This document shows positions 1-64,000 of a DNA stretch of 64,000 nt, in pieces. The translations under genes were made by a program, and so were the position numbers. Positions within the stretch are counted from its first letter, which is position 1, and each line of letters opens with the position of its first letter. The notes under the pieces were generated by a model that saw nothing but the letters and a program-made list of their open reading frames with translations, did no database searches and was not told where the DNA came from. Source of the stretch: Flavobacteriales bacterium (GTDB lineage: Bacteria > Bacteroidota > Bacteroidia > Flavobacteriales_E > Vicingaceae); assembly GCA_002401955.1 (NCBI GenBank), contig NVUQ01000004.1:1-64000 (forward strand), given 5' to 3'.

Positions 1-110
1 TCAAATCGTATGTAAAAACGAAAGAAATTATTGAGTTAAAAAATGGAATCCAAGTAGAACTTTCACGCAGACGAAAAAAAGCTTTTTTGGAACGAATGGA
101 TACTGATTAA
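1..110 (+). CDS. LytTR-type response regulator, C-terminal end only (partial)
   Basis: Only the last 35 codons are inside the window, and the gene begins before base 1. The reading frame starts at base 3 and ends with TAA at 108-110. The visible tail has NGIQVELSRRRKKAFLERM, which matches the last strand and recognition region of LytTR DNA-binding domains. The same LSRRRK signature ends the complete regulator at 3237-3989, so two paralogous LytTR regulators lie close together. A hairpin terminator follows directly. The assignment rests on this short tail alone; the receiver domain is not visible. Confidence 0.75.
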   Translation, partial: KSYVKTKEIIELKNGIQVELSRRRKKAFLERMDTD

Positions 111-115
111 TCTTT

Positions 116-153
116 GAAAAAAGCTTTCGTATTTTAAATAAGAAAGCTTTTTC
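116..153 (+). terminator. Rho-independent-like hairpin after the partial LytTR gene
   Basis: An inverted repeat GAAAAAAGCTTTC (116-128) and GAAAGCTTTTTC (142-153) is separated by a 13-nt AT-rich loop and lies six bases after the stop codon. The right arm contains a T run. The arms are A/T rich, so it could terminate transcription on either strand. Confidence 0.6.
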
Positions 154-252
154 ATTAAAACTGCTATGATAAATGTCGTTAAGCTACCAGTTCCGTTAGA
201 TTTAGAAAGCAACGCTGTTGAAAACTGGTTGTTGGCTCATTAATCTAGCGAA

Positions 253-280
253 CGTCATTGCGAGCGTTTTGTGGAAGCAA
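253..280. repeat. Partial copy of the CGTCATTGCGAG dispersed palindrome family
   Basis: CGTCATTGCGAG at 253-264, followed by a degenerate GTGGAAGCAA, matches the left arm of the palindromes at 34641-34742 and 62396-62455. The right arm is missing. It sits just before the sensor kinase gene and overlaps an alternative GTG start (271), which argues against that start. Confidence 0.6.
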
Positions 281-297
281 AAGAGAGAATCAATTTC

Positions 298-3234
298 ATG
301 TTAATACTTCACCGATATATAAAAACAATATTACTTGCTCTAAGCATTTTAATATGCTGGGTCAACACCTTTTCCCAAACCCATGTGTACAAACATTACG
401 GTACAGAAGATGGATTACCCTCTTCAGAGGTGTATACTGCCTTTCAAGATTCTAAAGGATATATTTGGTTTGCTAGCGATGCTGGTGTTAGTCGTTTTAA
501 TGGTTATGAGTTTGAAAATTTTGATGCCTCTGATGGATTAACGGACAACACTGTTTTTTTAATTACTGAAGATCATAAAGGAAGAATTTGGTTTGGGACT
601 TTTAACTGCCAATTATCATATTACTTTAACGATAGTATTTACCATTACAAGCATAATGATAAATTAGATACATTAAAAAATACTGGAACAATCCAATCAT
701 TCTATATAGATTCGGCTGACAACATTTATATGGGATTTTATATAAAGGGTCTATTTAAATGTGATGAAAATGGAGATTTAGAGCAATTAATAAAAACTAC
801 AAACAAAGAGATTGCATTTTCTGTAAAATTATTCAAGATAGAGAACTCGTTAATCTCAGGAATCATTCAGAACACCTATAATACTACTTCTAAATTAATA
901 GGTTTTGATTTAGGATTAAAAAAACAGTCTAATCCTTTTATTTTAAAATTAGACAAAGACAGAGGCTTCAGTTGTAATTTCAACGAGTATAAAAATGATG
1001 TAATTGCTTTAATTAGAAACACTTTATTTATTGTAAATAAAGAAGGGGGGTGTCGTAAAATAAATACACCTCAATTATTTCCTATAGAACAAGTTATTCA
1101 ACAAGTTAAAGTGTATGGTAATTACATTTATGTTAGTACAGGAAAAAACGGAGTATATAAATGCATAATTAAGAATAACCACTTAGTAGTTGTTGATCAA
1201 TTTTTAAAAAACACTAATGTTTCACGAATATTTAAAGATAAGAGTGGTGGCTTATGGTTTCAAACTTTAAAAGAGGGTATTTACTTTTTGCCAACAGAAG
1301 CAATAACGCACCATTCTTTTAAAAATAAAATTTCAGCAATAGAAATAGATACTTCAAGCAATGATATCTATTTAGGCTTTGAAAATGGTGAGGTTAAAAA
1401 ATCATCTATTACTCATCCAAATCAATTTAATCAGATCTACGCTTTACCAGGCAAGGTATATGACTTACAATTTAATTATGGTAATAGCTCGTTATTAATT
1501 GGTGGCTCAAATCAATTTGTAAAGTATAATAAAAACAATACACCCTACACATCAAATTTACTAGGAGGAAAATCATACCTAATTGAAGACAGTGTTATTT
1601 ATGTTGCACATACATTTGGACTCCAAGTGTTAAAAACAGGAGGGAAGCCGTACTATACTCATGAAAAAGACAACTCAACAGCATGGTGCTCTAGTGTTTT
1701 AAGGTACCAAAACAAAATATGGGTAGGATCAAAAAATGGTGTTAAAATTTACCTTAAAGGTAAATTGAATAATCTTTACCCTACTAATAAATACTTAACA
1801 TCTCAAATAACAAGTTTAGCAAAGCTGAACAAAGAAACCCTACTAATAGGAACGAAACCATATGGGTTAATTATTTTTAAAGACAATAAAATAATTGATA
1901 TTATAGATAAAGAGGACGGACTTACTAGTAATTTAATTAAATCGATACATGTTGATAATGAAAAAACAATATGGGTAGGAACCAATAAAGGTTTAAATAG
2001 AATTAACTATAAAGGGACAGGGGGCGGTAATATTTATCAAATCACAAAAAAACACGGGTTAGTTTCTACTGAAATTTTAAAGATACACTCTCTTAAAAAC
2101 ATCATTTATGCCACTACTCCATCAGGATTAATACAAATAGATAGGGCTAAATTAGATGTAAATAAAACACCTCCACCTATTTACATTATTGAATTCAAGG
2201 CAAACTCTTCAATAAAAAATACTCAAAATGAAATAAATTTATCTTACAAAGAAAATTTTATCACGATCAAGTATGAAGGACTTAATTACAAAAGCCTTGG
2301 AGAAGTTAAATATAAATATAGGCTAGTAGGAGCCGATACCAACTGGACAACTACAACCTCAAGAATGGTACAATACCCCTCTTTACAATTAAATAATTAC
2401 ACTTTTGAAATAAAGGCCAAAAACGAAGATGGATATTGGAGTAGGCCAACATCTATAGCTTTTACTATTAAACCTCCTTACTGGAAAACTTGGTGGTTTA
2501 TAATCCTAGAAATACTTATAGGTATTTTAATTGTTTTTATGCTATTTAGATATCGTGAAAAGCAAAATAATAAACGAATTGAAAATGAGAAAAAAGTAAT
2601 TGAGTTAGAATTAAAATCGCTACGATCTCAAATGAATCCTCATTTTATATTTAACACTTTAAATGCCATACAAAATGCAGTTAACACTTTAGACAGAAAA
2701 ATTGCCTCTAACTATGTAGCAGATTTTGGTAGGCTAATACGAATAGTATTAGAGTCATCTAAAAACACTATGATAACTATTGATACTGAGATAGAAATGC
2801 TTACACTATATATAAATCTTGAGGCAATAAGGTTTCCTAATAAGTTTACTTATAACTTAATTATAGATCCTGAACTACAAAATGATATCTATAAGATACC
2901 TACAATGGTACTTCAACCATTTATCGAGAATGCTATAATACATGGGTTGGCACCAAAAAAAGAAGAAGGGTTAATGCTAAGCATTGAGTTTAAATTAACA
3001 GACGAAGAAACACTATTATGTATTATAGAAGATAATGGAATTGGCAGAAAAACAGCTAGAAAAATAAATGAATTAAATAATCTAAATAAAACATCCATGG
3101 GAATGGATATTACTAAAGAACGTTTAAATTTGTATGATAGGGAAATTGATAAACAATTCGATTTTAAAATTATTGATTTAACTAATAAGAACAAACCCTC
3201 TGGCACAAGGGTTGAAGTAATATTTACAGTGTAA
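298..3234 (+). CDS. Two-component sensor histidine kinase, Reg_prop/Y_Y_Y periplasmic sensor with LytS-type kinase
   Basis: This 978-aa protein should sense an extracellular signal and phosphorylate the regulator encoded directly downstream. The N-terminus is a signal peptide ending near NTFSQ. It is followed by a long beta-propeller built of Reg_prop repeats (DGLPSSEVYTAFQDSKGYIW and later copies, about residues 30-610) and a Y_Y_Y domain (about 640-720). One membrane helix lies at about 731-752, followed by a coiled linker. The His_kinase motif QMNPHFIFNTLNAIQ puts the likely phosphoacceptor histidine at residue 782. The ATPase part has N-box IENAIIHG and G-box EDNGIGR. I chose ATG 298 over GTG 271 because 298 begins the signal peptide and 271 lies in a repeat. 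Only 2 nt separate it from the regulator. Its ligand cannot be told from sequence. Confidence 0.9.
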   Translation: MLILHRYIKTILLALSILICWVNTFSQTHVYKHYGTEDGLPSSEVYTAFQDSKGYIWFASDAGVSRFNGYEFENFDASDGLTDNTVFLITEDHKGRIWFGTFNCQLSYYFNDSIYHYKHNDKLDTLKNTGTIQSFYIDSADNIYMGFYIKGLFKCDENGDLEQLIKTTNKEIAFSVKLFKIENSLISGIIQNTYNTTSKLIGFDLGLKKQSNPFILKLDKDRGFSCNFNEYKNDVIALIRNTLFIVNKEGGCRKINTPQLFPIEQVIQQVKVYGNYIYVSTGKNGVYKCIIKNNHLVVVDQFLKNTNVSRIFKDKSGGLWFQTLKEGIYFLPTEAITHHSFKNKISAIEIDTSSNDIYLGFENGEVKKSSITHPNQFNQIYALPGKVYDLQFNYGNSSLLIGGSNQFVKYNKNNTPYTSNLLGGKSYLIEDSVIYVAHTFGLQVLKTGGKPYYTHEKDNSTAWCSSVLRYQNKIWVGSKNGVKIYLKGKLNNLYPTNKYLTSQITSLAKLNKETLLIGTKPYGLIIFKDNKIIDIIDKEDGLTSNLIKSIHVDNEKTIWVGTNKGLNRINYKGTGGGNIYQITKKHGLVSTEILKIHSLKNIIYATTPSGLIQIDRAKLDVNKTPPPIYIIEFKANSSIKNTQNEINLSYKENFITIKYEGLNYKSLGEVKYKYRLVGADTNWTTTTSRMVQYPSLQLNNYTFEIKAKNEDGYWSRPTSIAFTIKPPYWKTWWFIILEILIGILIVFMLFRYREKQNNKRIENEKKVIELELKSLRSQMNPHFIFNTLNAIQNAVNTLDRKIASNYVADFGRLIRIVLESSKNTMITIDTEIEMLTLYINLEAIRFPNKFTYNLIIDPELQNDIYKIPTMVLQPFIENAIIHGLAPKKEEGLMLSIEFKLTDEETLLCIIEDNGIGRKTARKINELNNLNKTSMGMDITKERLNLYDREIDKQFDFKIIDLTNKNKPSGTRVEVIFTV

Positions 3235-3236
3235 AT

Positions 3237-3989
3237 ATGATAAGAGCAGTTATTATAGATGATGAAACTCCAGCACGTAATAATTTAAAACAAATTATTA
3301 CTGATAATTTTAGCTACGTTAAAATTATTGGAGAAGCAGATTCTGTTGTAACCGGAGTAAAGTTGTTAAACACGCTAACACCTGATTTAGTATTATTAGA
3401 TATAAACCTTTCTGATGGCAGTGGCTTTAAATTATTAGAAAAACTTAACGATATAAACTTTAAAGTAGTTTTTGTAACAGCTTATGATAGCTATGCCATT
3501 AAAGCCTTTAAGTTTAATGCACTAGATTATTTATTAAAACCTGTAAAAACCGATCTACTTAGCGAAGCTTTAGAGAAAGTAGAAAAAGCAGTTAATAAAA
3601 ACTACATTACCCAAGAAGATTTAAAATTATTTTTAGATAACTATTCTAAAAATGATGAAGAGAGAACAATAGTTATAAATGAAGCAAACAAAATTTCATA
3701 CATTCCTGTAAAAGAAATAACGAAGCTAAAAGGAGAAGGAAATTACACTAAATTTTACTTAAATGACGGTAGAGAACTAACTGTTTCTAAAACCTTAAAG
3801 ATATATCAAGAATTACTTCCAGAAGCTTTATTTTATAGGGTAAACCAATCGTATATTATTAATATAAACTTCGTTAAAGAATACCACAAAGAAGATGGGG
3901 GCTATATTATACTTAATGATGGTTCTAACATTGGTTTATCTAGAAGAAGAAAAGACGATTTCCTAAAAATGATGGCTCAAAGAAAATAG
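3237..3989 (+). CDS. LytTR family response regulator
   Basis: This 250-aa cytoplasmic transcription regulator is the partner of the upstream sensor kinase. The receiver domain covers residues 1-120, with acidic pair D8/D9, phosphoacceptor D55 (LVLLDINLSDG), T81 and K101. A LytTR DNA-binding domain covers about 150-248 and ends in the LSRRRK signature. It starts 2 nt after the kinase stop, so the two are almost certainly cotranscribed. In Bacteroidota such pairs often control neighbouring secreted-protein genes. The next two genes, a fibre-like protein and a GH16 enzyme, are therefore candidate targets, but that is inference only. Confidence 0.92.
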   Translation: MIRAVIIDDETPARNNLKQIITDNFSYVKIIGEADSVVTGVKLLNTLTPDLVLLDINLSDGSGFKLLEKLNDINFKVVFVTAYDSYAIKAFKFNALDYLLKPVKTDLLSEALEKVEKAVNKNYITQEDLKLFLDNYSKNDEERTIVINEANKISYIPVKEITKLKGEGNYTKFYLNDGRELTVSKTLKIYQELLPEALFYRVNQSYIININFVKEYHKEDGGYIILNDGSNIGLSRRRKDDFLKMMAQRK

Positions 3990-4118
3990 TCACATTACCA
4001 CTTTTTTGCAATTAGCAACCAATTAATAATTACCTCTTACCACCTACTAGTTTTGTATTAGGTTAACTTTTTAATTTTTTGAGTTTTGTAGTATTAAATC
4101 AATTAAAAATACGCTAAA

Positions 4119-6791
4119 ATGAAGATTAAATTGAATTCAACAAAAACATACTTAATAATAGCAGCTTCGCTATTCTCTTCGGTAACACTAGCTCAAGGAG
4201 GCTCAAAATGGTCTGTTAATGGAAACGCTGTTTCTAACACAAAGTTTGTAGGAACTACAAATAATGAGGACCTAATTTTTAAAGCGAATGGATTAGAGGG
4301 GTTTCGACTAAAATCGACTAATAATAAGTTGGTAGTGAAAGGAGCAAGTCTATTTAAACAAAAATCTGTTTTTGATGCCAACATGGTTCTTAAGTCTAAT
4401 TTAACAATAAAATCGTTAGAAGATCTAGCAGCAACAACAAACAGAACTTTAGCTGTTAACAATAATGGAAAAGTAGTTTTGGCAACTCCTTATGGTAGTA
4501 TAACTAATCCTTTTAGTGAATTGTTTGTACTTAATGCATTAAAAGTAGGAAACAACTCTATACATATGGGAACTCCTGCCTCTACTACTCAAAATGAAAT
4601 CTTTACTACTAACGGACCGTTAATTATAAATAGTTCTGGTCAAACAACAGCTACAGGAACATCTTCGGGGCAAAATACTATTATTAACCCTGATGGAGGT
4701 AATCTAGGAATAGGAACACGAACTCCAACCAATAGTATTTCAGTTGTATCATCTGGTGCAGCAGGAGCAGGAATGGACATTTACAGTTCAAATCCTAGTG
4801 GAAGAGCAACTGTTTTAGTTGGAGAAGGAAACTTCGGGCGTTACATATACATGGGGTATACTAATTCTGCCTATAACCCTGGTGTGCACACTGCATTTGG
4901 GAGTGCTAGAGGGAACATTTACACCGGTGCCCCTAATGGAATGAACCTTATTTCTGCTGAACATTTAAGCTTTACAACAGGAGGAACCACTACAAATCAT
5001 GAGCGTTTAAGAATTGCTAAGAATGGTAATATTGGTATAGGTACAATTTCTCCTGCAGCAAAATTAGATGTTCAAGGGTCATTTCGTTTGAATAATGGTA
5101 CTCAGCACGCTGGTTATTTTTTAGGAACCAATGCTGCTGGTGATGCTACTTGGCAAGCTCTTCCGGCTGCTCAGCCCTCTATTTGGTCATTGAATGCTAA
5201 TGATGCTTATTATACAGCAGGTAATGTAGGTATTGGAGTAGCAGCACCTCAAACAAGTTTACATGTACAAGGAGAAATGTTAATAACAGGCAGCCCTAGC
5301 ACACAGTCTGCTACACTAAAAATAGAGCCTGGAACTGCGTTGCCTACTATGATTGGAGGGCAACCATTTTATTTAGGAGCTACAGTAAAAACAATTTCCA
5401 GAAGATCTGGATTTGTAGCCTATACCGATAACAATTGGTTAAATGGAGACGATAATAACGGGCACTTTGTAGCCTTGTTTCCACATAATAATGTGGTTGG
5501 AGTTAATGAAGATTTAACCTGGAAAGCCTTTCGTTTAAAAACAGGAAGCCCAATGGTAGATAAGTTTTGGATAGACAAACTAGGTAATTCCTTTTTTGAC
5601 GGTAACGTAGGTATAGGAACTACAACACCTAACGAAAAATTGAGTGTAGCAGGAACGATACAATCTACTACAGGAGGGTTTAAGTTTCCTGACGGAACAG
5701 TACAAACTAGTGCTGCAGGAGCTCAATTGGGCTCCCAAATAACACCTTACCAAAACCTTTATGTGAATGATTATTTAAAAGTGGGGACTAACTCACTTTG
5801 GTTAGGAGGTAATCCGACTAATTTAGGTAATACTATTCATACTACTAATGGAGATTTATTAATTAACCCTGCTCTAGGTCAGGTGGTTTCTGGAGGGCTT
5901 TCAGCATACAACACATTAATTAATCCAGATGGAGGTGATGTAGGTGTAGGAACTACAACACCAGAAGCTAAACTACATGTAAATGGTACAATTAAATCAA
6001 CAGTTTTGGGTGACTGGATGCAGTTTCAAACAACAAATGGTAATGGAAGATGGAAAATACATAACCCGCCAGTAGCAAACCAAGACGTATTGTTAATGGG
6101 ATGGGAGGATGCTACAGCTAGTAATTGGAATTGGCCTTTAGCATTACACAAAAACGGGAATGTTGGAATTGGGGGCTCTTTAATTCCGACTGAAATACTT
6201 GATGTTAATGGTAATATGGTTGTAGGAGACAATTTTAATACTGGTGGTTTTGGAGAAGGTGGAAAAATTAAGTTTAGAAGAAAAGAAGATGGTGCAGCAT
6301 ATTCAAGTATTTATGCTAAACGTTTTGATTGGGGAAGTGTGGATGAAGAAGCTCTAATATTTGAAAATAATTCTGGAGCAGGAACTTTTATATGGAGGAA
6401 TGGTATCACAAGCGTTAACGGTGGTGAAGTAATGAGAATATCTAAAGAAGGAAATGTTGGTATAGGTACCAATGCGATAGATGGTTCTGATTTCAAGCTT
6501 TCTGTTGAGGGGAAAATGCGAGCGAGAGAAATTTTAGTAAATGCATCTACTTGGTCTGATTTTGTATTTGCTGATGATTATGAATTAAATTCTTTAGAAG
6601 AAGTAGAACTATACATAGAAAAGAACAATCATTTGCCAGATGTACCTTCTGAAAAAGAAATTTTAGAAAATGGATTTGATTTAGCTAAAATGGATGCTAC
6701 TTTATTACAAAAAATAGAAGAACTAACTCTTTATATGATAGAACTGAAAAAAGAAAATGAAGAATTAAGAGGGTTAATTGAAAACAAATAA
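4119..6791 (+). CDS. Secreted fibre-like protein with GNVGIGT repeats (tail-fibre/S74-like C-terminus)
   Basis: This 890-aa protein has a signal peptide (cleavage near SVTLAQ). At least seven copies of the motif [DN]GN[VIL]GIGTxTPxxxLxV occur through its length, for example at residues about 190, 305, 370, 500, 610, 690 and 780. This pattern is common in Bacteroidota proteins annotated as tail-fibre-domain proteins. A segment of about 65 aa is internally duplicated (near 130-200 and near 545-615; compare ALKVGNNSIHMG and YLKVGTNSLWLG). The C-terminus reads LPDVPSEKEI then a predicted coiled coil (KIEELTLYMIELKKENEEL), as in S74-like trimerising ends. No clear T9SS sorting domain is visible. 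It lies 129 nt after the regulator and 32 nt before the GH16 gene. Its function is unknown; an elongated surface or extracellular fibre is the best guess. Confidence 0.75.
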   Translation: MKIKLNSTKTYLIIAASLFSSVTLAQGGSKWSVNGNAVSNTKFVGTTNNEDLIFKANGLEGFRLKSTNNKLVVKGASLFKQKSVFDANMVLKSNLTIKSLEDLAATTNRTLAVNNNGKVVLATPYGSITNPFSELFVLNALKVGNNSIHMGTPASTTQNEIFTTNGPLIINSSGQTTATGTSSGQNTIINPDGGNLGIGTRTPTNSISVVSSGAAGAGMDIYSSNPSGRATVLVGEGNFGRYIYMGYTNSAYNPGVHTAFGSARGNIYTGAPNGMNLISAEHLSFTTGGTTTNHERLRIAKNGNIGIGTISPAAKLDVQGSFRLNNGTQHAGYFLGTNAAGDATWQALPAAQPSIWSLNANDAYYTAGNVGIGVAAPQTSLHVQGEMLITGSPSTQSATLKIEPGTALPTMIGGQPFYLGATVKTISRRSGFVAYTDNNWLNGDDNNGHFVALFPHNNVVGVNEDLTWKAFRLKTGSPMVDKFWIDKLGNSFFDGNVGIGTTTPNEKLSVAGTIQSTTGGFKFPDGTVQTSAAGAQLGSQITPYQNLYVNDYLKVGTNSLWLGGNPTNLGNTIHTTNGDLLINPALGQVVSGGLSAYNTLINPDGGDVGVGTTTPEAKLHVNGTIKSTVLGDWMQFQTTNGNGRWKIHNPPVANQDVLLMGWEDATASNWNWPLALHKNGNVGIGGSLIPTEILDVNGNMVVGDNFNTGGFGEGGKIKFRRKEDGAAYSSIYAKRFDWGSVDEEALIFENNSGAGTFIWRNGITSVNGGEVMRISKEGNVGIGTNAIDGSDFKLSVEGKMRAREILVNASTWSDFVFADDYELNSLEEVELYIEKNNHLPDVPSEKEILENGFDLAKMDATLLQKIEELTLYMIELKKENEELRGLIENK

Positions 6792-6823
6792 TCTAAACTA
6801 GTTACAAATAAAATTTAGATATT

Positions 6824-8314
6824 ATGAAAACAAATAGAATATACATAGTATTTTTTGCAGTGTTATTTTCTTTTAATTTATTTAGCACAGAGATAATTGC
6901 ACAATGTGGTGATTTTCTAGGGAATCGAACTTTTACTCATTTAAATAATTGTTATTCTGAAAATTGGGTTTTAGAATTTGAAGATAATTTTGATGGTGGG
7001 CAAATGGATGCTCAATGGCTCTCTAACTATCCTTACACGAATATGAGAGGATTAGCTGTCTACAAATTAAGCAATCTGAAATTTGTAAGTCAGAGTAGTA
7101 ATACAGTAAACTCAGCGACAGGCGTTTTACAAATCTTATCTAAAGCTGAACCAACCCCACTTACTGGTTGGAAATATACTAATTCAGGTTTAGAATATGA
7201 GTCCGGATACAACTTTTCATCTGGATTGATACACTCAAAAGATGATTTATTTAGTTATGGTAAATATGAAATAAGGTGTCGAATACCCGAAGGAAATGGT
7301 CATTGGCCAGCGTTTTGGATTTTTGGAAAGAATACACCAACTTGGCAAGAAATCGACTTTTTTGAGTTTAATTTTGAGAATTTTCCGGCTCAAAATGATG
7401 TAATTAAAATGAATTCACATTATAATCCAATTAGTCAAGATGATGATCCTAATAAAAAAAGTTGTAGCAGGTCATATAGTAATGGAACAGATTTCTCTAA
7501 GGGGTTTTATACCTACACTTGCATCTACTCACCCACCGAAATTAAATGGTATTTAGAGGGGAATTTAATAAGGACAGTCTATAAATACTTAAATTTCCAA
7601 GGGGTAGGTATTTCGTGTTCAAATCTTCGGATTAATACTCCCTATATAATAAATGCAGCTTTTCCTCCTGGCGTTTTAAGTAATTTAATTATAAGTAATA
7701 GAATTGCTCTTACAAATGTAGATGTGGCAAGTGTCTATGAAATAGATTATGTTAGGTATTGGAAGAATGTTCAACCTAATCCTTGCGGTCAAAATGCAAC
7801 AGTAACTGGAAGTTTTACTGGAAACTTTGGTACTAATGGGAACAGTCAGAAAGTAGACTACCTGACTTTTAATCAGAATGCAACATTATATGGAAGCTCT
7901 TCCGTAGCAGCTAGTAATAAGATTGTAATACAACCAAACACTGTTATAAAACCAACAAGTGGAAATTATTTTCATGCCATGATAGATCCTAATCTTTGTG
8001 GGCAAAAGCTTAGAACAAGAGATACTACAAACAATAATGACCTTGAAAAGAGTTTAGAAGAAAAGGTAATTATCGAAGAAAATATATTTACTATCTATCC
8101 GAACCCCAATACTGGCCAATTTAATATTGAGTTAAAAATTGATGATGTAAATGCATTGATTGAAGTTTATGATTTAATGGGTAAGCAAGTGTTTACTCAA
8201 AACACCAATGAAACAATTAAAAAGATTGATATTTCAGACCAACCAAAAGGTATTTACTTGGTTAGAATTACTGTAGGGATTGAGGTGTTTAACGAGAAAA
8301 TAATTTATCAGTAA
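6824..8314 (+). CDS. Secreted glycoside hydrolase family 16 with T9SS type A sorting domain
   Basis: This 496-aa enzyme should cleave beta-1,3 or beta-1,4 glucans or galactans outside the cell; the exact substrate cannot be read from the sequence. The signal peptide ends near TEIIAQ. The GH16 fold covers about residues 42-310. The hallmark catalytic motif EIDFFE places nucleophile E176, D178 and acid/base E181. The C-terminal ~75 residues (FTIYPNPNTGQFNIE... to NEKIIYQ) form a T9SS type A sorting domain, so export across the outer membrane by type IX secretion is expected. It is probably cotranscribed with the fibre-like gene 32 nt upstream, and a strong terminator follows. Confidence 0.92.
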   Translation: MKTNRIYIVFFAVLFSFNLFSTEIIAQCGDFLGNRTFTHLNNCYSENWVLEFEDNFDGGQMDAQWLSNYPYTNMRGLAVYKLSNLKFVSQSSNTVNSATGVLQILSKAEPTPLTGWKYTNSGLEYESGYNFSSGLIHSKDDLFSYGKYEIRCRIPEGNGHWPAFWIFGKNTPTWQEIDFFEFNFENFPAQNDVIKMNSHYNPISQDDDPNKKSCSRSYSNGTDFSKGFYTYTCIYSPTEIKWYLEGNLIRTVYKYLNFQGVGISCSNLRINTPYIINAAFPPGVLSNLIISNRIALTNVDVASVYEIDYVRYWKNVQPNPCGQNATVTGSFTGNFGTNGNSQKVDYLTFNQNATLYGSSSVAASNKIVIQPNTVIKPTSGNYFHAMIDPNLCGQKLRTRDTTNNNDLEKSLEEKVIIEENIFTIYPNPNTGQFNIELKIDDVNALIEVYDLMGKQVFTQNTNETIKKIDISDQPKGIYLVRITVGIEVFNEKIIYQ

Positions 8315-8341
8315 AGTTTAAGAATTTTTAGTTCAGTTTAC

Positions 8342-8373
8342 AGCATCTTGTGGTAACGCAAGGTGCTTTTTTT
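8342..8373 (+). terminator. Rho-independent terminator of the GH16 gene
   Basis: AGCATCTTG (8342-8350) pairs with CAAGGTGCT (8359-8367) through 9 bp including one G:U, with an 8-nt loop, followed directly by a T run to 8373. It lies 27 nt after the GH16 stop, in the correct orientation. Confidence 0.85.
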
Positions 8374-8425
8374 ATAGGGCAAACTCCGCACATCGGTTGT
8401 AAATAAAGAAGTAACAAAGTAATAA

Positions 8426-8660
8426 CCCCCTCGCTGCCGCAAGCGTCCCGCTTGTGGTTTAGTAATAAGCCATAATGTAAAGCTTGGTAACCCTTGGTTA
8501 TTGAGCACGTTTTGCGAGAGTAAAAGCCCCGAAATATTAAATGCAATTTAGCGGAATATTATGGGTTGTTTAAAGAGTTAGGCTTACTGCAACAGCTATT
8601 TATTTACACCTACATGAAGTGATGAATATTTTGAGTTTAATACAGTAACTATTCTCCCCC
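8426..8660. repeat. Direct repeat block, copy A (~235 bp)
   Basis: Copy A begins CCCCCTCGCTGCCGCAAGCG and ends ACAGTAACTATTCTCCCCC. Copy B at 8662-8934 repeats it with few substitutions. The offset is 236 bp (TCGCTG at 8431 and at 8667). Both contain an open minus frame beginning MHLIFRGF. The three base differences seen between the copies within the shared part of that frame all change the amino acid, so the frames are probably not under selection. Confidence 0.85.
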
Positions 8661-8661
8661 T

Positions 8662-8934
8662 CCCCCTCGCTGCCGCAAGCGTCCCGCTTGTGGTTTAGTA
8701 ATAAGCCATAATGTAAAGCTTGGCAACACTTGGTTATTGAGCACGTTTTGCGAGAGCAAAAGCCCCGAAATATTAAATGCAATTTAGCGGAATATTATGG
8801 GTTGTTTAAAGGAATTAAGCTTACTGCAACTGTTATTAAGATAGCTGTTTGTAGCTTGCAGCTACAAACGGTATTTATTTACACCTACATGAAGTGATGA
8901 ATATTTTGAGTTTAATACAGTAACTATTCTCCCC
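8662..8934. repeat. Direct repeat block, copy B with an inserted hairpin
   Basis: This is the second copy of the block at 8426-8660. It is longer because about 37 bases are present near 8836-8872 that copy A lacks. That insert contains a perfect hairpin, GTTTGTAGCT (8847-8856) and AGCTACAAAC (8860-8869), with a TGC loop. Confidence 0.85.
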
Positions 8935-8976
8935 TTGAGGGGGAGATTAAGTGGGGGGGTGTCATTTTCAGTACTA

Positions 8977-9048
8977 CGTCATTGCGAGGTACGAAGCAAT
9001 CTCATTCATAATAGCCAGATTGCGGGTCAAGCCCTCACTAGGATGACG
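8977..9048. repeat. Dispersed palindrome relative (CGTCATTGCGAGG ... GGATGACG)
   Basis: The left arm CGTCATTGCGAGGTACGAAG is the family consensus. The right part (AGATTGCGGGTCAAGCCCTC then GGATGACG) is diverged from the usual AGATTGCTTCG...CAATGACG, so the element looks hybrid or decayed. Confidence 0.65.
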
Positions 9049-9104
9049 TTAAGTTTTACCATACTCTCCTTTTAATTACCTTTTGCACTCATGCCGTGCA
9101 GGCA

Positions 9105-9132
9105 CTTTCTTTTTTCTTGATAAAAAAGAAAG
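9105..9132. repeat. AT-rich perfect hairpin
   Basis: CTTTCTTTTTT (9105-9115) and AAAAAAGAAAG (9122-9132) form an 11-bp perfect inverted repeat with a 6-nt loop. It is far from any gene end and lies inside the repeat region, so it is more likely a repeat element than a gene terminator. Confidence 0.6.
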
Positions 9133-9431
9133 CAAAAAATCAAGGCTTACAAAACCTTGATAACCTATTCTTTATAAAAATAAGTGCGGTTGGATGATTT
9201 TCGGGCCCCAGCCCTCAACTTTCCAGTCTTACTAAATTTTTACTTCGACTAGAACATCAATTTTTTGAATGCCACCTTTCAATAGCAATTGTGGTTTTGA
9301 ATATCACGCTTGGTTATCCTCTCAAACAAAACTGTCATTCTGAATTAAATTTTCTGTTTGCTTCAGCAAGCATTGAAAATGACATGATGAATCTTTTGAG
9401 TTTAAGACAGTAATGGTACATTTAGTTATTA

Positions 9432-9480
9432 CGTCATTGCGAGGCACGAAGCAATCTTATTGTAAAATAGTAAGATTGTT
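9432..9480. repeat. Dispersed palindrome, half copy
   Basis: CGTCATTGCGAGGCACGAAG from 9432 matches the family left arm. CAATCTTA (9452-9459) pairs with TAAGATTG (9471-9478), but the outer right arm is lost. Confidence 0.6.
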
Positions 9481-9661
9481 TTAGCTTGAATTATTTATTC
9501 TGTTCCACCAAGTAATCTCTTGCATCTGGACTCCGGATCAAGTCTGGGGAGGAATTGGCAGTTTTCTCTCATTATTCAATCAATTTGTTGTTTTATATAA
9601 AAAAGTATGAATTTTCTCTGTGCTTTTTTGCCTTAGGTGTCTTATTTAATATTAAAAGTTC

Positions 9662-9669
9662 TATATTTG
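9662..9669 (+). promoter_or_regulatory. -7 box TATATTTG for the lipoprotein gene at 9692
   Basis: TATATTTG matches the Bacteroidota -7 consensus TAnnTTTG exactly and lies 22 nt before the start codon. No good TTTG -33 element is seen at the usual spacing. Confidence 0.5.
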
Positions 9670-9691
9670 ACCAACGCATAATAAAAAACAA

Positions 9692-10570
9692 ATGAAAAAG
9701 TACGTTTATATTCTAATGACATCGAGCATATTAATGGCTTGTGGTGGTGATGCAGAGCATGTTGAGGAAACAGTTGTACAAGAAGTTATTAATGAAGAAC
9801 AAACATTAGAAAGGGTAGCAAAAGCACAAATGGTGTTTCAAACAATACCCTCACCATTAGAAACAGCCTCTATTTTTCAGGATGCTGGTGCTGGTTACAA
9901 TGTTGGAATTACTAACCCTGTAGAAAACGTAAGTAATTATGCCACCAATGTTCAAATGGCATTAAATTTAGGCGTTTATGGTGCTGATTTAAGTTATGCC
10001 AATGTTTTTGATCAATCACAAGAATCGATGTTTTACATGAACTGCACTAAAAAGATGGCTGATGGTTTAGGAATAACCTCTGCTTTTGATGCCATAACTA
10101 TGGAGCGCATGGAAGAAAATATGAATAATAGAGATTCTTTAATGACTATTATTAATGATGCCTTTTGGATTGCAGATGCTCACTTAAAAGAAAATGGACA
10201 AGATTATTTATCAGCACTAATAATTACTGGTGGCTGGATAGAAGGATTGTATTTAGGAACAAAAGCATTAAATACAGAAGCTCCTGATGATAAGCTAATG
10301 CAACGAATTGCGGATCAAAAGTATTCGTTAAACAATTTAACCGAATTATTGAAGTCTTATAACAATGCTGAAGTAAATGAATTGGTTAAAAAATTACAAG
10401 AAGTACAAATAGCTTATAATAAAATTGAAGAAACAGATGCTGAAACAACAGTTTCTAACGATGGTGGTGTAGCAACTATTGGAGGCGGAAGCACGTTAAC
10501 TTATCAGCCAGAAACAATAGTTGAAATAACAAGTACAATTGAAAAAATTAGAAATGAGATTATTCAGTAA
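9692..10570 (+). CDS. Putative lipoprotein of unknown function
   Basis: This 292-aa protein begins MKKYVYILMTSSILMACGG, a lipoprotein signal with lipobox LMAC and C17 as the likely acylated residue. The rest is mostly helical, acidic and free of other membrane segments. I recognise no domain or active-site motif. The next gene starts 13 nt after its stop, so they probably form one transcript. A membrane-anchored periplasmic protein is the only supportable claim. Confidence 0.75.
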   Translation: MKKYVYILMTSSILMACGGDAEHVEETVVQEVINEEQTLERVAKAQMVFQTIPSPLETASIFQDAGAGYNVGITNPVENVSNYATNVQMALNLGVYGADLSYANVFDQSQESMFYMNCTKKMADGLGITSAFDAITMERMEENMNNRDSLMTIINDAFWIADAHLKENGQDYLSALIITGGWIEGLYLGTKALNTEAPDDKLMQRIADQKYSLNNLTELLKSYNNAEVNELVKKLQEVQIAYNKIEETDAETTVSNDGGVATIGGGSTLTYQPETIVEITSTIEKIRNEIIQ

Positions 10571-10583
10571 AACATACGTTATT

Positions 10584-11063
10584 ATGAGTGATTTGCGCGT
10601 TCAAAAGCGTGAAGCAATCTTTTCTTTACTTAAAGGGATGGTTTTACTCGTTTTATTTTCCTCTTTAACTATTGATGCAAATGCTCAATGTAAGCGTTAT
10701 ACAAAAAAGTATTGTTTACCAGCATTAACCCCATATATGCATAACGGACAGTTAACTAGTGCCGTTTTAAATCCTGGAGATTCTGCAGATATAGAAATGA
10801 CTTTTAATGCTGGTAAAGAATATAGATTACTGGTATGTAATCAAGAACAAATAGGAAATGTACAGTTTAAAGTGCTAGATAAATCACGTAAAGTATTGTA
10901 TAAAAGTAATCCTAAAGATGCAAATCCTTCTTGGGATTTTAAGGTAGACAATACACAACAGTTTATTGTTCAGCTAGTAGTTCCTGCGATGAAAAAAGAC
11001 AATCAAAAAACCAATTTGGTTCCTAATGGTTGTGTTGCTTTGTTGGTGGGTTTTAAAGAGTAA
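10584..11063 (+). CDS. Small secreted protein of unknown function
   Basis: This 159-aa protein has a signal peptide ending LTIDANAQ and a mature part with several cysteines (CKRYTKKYC near its start and NGCVA near its end) and beta-rich character. No family is recognised. I chose ATG 10584 because it lies 13 nt after the upstream stop and gives a signal peptide with a positive n-region. An earlier ATG at 10539 would overlap the upstream gene and gives a worse leader. The bases encoding the first residues (about 10591-10621) resemble the dispersed palindrome family. Its last 11 bases overlap the end of the convergent asparaginase gene. Confidence 0.7.
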   Translation: MSDLRVQKREAIFSLLKGMVLLVLFSSLTIDANAQCKRYTKKYCLPALTPYMHNGQLTSAVLNPGDSADIEMTFNAGKEYRLLVCNQEQIGNVQFKVLDKSRKVLYKSNPKDANPSWDFKVDNTQQFIVQLVVPAMKKDNQKTNLVPNGCVALLVGFKE

Positions 11064-12072
11064 TTTCTCCTCTTAAAGGTTTCTGCAACCAATTTTTAAT
11101 TTCTTGAGTAGTTAAGTCTGTTCCAAGCAAATACATTAGTTTGGCAACAGCTGCTTCATAAGTCATATCAGCACCACTAATAACACCAATTTTATTAAAA
11201 GCCGAACTGGTTTCGTATTTTCCTTGACTAACGCCACCACCCTCACATTGGCTAATGTTTAGGATAATAATATTTTTTTCTACAGCTACTATTAAGAGGT
11301 TGATAAACCACAATTGAGTAGAGGCATTTCCTGCTCCAAAAGTTTCTAAAACAATAGCTTTGAGGTTGGGAGTATTAATTATAGAAAAGATAACCTCTTC
11401 AGAAATCCCTGGATAAAGCTTTATTGTAGCAATATGGTTGTCAGAGAATTTATTGATTTTTAAATTTTTATCGTTCGGCTTATAAATGGCTGAGTGGTTA
11501 AATTTTAAAGAAACCCCTGCTTCAGCTAAAACAGGATAGTTGGGAGATGAAAATGCCTCAAAATCTTCAGCATTAGATTTTGTAGAACGATTGCCTCTGT
11601 ATAAATCGTACTCAAAATAAATAGCCACTTCTGGAACTGCAGGCTTACCATTTTTAATGGTAGAGGCAATCTCAATAGCCGTAATTAGATTTTCTTTAGC
11701 ATCCGTTCTAATTTCTCCAATAGGTAATTGAGAACCAGTTAATATAACAGGTTTATTTAAGTTTTCTAACATAAAACTTAATGCAGAAGCGGTGTAAGCC
11801 ATCGTATCAGAACCATGTAACACAACAAACCCATCGTGTTGATTATAATTGTCATAAATAGTTTGAGCTATTGCCATCCAATCTTCGGGTTGCATGTTTG
11901 ATGAGTCTATAGGCTCTTCAAAAGATATGGCTTCAATTTTAGATTTAAACTTTTTAATCTCAGGAATTTCATGAATCAAGGAATCAAAATCGAATGTTTT
12001 TAATGCCCCAGACTCTTCATCGCGAATCATCCCGATGGTACCTCCTGTGTATATGATTAAAATAGAATTCAT
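11053..12072 (-). CDS. ansA: Type I (cytoplasmic) L-asparaginase
   Basis: This 339-aa enzyme hydrolyses L-asparagine to aspartate and ammonia. Near the N-terminus IIYTGGTIGM carries the catalytic threonine (T12). The second signature, VVLHGSDTMAYTASALSFML, carries the Thr/Asp-like part of the second catalytic triad, and the DAKENL region follows the family. No signal peptide is present, which fits type I. A longer reading frame extends to 12159, but the extra N-terminal residues cover a hairpin and are not in the family, so the start at 12072 is preferred. The gene follows tatD on the same strand after 123 nt and converges on the small secreted protein gene. Confidence 0.92.
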   Translation of the reverse strand: MNSILIIYTGGTIGMIRDEESGALKTFDFDSLIHEIPEIKKFKSKIEAISFEEPIDSSNMQPEDWMAIAQTIYDNYNQHDGFVVLHGSDTMAYTASALSFMLENLNKPVILTGSQLPIGEIRTDAKENLITAIEIASTIKNGKPAVPEVAIYFEYDLYRGNRSTKSNAEDFEAFSSPNYPVLAEAGVSLKFNHSAIYKPNDKNLKINKFSDNHIATIKLYPGISEEVIFSIINTPNLKAIVLETFGAGNASTQLWFINLLIVAVEKNIIILNISQCEGGGVSQGKYETSSAFNKIGVISGADMTYEAAVAKLMYLLGTDLTTQEIKNWLQKPLRGEITL

Positions 12073-12099
12073 AAAAACAATATCATACCGAATGCTGCG

Positions 12100-12144
12100 G
12101 AGGTATCTTTTTTGATTTATTATACAATTTTCAAAAGATGCCTC
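12100..12144. repeat. Imperfect hairpin between tatD and asparaginase
   Basis: GAGGTATCTTTT (12100-12111) pairs with AAAAGATGCCTC (12133-12144) through 12 bp with one G:U, and the loop is AT rich. There is no downstream T run on the minus strand, so it is not a classic terminator. It could be an mRNA structure or a small dispersed palindrome. Confidence 0.5.
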
Positions 12145-12195
12145 AGTTCCTCCTGCCATAAAAAGTCAGGATTCAATCGGAAAGACAAATGTAAA

Positions 12196-12966
12196 CTAAA
12201 AACCAAATATTTCTTTAGAATTCTTAGTCGTTATTTTAGCTACTTCTTCAACAGAAATATTGTAGATATCAGCTACTTTTTCTGCAATTCCTAAAAGGTA
12301 AGTGCTTTCATTTCGCTTACCTCTATATGGAGTTGGAGATAAGTATGGAGAATCCGTTTCTAAAACCAAGTGTTTGATATCAATTTGCTCAACAACTTTA
12401 TCTAAACCCGAATTTTTAAAAGTAACTACTCCGCCAATACCAATTTTAAAATCACCATAGTTAATGATGTGGTTGGCCTGCTCAACAGTTCCGGTAAAGC
12501 AATGAAAAATACCACGCATTTTATCATCGTTTAATTCGTCTAAAATTTCAAAAATCTCATCAAAAGAATCTCTACAATGAATTACAAAAGGAAGGTTATG
12601 TTTTTTTGCTAACCCTATTTGAAAACGAAAAGCATCTTGCTGTTGTTTCAATAAGGTTTTATCCCAATACAAATCAATTCCAATTTCTCCGATAGCACAA
12701 AATTGGTGTTTGTTTAGCCATTCTTCAACTATGGTTAATTCTTCTTTATAATTTTCTCCAACAGAAGTTGGATGTAATCCCATCATCGGAAAACAATTGT
12801 TAGGATAATCAGTTCCCAATTTCATCATCCCATCAATAGAAGAAGAATCAATGTTGGGGAGAAACAATCTTTCTATTCCTTTAGCAATGCAATTTTGGAT
12901 AACAACATCAATATCATCATTAAACTGCTCTGAATACAAATGAGTATGTGTATCTGTTAAAATCAT
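12196..12966 (-). CDS. tatD: TatD family metal-dependent deoxyribonuclease
   Basis: This 256-aa protein has the TIM-barrel amidohydrolase-type motifs of TatD: TDTHTHLY at the N-terminus, GLHPTSV, GEIGIDLYWD, VIHCRDS, GIFHCFTG and LETDSPYLSP. These supply the expected two-metal ligands. TatD enzymes act as 3'-5' DNases in DNA repair, and some homologues have D-aminoacyl-tRNA deacylase activity. Length is normal. The gene is divergent from lysS, and a -7 box lies 4 nt before its start codon, implying a very short or absent leader. Confidence 0.93.
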   Translation of the reverse strand: MILTDTHTHLYSEQFNDDIDVVIQNCIAKGIERLFLPNIDSSSIDGMMKLGTDYPNNCFPMMGLHPTSVGENYKEELTIVEEWLNKHQFCAIGEIGIDLYWDKTLLKQQQDAFRFQIGLAKKHNLPFVIHCRDSFDEIFEILDELNDDKMRGIFHCFTGTVEQANHIINYGDFKIGIGGVVTFKNSGLDKVVEQIDIKHLVLETDSPYLSPTPYRGKRNESTYLLGIAEKVADIYNISVEEVAKITTKNSKEIFGF

Positions 12967-12970
12967 GGGG

Positions 12971-12978
12971 CAAAAATA
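12971..12978 (-). promoter_or_regulatory. -7 box TATTTTTG for tatD
   Basis: On the minus strand TATTTTTG matches TAnnTTTG exactly and is followed by CCCC and then the ATG of tatD. A start site about 7 nt downstream would fall at or next to the start codon. Confidence 0.55.
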
Positions 12979-13057
12979 AGATATTAAGATTCAAGACGAA
13001 TAGACATAAGACTTAATCTTTTGTCTTCTGTCTTGTTATCTTTTGTCTATAAAGCGT

Positions 13058-13065
13058 TATTTTTG
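13058..13065 (+). promoter_or_regulatory. -7 box TATTTTTG for lysS
   Basis: An exact TAnnTTTG match lies 20 nt before the lysS ATG. A weak CTTG about 22 nt upstream (13032-13035) may serve as the -33 element. Confidence 0.5.
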
Positions 13066-13085
13066 CTCTCGTAAAATTTAAAAGA

Positions 13086-14786
13086 ATGAGTCAGCAATTA
13101 TCAGAACAAGAATTGGTTAGAAGAGAATCGTTAACCAAATTAAGAGCGTTAGGAATAAACCCTTATCCTCAAGCATTATATCCAGTAACAATTTTATCTA
13201 ATGAGATAAAAGAAAACTTTGTTGATGGTAAGAAAGTGGTGATTGCTGGTCGTTTAATGTCAAGAAGAAACCAAGGAAAGGCTTCCTTTGCTGAATTACA
13301 AGATAGTGATGGAAGAATACAGGTCTATTTTAATAGGGATGAGATTTGTGCAGGAGAAGATAAAACCATGTACAACGAAGTGTACAAAAAACTTTTAGAT
13401 ATTGGAGATTTTATAGGCATTGAAGGAACAATGTTTAAAACACAAGTTGGTGAAATTAGTGTAAGGGTAAATGTGTTTTCTTTATTGAGTAAATCGTTAA
13501 AACCATTACCATTACCAAAAACAGACGCTGAAGGAAATGTGCATGATGCATTTACAGATCCTGAAATGCGTTACAGACAACGTTATGCTGATTTAGTTGT
13601 AAACCCCCATGTAAAAGAGGTGTTTATAAAGCGAGCAAAATTAATGCATGCTATGCGTTCTTTCTTTATTGAGAAAGGGTATTATGAGGTAGAAACGCCA
13701 ATATTACAACCTATTGCAGGTGGTGCTTCGGCCCGTCCATTTATTACACACCATAACTCATTGGATGTGCCAATGTATTTAAGAATTGCTTGTGAATTGT
13801 ATTTAAAAAAGACCTTAATTGGTGGTTTTGAAGGTGTTTTTGAGTTTGCCAAAACATTTAGAAACGAAGGGATGGACAGAACCCATAATCCTGAATTTTC
13901 GATGATGGAAATTTATGTAGCCTACAAAGACTACAACTGGATGATGGAGTTTACAGAAAAGTTATTAGAACATTGTGCAATTGCTGTAAATGGAACCACA
14001 GAAGCAACTTTTGGTGAGAACAAAATAAATTTTAAAGCACCGTACAAAAGAGTTACTATGACTCAGTCTATTATTGACTTTACTGGGTTTGATATTAAAG
14101 GCAAGTCTGAAGAAGAATTAGCTACTTGGTGTAAAGCAAATGGAATTGAGGTTGATGAAACCATGGGCAAAGGGAAATTGATTGATGAGATTTTTGGAGA
14201 GAAATGTGAAGGAAACTACATTGATCCGACTTTCATTACAGATTACCCAAAAGAAATGTCGCCTTTATGTAAGGAACATAGAGATGACCCAAGTTTGACA
14301 GAACGTTTTGAGTTAATGATTTGTGGAAAAGAATTAGCGAATGCTTACACAGAATTAAACGATCCTATCGATCAGAAAGAACGTTTTGAATCTCAGTTAG
14401 AATTAGCTAAAAGAGGTGATGATGAGGCAGGAGAGTTTATTGATTATGACTTTTTAAGATCATTAGAATACGGAATGCCTCCTACATCTGGCTTAGGAAT
14501 TGGTATCGATCGTTTAATTATGTTCTTAACGAATAACGAATCTATACAAGAGGTAATCTTGTTTCCGCAGATGCGTCCAGAGAAAAAAGCTTTAGAGTTA
14601 AGTGAGGGAGAAAAAGCTATTTTTAATATTCTGAAATCTAATAACAGTATGGAGTTGGGAGCTTTAAAAACTGAAGCAGGATTAAGCGGAAAACAATGGG
14701 ATAAGGGAATGAAAGGCTTATCAAAACAAGGTTTAATTAAAGTTGAGCTAGATGGTGATGCTAAGGTTTGTGTTTTACAATCATAA
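13086..14786 (+). CDS. lysS: Lysyl-tRNA synthetase, class II
   Basis: This 566-aa enzyme charges tRNA-Lys with lysine. An OB-fold anticodon-binding domain lies at about 50-150 (VVIAGRLMSRRNQGKASFAE). The class II catalytic core has motif 2 (FRNEGMDRTHNPEFSMME) and motif 3 (GLGIGIDRLIMFL). About 65 residues beyond motif 3 (LSEGEKAIFNILKSNNSMEL and following) form a winged-helix-like extension that Bacteroidota LysS proteins usually carry and E. coli LysS lacks. It has its own promoter between divergent tatD and lysS and converges on the lpxR-like gene. Confidence 0.96.
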   Translation: MSQQLSEQELVRRESLTKLRALGINPYPQALYPVTILSNEIKENFVDGKKVVIAGRLMSRRNQGKASFAELQDSDGRIQVYFNRDEICAGEDKTMYNEVYKKLLDIGDFIGIEGTMFKTQVGEISVRVNVFSLLSKSLKPLPLPKTDAEGNVHDAFTDPEMRYRQRYADLVVNPHVKEVFIKRAKLMHAMRSFFIEKGYYEVETPILQPIAGGASARPFITHHNSLDVPMYLRIACELYLKKTLIGGFEGVFEFAKTFRNEGMDRTHNPEFSMMEIYVAYKDYNWMMEFTEKLLEHCAIAVNGTTEATFGENKINFKAPYKRVTMTQSIIDFTGFDIKGKSEEELATWCKANGIEVDETMGKGKLIDEIFGEKCEGNYIDPTFITDYPKEMSPLCKEHRDDPSLTERFELMICGKELANAYTELNDPIDQKERFESQLELAKRGDDEAGEFIDYDFLRSLEYGMPPTSGLGIGIDRLIMFLTNNESIQEVILFPQMRPEKKALELSEGEKAIFNILKSNNSMELGALKTEAGLSGKQWDKGMKGLSKQGLIKVELDGDAKVCVLQS

Positions 14787-14831
14787 CTATTAATAAAGTT
14801 CTAATTGAGTTAATTATTGCTATAAGTCACT

Positions 14832-15980
14832 TTAAAAAATATAGCTTAATGAAATTTCTCCGAACCCAAATAACTCACCTTTTTGAAAGGCGTTGTTCTC
14901 TAAAAAACGGTTAAAGTTGATGTAAAATCGATTGTATTGGAAGTTAATACCATATTCACCCATAACAATAATTTGTTCTGTATTATCGGTATTGAAGGTG
15001 TAATTATTGGTTTCAAACTGAATTAAACTACCTGCTGCTGTTCCATCATAGAGGGAATAGGAGCTTTGGATGGACAGAAAGAAAAATAACTGGAATTTTC
15101 TGTTCATGCGTTCATTTAAGTAGTTGATTTGTTCGCTAAGAGACAATTTTCTTATGCGCTTAGGAATTAATTTCCTTTTGGTTTTGCTTAAAAGTTGAAA
15201 ATTATCTTGGTTAATGTGCTTTTTGTTTCGTGGGTTGTAAATGCCATTTTGGTTAATGTAACTATCGGTATAATGACCAATTTTAAAATTGATTCCAGCA
15301 CTTACATAATTATAAATTGTTCCGAGGTGTGCTTTACCGAAGTAACTTGTTTCAAAAAAATTGCTTGAAATAGGAAGGAGTTGGTTATAGGTTAAATCGT
15401 AATCGAGCATTAATCCTGTGTTGAGTTGATTGTCCCATCCATATGATAGGCTATTACCGAGCATACCATGAACTCCATTTTGTATCTCTTTTCCCAATGC
15501 ATTTCTCCCGCACAAGCCCATGTAAAGGTTTGAAAACAATTTCTGCCCCTTAAAAAAATTGTTAGAAAATTTGGAATATGACAGATATAACAGTGCTGAA
15601 TAAGGTCTGTCTGTAGTATCTAGGGTTGTGATTTCTGTGTTTTCAGGGGTGAAAATATCTTGACCCAAACTAAGTGTAAAATCATCATAGACGTTATTTT
15701 TAAAGCCTATTAACATCCAATTGGCCCATTTAGTGTTAAATATGGAGTGTGAAAATTCTATGTGAAATCCATCTGTAAAATCTTTGTCGGATTTATACCA
15801 ATATTGATAAAGATCATTTTCTTGTTTAATCCTAAGCATATGAATTTGATTGTATGCCTCTTCATTTTCAAGTTGTTGTCCAACTAAATGCTCATTCAGA
15901 CAAAAAAATAATAAGAGACTATAGAAAAAAAGTTTCCACAAGAATTTTATTTTTTTTGGTTTAAAAACGGTAGTTGGCAT
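14832..15980 (-). CDS. LpxR family lipid A 3-O-deacylase-like outer-membrane protein
   Basis: This 382-aa protein has a signal peptide (hydrophobic LFFYSLLLFFCL near residue 20) and the DUF2219/LpxR layout. QENDLYQYWYKSDKDFTDGF carries the Asn-Asp pair and the turn expected in the active site. DRPYSALLYLSYS, GVHGMLGNSL with a conserved His, and YGWDNQLNTGLML follow, with beta-barrel strands after that. LpxR removes the 3'-acyloxyacyl group from lipid A in the outer membrane. Its start overlaps the end of the DUF3943 gene upstream by 20 nt, which suggests translational coupling. Enzymatic activity is inferred from family motifs only. Confidence 0.8.
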   Translation of the reverse strand: MPTTVFKPKKIKFLWKLFFYSLLLFFCLNEHLVGQQLENEEAYNQIHMLRIKQENDLYQYWYKSDKDFTDGFHIEFSHSIFNTKWANWMLIGFKNNVYDDFTLSLGQDIFTPENTEITTLDTTDRPYSALLYLSYSKFSNNFFKGQKLFSNLYMGLCGRNALGKEIQNGVHGMLGNSLSYGWDNQLNTGLMLDYDLTYNQLLPISSNFFETSYFGKAHLGTIYNYVSAGINFKIGHYTDSYINQNGIYNPRNKKHINQDNFQLLSKTKRKLIPKRIRKLSLSEQINYLNERMNRKFQLFFFLSIQSSYSLYDGTAAGSLIQFETNNYTFNTDNTEQIIVMGEYGINFQYNRFYINFNRFLENNAFQKGELFGFGEISLSYIF

Positions 15981-17355
15981 AAATTCTTAATTCATCTATT
16001 CTTTTATTGATATCATCATAATCATTGTAATTTGCATTGCGATTATAAATAAGATACCTAGAACCTAAATAAAAAGGTTTAAAAACAGGAAGTTCATAAT
16101 CAAAACTATAACCTTGTAAGTGCTCAACACCGGCAGGGCCTGAAGCTATAAAAATATTCCAAAAATGATGCTTAAACTTAATGTCACCAAATTTATTGGA
16201 TGCTAATTCAATTTCTATTTTACTTTGTAATCCTGGTCCCATAATATAATCTCTATTGTTTGAAAGATCATCGGAATATTTTCTAGGGTCTACAACTTCA
16301 GAATTACTTCCTCCTAATATAATTGGACCAGCTAATATAATTGATTTTAATTTAAATTCTTTGCCAATTTTAAAATGTGATATTAGACCTGCAGAAACAC
16401 CCATATCTCCTATTTCTATTAAACCTCCATTAAAAAAATCATAGGTTTGAAATAATCCAATACCATGTTTGTTAAATGATTCTTGTTTTGATATGTCTTT
16501 AAAAAATAAATTACCATGACCATATATGCTAAAGTGCCTATTACTAAGTGTGTCTTTACTTAATCTAAGCCAACCCTCAACACTGAAAAGGTCATAAGGC
16601 TTTTTATTCGAAATTCTTTCATCAAAAGGCTCTCCATAATTTAATGCTCCATCAATAATATAACTAGTTTTAACATGAGGGATATTTACTCCACGAGTTA
16701 AATAAACAGTAGCAATAGAAAAATCACCATCATATTTAGGTCTAACATATTCGAAATGATTACCTTGGTATTTCATTTTACCACTAACTAGTCGATTAAA
16801 ACCGTTCATAGGGTTGATTACAAAACCAATAAATTCTCTCAAACCTCTTTCAAATCCAAAAGAATTTTCATCAATAACAAGATGAGAAACCCGATACATT
16901 ATTTCGCCTAAAAACATTCCTCCCATAGTAGTATTGATTAAATCGTTTCCACTCGGAGGGTGGGTTTCGCCAAACATTTCCCATGTAAGACTGCCCATAA
17001 AAGTAAAAGGGGCAGATTCAAAAAAACCAAATCCATTAGTTCTAGCCGAATTATAGTAATGAGCTCCTTGGTAGGGATGTCCAATAAAGTTTACACCAAA
17101 ATTATCCCAATCCCATTCAAGACCATAAGTTAAATTACTTTTCCATGAAGCTAAAGTAACTTCTGACAATTCTTTATCAGTTTTGGTTAAAAGATTAAAT
17201 CGGTTTACTCCAACATTTAACCCAAGGACTTCAATTGTACTTATAAGAGGCTTTTTAATGGTATCTTGATAAACATAAAGTTTGTTTTGAGACCAAACAT
17301 TAGTTAAGCTTAAAATAAGTGTAAAGCAAATGATTGATTTTTTTAAAATACTCAA
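15961..17355 (-). CDS. DUF3943 family outer-membrane protein
   Basis: This 464-aa protein has a signal peptide ending TNVWSQ and the DUF3943 core: WDWDNFGVNFIGHPYQGAHY, GSLTWEMFGETHPPSGNDLI and TTMGGMFLGEIMYR, followed by many predicted beta-strands. The function of the family is unknown. The only available start is TTG at 17355, since an in-frame stop lies shortly upstream and no ATG is in between. It overlaps the LpxR-like gene by 20 nt, so the two envelope proteins are probably made together. Confidence 0.8.
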   Translation of the reverse strand: MSILKKSIICFTLILSLTNVWSQNKLYVYQDTIKKPLISTIEVLGLNVGVNRFNLLTKTDKELSEVTLASWKSNLTYGLEWDWDNFGVNFIGHPYQGAHYYNSARTNGFGFFESAPFTFMGSLTWEMFGETHPPSGNDLINTTMGGMFLGEIMYRVSHLVIDENSFGFERGLREFIGFVINPMNGFNRLVSGKMKYQGNHFEYVRPKYDGDFSIATVYLTRGVNIPHVKTSYIIDGALNYGEPFDERISNKKPYDLFSVEGWLRLSKDTLSNRHFSIYGHGNLFFKDISKQESFNKHGIGLFQTYDFFNGGLIEIGDMGVSAGLISHFKIGKEFKLKSIILAGPIILGGSNSEVVDPRKYSDDLSNNRDYIMGPGLQSKIEIELASNKFGDIKFKHHFWNIFIASGPAGVEHLQGYSFDYELPVFKPFYLGSRYLIYNRNANYNDYDDINKRIDELRIYANYRF

Positions 17356-17465
17356 TTTAATAAGTTTAGAATGTTAGTGAAAAAAACCAGGCTAAGTAAA
17401 ATGATTTTTTAAATTTAATAAAAACATATTGTAAATTTAAATTTATGATTTAAAATTGAGATACT

Positions 17466-17473
17466 TATATTTG
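17466..17473 (+). promoter_or_regulatory. -7 box TATATTTG for gpsA
   Basis: An exact TAnnTTTG match ends only 7 nt before the gpsA ATG at 17481. If transcription starts about 7 nt after the box, the mRNA is leaderless or nearly so. Confidence 0.6.
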
Positions 17474-17480
17474 CCTCTCT

Positions 17481-18479
17481 ATGGAATTTAACAAAAAAGT
17501 AGCAGTATTAGGTGGGGGTAGTTGGGCAACGGCTATTGTTAAAATTCTTACTGAAAATTTAGAGGTAGTTAATTGGTGGATGCGTGATGAAAATTGTGCC
17601 AATCACATCAAAAAATTTCAACATAATCCTAAATACATACAGTCGATACAATTTAATGGTGACAAATTAAATGTTGATACCGATTTACAAAAAATTGTAG
17701 ATAGTTCAGAAATTATTATTGTGGCTGTTCCTTCGGCATTTTTGGCTCAAGCCTTTGATGAGATTGAAATAAAAGGAATAGAAAATAAGGTAATTATTTC
17801 GGCTGTAAAAGGTGTGGTTCCAGAATATAATCAGATTCCTGCAGAATACTTTAACATTAACTTTAAAGTGCCTTGGGATAAAATTGGAATGATTGCAGGA
17901 CCTTGTCATGCAGAGGAGGTTGCTTTAGAGCGATTATCTTACTTAACAATTGCCTGTAGAGATCAAGAAATTGCATCTTATTTAGCCAAAGCAATGGATT
18001 GTAGATATATAAACACATCTACGTCTGATGATTTATTAGGAACGGAGTTATCAGCTATTTTAAAAAATGTTTACGCTGTTGCTAGTGGAATTTGCCATGG
18101 GTTAGGTTATGGAGATAATTTCCAGGCAGTTTTAATAGCTGCTGCCATTAGAGAAACCAAAGAGTTTATTGATTCAGTTCATTCTATTCATAGAGATGTG
18201 AAATCTTCAGCGTATTTGGGAGATTTATTAGTAACCGCTTACTCTCAATTTTCTAGAAATAGAAATTTTGGAAGTATGGTTGGTAAAGGATATTCGGTTC
18301 GTTCCGCTCAAATTGAAATGAATATGGTAGCAGAAGGATATTACGCTGCTAAAGGAATTTATGAGATTAACAAGAAGTTTAAGGTAGATATGCCTATTGT
18401 TGATGCAGTTTATCACATTCTTTATGAAAAAATATCTCCTATAATGGAGATGAGGTTGTTAACGAGTAAGTTGTCTTAG
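17481..18479 (+). CDS. gpsA: Glycerol-3-phosphate dehydrogenase [NAD(P)+]
   Basis: This 332-aa enzyme reduces dihydroxyacetone phosphate to sn-glycerol-3-phosphate for phospholipid synthesis. The Rossmann nucleotide-binding motif VLGGGSWATAI opens the protein. ISAVKGVVPE, AGPCHAEEVALERLS and the catalytic-lysine region LSAILKNVYAVASGICHGL follow, as in the family. Length is normal for GpsA. Its promoter is almost on top of the start codon, and it converges on the NifU-like gene with a 7-nt gap. Confidence 0.95.
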   Translation: MEFNKKVAVLGGGSWATAIVKILTENLEVVNWWMRDENCANHIKKFQHNPKYIQSIQFNGDKLNVDTDLQKIVDSSEIIIVAVPSAFLAQAFDEIEIKGIENKVIISAVKGVVPEYNQIPAEYFNINFKVPWDKIGMIAGPCHAEEVALERLSYLTIACRDQEIASYLAKAMDCRYINTSTSDDLLGTELSAILKNVYAVASGICHGLGYGDNFQAVLIAAAIRETKEFIDSVHSIHRDVKSSAYLGDLLVTAYSQFSRNRNFGSMVGKGYSVRSAQIEMNMVAEGYYAAKGIYEINKKFKVDMPIVDAVYHILYEKISPIMEMRLLTSKLS

Positions 18480-18486
18480 TGCAACT

Positions 18487-18741
18487 CTAATGACAAACGG
18501 TTTCTTCAACTAATATTACAGCTTGTATTTCTGGAACACCTTTTTTGATGGCTTCTTCAACACCACCTTTTAGCGTCATTGCACTCATAGAGCAATCGCT
18601 GCAAGCACCTAAGAATTTGACTTTAACAATGTTGTCATCGGTTAATTCAATCAATTCAATATCACCACCATCATCATTTAAAAAAGGACGAATTTGCTCA
18701 AGAGCAACATTTATTTTTTCTATGGTTTCTGCTTTATTCAT
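18487..18741 (-). CDS. NifU C-terminal domain (NFU-type) Fe-S scaffold protein
   Basis: This 84-aa protein is the standalone NFU domain. GACSDCSMSAMTLKGGVEEA carries the CxxC pair that holds a [4Fe-4S] cluster at a dimer interface. It likely stores or passes Fe-S clusters to target enzymes in the cytoplasm. It lies 31 nt after the Mrp-type ATPase on the same strand. Mrp is another Fe-S carrier, so the pairing supports a shared Fe-S maturation role. Confidence 0.92.
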   Translation of the reverse strand: MNKAETIEKINVALEQIRPFLNDDGGDIELIELTDDNIVKVKFLGACSDCSMSAMTLKGGVEEAIKKGVPEIQAVILVEETVCH

Positions 18742-18772
18742 TTAATAGTAGTGCAATTTAAGAAAAATAGAT

Positions 18773-19897
18773 TTAATTAGTAGAACATCCATCCATGTTC
18801 GTTATTTCAACTTTTTTGGTTGGATCTAATTTTTGATTTCTAGCTGCTACTGCTTTAACAACATTATCTGCGAAAGTCATAAAAGCTTTGGCTTGTAGAG
18901 TAGTTTCTTGTAATACGGCAGGTCTTCCAGCATCTCCAGCCTCTCTAATGCTCTGCACTAAAGGAATTTCTCCTAATAAAGGTATGCCATTTTCTTTAGA
19001 TAAACTTTTTAACCCATCCTGTCCAAAAATGTAATATTTATTATTTGGTAATTCTTCAGGAGTAAAATAAGACATGTTTTCTATCATTCCTAAAACTGGA
19101 ACATTGATGGATTCCATTTTAAACATTCCAACCGCTTTTCTTGCGTCAATTAAGGCTACTTTTTGTGGTGTACTAACTATAATTGCTCCTGTAACAGATA
19201 CTGTTTGTACTAATGAAAGGTGAATATCACCTGTTCCAGGGGGTAAATCAATTAACATATAGTCTAATTCTCCCCAATCTGCTTCAGTAAAAAGTTGAGA
19301 TAACGCTTTTGTTGCCATAGGGCCTCTCCAAACGATAGCCTGATCAGTATCTGCAAAAAACCCCATTGAAAGCAATTTTACACCGTGGCTTTCTATTGGC
19401 TTAATTAAGCTTTTTCCATTTACTTCTGTTGGCTTTGGTTTTTCATGCTCAACATTGAACATAAGCGGCATAGATGGGCCATAAATATCAGCATCAATTA
19501 ATCCTACTTTATATCCTTTTTGGGCTAGTGCGATAGCTAAATTTGCTGTTACAGTAGATTTTCCTACACCACCTTTGCCAGAAGCAATAGCAATAATGTT
19601 TTTTACATTAGGCAGCACTTTATTTTGAGCAGGAGTTTCGGGAGCTTTTGGAATAGGAGTAATAGTAACATCCAATTCTACAGTTGTAGCTAAAATACGG
19701 TTAAGGTGCATTTCGCAGGCTTCAATTACTCGTTTTTTATTGTGCATTGCAGGATTGTTAATCTGCAAATCAAAACTAATTTTAGTTCCTTCAGTTTGAA
19801 TATTAGTAACTAAGTTTAGCTCAATAATATCCTTTTTTAAATCTGGCTCAACAACAAAGCTCAGTGCTTTTTTTATATCGGATTCGGTAAAACTCAT
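18773..19897 (-). CDS. mrp: Mrp/ApbC/NBP35-type P-loop ATPase, Fe-S cluster carrier
   Basis: This 374-aa protein has an N-terminal DUF59/MIP18 domain (residues ~5-85), then a deviant Walker A GKGGVGKST, a Walker B-like YMLIDLPPGTGD and the ENMSYF motif. Proteins of this family bind and transfer [4Fe-4S] clusters in an ATP-dependent way. The CPxC pair often found after ENMS is absent; the sequence reads ENMSYFTPEELPNNKYYIFG, as is usual for Bacteroidota members. The C-terminus ends DGCSTN. Its own -7 box lies 16 nt upstream, and the NifU-like gene follows. Confidence 0.93.
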   Translation of the reverse strand: MSFTESDIKKALSFVVEPDLKKDIIELNLVTNIQTEGTKISFDLQINNPAMHNKKRVIEACEMHLNRILATTVELDVTITPIPKAPETPAQNKVLPNVKNIIAIASGKGGVGKSTVTANLAIALAQKGYKVGLIDADIYGPSMPLMFNVEHEKPKPTEVNGKSLIKPIESHGVKLLSMGFFADTDQAIVWRGPMATKALSQLFTEADWGELDYMLIDLPPGTGDIHLSLVQTVSVTGAIIVSTPQKVALIDARKAVGMFKMESINVPVLGMIENMSYFTPEELPNNKYYIFGQDGLKSLSKENGIPLLGEIPLVQSIREAGDAGRPAVLQETTLQAKAFMTFADNVVKAVAARNQKLDPTKKVEITNMDGCSTN

Positions 19898-19913
19898 AAT
19901 AAAAATGTTTTTA

Positions 19914-19921
19914 CAAAGTTA
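19914..19921 (-). promoter_or_regulatory. -7 box TAACTTTG for mrp
   Basis: An exact TAnnTTTG match on the minus strand lies 16 nt before the mrp ATG, in the short gap after the LtaS-like gene. It could give mrp-nifU transcription independent of the upstream operon. Confidence 0.5.
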
Positions 19922-19930
19922 AGCACGATT

Positions 19931-21862
19931 TTATTGTGCGAAGTAGTAATTGTTTAAAATCAACCTCGCATTTACTTTTTTATTTAAAAGGGCTGTTTTC
20001 ATTTTTGGATCTCCAAAATGATAATAATCATTAATTCCATAAAATAAACTATCGGCTTTGTTAGAGTCAAAAAGATTATTTCCTAATGAAAAATAGTTCT
20101 CATTAGAAAGAGAGATGTTAATTAAGGTTGGGAAGATATCTTTATGAGATCCATATCGATTTTGATTAATGTGTAAATGCTTTTTATATTTTTTAGGAAT
20201 AGAGAGGAAGAAAGGAACAATATGGTTGTCTTTTTCTTCCATAGTAGAATTGTGGAGAGGAAACAAAGCATAACTATTATGATCGCCAGAAACAGCTACA
20301 ATGGTATTTTCTCCAAATTCAGAAGCTTTTAATTTGGTTAAAAATTTACCTAAACAATCATTGGCATATTGGTAAGCCCTAAAATTGGCTTCGGCAATAT
20401 CGTTGTTGGCCATAATTATGTTTTTAAGGCTATCAACAATTTCTATCGGATAAGGCTTGTAGTTTGCAGGAAGCTCATAAGGGGTGTGGTTACTGGTAGA
20501 TAATGCAAAAATCATTTGAGGCGTTTTATTGTCTAACTGATTAAAGATGTCTTCAAATAAAAACTCATCATAAACACCCCACGTATTAGTGGTAGCTTTA
20601 GGATTAGATTTTAAGATTTTTGCTTTACCGTAAGATTCATTAAAATATTGATTAGGAATTAAATCTTTTAGGTTTCTCCATCCTAATTTACCACCAGTAA
20701 TAAAAGTAGTATTGTAACCAGCATTAACATATGGATAAGCTATAGATGATTTAAAAGACTCAAATCGTCTGTTAGTGTTTGATACAATAGGATGATTTTT
20801 ATTAATAACGATATTCTCTAAACTGTAAATAGTTCCTTGGGTACTTGATAAAAAGTTGGTAAACAAAACACCGTCATTAAGATGTTCTTCAAGGCTACCA
20901 AAAAGGTTCAGTTTCTCGGAATGGAAGTTTAAATAATAACCACCAAAACTTTCCATCAAAATAAAAATAACATTTGGAGGATCGTTTTCAAGTAAACTAT
21001 CTGTTGCTGTAGTTTCAAAAAGATAATCTAAATAATTATCAGAGGTAAAAGTATCTACAGGCAATCCATAATAGTCCGCCATTAAATGTTTAACAGAAGC
21101 ATATCCAGAATTTTTTAGTACATCGGTTTTGTAAACGGGTTTACTCGCTTCGCTCCGTTCTTCAATCGCTTTTTCTAGGGTAAACAAGCCATTGAGTGTT
21201 AAACTATTTATAAATCGATTTTCCGAAACTGTTGAGTCATCTACCTGTAAAGGAAAAATACCAATAGAGCCTCTTATTCCTAAGCCAAATAACCCAATAA
21301 TTAAGATGGTTAAACCAGTAGATATAAAAACATTAAGTTGTTTCGCTATATTTTTAGGTGAAGAATAAATGTTTGAGCAAACGCTGTAGATAACAAAAAA
21401 CATAAAAGCAAAAGCGAATAATAATCTGATAATAGGATGATCTGACCAAACAGAAGCCATTACTGCTTCAGTATCATCTTCTAAAAAACCATACACTAAA
21501 ATGTTTAAATGTGTTTGAAAGTAAGTGTAAAACTGGTGGTCTATTAAAATGATAAAAACTAATAGGGCTAAAATGATAATGCTGTAAGTTTTAGAAAAAG
21601 AAACGATGAATTTTCGGAGTTTTTCTTTCGGAATAAAATGTAAAAAATTGAGAAGAAAGATAAGGGCAAAACAATAACAGAGTATTTGGGTGTCGAATCT
21701 TATTCCTGTTATAAAGGCCGAAACTAAATCAGAACTAAAATTTTCAAAGATCCCTTCTTCTCCAAATCGGAGTAAATAAACAAAGCGAAGCATTCCCATT
21801 AGGATTAATCCGAGAATGTAAATTTTAAAGAGGTTTATATTTTGTTTAAGGAAAGTTTTCAT
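19931..21862 (-). CDS. LTA synthase/alkaline-phosphatase superfamily sulfatase-type membrane protein
   Basis: This 643-aa protein has five predicted membrane helices in residues ~10-200 and a periplasmic sulfatase-fold domain from about 290. The metal and nucleophile motifs are NVIFILMESFGG (Glu), STQGTIYSLEN (Thr nucleophile) and VAVSGDHNSY (Asp-His). The architecture matches LtaS/OpgB-type phosphoglycerol or phosphoethanolamine transferases, which modify envelope glycans. Gram-negative Bacteroidota do not make classical lipoteichoic acid, so the true substrate is open. It starts directly after the stop of the alkyltransferase-like gene. Residues encoded near 21131-21165 (IEERSEASKP) come from an unusually GC-rich patch. 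Confidence 0.85.
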   Translation of the reverse strand: MKTFLKQNINLFKIYILGLILMGMLRFVYLLRFGEEGIFENFSSDLVSAFITGIRFDTQILCYCFALIFLLNFLHFIPKEKLRKFIVSFSKTYSIIILALLVFIILIDHQFYTYFQTHLNILVYGFLEDDTEAVMASVWSDHPIIRLLFAFAFMFFVIYSVCSNIYSSPKNIAKQLNVFISTGLTILIIGLFGLGIRGSIGIFPLQVDDSTVSENRFINSLTLNGLFTLEKAIEERSEASKPVYKTDVLKNSGYASVKHLMADYYGLPVDTFTSDNYLDYLFETTATDSLLENDPPNVIFILMESFGGYYLNFHSEKLNLFGSLEEHLNDGVLFTNFLSSTQGTIYSLENIVINKNHPIVSNTNRRFESFKSSIAYPYVNAGYNTTFITGGKLGWRNLKDLIPNQYFNESYGKAKILKSNPKATTNTWGVYDEFLFEDIFNQLDNKTPQMIFALSTSNHTPYELPANYKPYPIEIVDSLKNIIMANNDIAEANFRAYQYANDCLGKFLTKLKASEFGENTIVAVSGDHNSYALFPLHNSTMEEKDNHIVPFFLSIPKKYKKHLHINQNRYGSHKDIFPTLINISLSNENYFSLGNNLFDSNKADSLFYGINDYYHFGDPKMKTALLNKKVNARLILNNYYFAQ

Positions 21863-22216
21863 TTACAGTTCAATATCCAATTCGATATTTGGGTCCCAGA
21901 ATACTGTTTTAAAATTTATAATTTGATCATTTTTCACTTCCACACCCTCTTTTTTCAATAAGATTTCCATTTCTTTTGGATGAGCAAAATGGGCTTTTCC
22001 GGTTAGCTGTCCATTTCTATTAACCACTCTATGCGCAGGAACTGGAGGGTTTTGTTGGTGTGCATTATTCATTGCCCAACCAACCATCCTAGAACTTCTT
22101 CTAGCACCTAAATAGTTGGCAATATTTCCGTAAGAAGTTGCTCTTCCTTTTGGTATTTCTCTACAAACTTGGTAAACCAATTGAAAGAAGTTTTCACTAT
22201 TTTGAGAGTAGTTCAA
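21863..22216 (-). CDS. Alkyltransferase-like (ATL) DNA-binding protein
   Basis: This 117-aa protein is the MGMT/Ada DNA-binding domain alone. It has helix-turn-helix PKGRATSYGNIANYLG, the arginine-finger region SSRMVGWAM (R43) and PVPAHRVVNRNG. In true O6-alkylguanine transferases the last motif is PCHRVV with a reactive cysteine. Here alanine (A61) replaces it, so the protein cannot accept an alkyl group. ATL proteins of this type bind O6-alkylguanine and hand the lesion to nucleotide-excision repair. Its start overlaps the trmB stop by 4 nt (ATGA), and its stop abuts the LtaS-like start. Confidence 0.9.
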   Translation of the reverse strand: MNYSQNSENFFQLVYQVCREIPKGRATSYGNIANYLGARRSSRMVGWAMNNAHQQNPPVPAHRVVNRNGQLTGKAHFAHPKEMEILLKKEGVEVKNDQIINFKTVFWDPNIELDIEL

Positions 22217-22902
22217 TTCAGTTGAAACCTACAATAATGAATACTGTGTCCTTTTGCTGAAAATAGTTTTTCGTAAAAGGTTTTAATGTTTAGAATATCT
22301 TGTGTTTTTGGATCTAAATTTTCAGCCATTTCATCATACAGACTAAAAGTACTTTCTAACAAATTAAACTTACAACGCTCAACTTCTTCTAAAGTATATT
22401 TAAAGAAATCTTCATGATCGGTTTTTAAATGAATAATACCGTCAGGTTTTAAAAAAGAAGCGTAACGATCAATAAACATCGGTGATGTTAAACGCTTTCT
22501 TTCTAATCTATCTTTTGGTTGAGGGTCTGGAAAAGTAATCCAAATCTCATCCACTTCACCTTCCGCAAAAAAAGAAGTAATATGATCTATTTGTGTTCTT
22601 AAAAAGTGAACATTGTTCATGTTATTTTCAAAGGCTGTTTTAGCTCCTCGCCAAATTCGGTTCCCTTTAATATCAACACCAATAAAGTTTTTATTAGAGT
22701 AATGTTCTCCCATTCCAACCGAGTATTCACCTTTTCCACACCCCAACTCTAAAACAATAGGGTTATCATTTTTGAAAACTTCAGACCTCCACTTTCCTTT
22801 TAGAGAATGGTCTTTTCTAAACACTTCTTCAGTTGTAGGCTCTACAACATTGTTAAATGATTTCATTTCAGCCCACTTCTTTAATTTTCCTTTTCCGCCC
22901 AT
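22213..22902 (-). CDS. trmB: tRNA (guanine-N7-)-methyltransferase
   Basis: This 229-aa SAM-dependent enzyme makes 7-methylguanosine at tRNA position 46. The Rossmann SAM motif is VLELGCGKGEYSVGM, followed by NFIGVDIKGNRIWRGAKTA. The TrmB signature is DEIWITFPDPQPKDRLERKR, with HLKTDHEDFF later on. Length is normal. It starts 3 nt after the multicopper oxidase gene and overlaps the ATL gene, so it sits inside a minus-strand operon of otherwise unrelated functions. Confidence 0.95.
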   Translation of the reverse strand: MGGKGKLKKWAEMKSFNNVVEPTTEEVFRKDHSLKGKWRSEVFKNDNPIVLELGCGKGEYSVGMGEHYSNKNFIGVDIKGNRIWRGAKTAFENNMNNVHFLRTQIDHITSFFAEGEVDEIWITFPDPQPKDRLERKRLTSPMFIDRYASFLKPDGIIHLKTDHEDFFKYTLEEVERCKFNLLESTFSLYDEMAENLDPKTQDILNIKTFYEKLFSAKGHSIHYCRFQLN

Positions 22903-22905
22903 TAT

Positions 22906-24603
22906 CTAGTAATGAATAATTTTTCGAATCGTTTTATTTCCATCTGTACTAATTATTTCTAACAGATAAATTCCTTTTGTTGTTGGCATATCTATTTTTG
23001 TTGAAACCGAGTTGCTCACATCAGTTTTCTTAATTAGTTTGCCATCAATAGATAGAATTTTTATGGTTTTCAGATCTTTTAATCCATCAATTGTAATATT
23101 TCCTTCGGTTGGATTAGGGTAAATACTAAGGTTATCCCAATTTGTATTTATGTCATCTATACCAACAGTTTCTAAAACAAGAAACTGGCCCATCATGCCC
23201 ATGTCTTCATGCGGAAGCATATGGCAATGATACATGTAAGGAACGGTATCACTAGCAAAATCTTCAAATTTGGCAATAAATTGTACATTAGAAAAATTAC
23301 CAGGAACAAGCACTACATCATGATAGCCTTGTAGCTCTGGTGGAGGTGGTGCTCCATTTTGTGATAAAATAAAGAATTGAACATCGTGAATGTGAAAAGG
23401 ATGAGCAATTCCTGTATGATTATTTAATGACCATATTTCTGTTGCACCTAATAGAACAGTGTCATTAACAAATCCATGCACAAAAGTGGTGTCGTTCATT
23501 AAAAATGGACCACCTAAATCTGGAGCACCAGGGGCTACAGTAAAGGTAATGCTTCTTGTTAAATCGGCAGAGCTTGCTGCTAAAGGTGTAAAATTGGCAA
23601 GTGTAGTAGGAATCGTTAAAATTGGACTACTTGTTTGAGCAACTACATCAATATCTAATAATTGAATATTACTACCATTTAAAGGGTTGTCTGGATAACC
23701 AGGGATTAATTGCCATGTTTGTATTCCTGGTGCAGTTGCTCCATAATGACCATTTGGAAGGCCGCTACCAAAACTCATTAGCTTAAAGTTTTGCCCTAAA
23801 CTAGATGATAAATCAACTAGAATATCTGCCCTTTGTCCTGGTCCCATTCTGTAACGTGTTAAACTTACTGGGGCAGAAAGTAATCCACCATCTGTTCCTA
23901 TTAAACTGAACGATCGATTATCAGAAAACCCAAATTCAAGCACACGTTGAGACGATCCATTTAATACACGTAGCCGAACTATTTGAGCAGGAAAATCTAC
24001 GGTAGCATCTAATGTACCATTAACCATTACTACAGTATCCATTTCTGTATGAACTTCAATTTGATCTAAAGAATCTAAACCTTTTGTTTGAAAAATAATT
24101 GGGAATTCATCTACACCATAAGTCATAGGAAGATTAAGACTTGCCTCTTCAGCATCTCTAACTAATAGCAGTCCTGCAATCCCCATAGAAACATGTTTAT
24201 CTGTATGATGGTGTAAATGTGGGTGATACCAAAATGTGCCGGCTTTATCCATTACGGTAAATTGAGGGTTCCAGATGGTGTTAGGGGGAATTATACTGTG
24301 TGGGCCTCCATCATTTTCAGGAGAAACATGTAATCCGTGCCAATGCATGGTAGTGGTGTCAGGTAGTTGATTATCAACAGTAATGTTTACAAAAGAGTCT
24401 CTTTCCATGATAATGGTTGGGGCTAATAAAATACCATTTGCTCCCATGGTTTTAGTATTTCTTCCAGGATAAAACTGTGTAGTTCCTGTATCTAAAATAA
24501 GGTTAATACTAGTGCCTGTAATAGTTGAGGGAATAAATAATGGGTTTTGTGCCTCTAAAAAAGTTGTGCTAATAACTAATAATGAGAGTAGTAAGTTTTT
24601 CAT
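22906..24603 (-). CDS. Secreted multicopper oxidase with T9SS type A sorting domain
   Basis: This 565-aa protein has a signal peptide ending TTFLEAQ. Copper motifs are MHWHGLH (H87, H89), WYHPHLHHH (H127, H129), HPFHIHDVQ and YHCHMLPHEDMGMM. The last carries the type 1 Cys-His-Met set and the HCH pair, so the enzyme should hold a full T1/T2/T3 copper centre. Family members oxidise metals, phenols or other small molecules; substrate is unknown. The C-terminus (LSIYPNPTEGNITIDG... to KIIHY) is a T9SS type A sorting signal. I preferred ATG 24603 over 24624 because it starts the signal peptide. A -7 box lies upstream. Confidence 0.93.
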   Translation of the reverse strand: MKNLLLSLLVISTTFLEAQNPLFIPSTITGTSINLILDTGTTQFYPGRNTKTMGANGILLAPTIIMERDSFVNITVDNQLPDTTTMHWHGLHVSPENDGGPHSIIPPNTIWNPQFTVMDKAGTFWYHPHLHHHTDKHVSMGIAGLLLVRDAEEASLNLPMTYGVDEFPIIFQTKGLDSLDQIEVHTEMDTVVMVNGTLDATVDFPAQIVRLRVLNGSSQRVLEFGFSDNRSFSLIGTDGGLLSAPVSLTRYRMGPGQRADILVDLSSSLGQNFKLMSFGSGLPNGHYGATAPGIQTWQLIPGYPDNPLNGSNIQLLDIDVVAQTSSPILTIPTTLANFTPLAASSADLTRSITFTVAPGAPDLGGPFLMNDTTFVHGFVNDTVLLGATEIWSLNNHTGIAHPFHIHDVQFFILSQNGAPPPPELQGYHDVVLVPGNFSNVQFIAKFEDFASDTVPYMYHCHMLPHEDMGMMGQFLVLETVGIDDINTNWDNLSIYPNPTEGNITIDGLKDLKTIKILSIDGKLIKKTDVSNSVSTKIDMPTTKGIYLLEIISTDGNKTIRKIIHY

Positions 24604-24635
24604 AGTAGAGTAAATATTTAACAAACAATAGACTA

Positions 24636-24643
24636 CAAAATTA
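24636..24643 (-). promoter_or_regulatory. -7 box TAATTTTG for the multicopper oxidase operon
   Basis: An exact TAnnTTTG match on the minus strand lies 32 nt before the ATG at 24603, in the divergent gap with the LpxL-like gene. On the plus strand a near-match TAACTTTA (24646-24653) could serve the divergent gene. Confidence 0.45.
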
Positions 24644-24681
24644 ACTAACTTTATAAACTTATAATTGAATTATACTATTTA

Positions 24682-25554
24682 ATGGGAAGCAGAATAATTT
24701 ACTATCTTGTTATATTGCCAATTGCATTGCTTCCGTATCCGTTTTTGTATTTATTTTCCGATTTTGCTTTTTTGATATTATATGATTTATTAGGCTACAG
24801 AAAAAAGGTTGTTTTTGAGAATATTAAAAACTCATTTCCTGAAAAAACAATAGAAGAGCAGGGGCTAATTATGAAAAGATTTTATAAGCATTTTTGCGAT
24901 ATTATTGTGGAGAGCTTAAAAGGGTTTGTGCTATCCGAAGAAGAACTTAGGAAACGATTTACTATTGTTAATTCAGAACTTGCTAACAATTATTTTAAAC
25001 AAGGTAAAGATGTTGTTTTTGTAGGAGGGCATTACAATAATTGGGAAATATTAGCCCAAGGTGTAAATTTAGAATTACAGCATAAAATAGTGGGAATTTA
25101 TAAGCCCTTAAGTAATAAATATTTTAACCATAAGATGAAAAAATCTAGGGAAAAGTACGGCATGTTGCTTTGTCCGACAAGAAAAACAAAAGCATTTTTA
25201 GAGAGAGATTTAGGAAAGCCTAAAGGAACTATTTTTGCGATTGATCAAAGTCCTGGAAACCCTAATAAAAGTTATTGGATGCCTTTTTTAAATCAAGACA
25301 CACCAGTGTTATTTGGTGCAGAAAAGTATGCTACGAAATATAATTCACCTGTTATTTTTTGTACGATTAACAAAGTTAAAAGAGGGCATTATGAGGGTGT
25401 TTTAAAATTAATTTGTGATGTGCCACAAGAAACGGAATACGGATATATTACAGAGAAAAACACTAAAATGTTGGAGAAAGACATTGTAGAAAATCCTGAA
25501 TTTTGGCTGTGGACACATAGAAGATGGAAGCATAAAAGAAATAAGCCTGAGTAA
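24682..25554 (+). CDS. LpxL/HtrB family lipid A acyltransferase-like protein
   Basis: This 290-aa protein has an N-terminal membrane anchor (IIYYLVILPIALLPYPFLYL) and the HTRB acyltransferase core with the catalytic H(x4)E motif in GGHYNNWE (H117, E122). Downstream, IFAIDQSPGNPNKSYWMPFL fits the second family block. The C-terminal WLWTHRRWKHKR is the usual WxxxRWK ending. Such enzymes add a secondary acyl chain to lipid A at the inner membrane. Its last codons overlap the probable original start of the broken glycosyltransferase downstream. Confidence 0.9.
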   Translation: MGSRIIYYLVILPIALLPYPFLYLFSDFAFLILYDLLGYRKKVVFENIKNSFPEKTIEEQGLIMKRFYKHFCDIIVESLKGFVLSEEELRKRFTIVNSELANNYFKQGKDVVFVGGHYNNWEILAQGVNLELQHKIVGIYKPLSNKYFNHKMKKSREKYGMLLCPTRKTKAFLERDLGKPKGTIFAIDQSPGNPNKSYWMPFLNQDTPVLFGAEKYATKYNSPVIFCTINKVKRGHYEGVLKLICDVPQETEYGYITEKNTKMLEKDIVENPEFWLWTHRRWKHKRNKPE

Positions 25555-25849
25555 CTCAAAAAACATATTGGTTTGTCCGTTAGATTGGAGCTTAGGCCAT
25601 GCAACACGTTGTGTTCCTATTATAAATGAGTTGTTGCGTTTAGGCAATCATGGTGTTATTGGTGCAGATAAAAACCCATTAGCTTTTTTAAAACAAGAAT
25701 ATTTAGCTAATTATCATTATCAACAAGGAAGTTTTTACAGGCAAAAACAAAATGAGTTTGATCTGGAAAAAGGAATGGTTGAGGTGGAGAAGTTTTTTCC
25801 AAGAGAACAATTTAGGCAGGTTGTAAAATTAAAAGGTTTCTTAAAGTAA
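25547..25849 (+). pseudogene. Truncated glycosyltransferase remnant (N-terminal fragment)
   Basis: The first ~45 residues (NILVCPLDWSLGHATRCVPI then an alternating Rossmann start) match the N-terminus of a Bacteroidota GT28/GT1-like glycosyltransferase family that is normally about 350 aa. The rest (about 45 residues ending QVVKLKGFLK) does not match the family, and the frame stops after 93 codons from TTG 25568. In frame at 25547 is CTGAGTAAC, overlapping the upstream stop, exactly where an ATG would be expected. A start-codon mutation plus an internal deletion would explain it. TTG 25568 is the only standard start left. The stop overlaps the next ATG (TAATG), so the remnant might still carry ribosomes to the acyltransferase gene. 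Confidence 0.6.
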
Positions 25850-26829
25850 TGGAAAACAAAAACATTCATTCTGTTACTATGCTCCGAGGAATTGCTTCAT
25901 TAGCAGTGTGTTTGGGGCACTTTTTAGGTACGCTTCATTCAGAAAAAATCATTCAAATTGGAAAGTTTGGAGGTTATGGTGTTCCTATATTTTTTGCAAT
26001 AACTGGGTTTATAATTCCTTATTCGTTATATCAAAAAAAGTATCAGATTAAGAGCTATTTTAAGTTTTTAGTTAAGAGAATTACCAGATTAGACCCCCCT
26101 TATTTATTGAGTATAATAGGCATCTTTTTGCTCTCTTACGTTGCACAGCTTTCACCTTTTAGTGAAGGTAATCCGATAGAAATATTTACAGAAAAAACAA
26201 TGCTTCATTTATTTTACTTGGTAGAAATTGCTAATCAAGATTGGTTAAATCCTGTTTTTTGGACGCTTGCTATTGAGTTTCAATTTTATCTATTGATAGG
26301 CTTACTTTTCCCGTTATTAACCATAAAAAAAACCGTTGCTCAAGTTCCATTTTTCTTAGCTTTTTGTATTATTCCTTTTGTGTTGAACGATGATCGATTT
26401 GTAACAGATTATTTTATTATGTTTTTACCCGGAGTGTTGTTGTTTTGGTTTTTCACTAAACAAATGGGAAGGAATTTATTCATAGGGTTAATGACTATCC
26501 TACTTGTTTTAGGGTATTTAAAAGCAGGGATGGAAACCCCTATATGTGCTGTTATTTCAATTGGCTTTATCTTGTTGGTGAAAAAGCCAATAAAGCCTTT
26601 AATCTTTTTAGGAACCATTTCTTACTCCTTATATTTAATTCATACACCTTTTGGAACAGATGGTTTGATTAATTTTTTACAAAACTACGTAGTTACTGAA
26701 ACAGGAAGAATGGCTCTGCTATTTTTGTGTTTGCCAATTACACTTTTTGCAGCTTGGGTATTTTATAGACTGATAGAAAAACCATCAATGAAATGGTCTA
26801 AAAAGATAAGCTATTCAGAATCTAGTTGA
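25849..26829 (+). CDS. Acyltransferase family 3 membrane protein (OafA-type)
   Basis: This 326-aa integral membrane protein has about ten hydrophobic helices. The N-terminal motif SVTMLRGIASLAVCLGHF includes the Arg/His residues typical of acyltransferase-3 O-acyltransferases, and the C-terminal LGTISYSLYLIHTPFG is the usual last block. These proteins transfer acetyl or other acyl groups to exported glycans or lipid A sugars. The start overlaps the stop of the broken glycosyltransferase by one base, and the end overlaps the convergent GSCFA gene by 19 nt. Confidence 0.9.
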   Translation: MENKNIHSVTMLRGIASLAVCLGHFLGTLHSEKIIQIGKFGGYGVPIFFAITGFIIPYSLYQKKYQIKSYFKFLVKRITRLDPPYLLSIIGIFLLSYVAQLSPFSEGNPIEIFTEKTMLHLFYLVEIANQDWLNPVFWTLAIEFQFYLLIGLLFPLLTIKKTVAQVPFFLAFCIIPFVLNDDRFVTDYFIMFLPGVLLFWFFTKQMGRNLFIGLMTILLVLGYLKAGMETPICAVISIGFILLVKKPIKPLIFLGTISYSLYLIHTPFGTDGLINFLQNYVVTETGRMALLFLCLPITLFAAWVFYRLIEKPSMKWSKKISYSESS

Positions 26830-27773
26830 GTTTTTTCTTCGTCAAAATTTAAAAAAGAGTAATCGTTAGAAAGACTTTCCATTTGCTGAATTTGCTTAGC
26901 AATAAATTGTTGATGCTCTTCACTATTAAAATTAAAAGGTTTGTGGTTAGCTGCGGTTTTTATTTTTTGAATTTCAGAATTTAAGTCCTGAGTTGTGTTA
27001 TCAAAATAACAATCGCTAAACTTTTCCCATACATAGTTCACAGCTAAATCGGTAGGATGAACTAAGTCATCTTTGTAAAAACGATAATCTCTTAATTCAT
27101 CAATAACAATTTCATAAGCAGGAAAATAATGGTAATTGCTATTTTGTTCTACTAAGTTATTAATTGCTAAAAGCAAGGTTGATTTACTTAAATTGTTCTC
27201 GTGTAAACCATCTTTAGCATGCCTTACAGGACTTACTGTGAAAACAATATCAAAGTCTTTTAATTGCTCTTTAATTGTTTTAAAAGCAGTTAAAATTTCT
27301 TTAACCGAAAGCAATCGTTTATTAAATTGTTTGTTCGGAATTTTATGGCAATTGGCTACAATACCAAAATCTTCATATTCATAAACCCAAGCAGAACCTA
27401 ATGTAATAAAAATAGTTTTTGATTTATTGATATGTTGATGAGCACACTCTAGAGAATTATTAATTTGATTTAAACACTCCTCTTTATTAAAAGAAGAAAA
27501 TGAGCTATGATAATCAAAGCTTAACCATTTTTTGTTGTGTTGAAGTAGTTCTTTTTCTGTGTAAGGTTTATTTTTTATAATTCGCTGTAAAGCCTTTAAT
27601 ACAGAAATAGGATTGAAGATTATTCCGTTAGGATTAATGTTAACATTAAATTTATTCTCTATTAGTTTTTTTCCAATATTTTGAGAAAAACAGGAGCCTA
27701 TTAATAAAATTGAAGATTGATGTTTAATGGCTACATCACTTTTTGGAATAGAAACAGTGGTTGATAGTTTCAT
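26811..27773 (-). CDS. GSCFA domain protein
   Basis: This 320-aa protein has the family-defining LLIGSCFSQNIGKKL near residues 22-36, followed by NPNGIIFNPISVLKAL. The GSCFA family is common in Bacteroidota and distantly resembles SGNH/GDSL hydrolases, with the Ser in GSCFS as a possible nucleophile and DLVHPTDLAVNYVW as a plausible Asp-His block. The biochemical role is unknown. It follows the EnvC-like gene after one base on the same strand, at the end of a long minus-strand gene set. Confidence 0.9.
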   Translation of the reverse strand: MKLSTTVSIPKSDVAIKHQSSILLIGSCFSQNIGKKLIENKFNVNINPNGIIFNPISVLKALQRIIKNKPYTEKELLQHNKKWLSFDYHSSFSSFNKEECLNQINNSLECAHQHINKSKTIFITLGSAWVYEYEDFGIVANCHKIPNKQFNKRLLSVKEILTAFKTIKEQLKDFDIVFTVSPVRHAKDGLHENNLSKSTLLLAINNLVEQNSNYHYFPAYEIVIDELRDYRFYKDDLVHPTDLAVNYVWEKFSDCYFDNTTQDLNSEIQKIKTAANHKPFNFNSEEHQQFIAKQIQQMESLSNDYSFLNFDEEKTQLDSE

Positions 27774-27774
27774 G

Positions 27775-29004
27775 TTACTTTCTAAAAATCCAGTATTTAG
27801 GGTTCAGCTTGGTCATACCTTTCCAAATTTCTAGATGAACTTGAGTTTTAGATTTTCCAGCTTCATTAATTAAAACCCCTAAATCTTGTTTGATATCAAT
27901 TTTATCACCTTTACTAACAAAAACTTCACTCATGTATGAATAAACCGAGAGGTACTCTCCATGTCTAACCATAACTACCTTTCCTTCGCCAGGGATAATA
28001 GCAACAGAACTTACCACACCATTAAAAATAGCACGTGAAGTGGATCCTTTGGTTGTGCTAATATCTATTCCGTTATTGTTAATTACAATTCCTGCTAAAA
28101 CAGGATGAGGATGCTTACCAAATTGAGCTGTAATTACACCTTGTTTAACTGGCCAAGGCAATTTCCCTTTGTTAGATGCAAATGAATTAGATAGCTTTAA
28201 TGCTTCTGGAGTCATAGGGAAACCTTTTGATGTTTTCCCTGATTTTTTAGCAGCTTCACGAGCTTTTCTAATTTCTTCTTCAATAATTCGCTGTATGGCT
28301 TTTTGCATCTTACGTTTAGCAGCCTCTTTCTTTTTTAATTGCTTTTTTAATTCTTGTTCTTTTCCCTGTAGTTTTTGAACAATGTTTTCTTGTTCTGCTT
28401 TTTCTATTGCCAAGTTTTGTTTCTCTTGCTCTTCCATAGAAACCAAAATAGTTTTTTCTTCGTTCGTTTGTGTTAGGTCATTTATTTTTGCTTCTAGAGT
28501 TGCTTGGGTTTTTACTATCTCATTAGCTTGACTTTTTCTATATTCAGAATATTGTTGTATGTATTTTAATCTTTTGTATGCTTGATTTATATCTTTGGAA
28601 GCAAAAATAAACATCATTTTATCGTAAGAACTTCTATGTTTAAAAGCATAATAAATGATTTTAGCATACTCTTTTTTTAAATGAGCTAGTTCTGTTTCTA
28701 AATTAGAAATATTATGCTTGCTGTTACTAATTTCTTTGTTAACCAGTCTCATTTCTGAATTCATAGCAGCAATTAAGTTCGATCGAGAATTTATTTTACT
28801 CTTTAGTTTTAATAACTCATCAACAGATAATTCTTTGTTTTTTCGAGTCTCTTTTAAGAGTTTATTGGTAAGACGTATTTCTTTTAATAGTTTTTTCTTT
28901 TTATTCTCTAAATCTTTTTTTGATTGTGCAAATGTATTTTGAGTAATCAAAACAAACAATACCAAGCAGATGACCGGAAGGATTTTATTTTTTAATCTCC
29001 ACAT
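27775..29004 (-). CDS. EnvC-like murein hydrolase activator with degenerate LytM (M23) domain
   Basis: This 409-aa protein has a signal peptide ending QNTFAQ, a long coiled coil (residues ~25-260, rich in K/E) and a C-terminal LytM domain. Zinc ligands expected in an active M23 peptidase are mostly lost: the usual HxGIDI reads NNNGIDI, and the usual YxHL-type His-x-His reads YSYM. Only HLEIW remains. This is the pattern of EnvC-type proteins, which do not cut peptidoglycan but activate amidases during cell division. The start overlaps the DUF4292 gene by 20 nt. The target amidase is not in this window. Confidence 0.85.
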   Translation of the reverse strand: MWRLKNKILPVICLVLFVLITQNTFAQSKKDLENKKKKLLKEIRLTNKLLKETRKNKELSVDELLKLKSKINSRSNLIAAMNSEMRLVNKEISNSKHNISNLETELAHLKKEYAKIIYYAFKHRSSYDKMMFIFASKDINQAYKRLKYIQQYSEYRKSQANEIVKTQATLEAKINDLTQTNEEKTILVSMEEQEKQNLAIEKAEQENIVQKLQGKEQELKKQLKKKEAAKRKMQKAIQRIIEEEIRKAREAAKKSGKTSKGFPMTPEALKLSNSFASNKGKLPWPVKQGVITAQFGKHPHPVLAGIVINNNGIDISTTKGSTSRAIFNGVVSSVAIIPGEGKVVMVRHGEYLSVYSYMSEVFVSKGDKIDIKQDLGVLINEAGKSKTQVHLEIWKGMTKLNPKYWIFRK

Positions 29005-29821
29005 ATTTAGATGAAATTTTAAAAGGGAAAGTTAACGATTTACCACTTGAAAATTTAGAGTAGTCAATTTCTATTGTAGTAGTGCTGTTCGATTTTAATT
29101 CAAAACGTATTTTATCTGGAATTAATTGTGTTTCTAAGATTTTATAGTCTGAATACACTCCTGATAATGAACGGTTAGTTTCAGGAGAAGAGAGTAATAA
29201 TTCTTTTATTTTGAAAGAAATTGGGTCTAACCAAAGCACTTGAGCTTCTTTTTTAATTTTCTCTTTCTCTTTTTTAATCTCTTTTTTAACTTTTCTCTTT
29301 TTTTCAGTACTTAAAAAATAGAGTTCTTTTTTTCGGTCAACCCTAGAATGAATTTTTTCATCTTCATCAAAATCAAGACTATTCCCCATTAATAGAGCTT
29401 CTAACATTTGGTAATCTAAATCGGTTCCAAATAGTTTGTTAATGTATTTAAAATCACCTAAAAAGTATTCTTTTTTAAATCTATCAATAAGTTTTAAACT
29501 GTCTGTGGTAATTATTACACGAGCTGCTTCAATTCCAAGCTTTGATATAGACATCCAAATAATGCTATCTTTTCTTATTCTAAGATGCACTTTAAAAGAA
29601 GTTTTTTTATTAGCATTATCAATAACTGAAACTGCTGCTTTAGAAGAAATGGTTTTAAAATTAAATTCTTTCTCTTTTAATTTTTTAATCAAAAACTTAG
29701 AAGAACGGTGTTTAATTTTAATCTTGATTTTAACATTTTCTTTCTCTTGAACTTTGCATGAAAAAAGAAAAACTCCAATGATAAATATTGGCAGCCAATA
29801 TCCTAGCTTTAGCCTACTCAT
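28985..29821 (-). CDS. DUF4292 lipoprotein
   Basis: This 278-aa protein has a lipoprotein signal (LPIFIIGVFLFSC) and a lysine-rich mature part. The blocks SIIWMSISKLGIEAARVIIT and LIDRFKKEYFLGDFKYIN fit the Bacteroidota DUF4292 family, which has a LolA/LolB-like beta fold. Some members may carry lipids or lipoproteins, but the function is unproven. ATG 29821 is chosen over 29839 because it gives a compact lipoprotein signal and less overlap (8 nt) with the TPR gene. It overlaps the EnvC-like start by 20 nt. Confidence 0.85.
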   Translation of the reverse strand: MSRLKLGYWLPIFIIGVFLFSCKVQEKENVKIKIKIKHRSSKFLIKKLKEKEFNFKTISSKAAVSVIDNANKKTSFKVHLRIRKDSIIWMSISKLGIEAARVIITTDSLKLIDRFKKEYFLGDFKYINKLFGTDLDYQMLEALLMGNSLDFDEDEKIHSRVDRKKELYFLSTEKKRKVKKEIKKEKEKIKKEAQVLWLDPISFKIKELLLSSPETNRSLSGVYSDYKILETQLIPDKIRFELKSNSTTTIEIDYSKFSSGKSLTFPFKISSKYVEIKK

Positions 29822-31568
29822 AAAGTTTTTTATCAGCAATTTTTTTATCTAGAAACTCGGTAGTTTGTCCATCATTAATTGCTTTGGCTTTTTTCCAAAA
29901 CTCTAATGCTTTTATTATGTTATTGAGTTGGGCGTAGGTATCTCCCAGATGTTCTAAAATTACAGAGTTTGATTTCCCTCCATTTTCCATGGCTTTCTCT
30001 AACCATTCTTTTGCTTGAACAAATTTTCCTTGTTTATAAAGTATCCAAGCATAAGTATCTTGATAGTTAGCTTGGTCTGGTTCTATCTCATTACACAGTG
30101 CAGATAGTTCTTCGGCACGCTCTAGTTTTTCTTCTCTTAAAGATAAATAATACGAGTAATTATTTAATACGTAAATGTTTTTAGGTTCAATTTTAAGAGC
30201 TTCTTCATAAGCGGTGTCAGAATTTTCGTATTCTTTTGAGCCATTATAAGCATCACCTAAACTAGAATAAAACTGAGCCAATAAAGGAGGGTTACCTATA
30301 ACGTAATCTTTCCCAAGTGTAAGATATTCAATAGCTTCTGTGTAATTTTTCTTTTGAAGATTGGTTACTCCATAGAAGAAATAAAAGTGAGGTTGGTTTG
30401 GGAATAGTTCTATTGCTGCTTTACTATCTCTTAATAACCCTTCGGTATCTTGCAATTCAGATTCTATAAAAACCAATTGATTCCATATAGGAAGCTTAGA
30501 ATTATCCAATTCAATAGCTTTTAAATAGTTTTCTTTAGCCCCTTCTAGCTTTTTATCTTGGTATAAAAAATCGGCATAAATGGTATATGCTTTAGCTTCT
30601 TTTGGGTGGGTTTTAATTAGGATTTTATTTAACTCTAACGCTTCTTTTTTTAATTTATCATCAGTTGTAGCATAATAAGATAGTAAAATCTTCATTTTGG
30701 TATCGATATTTAAATCAGTACTAGCAAATGCTTTTTTTAATGATTCAGAAGCTTTATCATTTTCTCCTTTGTTTTTATAATACTCGTATAAAGATAAATT
30801 GGCGTAAGGGTTTTGAGGATCTTTTTCTAATATTTCTTGATAAACTGTAAACGCTTCTTCGGTTAAATCGTTTGCTAAATATAAATCAGCTAAAAGCACT
30901 TGATATTTTAAATTATCAGGATATTCATTAATCAGCATTTGAATTTCGTTTGCGGCTTTATCAATATCTCCCAATTTGACATAAATTTTTTCTTTTTGAA
31001 CAGAAATTTCTTCAGATATTCCCATTTGTTTTTCTATCTGATTAAATGTTTTAATGGATTCTTTGTATTTGCCAGAATACAATTGCATTCCTGCTAAATC
31101 AAAATACAAATCAATATTTCCTCCGTTGCTTTCAATGAGTATTTCGTATTGTTTTATGGCCTCATCAGATTTCCCTTTTCGTTGGAGGGTGTGTGCATAT
31201 AAAACACGATACCAATAGTTTTTAGGATCTATTTTAACCGCTTTTTCAGCATATTCTAGTGCTAAATCTTTTTCTTTAGAATTTTCAAGTATATGTGCTA
31301 ATTCGTAATAAGGAGCAGATTCTTTTGGTGCAATTTCTATGCATTGTTTAAACAAATTTGCAGCTATTTGATAGTTGCCTAATATCCTTTCTTTATTTGC
31401 GTTATGGAATAAAAATTTGAATTTAATCTGTTGTTTTTCAGGAAGATCAACGAAGTCTTTATTGAGTGTTTTCTGAGGTTTAGACGTACTCTTAACTTTG
31501 GCAGTAGGAGAACATGCTACCATAAAAGCAACAAACAATATTAATATGTAATTTCTAATTTTTATCAA
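29814..31568 (-). CDS. TPR-repeat lipoprotein
   Basis: This 584-aa protein has a lipoprotein signal with lipobox FMVAC (C19) followed by about 14 tetratricopeptide repeats, for example APYYELAHILENSKEKDLAL. TPR solenoids bind other proteins, so an envelope scaffold or assembly role is likely. It lies one base after the sugar nucleotidyltransferase gene and overlaps the DUF4292 gene by 8 nt, forming the conserved-looking series dut - nucleotidyltransferase - TPR - DUF4292 - EnvC-like. Confidence 0.88.
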   Translation of the reverse strand: MIKIRNYILILFVAFMVACSPTAKVKSTSKPQKTLNKDFVDLPEKQQIKFKFLFHNANKERILGNYQIAANLFKQCIEIAPKESAPYYELAHILENSKEKDLALEYAEKAVKIDPKNYWYRVLYAHTLQRKGKSDEAIKQYEILIESNGGNIDLYFDLAGMQLYSGKYKESIKTFNQIEKQMGISEEISVQKEKIYVKLGDIDKAANEIQMLINEYPDNLKYQVLLADLYLANDLTEEAFTVYQEILEKDPQNPYANLSLYEYYKNKGENDKASESLKKAFASTDLNIDTKMKILLSYYATTDDKLKKEALELNKILIKTHPKEAKAYTIYADFLYQDKKLEGAKENYLKAIELDNSKLPIWNQLVFIESELQDTEGLLRDSKAAIELFPNQPHFYFFYGVTNLQKKNYTEAIEYLTLGKDYVIGNPPLLAQFYSSLGDAYNGSKEYENSDTAYEEALKIEPKNIYVLNNYSYYLSLREEKLERAEELSALCNEIEPDQANYQDTYAWILYKQGKFVQAKEWLEKAMENGGKSNSVILEHLGDTYAQLNNIIKALEFWKKAKAINDGQTTEFLDKKIADKKLYE

Positions 31569-31569
31569 T

Positions 31570-32571
31570 TTAATCTATTTCGTTGTAATCACCTACGCTT
31601 AATTCTTGTGAATTGTTGTTTATTTTAACAAAGTTTCCAATCATTGAGTTACTTAGTGTTGAGTTATTAATTGTTGTATTGGTTTGAATAATAGTATTAG
31701 AAATTGTTGAATTTTCTATTACCGTATTTTCTCCAATTGAAACATGAGGCCCAACTGTTGCATTTTTTAACACTACATTTTCTCCAATAAAACAAGGCTC
31801 TATAATTTTTGAGGCTTCATTTTTTAATGAGGAATCGACTATGTTTTCGTCTTTAATGTGTTCTAAAACTCGCTGATTTGTATAAACAGTAGCCTTGTAA
31901 TTACCACAATCTAACCATTCTTTCACTTCTCCTGGTACAAATTTTGTGCCTTTTTGCTTCATGTTCTCTAAAGCGTTAGTTAATTGAAACTCCCCTTTAT
32001 CGGTTATGTTGTTGTCAATTAAGTATTGCAATTCATTTTTAAGATATTCTCCATCTTTAAAATAATAGATTCCAATAATAGCGAGATCAGAAACAAATTC
32101 AGTTGGTTTTTCTACGAAGTCTGTTATAATATTATCACCATTTAATTTTACAACTCCAAAAGCACTTGGATCATCAATTTGACTTACCCATATAATTCCT
32201 TCAGCATCTGCATCTAAAGTAAAATCAGCTCTAAAAAGTGTATCTGCAAAAGCAACAACAACATTACCTTTTAAACTGTCTTTAGCACAAAGGATAGCGT
32301 GCGCAGTTCCTAAGGCTTCTTCTTGATGATAAATACTTCCTTTCGCACCTAAACTCTCTGCAACAGCAACTAAATCTTTTTCAACTTGATCACCAAAATC
32401 GCCAATAATAAAAGCAATTTCATCAACTGTTTCTCCACAAACTTTGGTAATGTCTTCAACTAAACGTTGTACAATTGGTTTTCCTGCAACAGGAACTAAA
32501 GGTTTAGGAATTGTTAATGTGTGAGGTCTTAATCGAGATCCTCTTCCTGCCATTGGTACTATAATTTTCAT
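31570..32571 (-). CDS. Sugar-phosphate nucleotidyltransferase with left-handed beta-helix tail
   Basis: This 333-aa enzyme has the nucleotide-binding motif PMAGRGSRLRPHT and PKPLVPVAGKPI at its N-terminus, typical of RmlA/GlmU/ManC-type NDP-sugar pyrophosphorylases. The C-terminal ~80 residues form isoleucine/valine-rich hexapeptide repeats (PHVSIGENTVIENSTIS). It activates a sugar-1-phosphate with NTP; which sugar is not clear. A solo copy of the S23 element's palindromic end lies just upstream (32594-32640), between this gene and dut. Confidence 0.88.
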   Translation of the reverse strand: MKIIVPMAGRGSRLRPHTLTIPKPLVPVAGKPIVQRLVEDITKVCGETVDEIAFIIGDFGDQVEKDLVAVAESLGAKGSIYHQEEALGTAHAILCAKDSLKGNVVVAFADTLFRADFTLDADAEGIIWVSQIDDPSAFGVVKLNGDNIITDFVEKPTEFVSDLAIIGIYYFKDGEYLKNELQYLIDNNITDKGEFQLTNALENMKQKGTKFVPGEVKEWLDCGNYKATVYTNQRVLEHIKDENIVDSSLKNEASKIIEPCFIGENVVLKNATVGPHVSIGENTVIENSTISNTIIQTNTTINNSTLSNSMIGNFVKINNNSQELSVGDYNEID

Positions 32572-32593
32572 TTTCCTATTGTAATAATTTGAA

Positions 32594-32640
32594 AATGTAA
32601 CAATTAAACAATTGCTACATTTAATAATTGTTTATTTACT
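32594..32640. repeat. Solo copy of the S23-element right-end palindrome
   Basis: AATGTAACAAT then a short spacer then ATTGCTACATT and AATTGTTTATTTA align without gaps to the right end of the element at 53958-54405 (from 54354), with 38 of 47 bases identical. The inverted pair AAATGTAACAATT / AATTGCTACATTT forms a hairpin with one mismatch. No gene accompanies it. The last bases reach into the end of dut. Confidence 0.65.
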
Positions 32641-33070
32641 TTTTTCCTGTACTTCCGAATCCTCCAGCACCTCTTTTGGTATCAGATAATTCTTCTACTA
32701 AATTCCATTCGGCTTGTTCATGTTGGGCAATTACCATCTGTGCAACTCGTTCACCATTTTCAATCGTAAAATCTTCGTTAGAAAGGTTAACTAAAATTAC
32801 ACCTATTTCGCCACGGTAATCTGCATCAATTGTTCCTGGAGTATTTAAAACAGTTAAGCCATGTTTGTAAGCTAAACCACTTCTTGGCCTAACTTGTGCT
32901 TCATAACCAATAGGTAATTCAATAAATAAACCAGTTTTAATTAAAGTTCTTTCTAGTGGTTTTAAGGTAATAGCTTCTGTTATGTTTGCTCTTAAGTCAA
33001 CTCCAGCAGCAGCTTCTGTACCATAATGTGGTAAGGGATGATTGGATTTATTTACTATTTTTATTTCCAT
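32636..33070 (-). CDS. dut: dUTP diphosphatase
   Basis: This 144-aa protein has all five dUTPase motifs in order: [53 protein letters not shown] and the C-terminal [10 protein letters not shown]. It hydrolyses dUTP to dUMP, keeping uracil out of DNA and feeding dTMP synthesis. Length is normal for the homotrimeric enzyme. It lies upstream of the nucleotidyltransferase gene on the same strand, separated by the solo palindrome. Confidence 0.97.
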
Positions 33071-33135
33071 TAATTTGATATAAAAGGCTTAAAGTTAAAA
33101 GTTTATAAAGGTACTTTTTATTTAGCATTTATAAT

Positions 33136-34629
33136 TCATGATTTCACATTTCTTACAGGTCTTTCTAAGAAGTAAATTATTCCTAAATAAACAAGAATAA
33201 TAAGGCTATGAATTCCATATTTTAGTATTCCGGCAGGGAGTGCTATATAAGTGGTAAAAAAATATAAACCCAAAGCTAAGCCTAAATACAGCCCTATTTT
33301 ACCAAAATTATAATTGATAGGGTAATGTTTTTGACCTAAAATAAAAGAAAGAATAGTCATAGAACCATAGCAAATTAGTGTTGCCCAAGCAGAAGCCATA
33401 TAACTGTATTCTAAAATCCAGATATAATTTATTGCAATGGTTATTATTGCTCCAAAGATGCCAATATAGGCTCCGTATTTTGTTTTACCACTTAATTTAT
33501 ACCAGATAGACTGGTTGTAATATATTCCTAAAAAGATATTGGCAAATAGTAAAATTGGAACGACAGGTAGTCCAACCCAAAAATCTTCATTAGGAATAAA
33601 ATATTTTACAACATCCATAAATAACATTACACCTAAGAATATGGTGGCACAAACAATAACAAAATAGTTCATAATGGTAGCATAACTATCTTTGGCGTTC
33701 TTTTCTTTTTCTTGAGCAAAAAAGAAGGGTTCCGCAGCATACCTAAAGGCTTGAATAAATAAAGTAATGATGATAGATATTTTATAGCAGGCACCATAAA
33801 TCCCTATTTCCGACATTGTTTTGGTTTCACCAATAACATCAAATAAGATTCGCTTCATCATTATTCTATCTATGGTTTCATTAACTATTCCTGCCAGCCC
33901 GAAAACCAATAGGGGAAGTGCATAAATAAACATTTTTTTAAGTAAGGAAATTTCAACTCCGTAACGAGCTTTGAGCATATCTGGTAATAGCAGAATAAAT
34001 TTAACCCCACTAGCAATTAAGTTCGAAATAAAAACATATCCAACACCAATCTCTGGGTTATAAAAAGTTTCTATCAACCAATTGGTTTCCCCATCTCTAA
34101 AATTTGGTAAGCAATAAGCTAAAAAGAATAGATTTAAACCAATGTTAACGGCAATGTTTGCCAAGTTAACACCTCCAAACTTTAGTGCTTTATTATCAGC
34201 TCTAAGCTTTGCCATTGGAATGGATGAGATAGCATCTAATCCTACAATTAAGGCAAACCAAGTAACAAATTCGGTGTTGTTAGGGTATTTTAACCAATTA
34301 GCAATTGATTGATCAAACAAAAATGCGGCTCCAATAAATAATCCTGAAGTAATAAATAATGAACTTATTATTGTCGAATAAACCTTCTTTTTGTCATGTT
34401 CTTCTTGCGAGGAAAACCTAAAGAAAGCAGTTTCCATACCATAGGTTAAAAACACGACTAAAAATGCTACATAAGAGTACATCTCCGTAACAATACCATA
34501 TTGATCTGTAGTAAACGCTGCAATACCTAAGTACATAGGTACTAAAAACCAGTTCAACAATCTACCAACAATACTTGGTAAACCATAAACGGCTGTTTGG
34601 CTTGCTAGTTTTTTTAGAGGGTTACTCAT
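33136..34629 (-). CDS. Polysaccharide flippase-like membrane protein (MATE/MOP superfamily, Wzx-like)
   Basis: This 497-aa protein has about 14 predicted membrane helices and the N-terminal LASQTAVYGLPSIVGRLLNW typical of Bacteroidota polysaccharide biosynthesis/export proteins of the MOP exporter superfamily. It likely flips a lipid-linked glycan across the inner membrane. It is the first gene of a minus-strand series with dut and a sugar nucleotidyltransferase, and a large dispersed palindrome lies directly upstream. Confidence 0.9.
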   Translation of the reverse strand: MSNPLKKLASQTAVYGLPSIVGRLLNWFLVPMYLGIAAFTTDQYGIVTEMYSYVAFLVVFLTYGMETAFFRFSSQEEHDKKKVYSTIISSLFITSGLFIGAAFLFDQSIANWLKYPNNTEFVTWFALIVGLDAISSIPMAKLRADNKALKFGGVNLANIAVNIGLNLFFLAYCLPNFRDGETNWLIETFYNPEIGVGYVFISNLIASGVKFILLLPDMLKARYGVEISLLKKMFIYALPLLVFGLAGIVNETIDRIMMKRILFDVIGETKTMSEIGIYGACYKISIIITLFIQAFRYAAEPFFFAQEKEKNAKDSYATIMNYFVIVCATIFLGVMLFMDVVKYFIPNEDFWVGLPVVPILLFANIFLGIYYNQSIWYKLSGKTKYGAYIGIFGAIITIAINYIWILEYSYMASAWATLICYGSMTILSFILGQKHYPINYNFGKIGLYLGLALGLYFFTTYIALPAGILKYGIHSLIILVYLGIIYFLERPVRNVKS

Positions 34630-34640
34630 TTTTTTGTTTT

Positions 34641-34742
34641 CGTCATTGCGAGCGTAACGTAGTGAAGCGAAGCAATCTCGTTTAGAATGTTAAGATTGCT
34701 TCGTTTCCTTTCGGCTCCGCTCAAGGGGCACTCGCAATGACG
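34641..34742. repeat. Complete dispersed palindrome (102 bp), CGTCATTGCGAG family
   Basis: Outer arms CGTCATTGCGAG (34641-34652) and CTCGCAATGACG (34731-34742) are perfect 12-bp inverted repeats. Inner arms CGAAGCAATCT (34668-34678) and AGATTGCTTCG (34693-34703) pair perfectly as well. It fills the gap between the flippase start and the enoyl-CoA hydratase end. Related copies are at 253, 8977, 9432 and 62396. Confidence 0.9.
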
Positions 34743-34750
34743 TTTAAATA

Positions 34751-35533
34751 TTATTTCCCTGGGAAAACGGCTTTTCTTTTTTCAATAAATGCAGTTGTTC
34801 CTTCTTTAAAATCTGCTGTTCCGAAACACTTTCCAAATTCTTCAATCTCAGCATTAAAACCGTTAATACCATCGGTATAACCAGCATTTATTGCTCTTAT
34901 TGCACTGGCAATTGCTACTGGTGAATTTTTAACAATCTTTAACGCAATCTTTTTACACGCACCTAACAATTCTTCTTGTGAGGTTACATGGTTGACTAGC
35001 CCATAATTTAAGGCTTCGTCAGCAGAAAGCATTTTGGCTGTCATTATCATTTCCATAGCCCTACCTTTACCAACTAAATGTGCTAAGCGTTGTGTTCCTC
35101 CGTAACCAGGAATAACTCCTAAAGTAACTTCTGGTAAGCCTAATTTTGCATTATCAGATGCTAATCTAAAATGACAACTCATAGCTAATTCTAAACCTCC
35201 ACCTAATGCAAAACCGTTTACTGCTCCAATTACAGGGGTAGTTAAGTTGGCTACTAAATCAAATAAAGATTTATGGCCATTAGCTGCTAAAGCTTTTCCT
35301 TGTTCTATGTCAAATTGATAAAACTCTTTTATGTCAGCACCAGCTACAAAAGCTTTTGTTCCAGAACCAGTAATGATAATTGCTTTAATATTGTTATCAG
35401 CTTCTAAAGTTTTAAAAGCAGCTCCTAGTTCAGCAATTGTTTCCGAATTAAGAGCGTTTAATTGATTGGGTCTGTTGATGGTTAAAACAGCAATATTTTC
35501 TTCTGTTTCAACGATAATGTTATTGTAATTCAT
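34751..35533 (-). CDS. Enoyl-CoA hydratase/isomerase (crotonase family)
   Basis: This 260-aa protein has crotonase motifs IAVLTINRPNQLNALN, VAGADIKEF (oxyanion hole), GFALGGGLELAMSCHFRLAS and LPEVTLGVIPGYGGTQRL. The two glutamates in GGGLELA and LPEVT match the catalytic pair of enoyl-CoA hydratase, so hydration of 2-enoyl-CoA in fatty-acid or short-chain acyl-CoA degradation is likely. I chose ATG 35533 rather than 35554 because it begins the family N-terminus, and a -7 box overlaps the upstream candidate. Confidence 0.93.
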   Translation of the reverse strand: MNYNNIIVETEENIAVLTINRPNQLNALNSETIAELGAAFKTLEADNNIKAIIITGSGTKAFVAGADIKEFYQFDIEQGKALAANGHKSLFDLVANLTTPVIGAVNGFALGGGLELAMSCHFRLASDNAKLGLPEVTLGVIPGYGGTQRLAHLVGKGRAMEMIMTAKMLSADEALNYGLVNHVTSQEELLGACKKIALKIVKNSPVAIASAIRAINAGYTDGINGFNAEIEEFGKCFGTADFKEGTTAFIEKRKAVFPGK

Positions 35534-35555
35534 TTCTTTAAATTTTAATCTCAAA

Positions 35556-35563
35556 CAAATATA
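35556..35563 (-). promoter_or_regulatory. -7 box TATATTTG for the enoyl-CoA hydratase
   Basis: An exact TAnnTTTG match on the minus strand lies 22 nt before the ATG at 35533. Its position supports the shorter start. Confidence 0.55.
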
Positions 35564-35632
35564 AAAGTTTGGACATAGGCGATAGCCATATCAAAAAATA
35601 GTTCTTAAAAATAAGTGTTGAAAACTAAGGGG

Positions 35633-38086
35633 TTATATATCTGCTCTAAAGGTAAAAACAAAGTTCCTTCCTGAGCCGCTAACTCCTGATGCAAAAGGGC
35701 GGTAATGTATGTCTAACATATTTTCTAGAGCGGCTTGAATAGAAAAAGATTTACTCAATTGCATTTGAGCTCTAATATTAAAAGTGTACCATGCTGGGGT
35801 TCCATAAATTTCTCCGGTTTTGACTTTGGCGGCTTTCTCTTCATTATCTTCACCAGAAGGAGAATAATCAGCAATTAATTTTTCAAATTGGTATTTAGCA
35901 TAAACAGCTACGGTTAATGGATCTGAATGGATAATAAAATCAGTTCTTCCGTAAAGTGGAGGAATATGACCTAAAGGAAGATCATCAGTTACATTTCTTC
36001 CAAGCGTGTAGTTTAATGTGCTTTTTACTGTAAACTCTTCACTTAATTGAGCTTTAAGATTCATTGATGCTCCATAAACAAAGGCCTCTTTTGCATTTAC
36101 ATTGGTTTGCATTTGTAATAAATCTCCATCATATACTAATGAATCAACACCATCAATAGAATAAAAATCTCTAACAATAGCATCTTGCAAGAGTGTGTAA
36201 AAACCAACAGCATTTATTACCAATTTCTCATCTCCAAAAGAACGTGTAATTCCTATTTCTCCATTGTAAGCTTTTTCTGGAGTTAATTGATCATTAGGAA
36301 CTAATACAAAATCATTTTTAGCAAAAACTTTCCCAACATCATCAATATTAGGGCTTCTAAATGCTGTAGAAACAGCTAATTGTATGTTCCATTTTTTATT
36401 GGGATGAAATACAAAGCCAGCATTACCTGTTAATGCTCCGTTGTTATTATTTATTTCATTAAAAGGAAGGTTAATAAAAGTGGTATCTGCAAAAGAAGCT
36501 GTTAACATGGAGTAGCTGTATCTCGCACCTAAACTGTATGTTGCTTTTTTTGTAAAGTTGTTTTTAAAGGTAAGATAAGCTGCAGTACTTGTTAATGTAC
36601 TTCCATTATCGGGATATCGTGTAGAGGCAACAGATTGTTCTGCTGTAACAATGTTTTCAGAAAATGCAGAAGAAATTACATTGTTATGAATGGCTTCAAT
36701 CCCGTAATACCATTGCGATTTGTTTTTGTTGTCTTTTAAGAAGTCGATGTTTACTCCATAAACACTAACATCTTCCTCTCGGGTAGTTCTAATGTCGTTT
36801 CCAAATTGTCTTGAAATTCTGTCTTCATCAATTTTTTGATAGTGGGTAAGTACTTCTACCTTACTAAACCATTTACTATCGGATAGTATTTTTGCAGAAA
36901 GTGAGCCTAAAAATCTGTTTTGTGGACCATAATACCATTCTGCCCATTTTAAATTTTCATTGTCGTTATAATTTGTCATTAAATCATATCTCGGAACATT
37001 TGATGTGGTTGAGTATTGTGTATTAAGTGTAAGTAAAAAGTTCTCAGAAACTTTAAAGCTAATTTTTTCAAGTAAATCGGTTTGATTATAACCTGTACCA
37101 ATCTGTTTGTTAAAATCACTTTTTCTAATCAGGGTGTCTTTATCATTTATTCTGTCAGCATAATTTTTTACAACACCAAAATCAGGATAAGTAGAATTTG
37201 CTCCGCCTCCCATTTTTAAATCTTCAAACTGGCTAAAAGTTACACTGGTAACCGCTGCAATTCTTTTACCTCCTAAATTAAAATCAAAATGTACTGTCTT
37301 TTCTTGATTTGCAGTAGCGTATCTTGCGTAAGCATCTGCACTGTTGTTGTTAATCGTGTCTTTTTCAGCTCTAAATTTAGGTGTTTTTGTTTCGTAATGT
37401 ACTACACCTCCAATAGCATCACTACCATAAATAACGGAGTTTGACCCATAAATTATACTTGTTTTTTCAATAATTGAATTATCTAAGGTAATCGCATTTT
37501 GTAAATGCCCACTTCTATATATAGCGTTGTTCATCCTAACACCATCAACAACCAATAAAACACGGTTGGCTTCAAAGCCCCTAATTATTGGGCTACCTCC
37601 ACCCATCTGACTTTTTTGAATGTAAACGCCCCCGCTTAATTCTAACATTTCTGCAGTTGTTTGAGGGTTATTAAACTGAACAGTTTTGGCATCAATATGA
37701 TCAATTTTTGAAACCACTTCTAATGCTTTATTTTTTTCTTGTTCGGCAATTATTTCAATCGTAGGGATATTTATTATTTGTTGGGTAAGGTAAATAGTGT
37801 TTCCAATGTTTAGTTTAGGAATCATAAAGGTGGCGTAGCTTTGGTGGGTAAATATTAAGGTGTCCCTTTTTGAAAATTTAGAAATATCAAGAATCCCTAG
37901 CGTGTCTGAAATGGCGGATACAGATTGGTTTTTATTGTACACAAAAACTTCACTAACACCTTTTTTGCTTTCAGAATTTTGAACTTTAATTTTTTGTGAA
38001 AAAGAGGATAAAGAGCATAAAAAGAGTATTAGAAAGCTAATTCTTTTTAATTTGTTGCTATTGTTAATAATGTTTGAAAAGGGCAT
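35633..38086 (-). CDS. TonB-dependent outer-membrane receptor
   Basis: This 817-aa protein has a signal peptide (CSLSSFSQ), a carboxypeptidase-regulatory-like beta domain (residues ~30-110), a TonB plug (GGVYIQKSQMGGGSPIIRGF and YGSDAIGGVVHYETKTP) and a 22-strand barrel ending in FVFTFRADI with a C-terminal aromatic-hydrophobic strand. It resembles vitamin B12/ferric siderophore-type receptors rather than SusC. No SusD partner is adjacent. The substrate is unknown. Its start overlaps the recO stop by one base. Confidence 0.92.
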   Translation of the reverse strand: MPFSNIINNSNKLKRISFLILFLCSLSSFSQKIKVQNSESKKGVSEVFVYNKNQSVSAISDTLGILDISKFSKRDTLIFTHQSYATFMIPKLNIGNTIYLTQQIINIPTIEIIAEQEKNKALEVVSKIDHIDAKTVQFNNPQTTAEMLELSGGVYIQKSQMGGGSPIIRGFEANRVLLVVDGVRMNNAIYRSGHLQNAITLDNSIIEKTSIIYGSNSVIYGSDAIGGVVHYETKTPKFRAEKDTINNNSADAYARYATANQEKTVHFDFNLGGKRIAAVTSVTFSQFEDLKMGGGANSTYPDFGVVKNYADRINDKDTLIRKSDFNKQIGTGYNQTDLLEKISFKVSENFLLTLNTQYSTTSNVPRYDLMTNYNDNENLKWAEWYYGPQNRFLGSLSAKILSDSKWFSKVEVLTHYQKIDEDRISRQFGNDIRTTREEDVSVYGVNIDFLKDNKNKSQWYYGIEAIHNNVISSAFSENIVTAEQSVASTRYPDNGSTLTSTAAYLTFKNNFTKKATYSLGARYSYSMLTASFADTTFINLPFNEINNNNGALTGNAGFVFHPNKKWNIQLAVSTAFRSPNIDDVGKVFAKNDFVLVPNDQLTPEKAYNGEIGITRSFGDEKLVINAVGFYTLLQDAIVRDFYSIDGVDSLVYDGDLLQMQTNVNAKEAFVYGASMNLKAQLSEEFTVKSTLNYTLGRNVTDDLPLGHIPPLYGRTDFIIHSDPLTVAVYAKYQFEKLIADYSPSGEDNEEKAAKVKTGEIYGTPAWYTFNIRAQMQLSKSFSIQAALENMLDIHYRPFASGVSGSGRNFVFTFRADI

Positions 38087-38817
38087 TAATTTAGGACTTC
38101 TTCTAAAATGTCTAATGTTTTTAAGTTGTCGAAATTACTTAAATGCAAACTATAATAATTCAAAATAGTACTTAAAAGCATTTTTCTTTGTTTGTTGTTA
38201 ATAATTAGAGTTGTCATTGTATCAAAATTTGCACCAAAAACTTGATATAAAAGTGTTGAAATAGGAGGTTCTACAAAAGCACGGTGATAGGGTAATAACG
38301 TTAGAAAACAACCTTCTTGTAAATCGAAATAAAAAGAATTTGTTTTTGGTTGAGTAGAAATGTGAGGATAAAAACCTAAGTACTTGCTTAAATTAGCTAA
38401 AAAGAGAAGGTGAAAGTTTGAATATCCATTATCAGATAAATCTAAAAACTGAATAGATTGATGTAAAAATTCAAAAAGAGAGGCGTTGGCTTCCTCTTCT
38501 TTAATGGACTTGTAAAGTATTTCTGCAATAAAAAATGCGATAGATGATTTACTGATGTCAAAAGGAATAGTCTGAAACGGAATTTCTAAATCGATTGTTT
38601 TTACACGTTGTAAACCTTTGTTTTCTTTGTGATTAGCTGTTATTTCTACCAATGATAGTGGTTGAAGGTAGGCTGCTTTGTTTTTGGCTTTTTTATTTCT
38701 TACTCCATTTAAGATGTAGGATTGTAAACCGTAATTTTCAGTATAAACTTTGGCAATTACACTTTTTTCAGAATACTTAAAATGATGAATAATAATGCCT
38801 TTGGTAGAGGTAAGCAT
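38086..38817 (-). CDS. recO: DNA repair protein RecO
   Basis: This 243-aa protein begins LTSTKGIIIHHFKYSEKSVI, the RecO N-terminal OB-fold, and continues with LNGVRNKKAKNKAAYLQPLS and a helical C-terminal domain. RecO works with RecR and RecF to load RecA onto gapped DNA. The zinc-cysteine cluster found in some RecO proteins is not visible here. It overlaps porZ upstream and the TonB receptor downstream by one base each, forming a tight operon. Confidence 0.92.
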   Translation of the reverse strand: MLTSTKGIIIHHFKYSEKSVIAKVYTENYGLQSYILNGVRNKKAKNKAAYLQPLSLVEITANHKENKGLQRVKTIDLEIPFQTIPFDISKSSIAFFIAEILYKSIKEEEANASLFEFLHQSIQFLDLSDNGYSNFHLLFLANLSKYLGFYPHISTQPKTNSFYFDLQEGCFLTLLPYHRAFVEPPISTLLYQVFGANFDTMTTLIINNKQRKMLLSTILNYYSLHLSNFDNLKTLDILEEVLN

Positions 38818-41138
38818 TAGTGAATAAAGAGAATTTTTGCAACAGCTTTTAAATCACCATTAGGGCTTCCGTTAAAAATCATGTAAACGCCAGTATGAAC
38901 TTTATTTCCATTAAAATCTTTTCCATCCCAAATGGCTTGCCCACCCAAAGAGGTTGTTTGGTAAACAATGTTTCCACTTATATCTGTTATTCTAACATCA
39001 GTATCTTTTACTAATCCTCTAATGGCAATTGTTCCAGTAAAATCAGGTTTAACAGGGTTGGGGTATACAAAAACATTGTTAAAATCTGTATCAGCTTCCG
39101 TGGCTGTTCCTTTAAAAGATATAAGTCCTTTTTCTGTTCCAAAAAATACTTCTCCCGTTTTAGGGTTAATTTCAATATCAAAAATATTGTTAGAAAATAA
39201 AGGGCTATTTTCAGTGGTAAAATGCTCTACTTCTTCTGTACCATCTTCACTCATTAAATATACTCCAGAGTTTTGTGTTCCTATCCATTTTCTATTTGCA
39301 CCATCAATTGCTATTACGGTTACAGTTTCAGTTTCTAATAACACCTGTGTTTGACCATCTTGTTGTATATAAATTTGTTCTGCCTTTATATTTTCATCAA
39401 ATACAGCAGAAGAATTATAAAAAACTGCAATACCTTCATCGGTTCCGATCCAAATCTCACCGTCAAGATCTTCTTCTATTGCAAAGATTACTGTCCCTGG
39501 AACGTTAGCATCATAATATGGAAAATCAGAATTTATTGAGATTGTATCACCAGTTAATAATACCGCTAAATCATCACTTTTGTTACTAAGGGTATTGTTA
39601 TCATCAAAGACAATAATGCCTTTTGTTTGAGTGTTTATAATCCATTTATAATTATTTTTATCAATAATCATATCTTGATATTGATCTAAAGCATTTGTGA
39701 ACCCTGGGAAAGAATAATTGTACCAATTATTTGTAGGAGTTTTTACAGCTAAAATATTTTCAGTAAAGGAGTTTAAAATCCAAAGATTGTTGTCCTTGTC
39801 AAAATTTAAAGGGCCTGTAACAGTTAAGCTTCCTAGGTTATCCAAAATAGAATTTTGAGCGTTAAAGATGTTTGTAAGGTTCCCATTATTAAACTCTAAT
39901 AGACCATCTTGCCACGATGAGGCATAAACATTGCTAGTGTTTTGGGGGTTTATTGCAATATTCACTAGTTTAGCAAGATTGTTTCCTTGAGGGTTTTGAA
40001 AAGTTAGAGGTAAGTCTGACCAAGTTCTCTTAGATTGATGATTTATAATCTTTTCATCGATTTTAATCCCATAACCCCCTGAAACTGTCCATAATTCATC
40101 ATCAACAAAATCCATATTAAAAATGTTTGTTGTTGAAGGGCCGTTAAGCGTAATAATGTCACCATCATAACTATTTTTTTTACGTAGTATGCCATGCGAT
40201 TCTTCAGCAATTAACATATAACCTTCATCATCTAAAACTGTTTCAAAAGGAGAAATGTTGAACAGTGATTTATGATGTGTTACAAGCCCTGTAATCGACA
40301 AAGAGACATCATATTTATTAACTTTATTATAATAATTAATAAATAAATGATTTTGTGAAATACTTAATGAATTAATGTTAGTTCCATCAGGTAAAAATTT
40401 TTGCCAAATTCCAGAATCATTATAGTACAAGGTGTCAGCAGCCCATACACTGGAATTTGAGCTTGCAAATAAACGGTTAGAAAACGTTACAATGCTACTA
40501 TAACTTCCTGTTCCAAGATCTGACAATAAAGACCAATTATTGTAATCGGCAAGATTAGAATTGTATTTGTTTGCAAAAAATACACCCTGATTTGTTGCAG
40601 CATAGATGTTTAAACTATCTGTAGTAACAGCGTTAGTTATAACAAAACTGCCTAAAGGGCCAAACATGTAAGTGTCAACTATTTCCGATTTATCTGTATC
40701 TAAAACAACAATTCCAAAACCAGTAGATAGATAAGCTAATTTACCAACAAGGTAAATATGATTGATAGATTTACTTCCAATTATGTTGCTGTTTTTGATA
40801 AAAGAAAGGTTAGTTATATTCTTGTTTTCATCTATAATATCAATGTTCCCATTGGTGTAAGCAATTATTACTCGCTTATTATAATCATTAAATTTTATTT
40901 TTCTTAACCCAATGTCTGAGAGGCCATTAACTAAGTTTAGTCGTTCAGTAATTCCATCTTTAATGTTGTAGGTGAATACTGCAGAATTTGTAGCACAATA
41001 AACCAAGTCTTCACCGTAACTAACGGAAACAGCATCAGAATAAGGGAGATGGTCTTGCCAATCGCCAATAGGAATATCCTGAGAAAATAAGATACTCGTT
41101 TGGAGTACTAATAGTAATGTTAGAAATTTATTAATCAT
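38817..41138 (-). CDS. porZ: Type IX secretion component PorZ-like, beta-propeller with C-terminal sorting domain
   Basis: This 773-aa protein has a signal peptide ending ILFSQ, then IPIGDWQDHLPYSDAVSVSY, the characteristic PorZ opening. Two seven-bladed beta-propellers of Reg_prop-like repeats follow (about residues 20-680), and the end is a T9SS-type sorting domain (VFVYPNPVKPDFTGTIAIRG then a final KILFIH). In Porphyromonas gingivalis PorZ is part of the surface attachment complex that anchors T9SS cargo through A-LPS. Its presence fits the T9SS cargo proteins in this window. Confidence 0.88.
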   Translation of the reverse strand: MINKFLTLLLVLQTSILFSQDIPIGDWQDHLPYSDAVSVSYGEDLVYCATNSAVFTYNIKDGITERLNLVNGLSDIGLRKIKFNDYNKRVIIAYTNGNIDIIDENKNITNLSFIKNSNIIGSKSINHIYLVGKLAYLSTGFGIVVLDTDKSEIVDTYMFGPLGSFVITNAVTTDSLNIYAATNQGVFFANKYNSNLADYNNWSLLSDLGTGSYSSIVTFSNRLFASSNSSVWAADTLYYNDSGIWQKFLPDGTNINSLSISQNHLFINYYNKVNKYDVSLSITGLVTHHKSLFNISPFETVLDDEGYMLIAEESHGILRKKNSYDGDIITLNGPSTTNIFNMDFVDDELWTVSGGYGIKIDEKIINHQSKRTWSDLPLTFQNPQGNNLAKLVNIAINPQNTSNVYASSWQDGLLEFNNGNLTNIFNAQNSILDNLGSLTVTGPLNFDKDNNLWILNSFTENILAVKTPTNNWYNYSFPGFTNALDQYQDMIIDKNNYKWIINTQTKGIIVFDDNNTLSNKSDDLAVLLTGDTISINSDFPYYDANVPGTVIFAIEEDLDGEIWIGTDEGIAVFYNSSAVFDENIKAEQIYIQQDGQTQVLLETETVTVIAIDGANRKWIGTQNSGVYLMSEDGTEEVEHFTTENSPLFSNNIFDIEINPKTGEVFFGTEKGLISFKGTATEADTDFNNVFVYPNPVKPDFTGTIAIRGLVKDTDVRITDISGNIVYQTTSLGGQAIWDGKDFNGNKVHTGVYMIFNGSPNGDLKAVAKILFIH

Positions 41139-41195
41139 AAAACTTTATGCAAGATTTTAACTGGTTTTGACAAATTATATTGTGTAAAAATAAGT

Positions 41196-41203
41196 TATAT
41201 TTA
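41196..41203 (+). promoter_or_regulatory. Near-consensus -7 box TATATTTA for tRNA-Arg
   Basis: One mismatch to TAnnTTTG, 12 nt before the mature tRNA 5' end. A TTTG (41166-41169) lies 26 nt upstream, somewhat further than usual for a -33 element. Confidence 0.4.
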
Positions 41204-41215
41204 CGAAAAATTAAT

Positions 41216-41289
41216 GGCTCCGTAGTTCAACTGGATAGAATGGCAGATTTCGGCTCTGCTGGTTGGGGGTTCGAATCCCTCCGGGGTCA
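41216..41289 (+). tRNA. tRNA-Arg (anticodon UCG)
   Basis: A full cloverleaf folds by hand. The acceptor stem pairs GGCTCCG with CGGGGTC with two G:U pairs. The D stem is GTTC/GAAT, and the anticodon stem is GCAGA/TCTGC with loop TTTCGGC, giving anticodon TCG at 41250-41252. The T stem is GGGGG/CCCTC with loop TTCGAAT, and the discriminator is A. CCA is not encoded. It reads CGA/CGG codons. A glycosyltransferase gene starts 18 nt downstream, so the two may share a transcript. Confidence 0.95.
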
Positions 41290-41307
41290 CGTTTATACTA
41301 GTTAAGA

Positions 41308-42042
41308 ATGTCAAAAAGTTGTACAATTATTATTCCTTGCTACAACGAAGGCAATCGTATTTTATCTAATGAATTTTTAGCTTTTTTAGAGATTAACAAT
41401 CACTTTTCGTTTGTGTTTGTTGATGATGGTAGTTCTGACAATACATTTTCTATTTTACAAAAGTTAGCACAACATAGTAAAATTTCATGTTTAAGATTAG
41501 ATAAAAATAAGGGTAAGGCTGAGGCTGTTAGGCATGGTATAAATCATACAATTAAAAAAGGGATAGATGGTTATGTGGGGTTTTTAGATGCTGATTTGGC
41601 AATTCCATTAGAAGAGCTAGAAAGATTATATAGGAAACTTGTTGGTTCGGGTGATGTTGAATTTGTTTATTCTTCGAAAAACACTAGATTAAATCACAAT
41701 TTGGAGACTAAATTTAAACGAGTTTTTGTTGGTAGAACACTTTCTAAAATGGTTAAATGGAGTTTAAAAATAGATGTTTATGACACTCAATGTGGTTGTA
41801 AAATAATGACAAAAAAGGTAGCTGAAATTTCTTTCAAAGATGAATTTATAAGCTCATGGTTGTTTGATATTGAAATTTTTTGGAGGTTAATTAAGGCCTA
41901 TGGTAGAAATTATATTTCTACCCACACTAGCGAAATCCCATTACAAAAGTTACTTAATAGGGGAGATTCAAAGGTTAAAATGGGAGATCTAATAAGATTG
42001 CCAATGGAATTTTTAAAAATCCATCAATTTTATAAAAAATAA
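41308..42042 (+). CDS. GT2 polyprenyl-phosphate glycosyltransferase-like protein
   Basis: This 244-aa protein has the GT2 GT-A motifs CTIIIPCYNEGNRI, FVDDGSSDNT and GFLDADLA (DxD), and no C-terminal membrane helices. The layout fits dolichyl/undecaprenyl-phosphate sugar transferases (DPM1-type). It begins 18 nt after tRNA-Arg and is followed 3 nt later by a YfhO-like membrane protein. In Bacillus the GT2 protein CsbB works with YfhO, so this pair may make and use a lipid-linked sugar to decorate an envelope polymer; that is inference. Confidence 0.88.
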   Translation: MSKSCTIIIPCYNEGNRILSNEFLAFLEINNHFSFVFVDDGSSDNTFSILQKLAQHSKISCLRLDKNKGKAEAVRHGINHTIKKGIDGYVGFLDADLAIPLEELERLYRKLVGSGDVEFVYSSKNTRLNHNLETKFKRVFVGRTLSKMVKWSLKIDVYDTQCGCKIMTKKVAEISFKDEFISSWLFDIEIFWRLIKAYGRNYISTHTSEIPLQKLLNRGDSKVKMGDLIRLPMEFLKIHQFYKK

Positions 42043-42045
42043 AAG

Positions 42046-44112
42046 TTGACAAAAAGTAAGGTTAAAAATAGTGTAAATAATATCTTATTAAAAAATAAGT
42101 ATTCTTTAGTATTAATAGTTGCCATTTTATTGTGTTTATGGCCACTTTCTTTTTTTGTATATATCCCAAAATGGGATAATATAAATGGATATTTACCTTA
42201 CCGTTATTTTATTAGTGATTATTTATGGAATGGACATTTACCTTTATGGAACCCATTTCAACGATTAGGTTATCCAGGCTATTCAGATTTACAGAGTGGT
42301 GTTTGGAGCCCTATAATGTGGGTAATAGTGCTTTTTGGAAAATACACTATCAATTCATTAATAGTTGAATTACTTTCATGCTATGTACTTGCAGGCTTGG
42401 GAATGTTTAAGCTAGCAAATTATTTTTTTAATTGTAAAAAAACCAGTCTAATTTTAGGGTTGAGTTATGCTTTATCGGGTTTTATGGTTGGATCGGCACA
42501 GCTAATGGTTTTTTTAATAGCAGTAACTTGGTTCCCTTGGTGTATCTATGCCCTATTACAATTTTTTAAAACATACCGGTTAAAGTATCAATTACTTTCA
42601 GCATTATTTATGGCGTTGTTTATTACTGGAGCCAGTCCTGCTTATACAATTATATTAGGATATATAGTAGTCGGAATTTTTATTTATCAGATTGTAATTC
42701 AGCGTAAAGACGTTGTTAATATTAAGAAAATACTAATTGGAGGAATGTTAATTTTAATAGCATTAGTTATTTTAATAGCTCCTTATATAGTATCTTTTTT
42801 AGAGTTTATCCCTTATTTTAATAGGGGCGATAAATTAGAATATAGCGGGTTTTTATTATCGAACCCTTTTACTCCTGTGAGTTATATTTCTTTTTTATTT
42901 CCACATGCTGTTATTGCAAAATCTGATTGGTTTAACATTACAGATTTAAGTTTGAGAAATGGTTATTTTGGAATATTACTTTTAATAGGAGCTGTTGCTG
43001 CTTTAGGTTCAAGAATTACACGGTTAAAAATGATTCTAATAGTGTGTGTAATAATGTCGTTAATATTAGCAGCAGGCGATAAAACCTTTGTGTTTGAATT
43101 GCTTTATAACTTGCCAGGCTTCGGAATTTTTAGACACCCTTCAGTATTTAGAGCGTTCACTATTTTTTGCTGTATATTACTTGCTGGTGGAGAATTAAAA
43201 CAGGTAATAAATAATGGGGTAGAGCAGCGGCATAAAATTGCTTTTTCGGGAGTAATTGGATTGTTTTTCGTTGCTGGATTGTGGGCATTTACTAAAACCT
43301 CTTTTTCAGAAGTTAAAATGTTAATAGTTAATGCTTTTGATTTTGTAGAATTTTCAGAAAGTGCTCTATCTACTCATTTGTTGTTGAACACTATTATTAC
43401 TATTAGTTTAGTAGGGTTGTTAATTGTGTCGAAGAGAGTTTTTAAGCTCTCTTGGTTTTTGAGTATGATAATTTTTATAGGGTTGGATTTAGGAATTCAA
43501 ACTCAGTTAACAATTCCAACAACAGTGTGTTACAACTTTAAACAGAATGATTTAACTCAATTCTTTAAAGAAATTCCTAACGAAATCAACCAAAAAGATA
43601 ATTATACAGCTCTTAAAGAATTAAATGAGAAACAACCTCTAGTTAAAACAAATGGAATATGGCAAAATGTATCTACATTCAATAAAACACTTTCTTGCGT
43701 TGGAGTTAACCCAATGCGATTTAAAAGTTTTGATCAAGCTAAAGAAAATGGAAATTTGGCCCAATCTTTAGAGCGTAACATTATATATTTTATTGATTCT
43801 AATCTTGTATTAGACGATATTTTTGTTGGGTATAATAAGTTTTCAGCTAAAATTAATAAACCTAGTAATCAAAATCAAAAACTTGTTCTAAATCAAAATT
43901 ATCATGATTTATGGAATGTTACTCTTAATGGAGAAAAAATTCCTATCGCTAAGCATAATCAATTAACTATGGAGGTTGTTATTCCAAAAAATACTAGTGG
44001 AATAATTGAGTTTGAGTATAGGTCTTCTAAAATTATTTATGCTATAATAATTAGCATTATGGGTTACTTTTTGTTTTTATCTTTAATTTTTAGCTTAAAA
44101 TTAAAGAAATGA
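42046..44112 (+). CDS. YfhO-like polytopic membrane glycosyltransferase candidate
   Basis: This 688-aa protein has about 12-13 predicted helices. WDNINGYLPYRYFISDYLWN and LPLWNPFQRLGYPGYSDLQS in the first periplasmic loop are typical of the YfhO family (GT-C-like). The C-terminal soluble part holds beta-rich YfhO-type sequence (NQNYHDLWNVTLNGEKIP). The start is TTG at 42046, 3 nt after the GT2 stop; no ATG lies before the first membrane helix. The protein probably transfers a lipid-linked sugar outside the membrane. It overlaps the next ATG by 4 nt. Confidence 0.82.
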   Translation: MTKSKVKNSVNNILLKNKYSLVLIVAILLCLWPLSFFVYIPKWDNINGYLPYRYFISDYLWNGHLPLWNPFQRLGYPGYSDLQSGVWSPIMWVIVLFGKYTINSLIVELLSCYVLAGLGMFKLANYFFNCKKTSLILGLSYALSGFMVGSAQLMVFLIAVTWFPWCIYALLQFFKTYRLKYQLLSALFMALFITGASPAYTIILGYIVVGIFIYQIVIQRKDVVNIKKILIGGMLILIALVILIAPYIVSFLEFIPYFNRGDKLEYSGFLLSNPFTPVSYISFLFPHAVIAKSDWFNITDLSLRNGYFGILLLIGAVAALGSRITRLKMILIVCVIMSLILAAGDKTFVFELLYNLPGFGIFRHPSVFRAFTIFCCILLAGGELKQVINNGVEQRHKIAFSGVIGLFFVAGLWAFTKTSFSEVKMLIVNAFDFVEFSESALSTHLLLNTIITISLVGLLIVSKRVFKLSWFLSMIIFIGLDLGIQTQLTIPTTVCYNFKQNDLTQFFKEIPNEINQKDNYTALKELNEKQPLVKTNGIWQNVSTFNKTLSCVGVNPMRFKSFDQAKENGNLAQSLERNIIYFIDSNLVLDDIFVGYNKFSAKINKPSNQNQKLVLNQNYHDLWNVTLNGEKIPIAKHNQLTMEVVIPKNTSGIIEFEYRSSKIIYAIIISIMGYFLFLSLIFSLKLKK

Positions 44113-45353
44113 TTCTTGAGCGTAAAAGGTTAACTCCTCTTATCTTGTGTCTGTTGTTAACACTTTTTAGTTTGGTGTTACATACTCTTCCTCAGGTTAA
44201 TACAATGATAAATTATGTTAAAGAGGGAGAACCTAAACAGGCAGGGTTGAAAATATCGAATCGTTTTTTGTCTTATGCAGTTAATTACCATAAGACTCTT
44301 CCTGATTTTCAAAAAAGGCAAGTTACTACGACCATAATAGAGTGGGTAGCGAATGTTTTTAATCTAAGGATTGCTGTTTCTTTCGTTTGGGTTAATTTTT
44401 CTTTTCTCTTCTTTTGCGGGCTACTTGTTTATTATTTAGGACAACTTTATGCATTAACTCATTCTCAATCATTATGGAGTATTGTATTTTTTTATTGTAG
44501 TTTTTCTGTTTTACTTGCTTATTTTATTCCAATAGCAACTTATGATGAGTCAATTCAATACTTTTTTATTTTATTGAGTTTGATTGCCTTAAATAAGGAT
44601 AAAAAGATTTTGTTTGTTGTTGCTTTTACATTAGCCACATTAACCCGAGAGAGCTCGTTAATACTGCTTCCTGGAATCGCTTTTTTTCTGCTTAATATTG
44701 ATTTTAAAAATGCCATTCAAAAAAAGTTGAAAACGGTTTTTAAAATAATTCCTGTTGCTCTTCCTGTTGTTTTTTATATTCTTTATCTATTGTGGTTTTA
44801 CAAAGAAAATCCAGAAACTTACGAACAAACTAAAGTAGTCATGGCAGCCAAATCATCTGTTTATTTAAAGAATTTTGGGAGTGTTAAAAATCTTAGTAGA
44901 ACTATTTTGTTTTTTATATCAGTTTATCTTTTACCCATGTTCTTTCTTCTTTTTTATAAAAAACAACACTTTTTTTCTCCTTTTGAATCTAAGTTAATCC
45001 GAGCTTTCGTTATCACTTTTTGCATTAATACTCCCTTTATTTTAGCATTTGGATATGCAGAGGAATGTCGTGTTTTTACTCTTCCGTTACTTTTCCTTTT
45101 TCCAGTTTTTGGAAAAATAGTCAGAGAATTATTGCCTTTTTCACTAAGCTTTTTTGCCTACCTAATTCATCCAAAAAGATTGGGGTTTTTAATAGGCTCA
45201 GCAGTAATGGGATGGATGTTTTTCGATTATGCATTTGGCTTAGCTAATCTAATGGAAGAGAATTTTTATCGAGAATACAATACTATTTCTATCACTATTA
45301 TATCATTAATAACGATATGGAGTTATAAAAAAAATGTCTCTAACCCAAAATAG
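44109..45353 (+). CDS. Polytopic membrane protein, possibly GT-C glycosyltransferase-like
   Basis: This 414-aa protein has about 10 membrane helices. Its start overlaps the YfhO-like stop (ATGA), so it belongs to the same operon. [20 protein letters not shown] and [20 protein letters not shown] resemble loop regions of GT-C family membrane enzymes, but no clear family signature is seen. Its end overlaps the convergent pgk gene by 14 nt. The role is probably linked to the two glycan genes upstream. Confidence 0.7.
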
Positions 45354-46530
45354 CTTTAATCCCAGGTAAATCTTTCCCTTCCAAATATTCTAACATTGCT
45401 CCTCCACCAGTACTTACGTGACTAACTTTGTCTGCTAAATTAAACTTGTTCACAGCCGCAACAGAATCACCACCACCAACAAGAGAAAAAGCACCATTTT
45501 TGGTAGCTTCTACAACAGCTAAAGCAACCTGTTTGGTTCCTTCCTGAAAGCTTTCTATTTCAAAAACGCCCATAGGACCATTCCATAAAATAGTTTTTGA
45601 ATTTTTAATACATTTAGAATATTCATTAATTGCATTTACACCAATATCTAATCCCATCCAACCATCAGGAATTTCAGTGGTAGAACAAGTTTGTTTATTG
45701 GCTTCATTACTAAAGTTGTCAGCAGCAACAGTATCACTTGGGAGTAAAATAGAAACGTTATTAGCATTAGCTTTTTCTAAGATTTCTTTAGCCGTAGGGA
45801 TAAAATCATCCTCAACCAAAGAATTTCCTGTTTTACCACCTAATGCTTTTGCAAAAGTGTAAGCCATTCCTCCACCAATAATGATGTTATCAACTTTCTC
45901 TAATAAATTTTCAATAATGGTTAATTTAGAAGATACCTTTGCACCACCAACAATCGCAGTAATTGGATGTTTTCCTTCAGTTAAAACTTTGTTAACACTT
46001 GTTATCTCTTTTTCTATTAAGTATCCAAACATTTTTTCAGTTGGAAAAAATTTAGCAATAACAGCTGTAGAAGCATGAGCTCTGTGAACTGTTCCAAAAG
46101 CATCATTTATATAAACATCACCGTGTTTAGCCAATTGTCTCGAAAAATTTTGATCTCCGGCAGTTTCATGCTTGTAGAAACGTAAATTTTCTAGCAAAAG
46201 AATTTCACCATTATTTAAGTTAGAAGATGTGGTAATGGCATCTTCACTAATACAATCATCAACAAAATTTACTTTAGTTTCAGTTAGTTCAGAAATTCTA
46301 TTTACAATATGTTTTAATGAAAATTTATCATTAGGACCACTTTTTGGTCTACCTAAATGAGACATAAGAACAACAGCTCCACCATCGTTAAGTACTTTTT
46401 TAATAGTTGGTATTGCTGCACGAATTCTTGTGTCGTCAGTAATTTCCATACTTTCATTTAAAGGAACATTAAAATCTACACGTATTAAAGCTTTTTTATT
46501 GTTGAAATTGTAATCGTTAATGTTTTGCAT
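45340..46530 (-). CDS. pgk: Phosphoglycerate kinase
   Basis: This 396-aa glycolytic enzyme converts 1,3-bisphosphoglycerate and ADP to 3-phosphoglycerate and ATP. Family signatures are [71 protein letters not shown] and the C-terminal GGGDSVAAV plus [13 protein letters not shown]. Length is normal. Divergent from the beta-barrel gene and convergent with the membrane-protein operon. Confidence 0.97.
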
Positions 46531-46590
46531 CTCAGAAAAAATATTGGAACGTAAAGTTAAAGTTTTGGATCATAATGAGACTATCAAACT

Positions 46591-46628
46591 CAATATTAAT
46601 TACTTTTGAGAGTGATGGAATTCAAGAG
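46591..46628 (+). repeat. Duplicated copy of the holB promoter and first codons
   Basis: CAATATTAATTACTTTTGAG then AGTGATGGAATTCAAGAG aligns with 47711-47748 at the true holB start, about 30 of 38 bases identical, offset 1120 bp. It keeps a -7 box TACTTTTG (46601-46608), an ATG at 46615 and codons for MEFKRL before a stop, against MQFKKI in holB. It appears to be a fossil holB start left upstream of the inserted beta-barrel gene. Confidence 0.65.
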
Positions 46629-46660
46629 GTTATAAGTTAGTAAAATTATTTAGTTTTAAA

Positions 46661-47542
46661 ATGAGGAAAAGAGTATTACTATTATTAGTAAATATTATTG
46701 TGGTAAGCCAGTGTTTTTCACAGATGTATGTAAAGCTAAATCCTAGCTACAATAGGTCGTTGGGAGGACAGGTATTAGCACAAAACACATATTTAGAATA
46801 TGTCTCTGGGTTAGATCAGGTTAAAGAAAAGGTTGACAATGTACGTTCTAGTCTTGGGCAAGGCTATATGGCTAGTTTTTCAGTTGGATATGGTTTTACT
46901 CCTCAGTTTAGTATGGAATTGGGGGCATCATACTTAAAGGGGAAGGAATCACAGTCGAGTCTTACCTTGAGGTACACAAATTCGGAAGAAAAGTCAACTT
47001 ACACTTTAACAGGGCGACTATTCTCTATCGATCCAGCTTTTGTATTTTCTTCAAAAGAAAAAGATGCTTTTGGAACCTATGTTTCTTTAGGATTTCCGAT
47101 AAATTTTATTTCATTTGATTCGTATTATGTTGGCAAAGAACCTGGCTCTTATAAAACTTCCGAGATACATAGAAGGTATACAGGCTCTGTCAGTGTTGGA
47201 GTTTCTACTAAATTAGGTGTTTCAGCGAAGTTAAATGAAAGCCTCAAAATATTTGGAGAGATAGGATTTACTTACATTAATTTTTCTCCAAACGAAAGTG
47301 AGGTTACTTCATATGATATTGGTGGGCATGATTCTTTATCAGCTTTCAGCGCATCTGAATTAAAGACTGTTTATAAGGAGAATGTTGTCAAAGATTATGA
47401 TTATATTGATGGTCAGTGGGTGGAAGACTATAATACTAACAAACCTAAGGTTCGTCAAAAGTTTGACACTCCTTTTTCATATCTCTCTTTTTCTTTAGGG
47501 ATCAAGTTTTACTTTTTTAAGAAGAGGCACGATAGTGAATAA
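46661..47542 (+). CDS. Outer-membrane beta-barrel protein (porin-like), unknown function
   Basis: This 293-aa protein has a signal peptide ending SQCFSQ and alternating beta-strand sequence to the end, finishing FSYLSFSLGIKFYFFKKR, where the last barrel strand ends in aromatic residues followed by a charged tail. This fits small Bacteroidota beta-barrel proteins; no specific family is recognised. It lies between pgk and holB, bracketed by a direct repeat (46591-46628 and 47711-47748), which suggests that the gene arrived by insertion or duplication. Confidence 0.8.
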   Translation: MRKRVLLLLVNIIVVSQCFSQMYVKLNPSYNRSLGGQVLAQNTYLEYVSGLDQVKEKVDNVRSSLGQGYMASFSVGYGFTPQFSMELGASYLKGKESQSSLTLRYTNSEEKSTYTLTGRLFSIDPAFVFSSKEKDAFGTYVSLGFPINFISFDSYYVGKEPGSYKTSEIHRRYTGSVSVGVSTKLGVSAKLNESLKIFGEIGFTYINFSPNESEVTSYDIGGHDSLSAFSASELKTVYKENVVKDYDYIDGQWVEDYNTNKPKVRQKFDTPFSYLSFSLGIKFYFFKKRHDSE

Positions 47543-47710
47543 ATCGGTGGAAAATGAATTTTCCTTAGCCTGCTAATTTAATTCGAAAACCCCTAGGAGA
47601 GAGATGTTAATGGAATTAGATCAACAGGGCTAAAATTCTATGGAAAACAGTAAGTACCTCTAAAATAATAAGTCGATATAAAATTAAATTATAAAGAGGA
47701 GAGCTAACCC

Positions 47711-47748
47711 CAATAATAATTACTTTTGAAAGCGATGCAATTTAAAAA
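47711..47748 (+). promoter_or_regulatory. holB promoter and leaderless start region
   Basis: The -7 box TACTTTTG (47721-47728) ends 6 nt before ATG 47735. Transcription starting about 7 nt after the box would begin at or next to the ATG. The same block is repeated upstream at 46591-46628. Confidence 0.55.
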
Positions 47749-48886
47749 GATCATAGGGCACCAAAATGTAAAAAAACGATTAATTAATTCAGTTAACGAA
47801 GGACGAATTAGTCACGCACAATTGTTTTTAGGACCAGAAGGGTGTGGTAATTTGCCTCTGGCAATTGCTTATGCCCAATATATTTCTTGTTTAGAAAAAT
47901 CTGAAATGGATTCTTGTGGCGAATGTCAATCTTGCATTAAATATGAGAAATTGATACATCCAGATTTGCACTTTGTATTTCCTGTTGCATCAAGTGCTGA
48001 GGTAAAAGATAAGCCAACCAGCACTAAATATATTGCACAATGGCGCGAAGCAATTTTAGATGAGCCTTATTTATCTTTAGCTCATTGGCAAAATAGAATT
48101 GAAACGGGAAATAAACAACTTTTAATCTCTAAAAATGAAAGTGAGGATATTCTAAAAATCTTAAGCCTTAAAACCTATGAATCGGAATATAAAGTGATGA
48201 TTATTTGGTATCCAGAAAGGTTTAATATTGCCTCAGGAAATAAACTGTTAAAGATTATTGAGGAGCCACCAAATAAAACATTGTTTATATTGGTTGCACA
48301 GGATTCGGAACAAGTTTTAACCACTATTTTATCACGAACACAACTTGTTAAAGTTGGTAGAATTCAAGAAGAAGTTTTGCAGGCTGAATTGGTAAAAAAG
48401 TATAGTTTAGAAGCTTCAGTTGCACATAAAATAGCACACCAATCGGATGGAAATTTTATTACAGCTCAAAAACTAATTGAACATTCGGCAACAGAAGAAG
48501 AATTCCATGATTTGTTTAAAGATTGGATGCGTTCTGCCTTTAAAGGCAATGTTGCAGGTTTAATTATTTGGTCAGAAAATATGGCAAATATTTCTTTTGG
48601 AAGAGAAAAACAAAAGCAATTTTTAAAATATTCTTTACATATTTTTAGAGAAAGTTTAATGAAGAATTATGGTGATGCTGAAATGGAAAGAGTTGCCAGT
48701 AATGAAGTGAAATTTTTATCCAATTTTTCACCTTACATTCATGGAGCAAATTGCATTGAAATTATTGAGTTGTTTAATGATGCCTCTTACCATATTGAAA
48801 GAAATGCCAACCCTAAAATTTTGTTTTTAGATGTTTCTTTAAAACTCACCAAACTATTGCGTGTTGAAGCTCCAGTTGGGACTTAA
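47735..48886 (+). CDS. holB: DNA polymerase III delta-prime subunit
   Basis: This 383-aa AAA+ clamp-loader subunit begins MQFKKIIGHQNVKKRLINSV. The P-loop region reads LGPEGCGNLPLA, so the usual Walker A GKT/S is lost, as expected for delta-prime. Zinc-binding cysteines lie in SCLEKSEMDSCGECQSCIKY, with LKIIEEPPNKTLFILV and the SRTQ sensor region after. I chose ATG 47735 over TTG 47726, because the TTG falls inside the -7 box. It is followed by ricT, gldH and a PBP gene on the same strand. Confidence 0.93.
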   Translation: MQFKKIIGHQNVKKRLINSVNEGRISHAQLFLGPEGCGNLPLAIAYAQYISCLEKSEMDSCGECQSCIKYEKLIHPDLHFVFPVASSAEVKDKPTSTKYIAQWREAILDEPYLSLAHWQNRIETGNKQLLISKNESEDILKILSLKTYESEYKVMIIWYPERFNIASGNKLLKIIEEPPNKTLFILVAQDSEQVLTTILSRTQLVKVGRIQEEVLQAELVKKYSLEASVAHKIAHQSDGNFITAQKLIEHSATEEEFHDLFKDWMRSAFKGNVAGLIIWSENMANISFGREKQKQFLKYSLHIFRESLMKNYGDAEMERVASNEVKFLSNFSPYIHGANCIEIIELFNDASYHIERNANPKILFLDVSLKLTKLLRVEAPVGT

Positions 48887-48941
48887 CAATTTATTCTTTA
48901 AAAATCATAAACATCAGTTAAAATTTAGCCTACAAATATGC

Positions 48942-48949
48942 TATATTTG
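48942..48949 (+). promoter_or_regulatory. -7 box TATATTTG for ricT-gldH-PBP
   Basis: An exact TAnnTTTG match 65 nt before the ricT start, in the 128-nt gap after holB. A longer leader of about 58 nt would result. Confidence 0.5.
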
Positions 48950-49014
48950 TGAGGAACAATAAGTTTAACGATTCGTAGTTTTTTAATAAAAAACTCACAA
49001 TATATAGAATTTGA

Positions 49015-50286
49015 ATGGGATGTAGTGGATGTAGTACTGAGAGGGGTTGTGGAACATCATCGAAAGGGTGTAAAAGCAAAACTGGCAGTTGTAATAAATT
49101 AAATGTTTTTGATTGGCTAAAGGATATTGAATTGCCTCACGGTCAGAAAATGTTTGATTGTGTAGAAATTCGTTTTAAAAATAGCCGAAAAGAATTTTAT
49201 AGAAACATAGATGAATTAAGCCTAAATATTGGTGATGTTGTTGCTGTAGAATCTTCTCCAGGCCATGATATGGGAACGGTTTCTTTAACAGGAGAATTGG
49301 TTAAAAAGCAAATGCGAAAACGTAAAGTTGCTTTTGATTCTGAAGAAGTAAAAAAGATTTATCGCCAAGCAAAAAAGACAGACATTGATAAGTGGATGGA
49401 AGCTCAATCTTTAGAGACTGACACCATGTACAAAGCAAGAACACTTGCAATTGATCTAGGCTTGCAAATGAAAATTAGCGATGTTGAATATCAAGGAGAT
49501 AGATCTAAAGCAACTTTTTATTATACAGCCGAAGGACGAGTTGATTTTAGAGAATTGATAAAAAAATTAGCTGGAGAATTTAAGATAAGAATCGAGATGA
49601 AACAGATTGGTGTTCGTCAAGAAGCGAGTAGAATAGGAGGGATTGGCTCTTGTGGAAGAGAACTTTGTTGTTCTACTTGGTTAACTGATTTTAGATCCGT
49701 TTCAACCTCTGCTGCACGTTACCAACAGCTTTCTTTAAATCCACAAAAATTAGCAGGACAATGCGGTAAGTTAAAGTGTTGTTTGAATTATGAGTTGGAT
49801 AGTTATGTTGATGCATTAAAAGATTTTCCGAACACTAACCTGAAATTAAAAACGAAAAAAGGAAATGCATTTTACCGTAAAATGGACATTTTTAAAAATG
49901 TAATGTGGTATTCTTATCAAGATGAACCGTTAAAATTTATTGAGTTAAAACTCGATAGAGTTAATGAGATTGTTGAAATGAATAAACAAGAGGAGAAACC
50001 AAACGATTTAATGGATTTCGTTGTGTTGAAAGAGGTTGTGAAAGAACCAGAATATGGTAATGTTGTTGGTCAGGATGATTTAACTCGTTTTGACAAACCT
50101 AAAGGAGGAAACAAGAAGAACAAAAACAAGAAACGTAAGTTTAGTAATTCTAATAAACCGAATAATAGCGGGAATAAGCAAGGAGAAAAACCTAAAGGGT
50201 CTAAGTCAAACAATAACCCGAATAGAACCAGAAATAATAATAACAAAGGAAAAGGAAATAAACCTCAAGCAAAGAAGAATGATTAA
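49015..50286 (+). CDS. ricT: RicT/PSP1 domain regulatory Fe-S protein
   Basis: This 423-aa protein is the YaaT/RicT PSP1-domain family. In Bacillus RicT joins RicA and RicF in a Fe-S complex that affects mRNA processing. The N-terminus is cysteine rich (C3, C6, C12, C19, C26 in MGCSGCSTERGCG and following). The core PSP1 has GIGSCGRELCCSTW and AGQCGKLKCCLNYE. The last ~80 residues are low-complexity Asn/Lys rich (GNKQGEKPKGSKSNNN), likely disordered and nucleic-acid binding. The gldH ATG overlaps its end by 8 nt. Confidence 0.9.
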   Translation: MGCSGCSTERGCGTSSKGCKSKTGSCNKLNVFDWLKDIELPHGQKMFDCVEIRFKNSRKEFYRNIDELSLNIGDVVAVESSPGHDMGTVSLTGELVKKQMRKRKVAFDSEEVKKIYRQAKKTDIDKWMEAQSLETDTMYKARTLAIDLGLQMKISDVEYQGDRSKATFYYTAEGRVDFRELIKKLAGEFKIRIEMKQIGVRQEASRIGGIGSCGRELCCSTWLTDFRSVSTSAARYQQLSLNPQKLAGQCGKLKCCLNYELDSYVDALKDFPNTNLKLKTKKGNAFYRKMDIFKNVMWYSYQDEPLKFIELKLDRVNEIVEMNKQEEKPNDLMDFVVLKEVVKEPEYGNVVGQDDLTRFDKPKGGNKKNKNKKRKFSNSNKPNNSGNKQGEKPKGSKSNNNPNRTRNNNNKGKGNKPQAKKND

Positions 50287-50758
50287 TGGTTCTTTTAAAA
50301 TAATAGGAATTATTTTGGTGCTTGTTGGATTGGTTTCTTGCGATGGCAACAAAGTGTTTGAAGAATATATTGAAGTAAAAAAGGCCAATTGGCAAAAAGA
50401 GAATGTAGCAAGTTTTGAATTTGAAGCAAAAGACACAACAGTTCTTCATAATTTATACATTAACATTCGCAATACTGGAGATTATGCATATAGCAATATT
50501 TACCTCTTTGTTACCATGAAAGGTCCAAATGGAGGGCTGTTAAAAGATACAGTAAATTGTGTGTTGGCAGATAATAGAGGGAAATGGTTGGGAAAAGGAG
50601 TTGGTGATTTATGGGATTTAAGAATTCCTTATGTTGGAGGTTTTAAGTTTGCTCAATCAGGAAAATACATTATTTCTTTAGAACAAGCAATGCGAGTTGA
50701 AGATGGATTAAAAGGAATAACTGATGTTGGACTAAGAGTTGAAACGACAAATAAATAA
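50279..50758 (+). CDS. gldH: Gliding motility lipoprotein GldH
   Basis: This 159-aa protein has a lipoprotein signal (IGIILVLVGLVSC) and the GldH-type beta-sandwich (YINIRNTGDYAYSNIYLFVT, DTVNCVLADNRGKWLGKGVG). GldH is needed for gliding and T9SS function in Flavobacterium johnsoniae; the homologue here lies in a ricT-gldH-PBP1A order. I use ATG 50279; a longer frame from 50090 would overlap ricT by nearly 200 nt in its low-complexity tail and lacks a signal peptide. Its stop overlaps the PBP start by one base. Confidence 0.9.
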   Translation: MINGSFKIIGIILVLVGLVSCDGNKVFEEYIEVKKANWQKENVASFEFEAKDTTVLHNLYINIRNTGDYAYSNIYLFVTMKGPNGGLLKDTVNCVLADNRGKWLGKGVGDLWDLRIPYVGGFKFAQSGKYIISLEQAMRVEDGLKGITDVGLRVETTNK

Positions 50759-53238
50759 TGACAAAGCAAAAAAATACAACAAACAATAGAAAAAGACTTA
50801 TGTTTTTTTGGATGCTAGTATTTGTGCCAGTTTTTTTATTTTTTATTGCAATGTGGGGAGCAAAAACAGGTAATTTAGGCTTTGATCCACTACCAGATTT
50901 AATAGAATTAGAAAATCCAAAAAGCAACTTGGCATCAGAAATTATTACTGCTGATGGTAAAATTATAGGAAAGTATTTCTTTCAGAACAGAACAAATGTT
51001 AAATATGAAGATTTATCTCCTTTTTTAGTAGATGCTTTAATAGCTACTGAAGATGAAAGATATAGAACTCATTCAGGAATAGATTTGCGAGGTTTAGTAA
51101 GGGCTGTAGCTAATTTAGGACAGGCAGGAGGAGCAAGTACCATTACGCAACAATTGGCTAAAATGATGTTTGAACATAAAGCTAAAAATCTAATAGAACG
51201 AATAAAACAAAAATTACAAGAACAAATCTTAGCGGTTGAATTAGAGAAAAGGTATACTAAAGATGAAATCATTACAATGTATTACAATCAGTTTGATTTT
51301 ATTTACAATGCTGTTGGGATTAAGTCTGCAGCAAGAGTTTATTTTAACAAAACTCCAATAGAGTTGGATATTGAAGAAGCCGCTGTTTTGGTTGGGATGG
51401 CAAAAAACCCATCAAGATATAATCCGAAAAGATTTCCAGAGAATGCAATGAAGCGAAGAGAAGTTGTTTTTGCTCAAATGAAACGAAGCGAATTGATTAC
51501 GCAAGAAGAATACGACTCATTAAGAGTATTACCTATAGTATTAAATTATCAAGCTGTAGATCATAGAGAAGGGATTGCTCCTTATTTTAGAGAAACATTA
51601 AGATTGAAAATTCAAAAAATGTTTAAGGAGAAAGATGCAGACAGTAATTATATTTATGCTAAATCAGACGGAAAGCCTTATGACATTTATAAAGATGGAT
51701 TAAAAATATTTACAACAATAAATTCTCGAATGCAAAAACATGCAGAGTTTGCTGTAGAAGAGTATATCGCAAAAACCTTACAAGGGCAGTTTGATAGGCA
51801 TTTAAAACGTTATAGAACAAACCGTTACCCTTACGATGGAAGTCATAAAGGGATTTCAAAAAAACAATATCTTTCTCTTTTAAAATCATCAAAAGAAAAA
51901 ACACCTCGTTATCGAATTTTGGCGGGTAAAGAATGTTTTAATTGTGGAAGAAGGGGTTCTAAAAATGTAAAAAAAGAGGGTAAGTATTATGTTTGTCAGG
52001 CGAATACTGATGATTGCGGTAAAAAGAGATGGGCCACCAACAAGGATTCTATAGATATTATTTTTGATAAAAAGATACAAATGAAAGTGTTTGCTCATTC
52101 TGGAGCAATAGACACCTTACTATCGCCAAATGATTCTATTAAATATTACAAAACTTTTTTACATACAGGCTTAATGTCTGTAGACCCACATACTGGTTAT
52201 ATTAAAGCTTGGGTTGGAGGAGTAAATTATGAGCAATTTGCTTATGATCATGTTACAAGTACCCGACAAGTTGGTTCTACCTTTAAACCTTTTGTGTATG
52301 TAACGGCTATTCAAAACGGTTATTCACCTTGCTATGAAGTGCCAAACACTAAAATCACTTTTAATAAAGGAGAGTTTGGATTATTAAAAGATTGGACACC
52401 AAGAAATGCGGATGGAGTTTATAATGGATGTCATGTTTCTTTAAAATATGCCTTAGCAAATTCTATGAATACAATTACTGCATGGATTATGAAACAGTTT
52501 GGTCCTGAAGCAGTAATGCAACAAGCAAGAAATATGGGGATAAAAAATAAATTAGATCCAGTTCCATCACTATGTTTAGGGGTTGCCGATTTAAGTGTTT
52601 ACGAAATGGTAGGGGCCAATGCAACTTTTGCAAATAAAGGAGTTTACATAGAGCCTACCATGTTTACGAGAATTGAGGATAAACATGGCAATGTAATTAT
52701 GGATGTAAATCCTGAGACCAAAGAAGCAATGAGTGAAGAAACGGCTTATTTAATGTTAGATTTAATGAAGGGAATAGTTCAGGGGGAATACAATAAATGT
52801 ATGGGAGACAATATGAAAGAAAGGGGTAAGAAAGGAATATATACTAATGGAACAGGGGTAAGGTTACGTGGAACTATATCTAAATCAAGACCTTATGTGG
52901 GGCATCATTATCCCATAGCTGGAAAAACAGGAACCACAAATAATCAGTCTGATGGGTGGTTTATGGGTTTAACCCCAGATTTAGTAACTGGAGTTTGGGT
53001 AGGTGCTGATGAAAGGGCTGTTCGTTTTGCGACTATATCTATGGGGCAAGGAGCCAATACAGCTTTACCTGTCTGGGGTTATTATATGCAAAAAGTAAAA
53101 GCAGATAAGAAATTAAATTACCCTGATAAAGATTTTGAAAAACCAGATAAACCATTAAGTATGGAATTAGATTGTATTAAATATAATCTGATGAATAATG
53201 GAGGAGGAGACTTTGGTTCTGAACCTCAAGAGTATTAA
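50758..53238 (+). CDS. Penicillin-binding protein 1A-type bifunctional peptidoglycan synthase, with a four-Cys insertion
   Basis: This 826-aa protein has one N-terminal membrane helix (residues ~18-38), a GT51 glycosyltransferase domain ([20 protein letters not shown] with E98; [14 protein letters not shown]) and a transpeptidase domain with S507xxK510 (GSTFKPF), SMN and KTGTT (K723). It polymerises and cross-links peptidoglycan in the periplasm. Between the two domains C393, C396, C413 and C420 form a CxxC...C...C pattern (ECFNCGRRG...[15 protein letters not shown]), like a small zinc ribbon. I do not know this insertion as standard in PBP1A. scoA follows 11 nt later. Confidence 0.93.
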
Positions 53239-53249
53239 AAAATAAAACT

Positions 53250-53954
53250 ATGGCAATAAACAAAGTTGTTACAAACGCAGAAGAAGCAACTAAAGGAATT
53301 GAAGATGGAATGACCTTGATGTTAGGAGGTTTTGGCTTATGTGGTATTCCTGAAAACTGCATTTCTGAAATGGTAAATATGAATGTAAAAGGATTAACCT
53401 GCATTTCTAATAACGCAGGGGTTGATAATTTTGGATTAGGGTTATTGCTTCAGAAAAAACAGATCAAAAAAATGATTTCTTCTTATGTTGGAGAGAATGA
53501 TGAGTTTGAAAGCCAAATGTTAAGTGGAGAGTTGGAGGTGGATTTAATACCTCAAGGTTCTTTGGCAGAGAGATGTAGAGCTGGTGGTGCTGGAATTCCA
53601 GCATTTTTTACACCTGCTGGTTATGGAACTGAAGTGGCAGAAGGAAAAGAAGTAAGAGAATTTAATGGCAAACCACATATTTTAGAAAGTGCTTTAACAG
53701 CAGATTTTGCTATTGTAAAAGCTTGGAAAGGAGATACTGCGGGTAACTTGGTTTATAAAGCTACCGCACGTAATTTTAATCCTATGATGGCAATGGCAGG
53801 AAAAACTACCATTGCTGAGGTTGAAGAATTAGTTCCTGAAGGAACATTAGATCCAAATACAATACATACACCAGGAATATTTGTACAACGAATTTTCCAA
53901 GGAGTGGATTATGAAAAAAGAATAGAGCAGAGAACTACTCGCATGCGCGAATAG
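53250..53954 (+). CDS. scoA: 3-oxoacid CoA-transferase subunit A
   Basis: This 234-aa protein is the alpha subunit of a type I CoA-transferase (SCOT/AtoD family). Signatures are [36 protein letters not shown] and [23 protein letters not shown]. With subunit B it moves CoA from succinyl-CoA to acetoacetate, or a similar acid pair, in ketone-body or short-chain acid use. It starts 11 nt after the PBP gene. The B-subunit gene, usually directly adjacent, is 458 nt away because of the S23 element. Confidence 0.93.
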
Positions 53955-53993
53955 TTAAATGTAATAATTGATTAATTCTTTAATGTAACAATT

Positions 53994-54344
53994 ATGGACA
54001 AGAAAGAAAATGTTATACTTACAAAAACTATTGCTTTTTCTTTGTTAATAATTGAGTTTTGTGAAAGTTTAGAAAAGCAAAGAAAATTTGTGATTGCGAA
54101 TCAATTGTTAAAATCAGGGACTTCAATTGGAGCAAACATTCATGAAGCACAAAATGCAGAAAGTAGAGCTGATTTTATTCATAAAGTAAAAATTGCAGCA
54201 AAAGAAGTTGAAGAAGTAAAGTATTGGTTGATTTTATGTAAAGAGGCAAAATCATACCCATTTGATGAGAATTTAGAACATCATATTAAAGAAATTGGGT
54301 TGATTATTTATAAGATATTAAGTAGTAGTAAAAAATCAATGTAG
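53994..54344 (+). CDS. Four-helix bundle protein, S23/IVP family
   Basis: This 116-aa protein is an S23 rRNA intervening-sequence-type four-helix bundle. Its core is LLKSGTSIGANIHEAQNAES followed by ADFIHKVKIAAKEVEEVKYWL. Members are encoded within 23S rRNA intervening sequences of some bacteria, and as Avd accessory proteins of diversity-generating retroelements, where they bind nucleic acid and reverse transcriptase. Here no reverse transcriptase is near. The gene interrupts the scoA-scoB pair and sits inside terminal inverted repeats. Its ATG begins directly at the inner end of the left repeat, so it depends on operon readthrough or on a promoter within the repeat. Confidence 0.9.
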   Translation: MDKKENVILTKTIAFSLLIIEFCESLEKQRKFVIANQLLKSGTSIGANIHEAQNAESRADFIHKVKIAAKEVEEVKYWLILCKEAKSYPFDENLEHHIKEIGLIIYKILSSSKKSM

Positions 54345-54347
54345 CAG

Positions 54348-54387
54348 TTTTCTAATGTAACAATAGAATAATTGTTACATTAGAAAA
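54348..54387. repeat. Perfect 17-bp inverted repeat at the right end of the S23 element
   Basis: TTTTCTAATGTAACAAT (54348-54364) and ATTGTTACATTAGAAAA (54371-54387) pair perfectly around a 6-nt loop, 4 nt after the S23 stop. It may act as a recognition hairpin or as an attenuator ahead of scoB. Confidence 0.9.
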
Positions 54388-54412
54388 TTGTTTAATTATT
54401 ACATTATATAAG

Positions 54413-55069
54413 ATGTTAGATAAAGTAGGTATAGCAAAAAGAATTTCACAAGAATTAAGAGATGGTTGGTACGTTAATTTAGGTATTGGAATACCTACTT
54501 TGGTTGCTAATTTTGTTCCAGATGATATTACGGTAGAATTCCAATCTGAAAATGGAATTTTAGGAATGGGACCTTTTCCTTATGATGGAGAAGAAGATGC
54601 AGATTTAATTAATGCAGGAAAACAAACGGTAACCTTACAACCTGGTGCATCCGTATTTGATTCTGCAACGAGTTTTGCTATGATTAGAGGACAACATGTA
54701 CAGTTAACGGTTTTAGGTGCAATGGAAGTTTCAGAAAATGGAGACATTGCCAATTGGAAAATTCCTGGTAAAATGGTAAAAGGAATGGGAGGAGCAATGG
54801 ATTTAGTTGCTTCAGCTGAAAATATTATTGTTGCAATGATGCATACCAACAAAAAAGGAGAAAGTAAGTTGCTGCCTTCTTGTTCTTTACCCTTAACAGG
54901 AGTTGGCTGTGTTACAAGAGTTATAACCAATTTGGCCGCATTAGAAATTAAAGATGGAGCATTTCATTTGCTAGAACGAGCACCAGGAGTTTCTGTTCAA
55001 GAAATACAAGCTGCTACTGCAGGAAAATTGATTGTAGAAGGAGATATTCCTGAGATGCAGATTAGCTAA
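54413..55069 (+). CDS. scoB: 3-oxoacid CoA-transferase subunit B
   Basis: This 218-aa protein is the beta subunit. VNLGIGIPTLVANFV is followed by FQSENGILGMGPFP with the catalytic glutamate E46, which forms the glutamyl-CoA thioester. GAMDLVASAENIIVAMMHTN and LTGVGCVTRVITNLA complete the signature. It pairs with scoA at 53250, and the element between them is not part of either subunit. Loss of transcription through the right-end hairpin could lower B relative to A. Confidence 0.94.
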   Translation: MLDKVGIAKRISQELRDGWYVNLGIGIPTLVANFVPDDITVEFQSENGILGMGPFPYDGEEDADLINAGKQTVTLQPGASVFDSATSFAMIRGQHVQLTVLGAMEVSENGDIANWKIPGKMVKGMGGAMDLVASAENIIVAMMHTNKKGESKLLPSCSLPLTGVGCVTRVITNLAALEIKDGAFHLLERAPGVSVQEIQAATAGKLIVEGDIPEMQIS

Positions 55070-55457
55070 TAGATTCATAGGATGACTATTTATCAATAGT
55101 TACTAGTTATCCGATGAATAAGATTGTTAAATGGCCTCTTAGCAATTCAGTAGTCATTATTTTTTATTTATTAGATGATGAAGATATTCCTAAATGAAAT
55201 TGGATTAGTTTTAACAATTCAATAATCACCATATTTTTATTTAAACTGTTTGCTTTATAAGCAACTAATTGCCTAAATTTCAGTCTTTAAAGTAGTTATA
55301 CCGATTTGTAATCAAAATGCCCGATAAGTTCGTTACTCTCATTCTCAGGCTTTGATTATCTATCGGCATTATACAAAAACCATTGTTGGGTGTTTTGAAA
55401 TTAAATTGGTACTATTATTTTAAATAATAGTACCTTGTATAGTTCTAATAGACTGAG
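55070..55457. other. Intergenic region with direct repeats and palindromes
   Basis: No gene is supported in these 388 nt. Two imperfect copies of TTAxCAATTCAxTAxTCA...ATTTTTATTTA lie at 55139-55170 and 55211-55243 (offset 72). A long interrupted hairpin spans 55301-55366, with arms CCGAT(ttg)TAATCAAA and TTTGATTA(tct)ATCGG. A perfect palindrome lies at 55408-55434. Confidence 0.7.
55408..55434. promoter_or_regulatory. Perfect 13+1+13 palindrome upstream of the giant T9SS protein
   Basis: GGTACTATTATTT (55408-55420) and AAATAATAGTACC (55422-55434) are exact reverse complements around one T, 23 nt before the TTG start at 55458. It could be an operator for a dimeric regulator or an mRNA hairpin near the transcription start. 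No T run follows, so a terminator is less likely. Confidence 0.6.
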
Positions 55458-58400
55458 TTGAAGAAACTTTTAAACATATTATTACTTTTTACCTGTGTAA
55501 GCTCTTTTGCACAAATCTCTCATATTGAATTTATTGAGAATAAAGGTCAGTGGAATGATAATGTTGTTTTTAAAGCACATTTACCTGGAGGAAATCTTTA
55601 TTTAGAAGATGATGCCATTACCTATCAGTTTTATGACGAACAAGATATGGCAAGGTTTCATGATTTACATCATCATGCTATTCAAGATCCAAAGCCACAA
55701 GATTATTTTATGAGTTTTCATGCATTTAAGATTAAGTTTTTGAATGCTCAAACCGATAAAATCAGTGCTACAGAACCTGTATCTGATTATGTTAACTATT
55801 TTTTAGGTAATGATAAGTCTAAATGGGCCTCTAATGTAAAGAAGTATAGAAAAACTACTTATAACAATATTTACTTCAATACTGATTTAAAATTTTATTT
55901 GGAAGAAAATTATTTGAAGTATGATTTTGTGGTTCATCAAGGAGGAAACCCTGCCCAAATTCAAATGGATTATGAAGGAGTCGATAATATTGTTTTGAAC
56001 AATGGAGAACTAAAAATTACGACTTCTGTAAATGAAATGATAGAGCAAAAACCCTACGCTTATCAAATGATAAATGGAAACCAAAAAGAGGTAAAGTGTA
56101 AATTTAAATTAGATGGAAATATTGTTTCTTTTGATTTCCCCAAAGGTTATAATAGAAAATATGATTTAATTATTGACCCTATTTTGGTGTTTGCATCGTA
56201 TTCTGGATCCACAGTAGACAACTGGGGCTATACATCTACGTTTGATGATGCCGGGCATTTATATGGTGGAGGCGTAACATTTGGAATAGGTTACCCTGTA
56301 ACAACAGGAGCTTATCAAATAAACTTTGCTGGAGGAACCTCAGGTGTTTATGATTGTGATATAACAATTAGTAAATTTTCACCAGATGGAACAGCCTTAA
56401 TTTATGCTACTTATCTTGGTGGTAACGACAATGAATCTCCTCATAGTTTAATTGTAAATAATGCTGGAGAATTATTGATTTTTGGAACAACGTCTTCTGC
56501 TGATTATCCAGTTTCTTTAACAGCTTATGATACGTCTTTTAATGGAGGAATTTCATATACAGGAAGTGTTCCTTATTATACCAATGGTTCGGATATGTTT
56601 GTTTCAAAATTAAATGTAAATGGATCAACATTACTTGCTTCAACTTATGTTGGAGGGACTGGTAATGACGGTCTTAATATTAGTGATACCTTAAAATATA
56701 ATTATGCAGATGCTTACAGAGGAGAGATAATTATTGATGCAAATGATAATGTTTATGTGGCAAGTACTACTTTGTCTAATGACTTTCCAGTTTCAACAGG
56801 AGCTTTTCAAGCTACATCTTCTGGTAATCAAGATGGGTGTATTTTTAAAATGCCCTCTAATTTAAGCTCATTAGTATGGAGTTCTTACATTGGAGGAACA
56901 AAAGACGATGCAGCATATTCCTTAAAAATAAATGAATTGGGAGAAATTGTGCTTACAGGAGGAACAACAAGCCCCGATTTCCCTACTACTTTAGGGGTAC
57001 TTCATTCTAGTTTTCAATTAGGAGAATCAGATGCTTGGATAAGCAAAATAAACAGTTTAGCTACGTCAATTTTAGCAAGTACCTTTTTAGGAACATCAGA
57101 ATATGATCAAGCTTATTTTATTGAAACAGACACAGCAAATAATGTTTATGTGGCTGGTCAAACTACAGGATTATATCCTATTTTTCCTTCTACGGTTTAT
57201 AATAATATTAGTAGTGGACAATTTCTACATAAATTATCACCAGATTTATCTAGCACTATTTTTTCTACCACTTTTGGTACAAGCTCAGGAGAAGTAGACA
57301 TTTCCTTGTCGGCATTTTTAGTAAATGAGTGTAATTATATATATGTTTCTGGTTGGGGAGGAGGATCAAATTGGGCAGTACCATCAAGCACCACCTTTGG
57401 GCTTCCAGTAACACCTAATGCAGTGCAGTTAACTACAGATGGAAGTGATTACTATTTAGCTATGTTTTCTGAAGATGCAGCCTCTTTAGAATTTGCAACA
57501 TTTTTTGGAGGCAATGCTAGTAATGATCATGTAGATGGAGGAACAAGCCGTTTTGATAAAAGAGGAATTGTTTACCAAGCTGTTTGTTCGTCTTGTGGAA
57601 CTGCTTTTGATGATTTCCCTACAACATCTGGAGCTTTTTCAACAGCTACGAATCAAAATGTAAATTGCAATTTAGGAGTATTTAAACTTGATTTGTCTCA
57701 TTTAACTGCTGATGCTGAAGCCTATACTACTCCTTTTTATTGTATTGGTGACACCGTTCACTTTCAAAACTTAAGTAATGGAGGTATAAGCCAGACTTGG
57801 AACTTTGGAGATGGAGATACATCTACATTATTTGAACCCACGCATATATATGATACAATGGGAACCTATAACGTTAGGCTGGTAGTTTTAGATTCTGTTT
57901 CGTGTATTCTTAGAGATACAGATTATGTTGATATTTTTATTGCAGGGCCTCCAGTTGCTAATATTTCTCCAGTTAATGGAATTTGCAAAGGAGACAGTAT
58001 TCAATTGAATATAACAGGAGGTGCATCTTATTATTGGACACCGAATTATAATATTTTAAACAACAATACAGATACACCAACAGTTTGGCCTGATACTACC
58101 ACTATTTATACTGTTATTACAACGGACAGTTGTGGTATGGACACCTCTCAAATTACAGTAAATGTGTTTCAAAAAAGTATTAATATAATGGCGGATACTA
58201 TGATTTGTTTGGGGCAAAATGTTCAAATTTTTGCATCTGGAGGAAATAGTTATTTGTGGTCTCCGGCTATATCACTAAATAATTCCAATATTTCAAACCC
58301 TATTGCTACACCTTTAGTAACTACAACGTATAATGTAAGTATCACCGATTTTAATAATTGTATTTGGGATACACTTATGGAAGTTGAAGTCACTAATGCT

Positions 58401-59357
58401 GTTCCGGATCTATATAATGCTCATGATGTTGTTGTCTGTTTGGGAGATAGCATAGAAGTATCTGTTTCAGGGATAGGTATTACAACATATAGTTGGTCAC
58501 CAGGTGCAAGTTTAGTTAGTACAATTGATTCAGTAACGCAGGCATTTCCTATACAGCAAACAACATATGTAATTGAAGGGAAAAATGGTTGTGGATCCGA
58601 TTATGATACACTTATTGTTAATGTAACAACCATAGAAGCGAATGTTGTTGTAGATACAGCTGTATGTATTGGAGAGCGTGTAAATTTATGGGCTTCAGGA
58701 GGTATTTCTTATTTGTGGTATTCTGCTCAAAATTCAAACCTCTCAATAGATAGCGTTTATACACCTGTTATTCATCTTCCAACCACTTTTTTTGTTGATA
58801 TAACGAATGCTGCTGGATGTACTAAAACGTTATCAGTTTTTGTAGATACCCTCGCAAGACCACTATTAGAAATAGGTGTTGACATTAGAACAGAATGGGC
58901 TACTTTGGTAGAACTAAATCCAGTTACTGACGGGGTTAAGTTTTGGTGGAGCCCGTCAGAGGGATTAAGTTGTGATACTTGTAAAAACCCAGAAGTAACC
59001 GCTTTAACTACTTCAACATTTTATTTAATAGTAGAAAATGCTAACGGTTGTTTAACTGCTGATACCATTACCATAATTTTTGATGGAGCAATTTATGTCC
59101 CTAATTCTTTTTCGCCAGACGGAAATGGCACTAATGATGTTTTTTATGCTTACGGAATAGATATTGTAGAATTTGAAATGAACATTTATGATAGGTGGGG
59201 AGAGTTATTATTTAATGCTAAAAACATGCTGAATGGTTGGGATGGTAATTATAAAGGGGAACTTGCTAAAAATGATGTGTATGTTTGGAAAATAAAATAC
59301 AAAGACACTTTAGGAGTTAATGGAATATTGTATGGAACGGTTACGCTAATTAAGTGA
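55458..59357 (+). CDS. Giant secreted protein with SBBP repeats, PKD domain and T9SS type B sorting domain
   Basis: This 1299-aa protein has a signal peptide ending SSFAQ and an N-terminal region typical of SBBP-repeat Bacteroidota proteins (IEFIENKGQWNDNVVFKAHL, residues ~22-240). SBBP propeller repeats follow (about 245-720; e.g. FSPDGTALIYATYLGGNDNE), then a PKD domain (WNFGDGDTSTLFEPTHIYDT, about 760-835) and repeated Ig-like segments. The final ~90 residues (IYVPNSFSPDGNGTNDVFYA then IYDRWGELLFNA) are the gliding-motility-associated type B T9SS signal. It is probably a large surface adhesin or matrix protein. The start is TTG; a stop lies 7 nt upstream in frame, so no ATG is possible. 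Confidence 0.9.
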   Translation: MKKLLNILLLFTCVSSFAQISHIEFIENKGQWNDNVVFKAHLPGGNLYLEDDAITYQFYDEQDMARFHDLHHHAIQDPKPQDYFMSFHAFKIKFLNAQTDKISATEPVSDYVNYFLGNDKSKWASNVKKYRKTTYNNIYFNTDLKFYLEENYLKYDFVVHQGGNPAQIQMDYEGVDNIVLNNGELKITTSVNEMIEQKPYAYQMINGNQKEVKCKFKLDGNIVSFDFPKGYNRKYDLIIDPILVFASYSGSTVDNWGYTSTFDDAGHLYGGGVTFGIGYPVTTGAYQINFAGGTSGVYDCDITISKFSPDGTALIYATYLGGNDNESPHSLIVNNAGELLIFGTTSSADYPVSLTAYDTSFNGGISYTGSVPYYTNGSDMFVSKLNVNGSTLLASTYVGGTGNDGLNISDTLKYNYADAYRGEIIIDANDNVYVASTTLSNDFPVSTGAFQATSSGNQDGCIFKMPSNLSSLVWSSYIGGTKDDAAYSLKINELGEIVLTGGTTSPDFPTTLGVLHSSFQLGESDAWISKINSLATSILASTFLGTSEYDQAYFIETDTANNVYVAGQTTGLYPIFPSTVYNNISSGQFLHKLSPDLSSTIFSTTFGTSSGEVDISLSAFLVNECNYIYVSGWGGGSNWAVPSSTTFGLPVTPNAVQLTTDGSDYYLAMFSEDAASLEFATFFGGNASNDHVDGGTSRFDKRGIVYQAVCSSCGTAFDDFPTTSGAFSTATNQNVNCNLGVFKLDLSHLTADAEAYTTPFYCIGDTVHFQNLSNGGISQTWNFGDGDTSTLFEPTHIYDTMGTYNVRLVVLDSVSCILRDTDYVDIFIAGPPVANISPVNGICKGDSIQLNITGGASYYWTPNYNILNNNTDTPTVWPDTTTIYTVITTDSCGMDTSQITVNVFQKSINIMADTMICLGQNVQIFASGGNSYLWSPAISLNNSNISNPIATPLVTTTYNVSITDFNNCIWDTLMEVEVTNAVPDLYNAHDVVVCLGDSIEVSVSGIGITTYSWSPGASLVSTIDSVTQAFPIQQTTYVIEGKNGCGSDYDTLIVNVTTIEANVVVDTAVCIGERVNLWASGGISYLWYSAQNSNLSIDSVYTPVIHLPTTFFVDITNAAGCTKTLSVFVDTLARPLLEIGVDIRTEWATLVELNPVTDGVKFWWSPSEGLSCDTCKNPEVTALTTSTFYLIVENANGCLTADTITIIFDGAIYVPNSFSPDGNGTNDVFYAYGIDIVEFEMNIYDRWGELLFNAKNMLNGWDGNYKGELAKNDVYVWKIKYKDTLGVNGILYGTVTLIK

Positions 59358-60659
59358 CCTTTTATTCAGAAAAAGTTCAACCACCAACCACACAATTACA
59401 ATAGTATATTCAATTGTAATTAACATGTAATTTTCTTGATATGAATCGCTGATATATGCTGAATAACTTAGTATTACCAGCATAGACCAAAGAATAGCGT
59501 AACGATAATTTCGCACAAAAACACTTAGTAATACGAGGTTGATAACATACCAAGGGTGAATAGTGGTTGCTAAGAGTAAATAAATAGTATAAGCAAAAAG
59601 CATCTTTTTTAAGACATCTTGCCAAGTGTTGGTTTTATAAAAATAGACCATCATTACAATAACAAAAGTGGCAATAGATAATATTGGACCAACTTGTTGA
59701 ATGATGTTGTAGCCTACACTTTTAAACCCAAGCCACCTTATTACATAATATATACTAGCATTAAACTCAAAGGTTCTAAAATATAAATCGATGCTAGAAA
59801 AAATGTGTTCGATGAGTTGTTGATCTAAAAAAGGTAAGAATGTAAAACCTAGAGCCAATGCTGTAATTATGTAAAACGAAATGCTTTTGGTAAACCCTAA
59901 ACGCTTTAGTAAAACGGGTAAAAACAGTACTGGAATTAATTTGATACTGATAGCCATTGCCCACCAAAAAGCAGCTCCAGCCCATTTGTTTGCCATTAGC
60001 CAGTAAATACCAACAACCATACATAAGAGCATCATTCCTTCAAAATGTAGATTGCCAGAAAGTTCAACAATTACTAAAGGATTTAATGCGTATAAGAGCA
60101 CATGATGATGAGGTAATTTTAGAGCATCTAATAATCTTCTAATGTATTTTATGAGAAAAAATTCAGTTATAAGAATAGGAATGCGAATAGCAATGATTCC
60201 TGATAACATTCCAAACTTAGAGAAGAATCCTCCTAAAGAAAAAATGAGTTGATTAATAGGAGGGTAAACGGTGTAATACTTAGGAGAGTTTAATCCATCG
60301 TAAAGTTCTTGAGTTAATCCTGCTGTTTTAGCAATGTCTGTATTTAATATTTCTGATGGAAGGTATAAATAAGGATTAAATCCATTGACAAAGAGTTTTC
60401 CATCCCAAATAAATCGAAAATAATCATCAGATAAACAAGGAATTGCAATTATGAAAATAAGTCTGAACAACATTGATATCCAGAGTAATTTGTCCGTTTC
60501 ATTTTTGTCATTTGTAGTAAATACAAAAAAGAAATAAAGGGCAAACCCTACGCCAAATAAAATAACTAAATGTTGAAAGTTTTCTCTTTCCAAAAAATAA
60601 CCAAAGCATACATAGACTGCTGCAAAAACAATTGATAGTATGTATTTTATTGGAGACAA
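59346..60659 (-). CDS. GT-C type membrane mannosyltransferase-like protein
   Basis: This 437-aa protein has about 11-12 membrane helices. CLSDDYFRFIWDGKLFVNGF with an Asp-Asp pair in the first large loop, then NPYLYLPSEI and YTVYPPINQLIFSLGGFFSK, match polyprenol-phosphate-sugar-dependent GT-C enzymes of the MptA/B or DUF2029 type. It probably adds a sugar from a lipid carrier to a glycan in the periplasm. Its end overlaps the giant T9SS gene convergently by 12 nt. GT2 genes upstream at 60900 and 62474 make this a small glycan cluster. Confidence 0.82.
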   Translation of the reverse strand: MSPIKYILSIVFAAVYVCFGYFLERENFQHLVILFGVGFALYFFFVFTTNDKNETDKLLWISMLFRLIFIIAIPCLSDDYFRFIWDGKLFVNGFNPYLYLPSEILNTDIAKTAGLTQELYDGLNSPKYYTVYPPINQLIFSLGGFFSKFGMLSGIIAIRIPILITEFFLIKYIRRLLDALKLPHHHVLLYALNPLVIVELSGNLHFEGMMLLCMVVGIYWLMANKWAGAAFWWAMAISIKLIPVLFLPVLLKRLGFTKSISFYIITALALGFTFLPFLDQQLIEHIFSSIDLYFRTFEFNASIYYVIRWLGFKSVGYNIIQQVGPILSIATFVIVMMVYFYKTNTWQDVLKKMLFAYTIYLLLATTIHPWYVINLVLLSVFVRNYRYAILWSMLVILSYSAYISDSYQENYMLITIEYTIVIVWLVVELFLNKRSLN

Positions 60660-60814
60660 TTTTTAAGTTTTATTATTTAACTACAGAGAAAGCAAAGTTT
60701 TGCGCTAAGAATGCTAAGCTTTTACAACATAAAAGTACAAAGTAAATATTCTTTTTTTTCTAAGCTAACTTTGGGTGTTTTTAAAGTTTTTTTTCTAATT
60801 AGTCTTCTTTTAAT

Positions 60815-60897
60815 TTAACCGCTAAGAGAGCAAAGTTTTTTCGCAAAACACGCAAAGCTTCTTTTCTTTGCGAATTCTTAAAACTCTTTGCGGTTAA
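60815..60897. repeat. Dispersed-type palindrome TTAACCGC...GCGGTTAA
   Basis: Outer arms TTAACCGCTAAGAG (60815-60828) and CTCTTTGCGGTTAA (60884-60897) pair with one mismatch, and CAAAG/CTTTG words recur inside. A diverged relative (CAAAGTTTTGCGCTAAGAAT) lies at about 60693-60712. The region 60660-60899 holds no gene. This is a third repeat type in the window. Confidence 0.65.
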
Positions 60898-60899
60898 GG

Positions 60900-62372
60900 C
60901 TATTTAGCCTTTCGTGAATGGAATAGTGAATAAAAAGTCACGTATCCAAAACCCAAAAATAACATAATATGGAAAGGAATTAACACAAAATCTTGATAAT
61001 GAAATGCAGAATATATTCCGAAAAGGAAATAGACAGTCATTAAGAATTCTAACACAGTTAAAAAGCTTACGCTGCTTACTAAGTATTTGTTTTTTTTCCA
61101 AACATCTTTTTTCTCAATAATATTAAATTTTGGAGTTCTAATAAATGGCGATTTTTTACCCATATAACCCTCTATAACTGCTATTGCATTGTGTAATGAA
61201 AGCCCCATAGAAACAGATAGAAATAGAGGGAATAAAAATATAAAATGTATAAAAGCTCTGAGTTTATTCTCATAACTACTCGATAGGGATGTAAAGTAAT
61301 AGATACTTAAGAATAACACACTTAAAATAAAGAAACTACCAAGTTTAAAGAACAGTGCATATTCCACAAAGTTGTTTTTTATTATGAGCATAGGAATACT
61401 TAATACGGCTAATAAAACAATACAAATAAAAATGGAACTGTTCATTAAATGAAACAGAGCATGTACTTTAGTGTTGAAAGGTATTTTCTTGTTTTTCAAC
61501 ACTTTAAGTAGGTTTTTTCGGGTGCATTCGGCAGCACCTTTAGTCCATCTAAACTGTTGGTTTTTTAGGGCGTTCATTGCTGCAGGTAATTCTGCTGGAG
61601 ATCCTAGTTTTTCGAGATACTGAAATTTCCAGCCTTTTAATTGAGCTCGATAGCTTAAATCTAGATCTTCGGTAAGTGTATCAGCTTCCCAACCTCCAGC
61701 ATCTTCAATGCATGATTTTCGCCAAATACCAGCAGTTCCATTAAAATTGATAAAATGGTTTTTAGTGTTTCTACCAGTTTGCTCTACAGTAAAATGAGCA
61801 TCTAATCCGAAAGCTTGTAAACGTGTTAAGAGGGAATAGTTTTTGTTGAGGTGCTCCCATTTGGTTTGAACAACGCCTATTTTCTGATTCTGAAAATAAG
61901 GGACTGTTTTCTTTAGAAATGATGAGTCAGGTAAAAAATCGGCATCAAAAATGGCAATAAATTCTCCTTTAGAAATTGCTAACCCTTCAGCTAAAGCACC
62001 AGCTTTAAAACCAGTTCTAATTTCTCTTCGATGCTGGTAAATATTAAAACCTAAAGCTGTATATTCTGTTACTTTTTTTGCAACAATTTCAACAGTTTCA
62101 TCAGTAGAATCATCTAAGATTTGAATCTCAAATTTATCTTTCGGGTAATCAAATTTAACAATAGAATCTATCAGCCTTTCTACAACATACAGCTCATTAT
62201 ATAATGGTAATTGAACAGTTACAAATGGAAGTTTTTCTTCAGGAATAGTGGTTAATAATTCTGCAGGGGTTTTATGTTTGAGATAATTAATCACTAAATT
62301 AATTTGTACAATGCTATACAAAAAAATAAAAGAAAGCGTTAAGCCGTATATGATGATGAGGACTAATTCCAT
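60900..62372 (-). CDS. Membrane GT2 glycosyltransferase, cellulose-synthase-like
   Basis: This 490-aa processive-type glycosyltransferase has an N-terminal helix, a GT-A domain and 4-5 C-terminal helices. Motifs are QLPLYNELYVVERLIDSI, ILDDSTDET (first Asp), IFDADFLPD (DxD), LTEDLDLSYRAQLKGW (TED) and QQFRWTKGA (QxxRW). These are the residues of BcsA/CESA-type or glucomannan-type synthases. The product could be a beta-linked polysaccharide or a glycolipid; no BcsB or c-di-GMP PilZ domain is visible. It is followed by the GT-C gene and preceded by a palindrome and another GT2. Confidence 0.9.
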   Translation of the reverse strand: MELVLIIIYGLTLSFIFLYSIVQINLVINYLKHKTPAELLTTIPEEKLPFVTVQLPLYNELYVVERLIDSIVKFDYPKDKFEIQILDDSTDETVEIVAKKVTEYTALGFNIYQHRREIRTGFKAGALAEGLAISKGEFIAIFDADFLPDSSFLKKTVPYFQNQKIGVVQTKWEHLNKNYSLLTRLQAFGLDAHFTVEQTGRNTKNHFINFNGTAGIWRKSCIEDAGGWEADTLTEDLDLSYRAQLKGWKFQYLEKLGSPAELPAAMNALKNQQFRWTKGAAECTRKNLLKVLKNKKIPFNTKVHALFHLMNSSIFICIVLLAVLSIPMLIIKNNFVEYALFFKLGSFFILSVLFLSIYYFTSLSSSYENKLRAFIHFIFLFPLFLSVSMGLSLHNAIAVIEGYMGKKSPFIRTPKFNIIEKKDVWKKNKYLVSSVSFLTVLEFLMTVYFLFGIYSAFHYQDFVLIPFHIMLFLGFGYVTFYSLFHSRKAK

Positions 62373-62395
62373 TAATAGAAGTTTGTTTTGATTTC

Positions 62396-62455
62396 CGTCA
62401 TTGCGAGGAACGAAGCAATCTTAATGATGAGATTGCTTCGTTCCTCGAAATAACG
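62396..62455. repeat. Complete dispersed palindrome (60 bp), CGTCATTGCGAG family
   Basis: CGAGGAACGAAGCAATCT (62404-62421) and AGATTGCTTCGTTCCTCG (62430-62447) are perfect 18-bp inverted arms with an 8-nt loop. Outer CGTCATTG and AAATAACG pair partly. It sits between two GT2 genes. Confidence 0.9.
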
Positions 62456-62473
62456 TATTTTCAGACTTTCCAT

Positions 62474-63169
62474 TTAGATGTATCTAAAAATAGTTGTAAT
62501 TATTTTATATCCAGCACCAATTGTGCCTTTTACTGTTCCTGATATTTTAGAAAACCCTACCCGTTTTCTATAATTTACAGCTACTTCACAACAGTTCATT
62601 TTTTGTTTGGCCGCTTTTACTTGCATTTCTACTGTCCAACCATAGGTTTTATCTTGCATATTAAGAGCGATTAAACTATCGTATTTAATTGCTCTAAAAG
62701 GACCGAGATCAGTGTATTTTACACCATAAAATAATTTCAGTAAAAAGGTAGCTAACCAATTCCCAAAAACTTGTTGAGGAGTCATAGCACCTTTTTCTAA
62801 ATTTCCTAAAGCTCGTGAACCAATAACCATGTCCATATTTTGAGTTGTAATTGGAGTTATTAAATTAATAATCTCTTCAGGATAATCCGAATAATCAGCA
62901 TCTAAAAAAACAACAATATTGGGATTAATTTCTTTTTTATTGAGGTGTGAAATTCCTTTTAAACAAGCATTTCCATATCCCATAGTTGCTTCTTCAATAA
63001 CTGTTGCTCCCGCATTTTTAGCATTAATGGCAGTTGCATCAGTAGAGTTATTGTTAACAACAATAATTTCTCTAACGAGATTTTTAGGAAGATCATTTAT
63101 TACGTTTCCAACAGAATTCTCTTCATTAAAAGCCGGGATAATTATATCAATAATTGGATTATTCATCAT
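62474..63169 (-). CDS. GT2 glycosyltransferase (polyprenyl-phosphate sugar transferase-like)
   Basis: This 231-aa protein has GT2 motifs DIIIPAFNEENSVGNVIN, IIVVNNNSTDAT and VVFLDADYSDYPEEI (DxD), with no membrane helices at the C-terminus. It fits the DPM1/UgtP-like group that charges polyprenyl phosphate with a sugar. With the GT-C enzyme at 59346 it could form a donor-maker and transferase pair; this is inference. It overlaps the MORN-like gene upstream by 11 nt. Confidence 0.9.
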   Translation of the reverse strand: MMNNPIIDIIIPAFNEENSVGNVINDLPKNLVREIIVVNNNSTDATAINAKNAGATVIEEATMGYGNACLKGISHLNKKEINPNIVVFLDADYSDYPEEIINLITPITTQNMDMVIGSRALGNLEKGAMTPQQVFGNWLATFLLKLFYGVKYTDLGPFRAIKYDSLIALNMQDKTYGWTVEMQVKAAKQKMNCCEVAVNYRKRVGFSKISGTVKGTIGAGYKIITTIFRYI

Positions 63170-63641
63170 ATTCTACGACACTAATAAGTTGTCCTTTCGA
63201 ATTGAGTGTAGTCCATTTTCCAGTTTTAGCATCATTTGTAAAATTACCAGTATATTTTGGTTTTCCATTCTCATAAATGTGATGGAATCCATTTTTTACT
63301 GATCCATCGTAATGCCCTTCGTTAATTTTTTGTCCTTCTTGATCATAAAAAATCCACCAATCAGTTTTTGAACTGTTAACATAATGCCCTTCAGATTTTG
63401 GTTGCCCATTTTCAAAATAATAGAACCAATAGTTAACTTTATTGTTGTTATATAACCATCCTTCACTCTTTAAAGTTCCATTTTGATGATAATTTTTTAC
63501 ATAGGAGTTCTTATTACCATCCTGATAAAGTAGAATAGATTTTACAGTATTATTTGAATAAAATGTTTTTTTTACCTTAATGTTTTGAGAAAATAAAAAG
63601 GAAGACAACAAAAATAATATGATTAGAACAGCTGATTTCAT
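63159..63641 (-). CDS. Secreted MORN-variant repeat protein (YwqK-like)
   Basis: This 160-aa protein has a signal peptide ending SSFLFSQ and about five MORN_2-type repeats (NGTLKSEGWLYNNNKVNYWF, NGQPKSEGHYVNSSKTDWWI, EGQKINEGHYDGSVKNGFHH). The family is sometimes called a YwqK antitoxin, but most Bacteroidota members are secreted and no toxin gene is adjacent, so that name is not supported here. It lies directly upstream of the GT2 gene, which starts within its last 11 nt. Confidence 0.85.
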   Translation of the reverse strand: MKSAVLIILFLLSSFLFSQNIKVKKTFYSNNTVKSILLYQDGNKNSYVKNYHQNGTLKSEGWLYNNNKVNYWFYYFENGQPKSEGHYVNSSKTDWWIFYDQEGQKINEGHYDGSVKNGFHHIYENGKPKYTGNFTNDAKTGKWTTLNSKGQLISVVEYDE

Positions 63642-63710
63642 ACAGATAAAGGTAGGAGTTTCCTAAAGGTTAAAGTGTCTAAAATTTGACTATAGTTTAG
63701 TTTTTTAACA

Positions 63711-64000
63711 TCATGCTTTTCTAGAAATAACAATTCGAAAACCATCGGGATCTAAAAAGGTTATTCCATTTTTTTTCCAATAGCTATTTTTAGGTTGTAC
63801 TTCAACTATGTTATTGTTTTTAAGTGATGTAATTAATTCGGTATAATGATTTTCAGAATTAGCATAAAATACTAATAAATCATCTTCATCTGGATGATGG
63901 TTGGGAGAGACTTCAGAAATAGTAAACTCTAGATGCCAATTTTCATCCTTTAAACCTAAAAATACACCATCATACCCATCATGGTTTTCAAACGATCCCA
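63711..64000 (-). CDS. VOC/glyoxalase-like protein, 5' end outside the window (partial)
   Basis: Ninety-five codons plus the stop are visible; the start lies beyond base 64000. Translating the minus strand gives HDGYDGVFLGLKDENWHLEF, HHPDEDDLLVFYANSENHYT and a C-terminal KNGITFLDPDGFRIVISRKA. The final FLDPDGFRIV block is the hallmark second half of vicinal-oxygen-chelate fold proteins, which include glyoxalases and bleomycin-resistance-type binding proteins. Substrate cannot be told. Confidence 0.8.
   Translation of the reverse strand, partial: GSFENHDGYDGVFLGLKDENWHLEFTISEVSPNHHPDEDDLLVFYANSENHYTELITSLKNNNIVEVQPKNSYWKKNGITFLDPDGFRIVISRKA

Follow-up and report, generated by a model that had tools for sequence, protein, structure and literature searches.

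An S23 gene between mirrored arrays of 8-nt words in the scoA–scoB spacer of a Flavobacteriales genome, and the periodic flanks of S23 genes elsewhere

The S23 unit between scoA and scoB

The window analysed here, a stretch of 64,000 nt from a Flavobacteriales genome, contains the genes for both subunits of a 3-oxoacid CoA-transferase on the plus strand. The upstream host gene, scoA (subunit A; positions 53250–53954), matched TIGR02429 (271 bits) and PF01144 and is of the pcaI/scoA type, and the downstream host gene, scoB (subunit B; 54413–55069), matched TIGR02428 (319 bits) and is of the pcaJ/scoB type. Between them, on the same strand, lies a gene with an ATG start (53994–54344) that encodes a four-helix-bundle protein of the S23/IVP family, 116 amino acids in length. 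Its ORF matched PF05635 with an E-value of 5e-22 and 78.5 bits (curated cut-off, 33.8) and TIGR02436 with an E-value of 2.5e-25 and 88.8 bits (cut-off, 24). The profile search found no domain besides S23 in the unit, from which a transposase is absent, and an Rfam search gave three weak matches, none of them near the gathering score. A transglycosylase/transpeptidase gene is a further upstream neighbour of the locus.

The S23 gene is enclosed by a 38-nt inverted repeat, with its left arm at 53958–53995 and its right arm at 54368–54405, which matches at 33 positions (87%) and has a local-alignment score of 51, compared with a maximum of 28 among 200 shuffles. A preliminary description of this DNA had reported inverted repeats on both sides of a single 116-amino-acid S23/IVP gene, and this was confirmed; the 36-bp repeat that it gave is real, but 31 rather than 30 of the 36 positions match. 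The two 12-mers that it had noted at each end are also present, but they are parts of an array in 8-nt phase, which had been overlooked. The left array (53958–53997, plus strand) consists of five phased units with an AAT anchor (AATGTAAT AATTGATT AATTCTTT AATGTAAC AATTATGG), and the ATG of the S23 gene falls within the fifth. The right array (54371–54410, plus strand) also consists of five phased 8-nt units, with an ATT anchor and with the words of the left array reverse-complemented (ATTGTTAC ATTAGAAA ATTGTTTA ATTATTAC ATTATATA). An inner copy of the word forms a right-end hairpin with the right array's first units (54338–54397, plus strand; 27-nt arms, 85% complementary), which is a helix in the predicted fold. 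The A+T content is 84% in the flanks and 68% in the window. Terminal inverted repeats of the kind found in classical insertion sequences and MITEs are present at the ends of the unit, and a comparison of positions 53955–53957 with 54406–54412 revealed no visible target-site duplication, the insertion being too old for this to be judged and the empty sites measuring 2–3 nt.

The scoA–scoB junction was compared in 60 genomes (that of the window and 59 relatives), of which 53 gave a scoA match and 43 allowed scoA and scoB to be read together; relatives without a scoB match within the fetched stretch were left out of the junction counts. An S23 gene of the window's lineage was present between scoA and scoB in 14 of these 43 genomes, that of the window included, and absent from 29. 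The site was empty in five members of the window's genus (G003, G004, G007, G010, and G012), with a spacer of 2–3 nt (the gap of 5 listed for G004 and G010 counts the scoB ATG as well). The preliminary description had predicted an empty site of about 10 nt in sister strains, and excision of 53958–54405 does leave scoA and scoB 10 nt apart, but the five empty sites point to an original spacer that was probably smaller than this. The 27-nt spacer of G020, a genome that clusters with two S23 carriers (93/87), keeps one AATGTAGCAAT word that resembles a scar. In G006 (L024), also of the window's genus, the scoA–scoB spacer, where others hold S23, is occupied by an unrelated hairpin repeat of 85 nt (CGTCATTGCGAGG... 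type). The scoA and scoB matches lay 1.3–1.9 kb apart, with other sequence between them, in G001, G018, G024, and G039 (L104, L088, L097, and L102; 1685 nt in G001, a member of the window's genus), suggesting that insertions may have occurred at the junction repeatedly.

Among the named genomes scanned, 57 of the 79 loci of the window's S23 lineage sat between scoA and scoB, and the genomes with this arrangement included Flavobacterium, Allomuricauda, Arenibacter, Tenacibaculum, Kordia, and others. Two contigs labelled Saccharospirillaceae (L155) and Chitinophaga pinensis (L158) carry a Flavobacteriales-like scoA-S23-scoB arrangement, with scoA 83–85% identical, and are probably mislabelled or from mixed bins. 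On a scoAB tree of 41 rows, 13 of them with S23 (G009 and G039 were dropped from the 43 as too short), the presence of S23 required 10 changes, which is no improvement on shuffled labels (mean, 11.4). The S23 and scoAB distances gave a Mantel r of 0.64 (permutation maximum, 0.31), and the nearest neighbour was the same in both for only 23 of 63 rows, which may be short-protein noise. This congruence test omitted G009 (short scoA), L171 and L184 (S23 of 93 and 64 amino acids, respectively), and L114, L115, L116, L134, and L176, which are the same contigs as relatives already included. We read the scoAB content as largely vertical, with an old insertion, many losses, and perhaps some regain, so that a new insertion there is not supported. 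A recent transposon at scoAB was rejected because the same S23 lineage occurs there in distant families, between scoA and scoB across the Flavobacteriales and in some other Bacteroidota. The preliminary description is supported in part, in that the unit is discrete, consists of an S23 gene with mirrored ends, has an empty counterpart in close relatives, and is accompanied in its own genome by other S23 units and by S23-less ends.

By the measure of dN/dS (median, 0.16; <1 in all 195 pairs with dS of 0.03–1.5), S23 in the intact scoAB copies is under purifying selection. Broken or short copies occurred in G023 (internal stop), L171, and L184. Orthologues lacking the end repeats would have spoken against the preliminary description; most scoAB copies keep the arrays, with chains of at least three AAT/ATT units at a spacing of 8 on the left of 45 and on the right of 51 of the 64 elements (0–1 at spacings of 6, 7, 9, and 10), but not all do so, and among the distant orthologues G050 (= L176) has only 3 nt to the right of the S23 gene, and in G051, G056, and L174 the end words differ or the ends are degraded.

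Periodic word arrays beside S23 genes

The genome of the window contains 16 PF05635 matches, some of them fragments, and a match was present in 45 of 61 genomes in a phylum-wide sample. From the relatives, the phylum sample (29 new loci returned and 40 further places picked), and the named genomes, 178 distinct S23 genes were kept from 224 hits in 216 loci, after S23 hits of <90 amino acids or <45 bits and exact duplicates had been dropped. Genes were called by script as the longest open frames, which adds noise to the flank limits and orientation counts. Flanks of at least 20 nt were used (162 left and 166 right), and 166 other spacers of the same loci served as controls. The S23 flanks were self-identical above chance at lag 7 (z = 15.7 left and 14.0 right), lag 8 (13.8 and 20.8), and lag 14 (8.0 and 4.7), and at none of the remaining lags from 3 to 15, whereas the control spacers gave z = 2.3 at lag 7 and 1.8 at lag 8. 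Per element, the best lag was 7 or 8 in 145 of the 178 genes and 6, 9, or 10 in seven; 22 had no period and four were too short. Counted by flank, lags 7 and 8 were found in 38 + 36 of 157 left flanks and 40 + 56 of 160 right flanks, compared with 11 + 7 of 166 controls. The scoAB elements had a period of 8 (lag-8 identity, 0.46 left and 0.52 right), and the other S23 elements mostly a period of 7, with a minority at 8. In the scoAB elements, the rows of which are related, right-hand chains most often had five units (28 of 64), and left-hand chains most often had four (17 of 64), with five in 14.

In the non-scoAB elements, the left and right arms of the same element had a mean score of 31.1, compared with 13.6 for arms paired across elements, and the own pair was in the top 5% in 80 of 102 elements and outside it in the other 22. 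In the scoAB elements, which share a word, the own-pair score was 30.8 and the cross-pair score 26.2. The left side had the higher purine content in 77 of 99 non-scoAB and 40 of 54 scoAB elements. Terminal repeats with a fixed sequence were rejected: the ends are periodic arrays whose words vary by locus, and the period and mirror symmetry are what they have in common. These comparisons show, at the level of sequence, that an S23 gene between mirrored 7/8-nt word arrays is the general architecture of most of the S23 genes examined. Across many genomes, both neighbours were codirectional in 142 of the 163 S23 genes for which both were seen. Over 456 kb of the window's genome, the same was true of 142 of the 297 triples of genes.

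When the 7/8 label was placed on the S23 tree, 9 changes were needed, compared with 26.4 after shuffling (85 rows), and none of 500 shuffles was as low. The same 9 changes were found after thinning at 75% (21.6 shuffled, 74 rows) and 65% (20.2 shuffled, 71 rows), again with 0 of 500 shuffles as low, and thinning at 55% identity gave 10 changes, compared with 12.5 (51 rows), with 29–30 of 500 shuffles as low. Judged from this tree, period and clade are clearly linked where related S23 genes occupy different loci, and the link is weak across deep clades. Strict clade control of the period holds at 85, 74, and 71 rows but is weak at the harshest thinning. The array words are not fixed by S23 clade. 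Arm length was equal for both periods (median, 29 nt), which counts against a strict five-word rule.

S23 matches were also found in 29 plasmid records, from which eight S23 genes of other phyla, chosen for spread, were taken. In all eight, the best of lags 5–10 was 7 or 8 (z = 2.2–5.8), with the weakest signals in Azospirillum (z = 2.2) and Calothrix PCC 7716 (z = 2.3). The ends were mirrored in six (Nostoc, Geminocystis, Anabaena, Picosynechococcus, Stanieria, and Azospirillum; score, 29–60) and unmirrored in Calothrix (18) and Gemmatirosa (19, with a direct match instead). The S23 genes of the Calothrix and Stanieria plasmids had both neighbours on the other strand.

Arrays away from S23 genes

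Other copies of the ends, with and without S23, for which the preliminary description had proposed a search, were found in the window's genome and in relatives. When the window's words were sought as a strict palindrome pattern, 5 of 60 genomes contained it, compared with 0 of 60 for a reversed-pattern control. All five were among the 20 genomes with the window's S23 lineage at ≥50% identity, a threshold set post hoc, and a single genus accounts for four of them. One match each in G000 and G002 comes from the right end of the scoAB element. In the window's own genome, solo palindromes were located in the nqrA–nqrB spacer and between dut (32636–33070, minus strand) and a nucleotidyltransferase gene (31570–32571, minus strand), where an S23-less mini palindrome of the same octamer words occupies positions 32572–32635 (minus strand). 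In relatives, they were located between atpA and atpG (G035), between serC and a phosphoglycerate-dehydrogenase-like gene (G009), and beside trmD (G008). The S23-less versions lie in spacers of the sort that S23 units occupy.

Among 12 members of the genus, the nqrA–nqrB spacer was empty in five (21–24 nt) and contained an array in seven (41–76 nt). These seven arrays had lag 8 in six cases and lag 7 in one (z = 2.3–3.5 in at least one half); four of them used AATG words, and the remaining three used others. In 30 genomes, the atpA–atpG spacer was array-like by eye in nine, held other inserts of 62–74 nt in four, and measured 3–35 nt in seventeen; the spacer of G028 (L326) has another 74-nt insert. 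Five of the nine array-like spacers passed numerically, four with lag 8 (AATG/ATTG words) and one with lag 7, and a group of three with AAAGTT words, together with one more, had z ≤1.9 at lags 7 and 8. The mirror scores of the nqrA–nqrB and atpA–atpG spacers were modest (10–25).

In the intergenic DNA of the window's genome (456 kb), array segments with lag 7 numbered ten, those with lag 8 five (one of which is a 4-nt repeat), and those with other lags 0–4. Some of these segments adjoin S23 genes and several do not; since arrays are common without S23, they may arise without it. Two places in this genome that are not beside S23 carry long heptad arrays of one word, (CTAACCA)n (L276, 4876–5040; L283, 16031–16187), and an S23-less array in a thiD-like/thiE-type spacer lies about 1.1 kb from an S23 gene of the same cluster (L287, 5987–6039 and 7163–7531). 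A tetranucleotide (ACTA)n array (L268, 1–96) stands at the start of contig C110 of the genome and is possibly the reason that the contig ends there.

The genome also has Y1-transposase and reverse-transcriptase genes. No mirrored 7/8-nt arrays were found at three genes of each kind (the left flanks of L343 and L344 being only 15 and 59 nt), and Y1 transposases or reverse transcriptases as the owners of the arrays were not supported by these three of each, although they may act in trans. At the Y1 genes L338–L340, the lag-8 z was <2 throughout, and the lag-7 z reached 2.9 (L338) and 2.1 (L340) on one side each. One of them, L339 (G000:C90:1837–2070), has strongly mirrored flanks (score, 63) without a 7/8-nt period and is possibly a RAYT or IS200-type element, and the flanks of L340 are weakly mirrored (25), in a way unlike the 7/8-nt arrays.

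Nature of the element and its relation to known systems

REPIN/RAYT and MITE systems are built of small palindromes that are non-autonomous and share their genome with a candidate helper gene. The elements described here are similar in having both, and differ in that the S23 unit has no transposase, its words vary by locus, and its ends are periodic arrays. An S23-like four-helix-bundle protein, Avd (model NF033474), belongs to diversity-generating retroelements. Membership of such a retroelement was rejected for the window's gene, which scored 22.6 bits with NF033474 (cut-off, 80) and has scoA and scoB as neighbours, with no reverse transcriptase.

Parallels are also found in the sections of PMC4990558 that deal with the 23S rRNA intervening sequence (IVS) of Coxiella burnetii. 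This IVS, in helix 45, is 428–444 nt long and carries an S23p ORF in sense orientation, directly preceded by two or three full tandem heptamers, depending on the strain, and its 28-bp end stem is cut by RNase III in vitro. The scoAB unit resembles it in size (448 nt), in its single sense S23 ORF, in its stem-capable inverted ends, and in the tandem words before the ORF. The unit differs in lying in the spacer of a protein operon rather than in a 23S rRNA helix, in having 8-nt words rather than heptamers, and in the purifying selection on S23, whereas the same sections report decay in Coxiella, with an S23 protein that is probably not made. They also state that rRNA IVSs replace tetraloops and that Xcc0516 is a homopentamer. 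In a sequence search, 2rld, with five chains, was the sole solved-structure match to the S23 protein at E ≤0.01. Parts of two reports on heptanucleotide repeats describe TAACTGA arrays in Beggiatoaceae, Cyanobacteria, and Bacteroidetes (PMC4679880) and GGGAATC and GGGGA(C/T)T arrays in Xanthomonas and Nostoc, with 70–75 convergent inverted pairs in two Xanthomonas genomes (PMC4692102). The 7-nt tandem words, the mostly intergenic location, and the inverted pairs of Xanthomonas are like what we describe; the difference is that our arrays flank S23 genes left and right, and that 8-nt periods occur as well. Neither report contains the terms "S23" and "four helix".

The explanation we prefer, with our confidence about evenly divided for and against it, is that the scoAB unit is a long-resident copy of a small DNA element that is widespread and consists of an S23 gene between mirrored 7/8-nt arrays; this element would be akin to the 23S IVS, and its arrays would be read by an S23 ring. 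Such elements would sit mostly in sense orientation within operon spacers. The ring, a homopentamer in relatives with a structure, would bind the array with one word per protomer, which would account for the strict 7/8-nt spacing and the common number of about five units. TRAP-type RNA-binding rings read evenly spaced words in this manner, one per protomer; the analogy would extend to the proposed reading of spaced words by a ring and not to the protein, which is unrelated to S23. Binding of S23 would mark the hairpin-forming ends, and the marked element, together with the S23-less minis, would be copied or spread as DNA by host enzymes in trans; mobilisation in trans was also put forward in the preliminary description, and we infer it here, no transposition event or enzyme for it having been found. 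The host would retain only those spacer insertions that spare genes and co-transcription, and the 23S rRNA IVSs would be the best-known special case. In a wider form, which we hold more tentatively and consider possible rather than probable, S23 would be a ring-shaped reader whose pentamer takes five 7/8-nt units of single-stranded or hairpin nucleic acid, with the period as a property of the clade. S23 genes, arrays, and S23-less palindromes would then form one DNA-element family in Bacteroidota, Cyanobacteria, Proteobacteria, and others, with the 23S IVSs and part of the heptanucleotide-repeat excess as members or traces.

Several observations count against the preferred explanation. Neither movement nor a target-site duplication was seen, and S23 was the only domain found in the unit. 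In 33 of the 178 S23 genes, the best lag is other than 7 or 8, there is no period, or the flanks are too short, the own arms are outside the top 5% in 22 of the 102 non-scoAB elements, and two of the eight plasmid S23 genes run opposite to both neighbours. In addition, the left chain mode at scoAB is four rather than five, four of the nine array-like atpA–atpG spacers fail the numerical test, and the Y1 gene L339 also has mirrored flanks, without the 7/8-nt period. The largely vertical content at scoAB, the weaker period–clade link after thinning at 55% identity, the frequent S23-less arrays, the words that vary within S23 clades, the equal arm length for both periods, and the probable lack of S23 protein in Coxiella count in the same direction.

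The unit could also act at the level of RNA, as an IVS proper in mRNA: the arms would pair in the scoA–scoB transcript, RNase III would cut the stem, the scoA and scoB messages would part, and the S23 message would be freed, with selection keeping the RNA pairing. The S23 genes are mostly sense-oriented, RNase III cleaves the Coxiella IVS in vitro (in the sections of PMC4990558 cited above), the predicted RNA fold of 53950–54412 is strong (z = −4.31), and the RNA duplex of the arms beats mononucleotide shuffles (z < −2) in 40 of 55 scoAB elements and cross-pairs in 55 of 102 non-scoAB elements. However, a DNA palindrome pairs as RNA anyway, and any palindrome would give a strong predicted fold. 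Among elements with an arm score of at least 24, the arm mismatches comprised 30 of the G-U and 49 of the A-C type in 40 scoAB elements (p = 0.04 in the opposite direction) and 52 and 51, respectively, in 69 other elements. This lack of a G-U excess argues against selection on an RNA stem, which is unsupported as the force keeping the arms, and for a process on DNA, and we consider the RNA-level account unlikely; the S23-linked RNA activity suggested in the preliminary description is, for the same reason, not favoured. The word arrays might instead be older palindromic minis, made by replication slippage and quasi-palindrome template switching, with the S23 gene entering their hairpin loops as rRNA IVSs replaced tetraloops, a parallel drawn from part of PMC4990558. 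The differing words and periods of S23-less arrays at a single site, S23-less heptad arrays in the window's genome, and words private to loci all favour such loop insertion, but the period follows the S23 clade and lag-7/8 flanks are several times commoner beside S23 than in control spacers, and we consider this origin rather improbable.

Far less probable is a domesticated regulator, in which the S23 gene and arrays are kept to tune scoA/scoB expression. The same scoA–scoB position in distant families, the purifying selection on S23, and the AATG/ATTG-type words in most Flavobacteriales scoAB copies are consistent with it, whereas the absence of S23 from 29 of 43 genomes with a patchy distribution (10 compared with 11.4 changes), the broken or short copies in G023, L171, and L184, the deviant words or missing arrays of G050, G051, G056, and L174, and the occurrence of the same architecture in many unrelated operons argue against it. 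A chance palindrome in AT-rich DNA would fit the A+T content of the flanks, but it is refuted by the failure of shuffles, control spacers, and other spacings to reproduce the pattern, and its probability is negligible.

Under the preferred explanation, the flanking-word rule would indicate which nucleic acid to offer a purified S23 protein and what outcome to expect. S23 elements would be a second candidate source of heptanucleotide repeats, for which polymerase slippage is proposed in parts of PMC4679880 and PMC4692102, and the rRNA IVSs would fall into a wider family. S23 genes, rRNA IVSs, heptanucleotide arrays, and S23 in cas loci are already known; the open full-text literature (most subscription papers and bioRxiv being outside its coverage) yielded no mention of the S23–array link, of a clade-tied period, or of S23-less minis, and the linkage of S23 to arrays is new as far as that literature goes. 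With regard to the cas loci, described in part of PMC3936711, array-flanked S23 genes lie inside the CRISPR-Cas operons of two cyanobacterial plasmids (L333 and L334), as cas6-S23-cas4 in Anabaena and cmr2-S23-cmr3 in Picosynechococcus, and this position within cas operons may explain the earlier listing of S23 as cas-associated.
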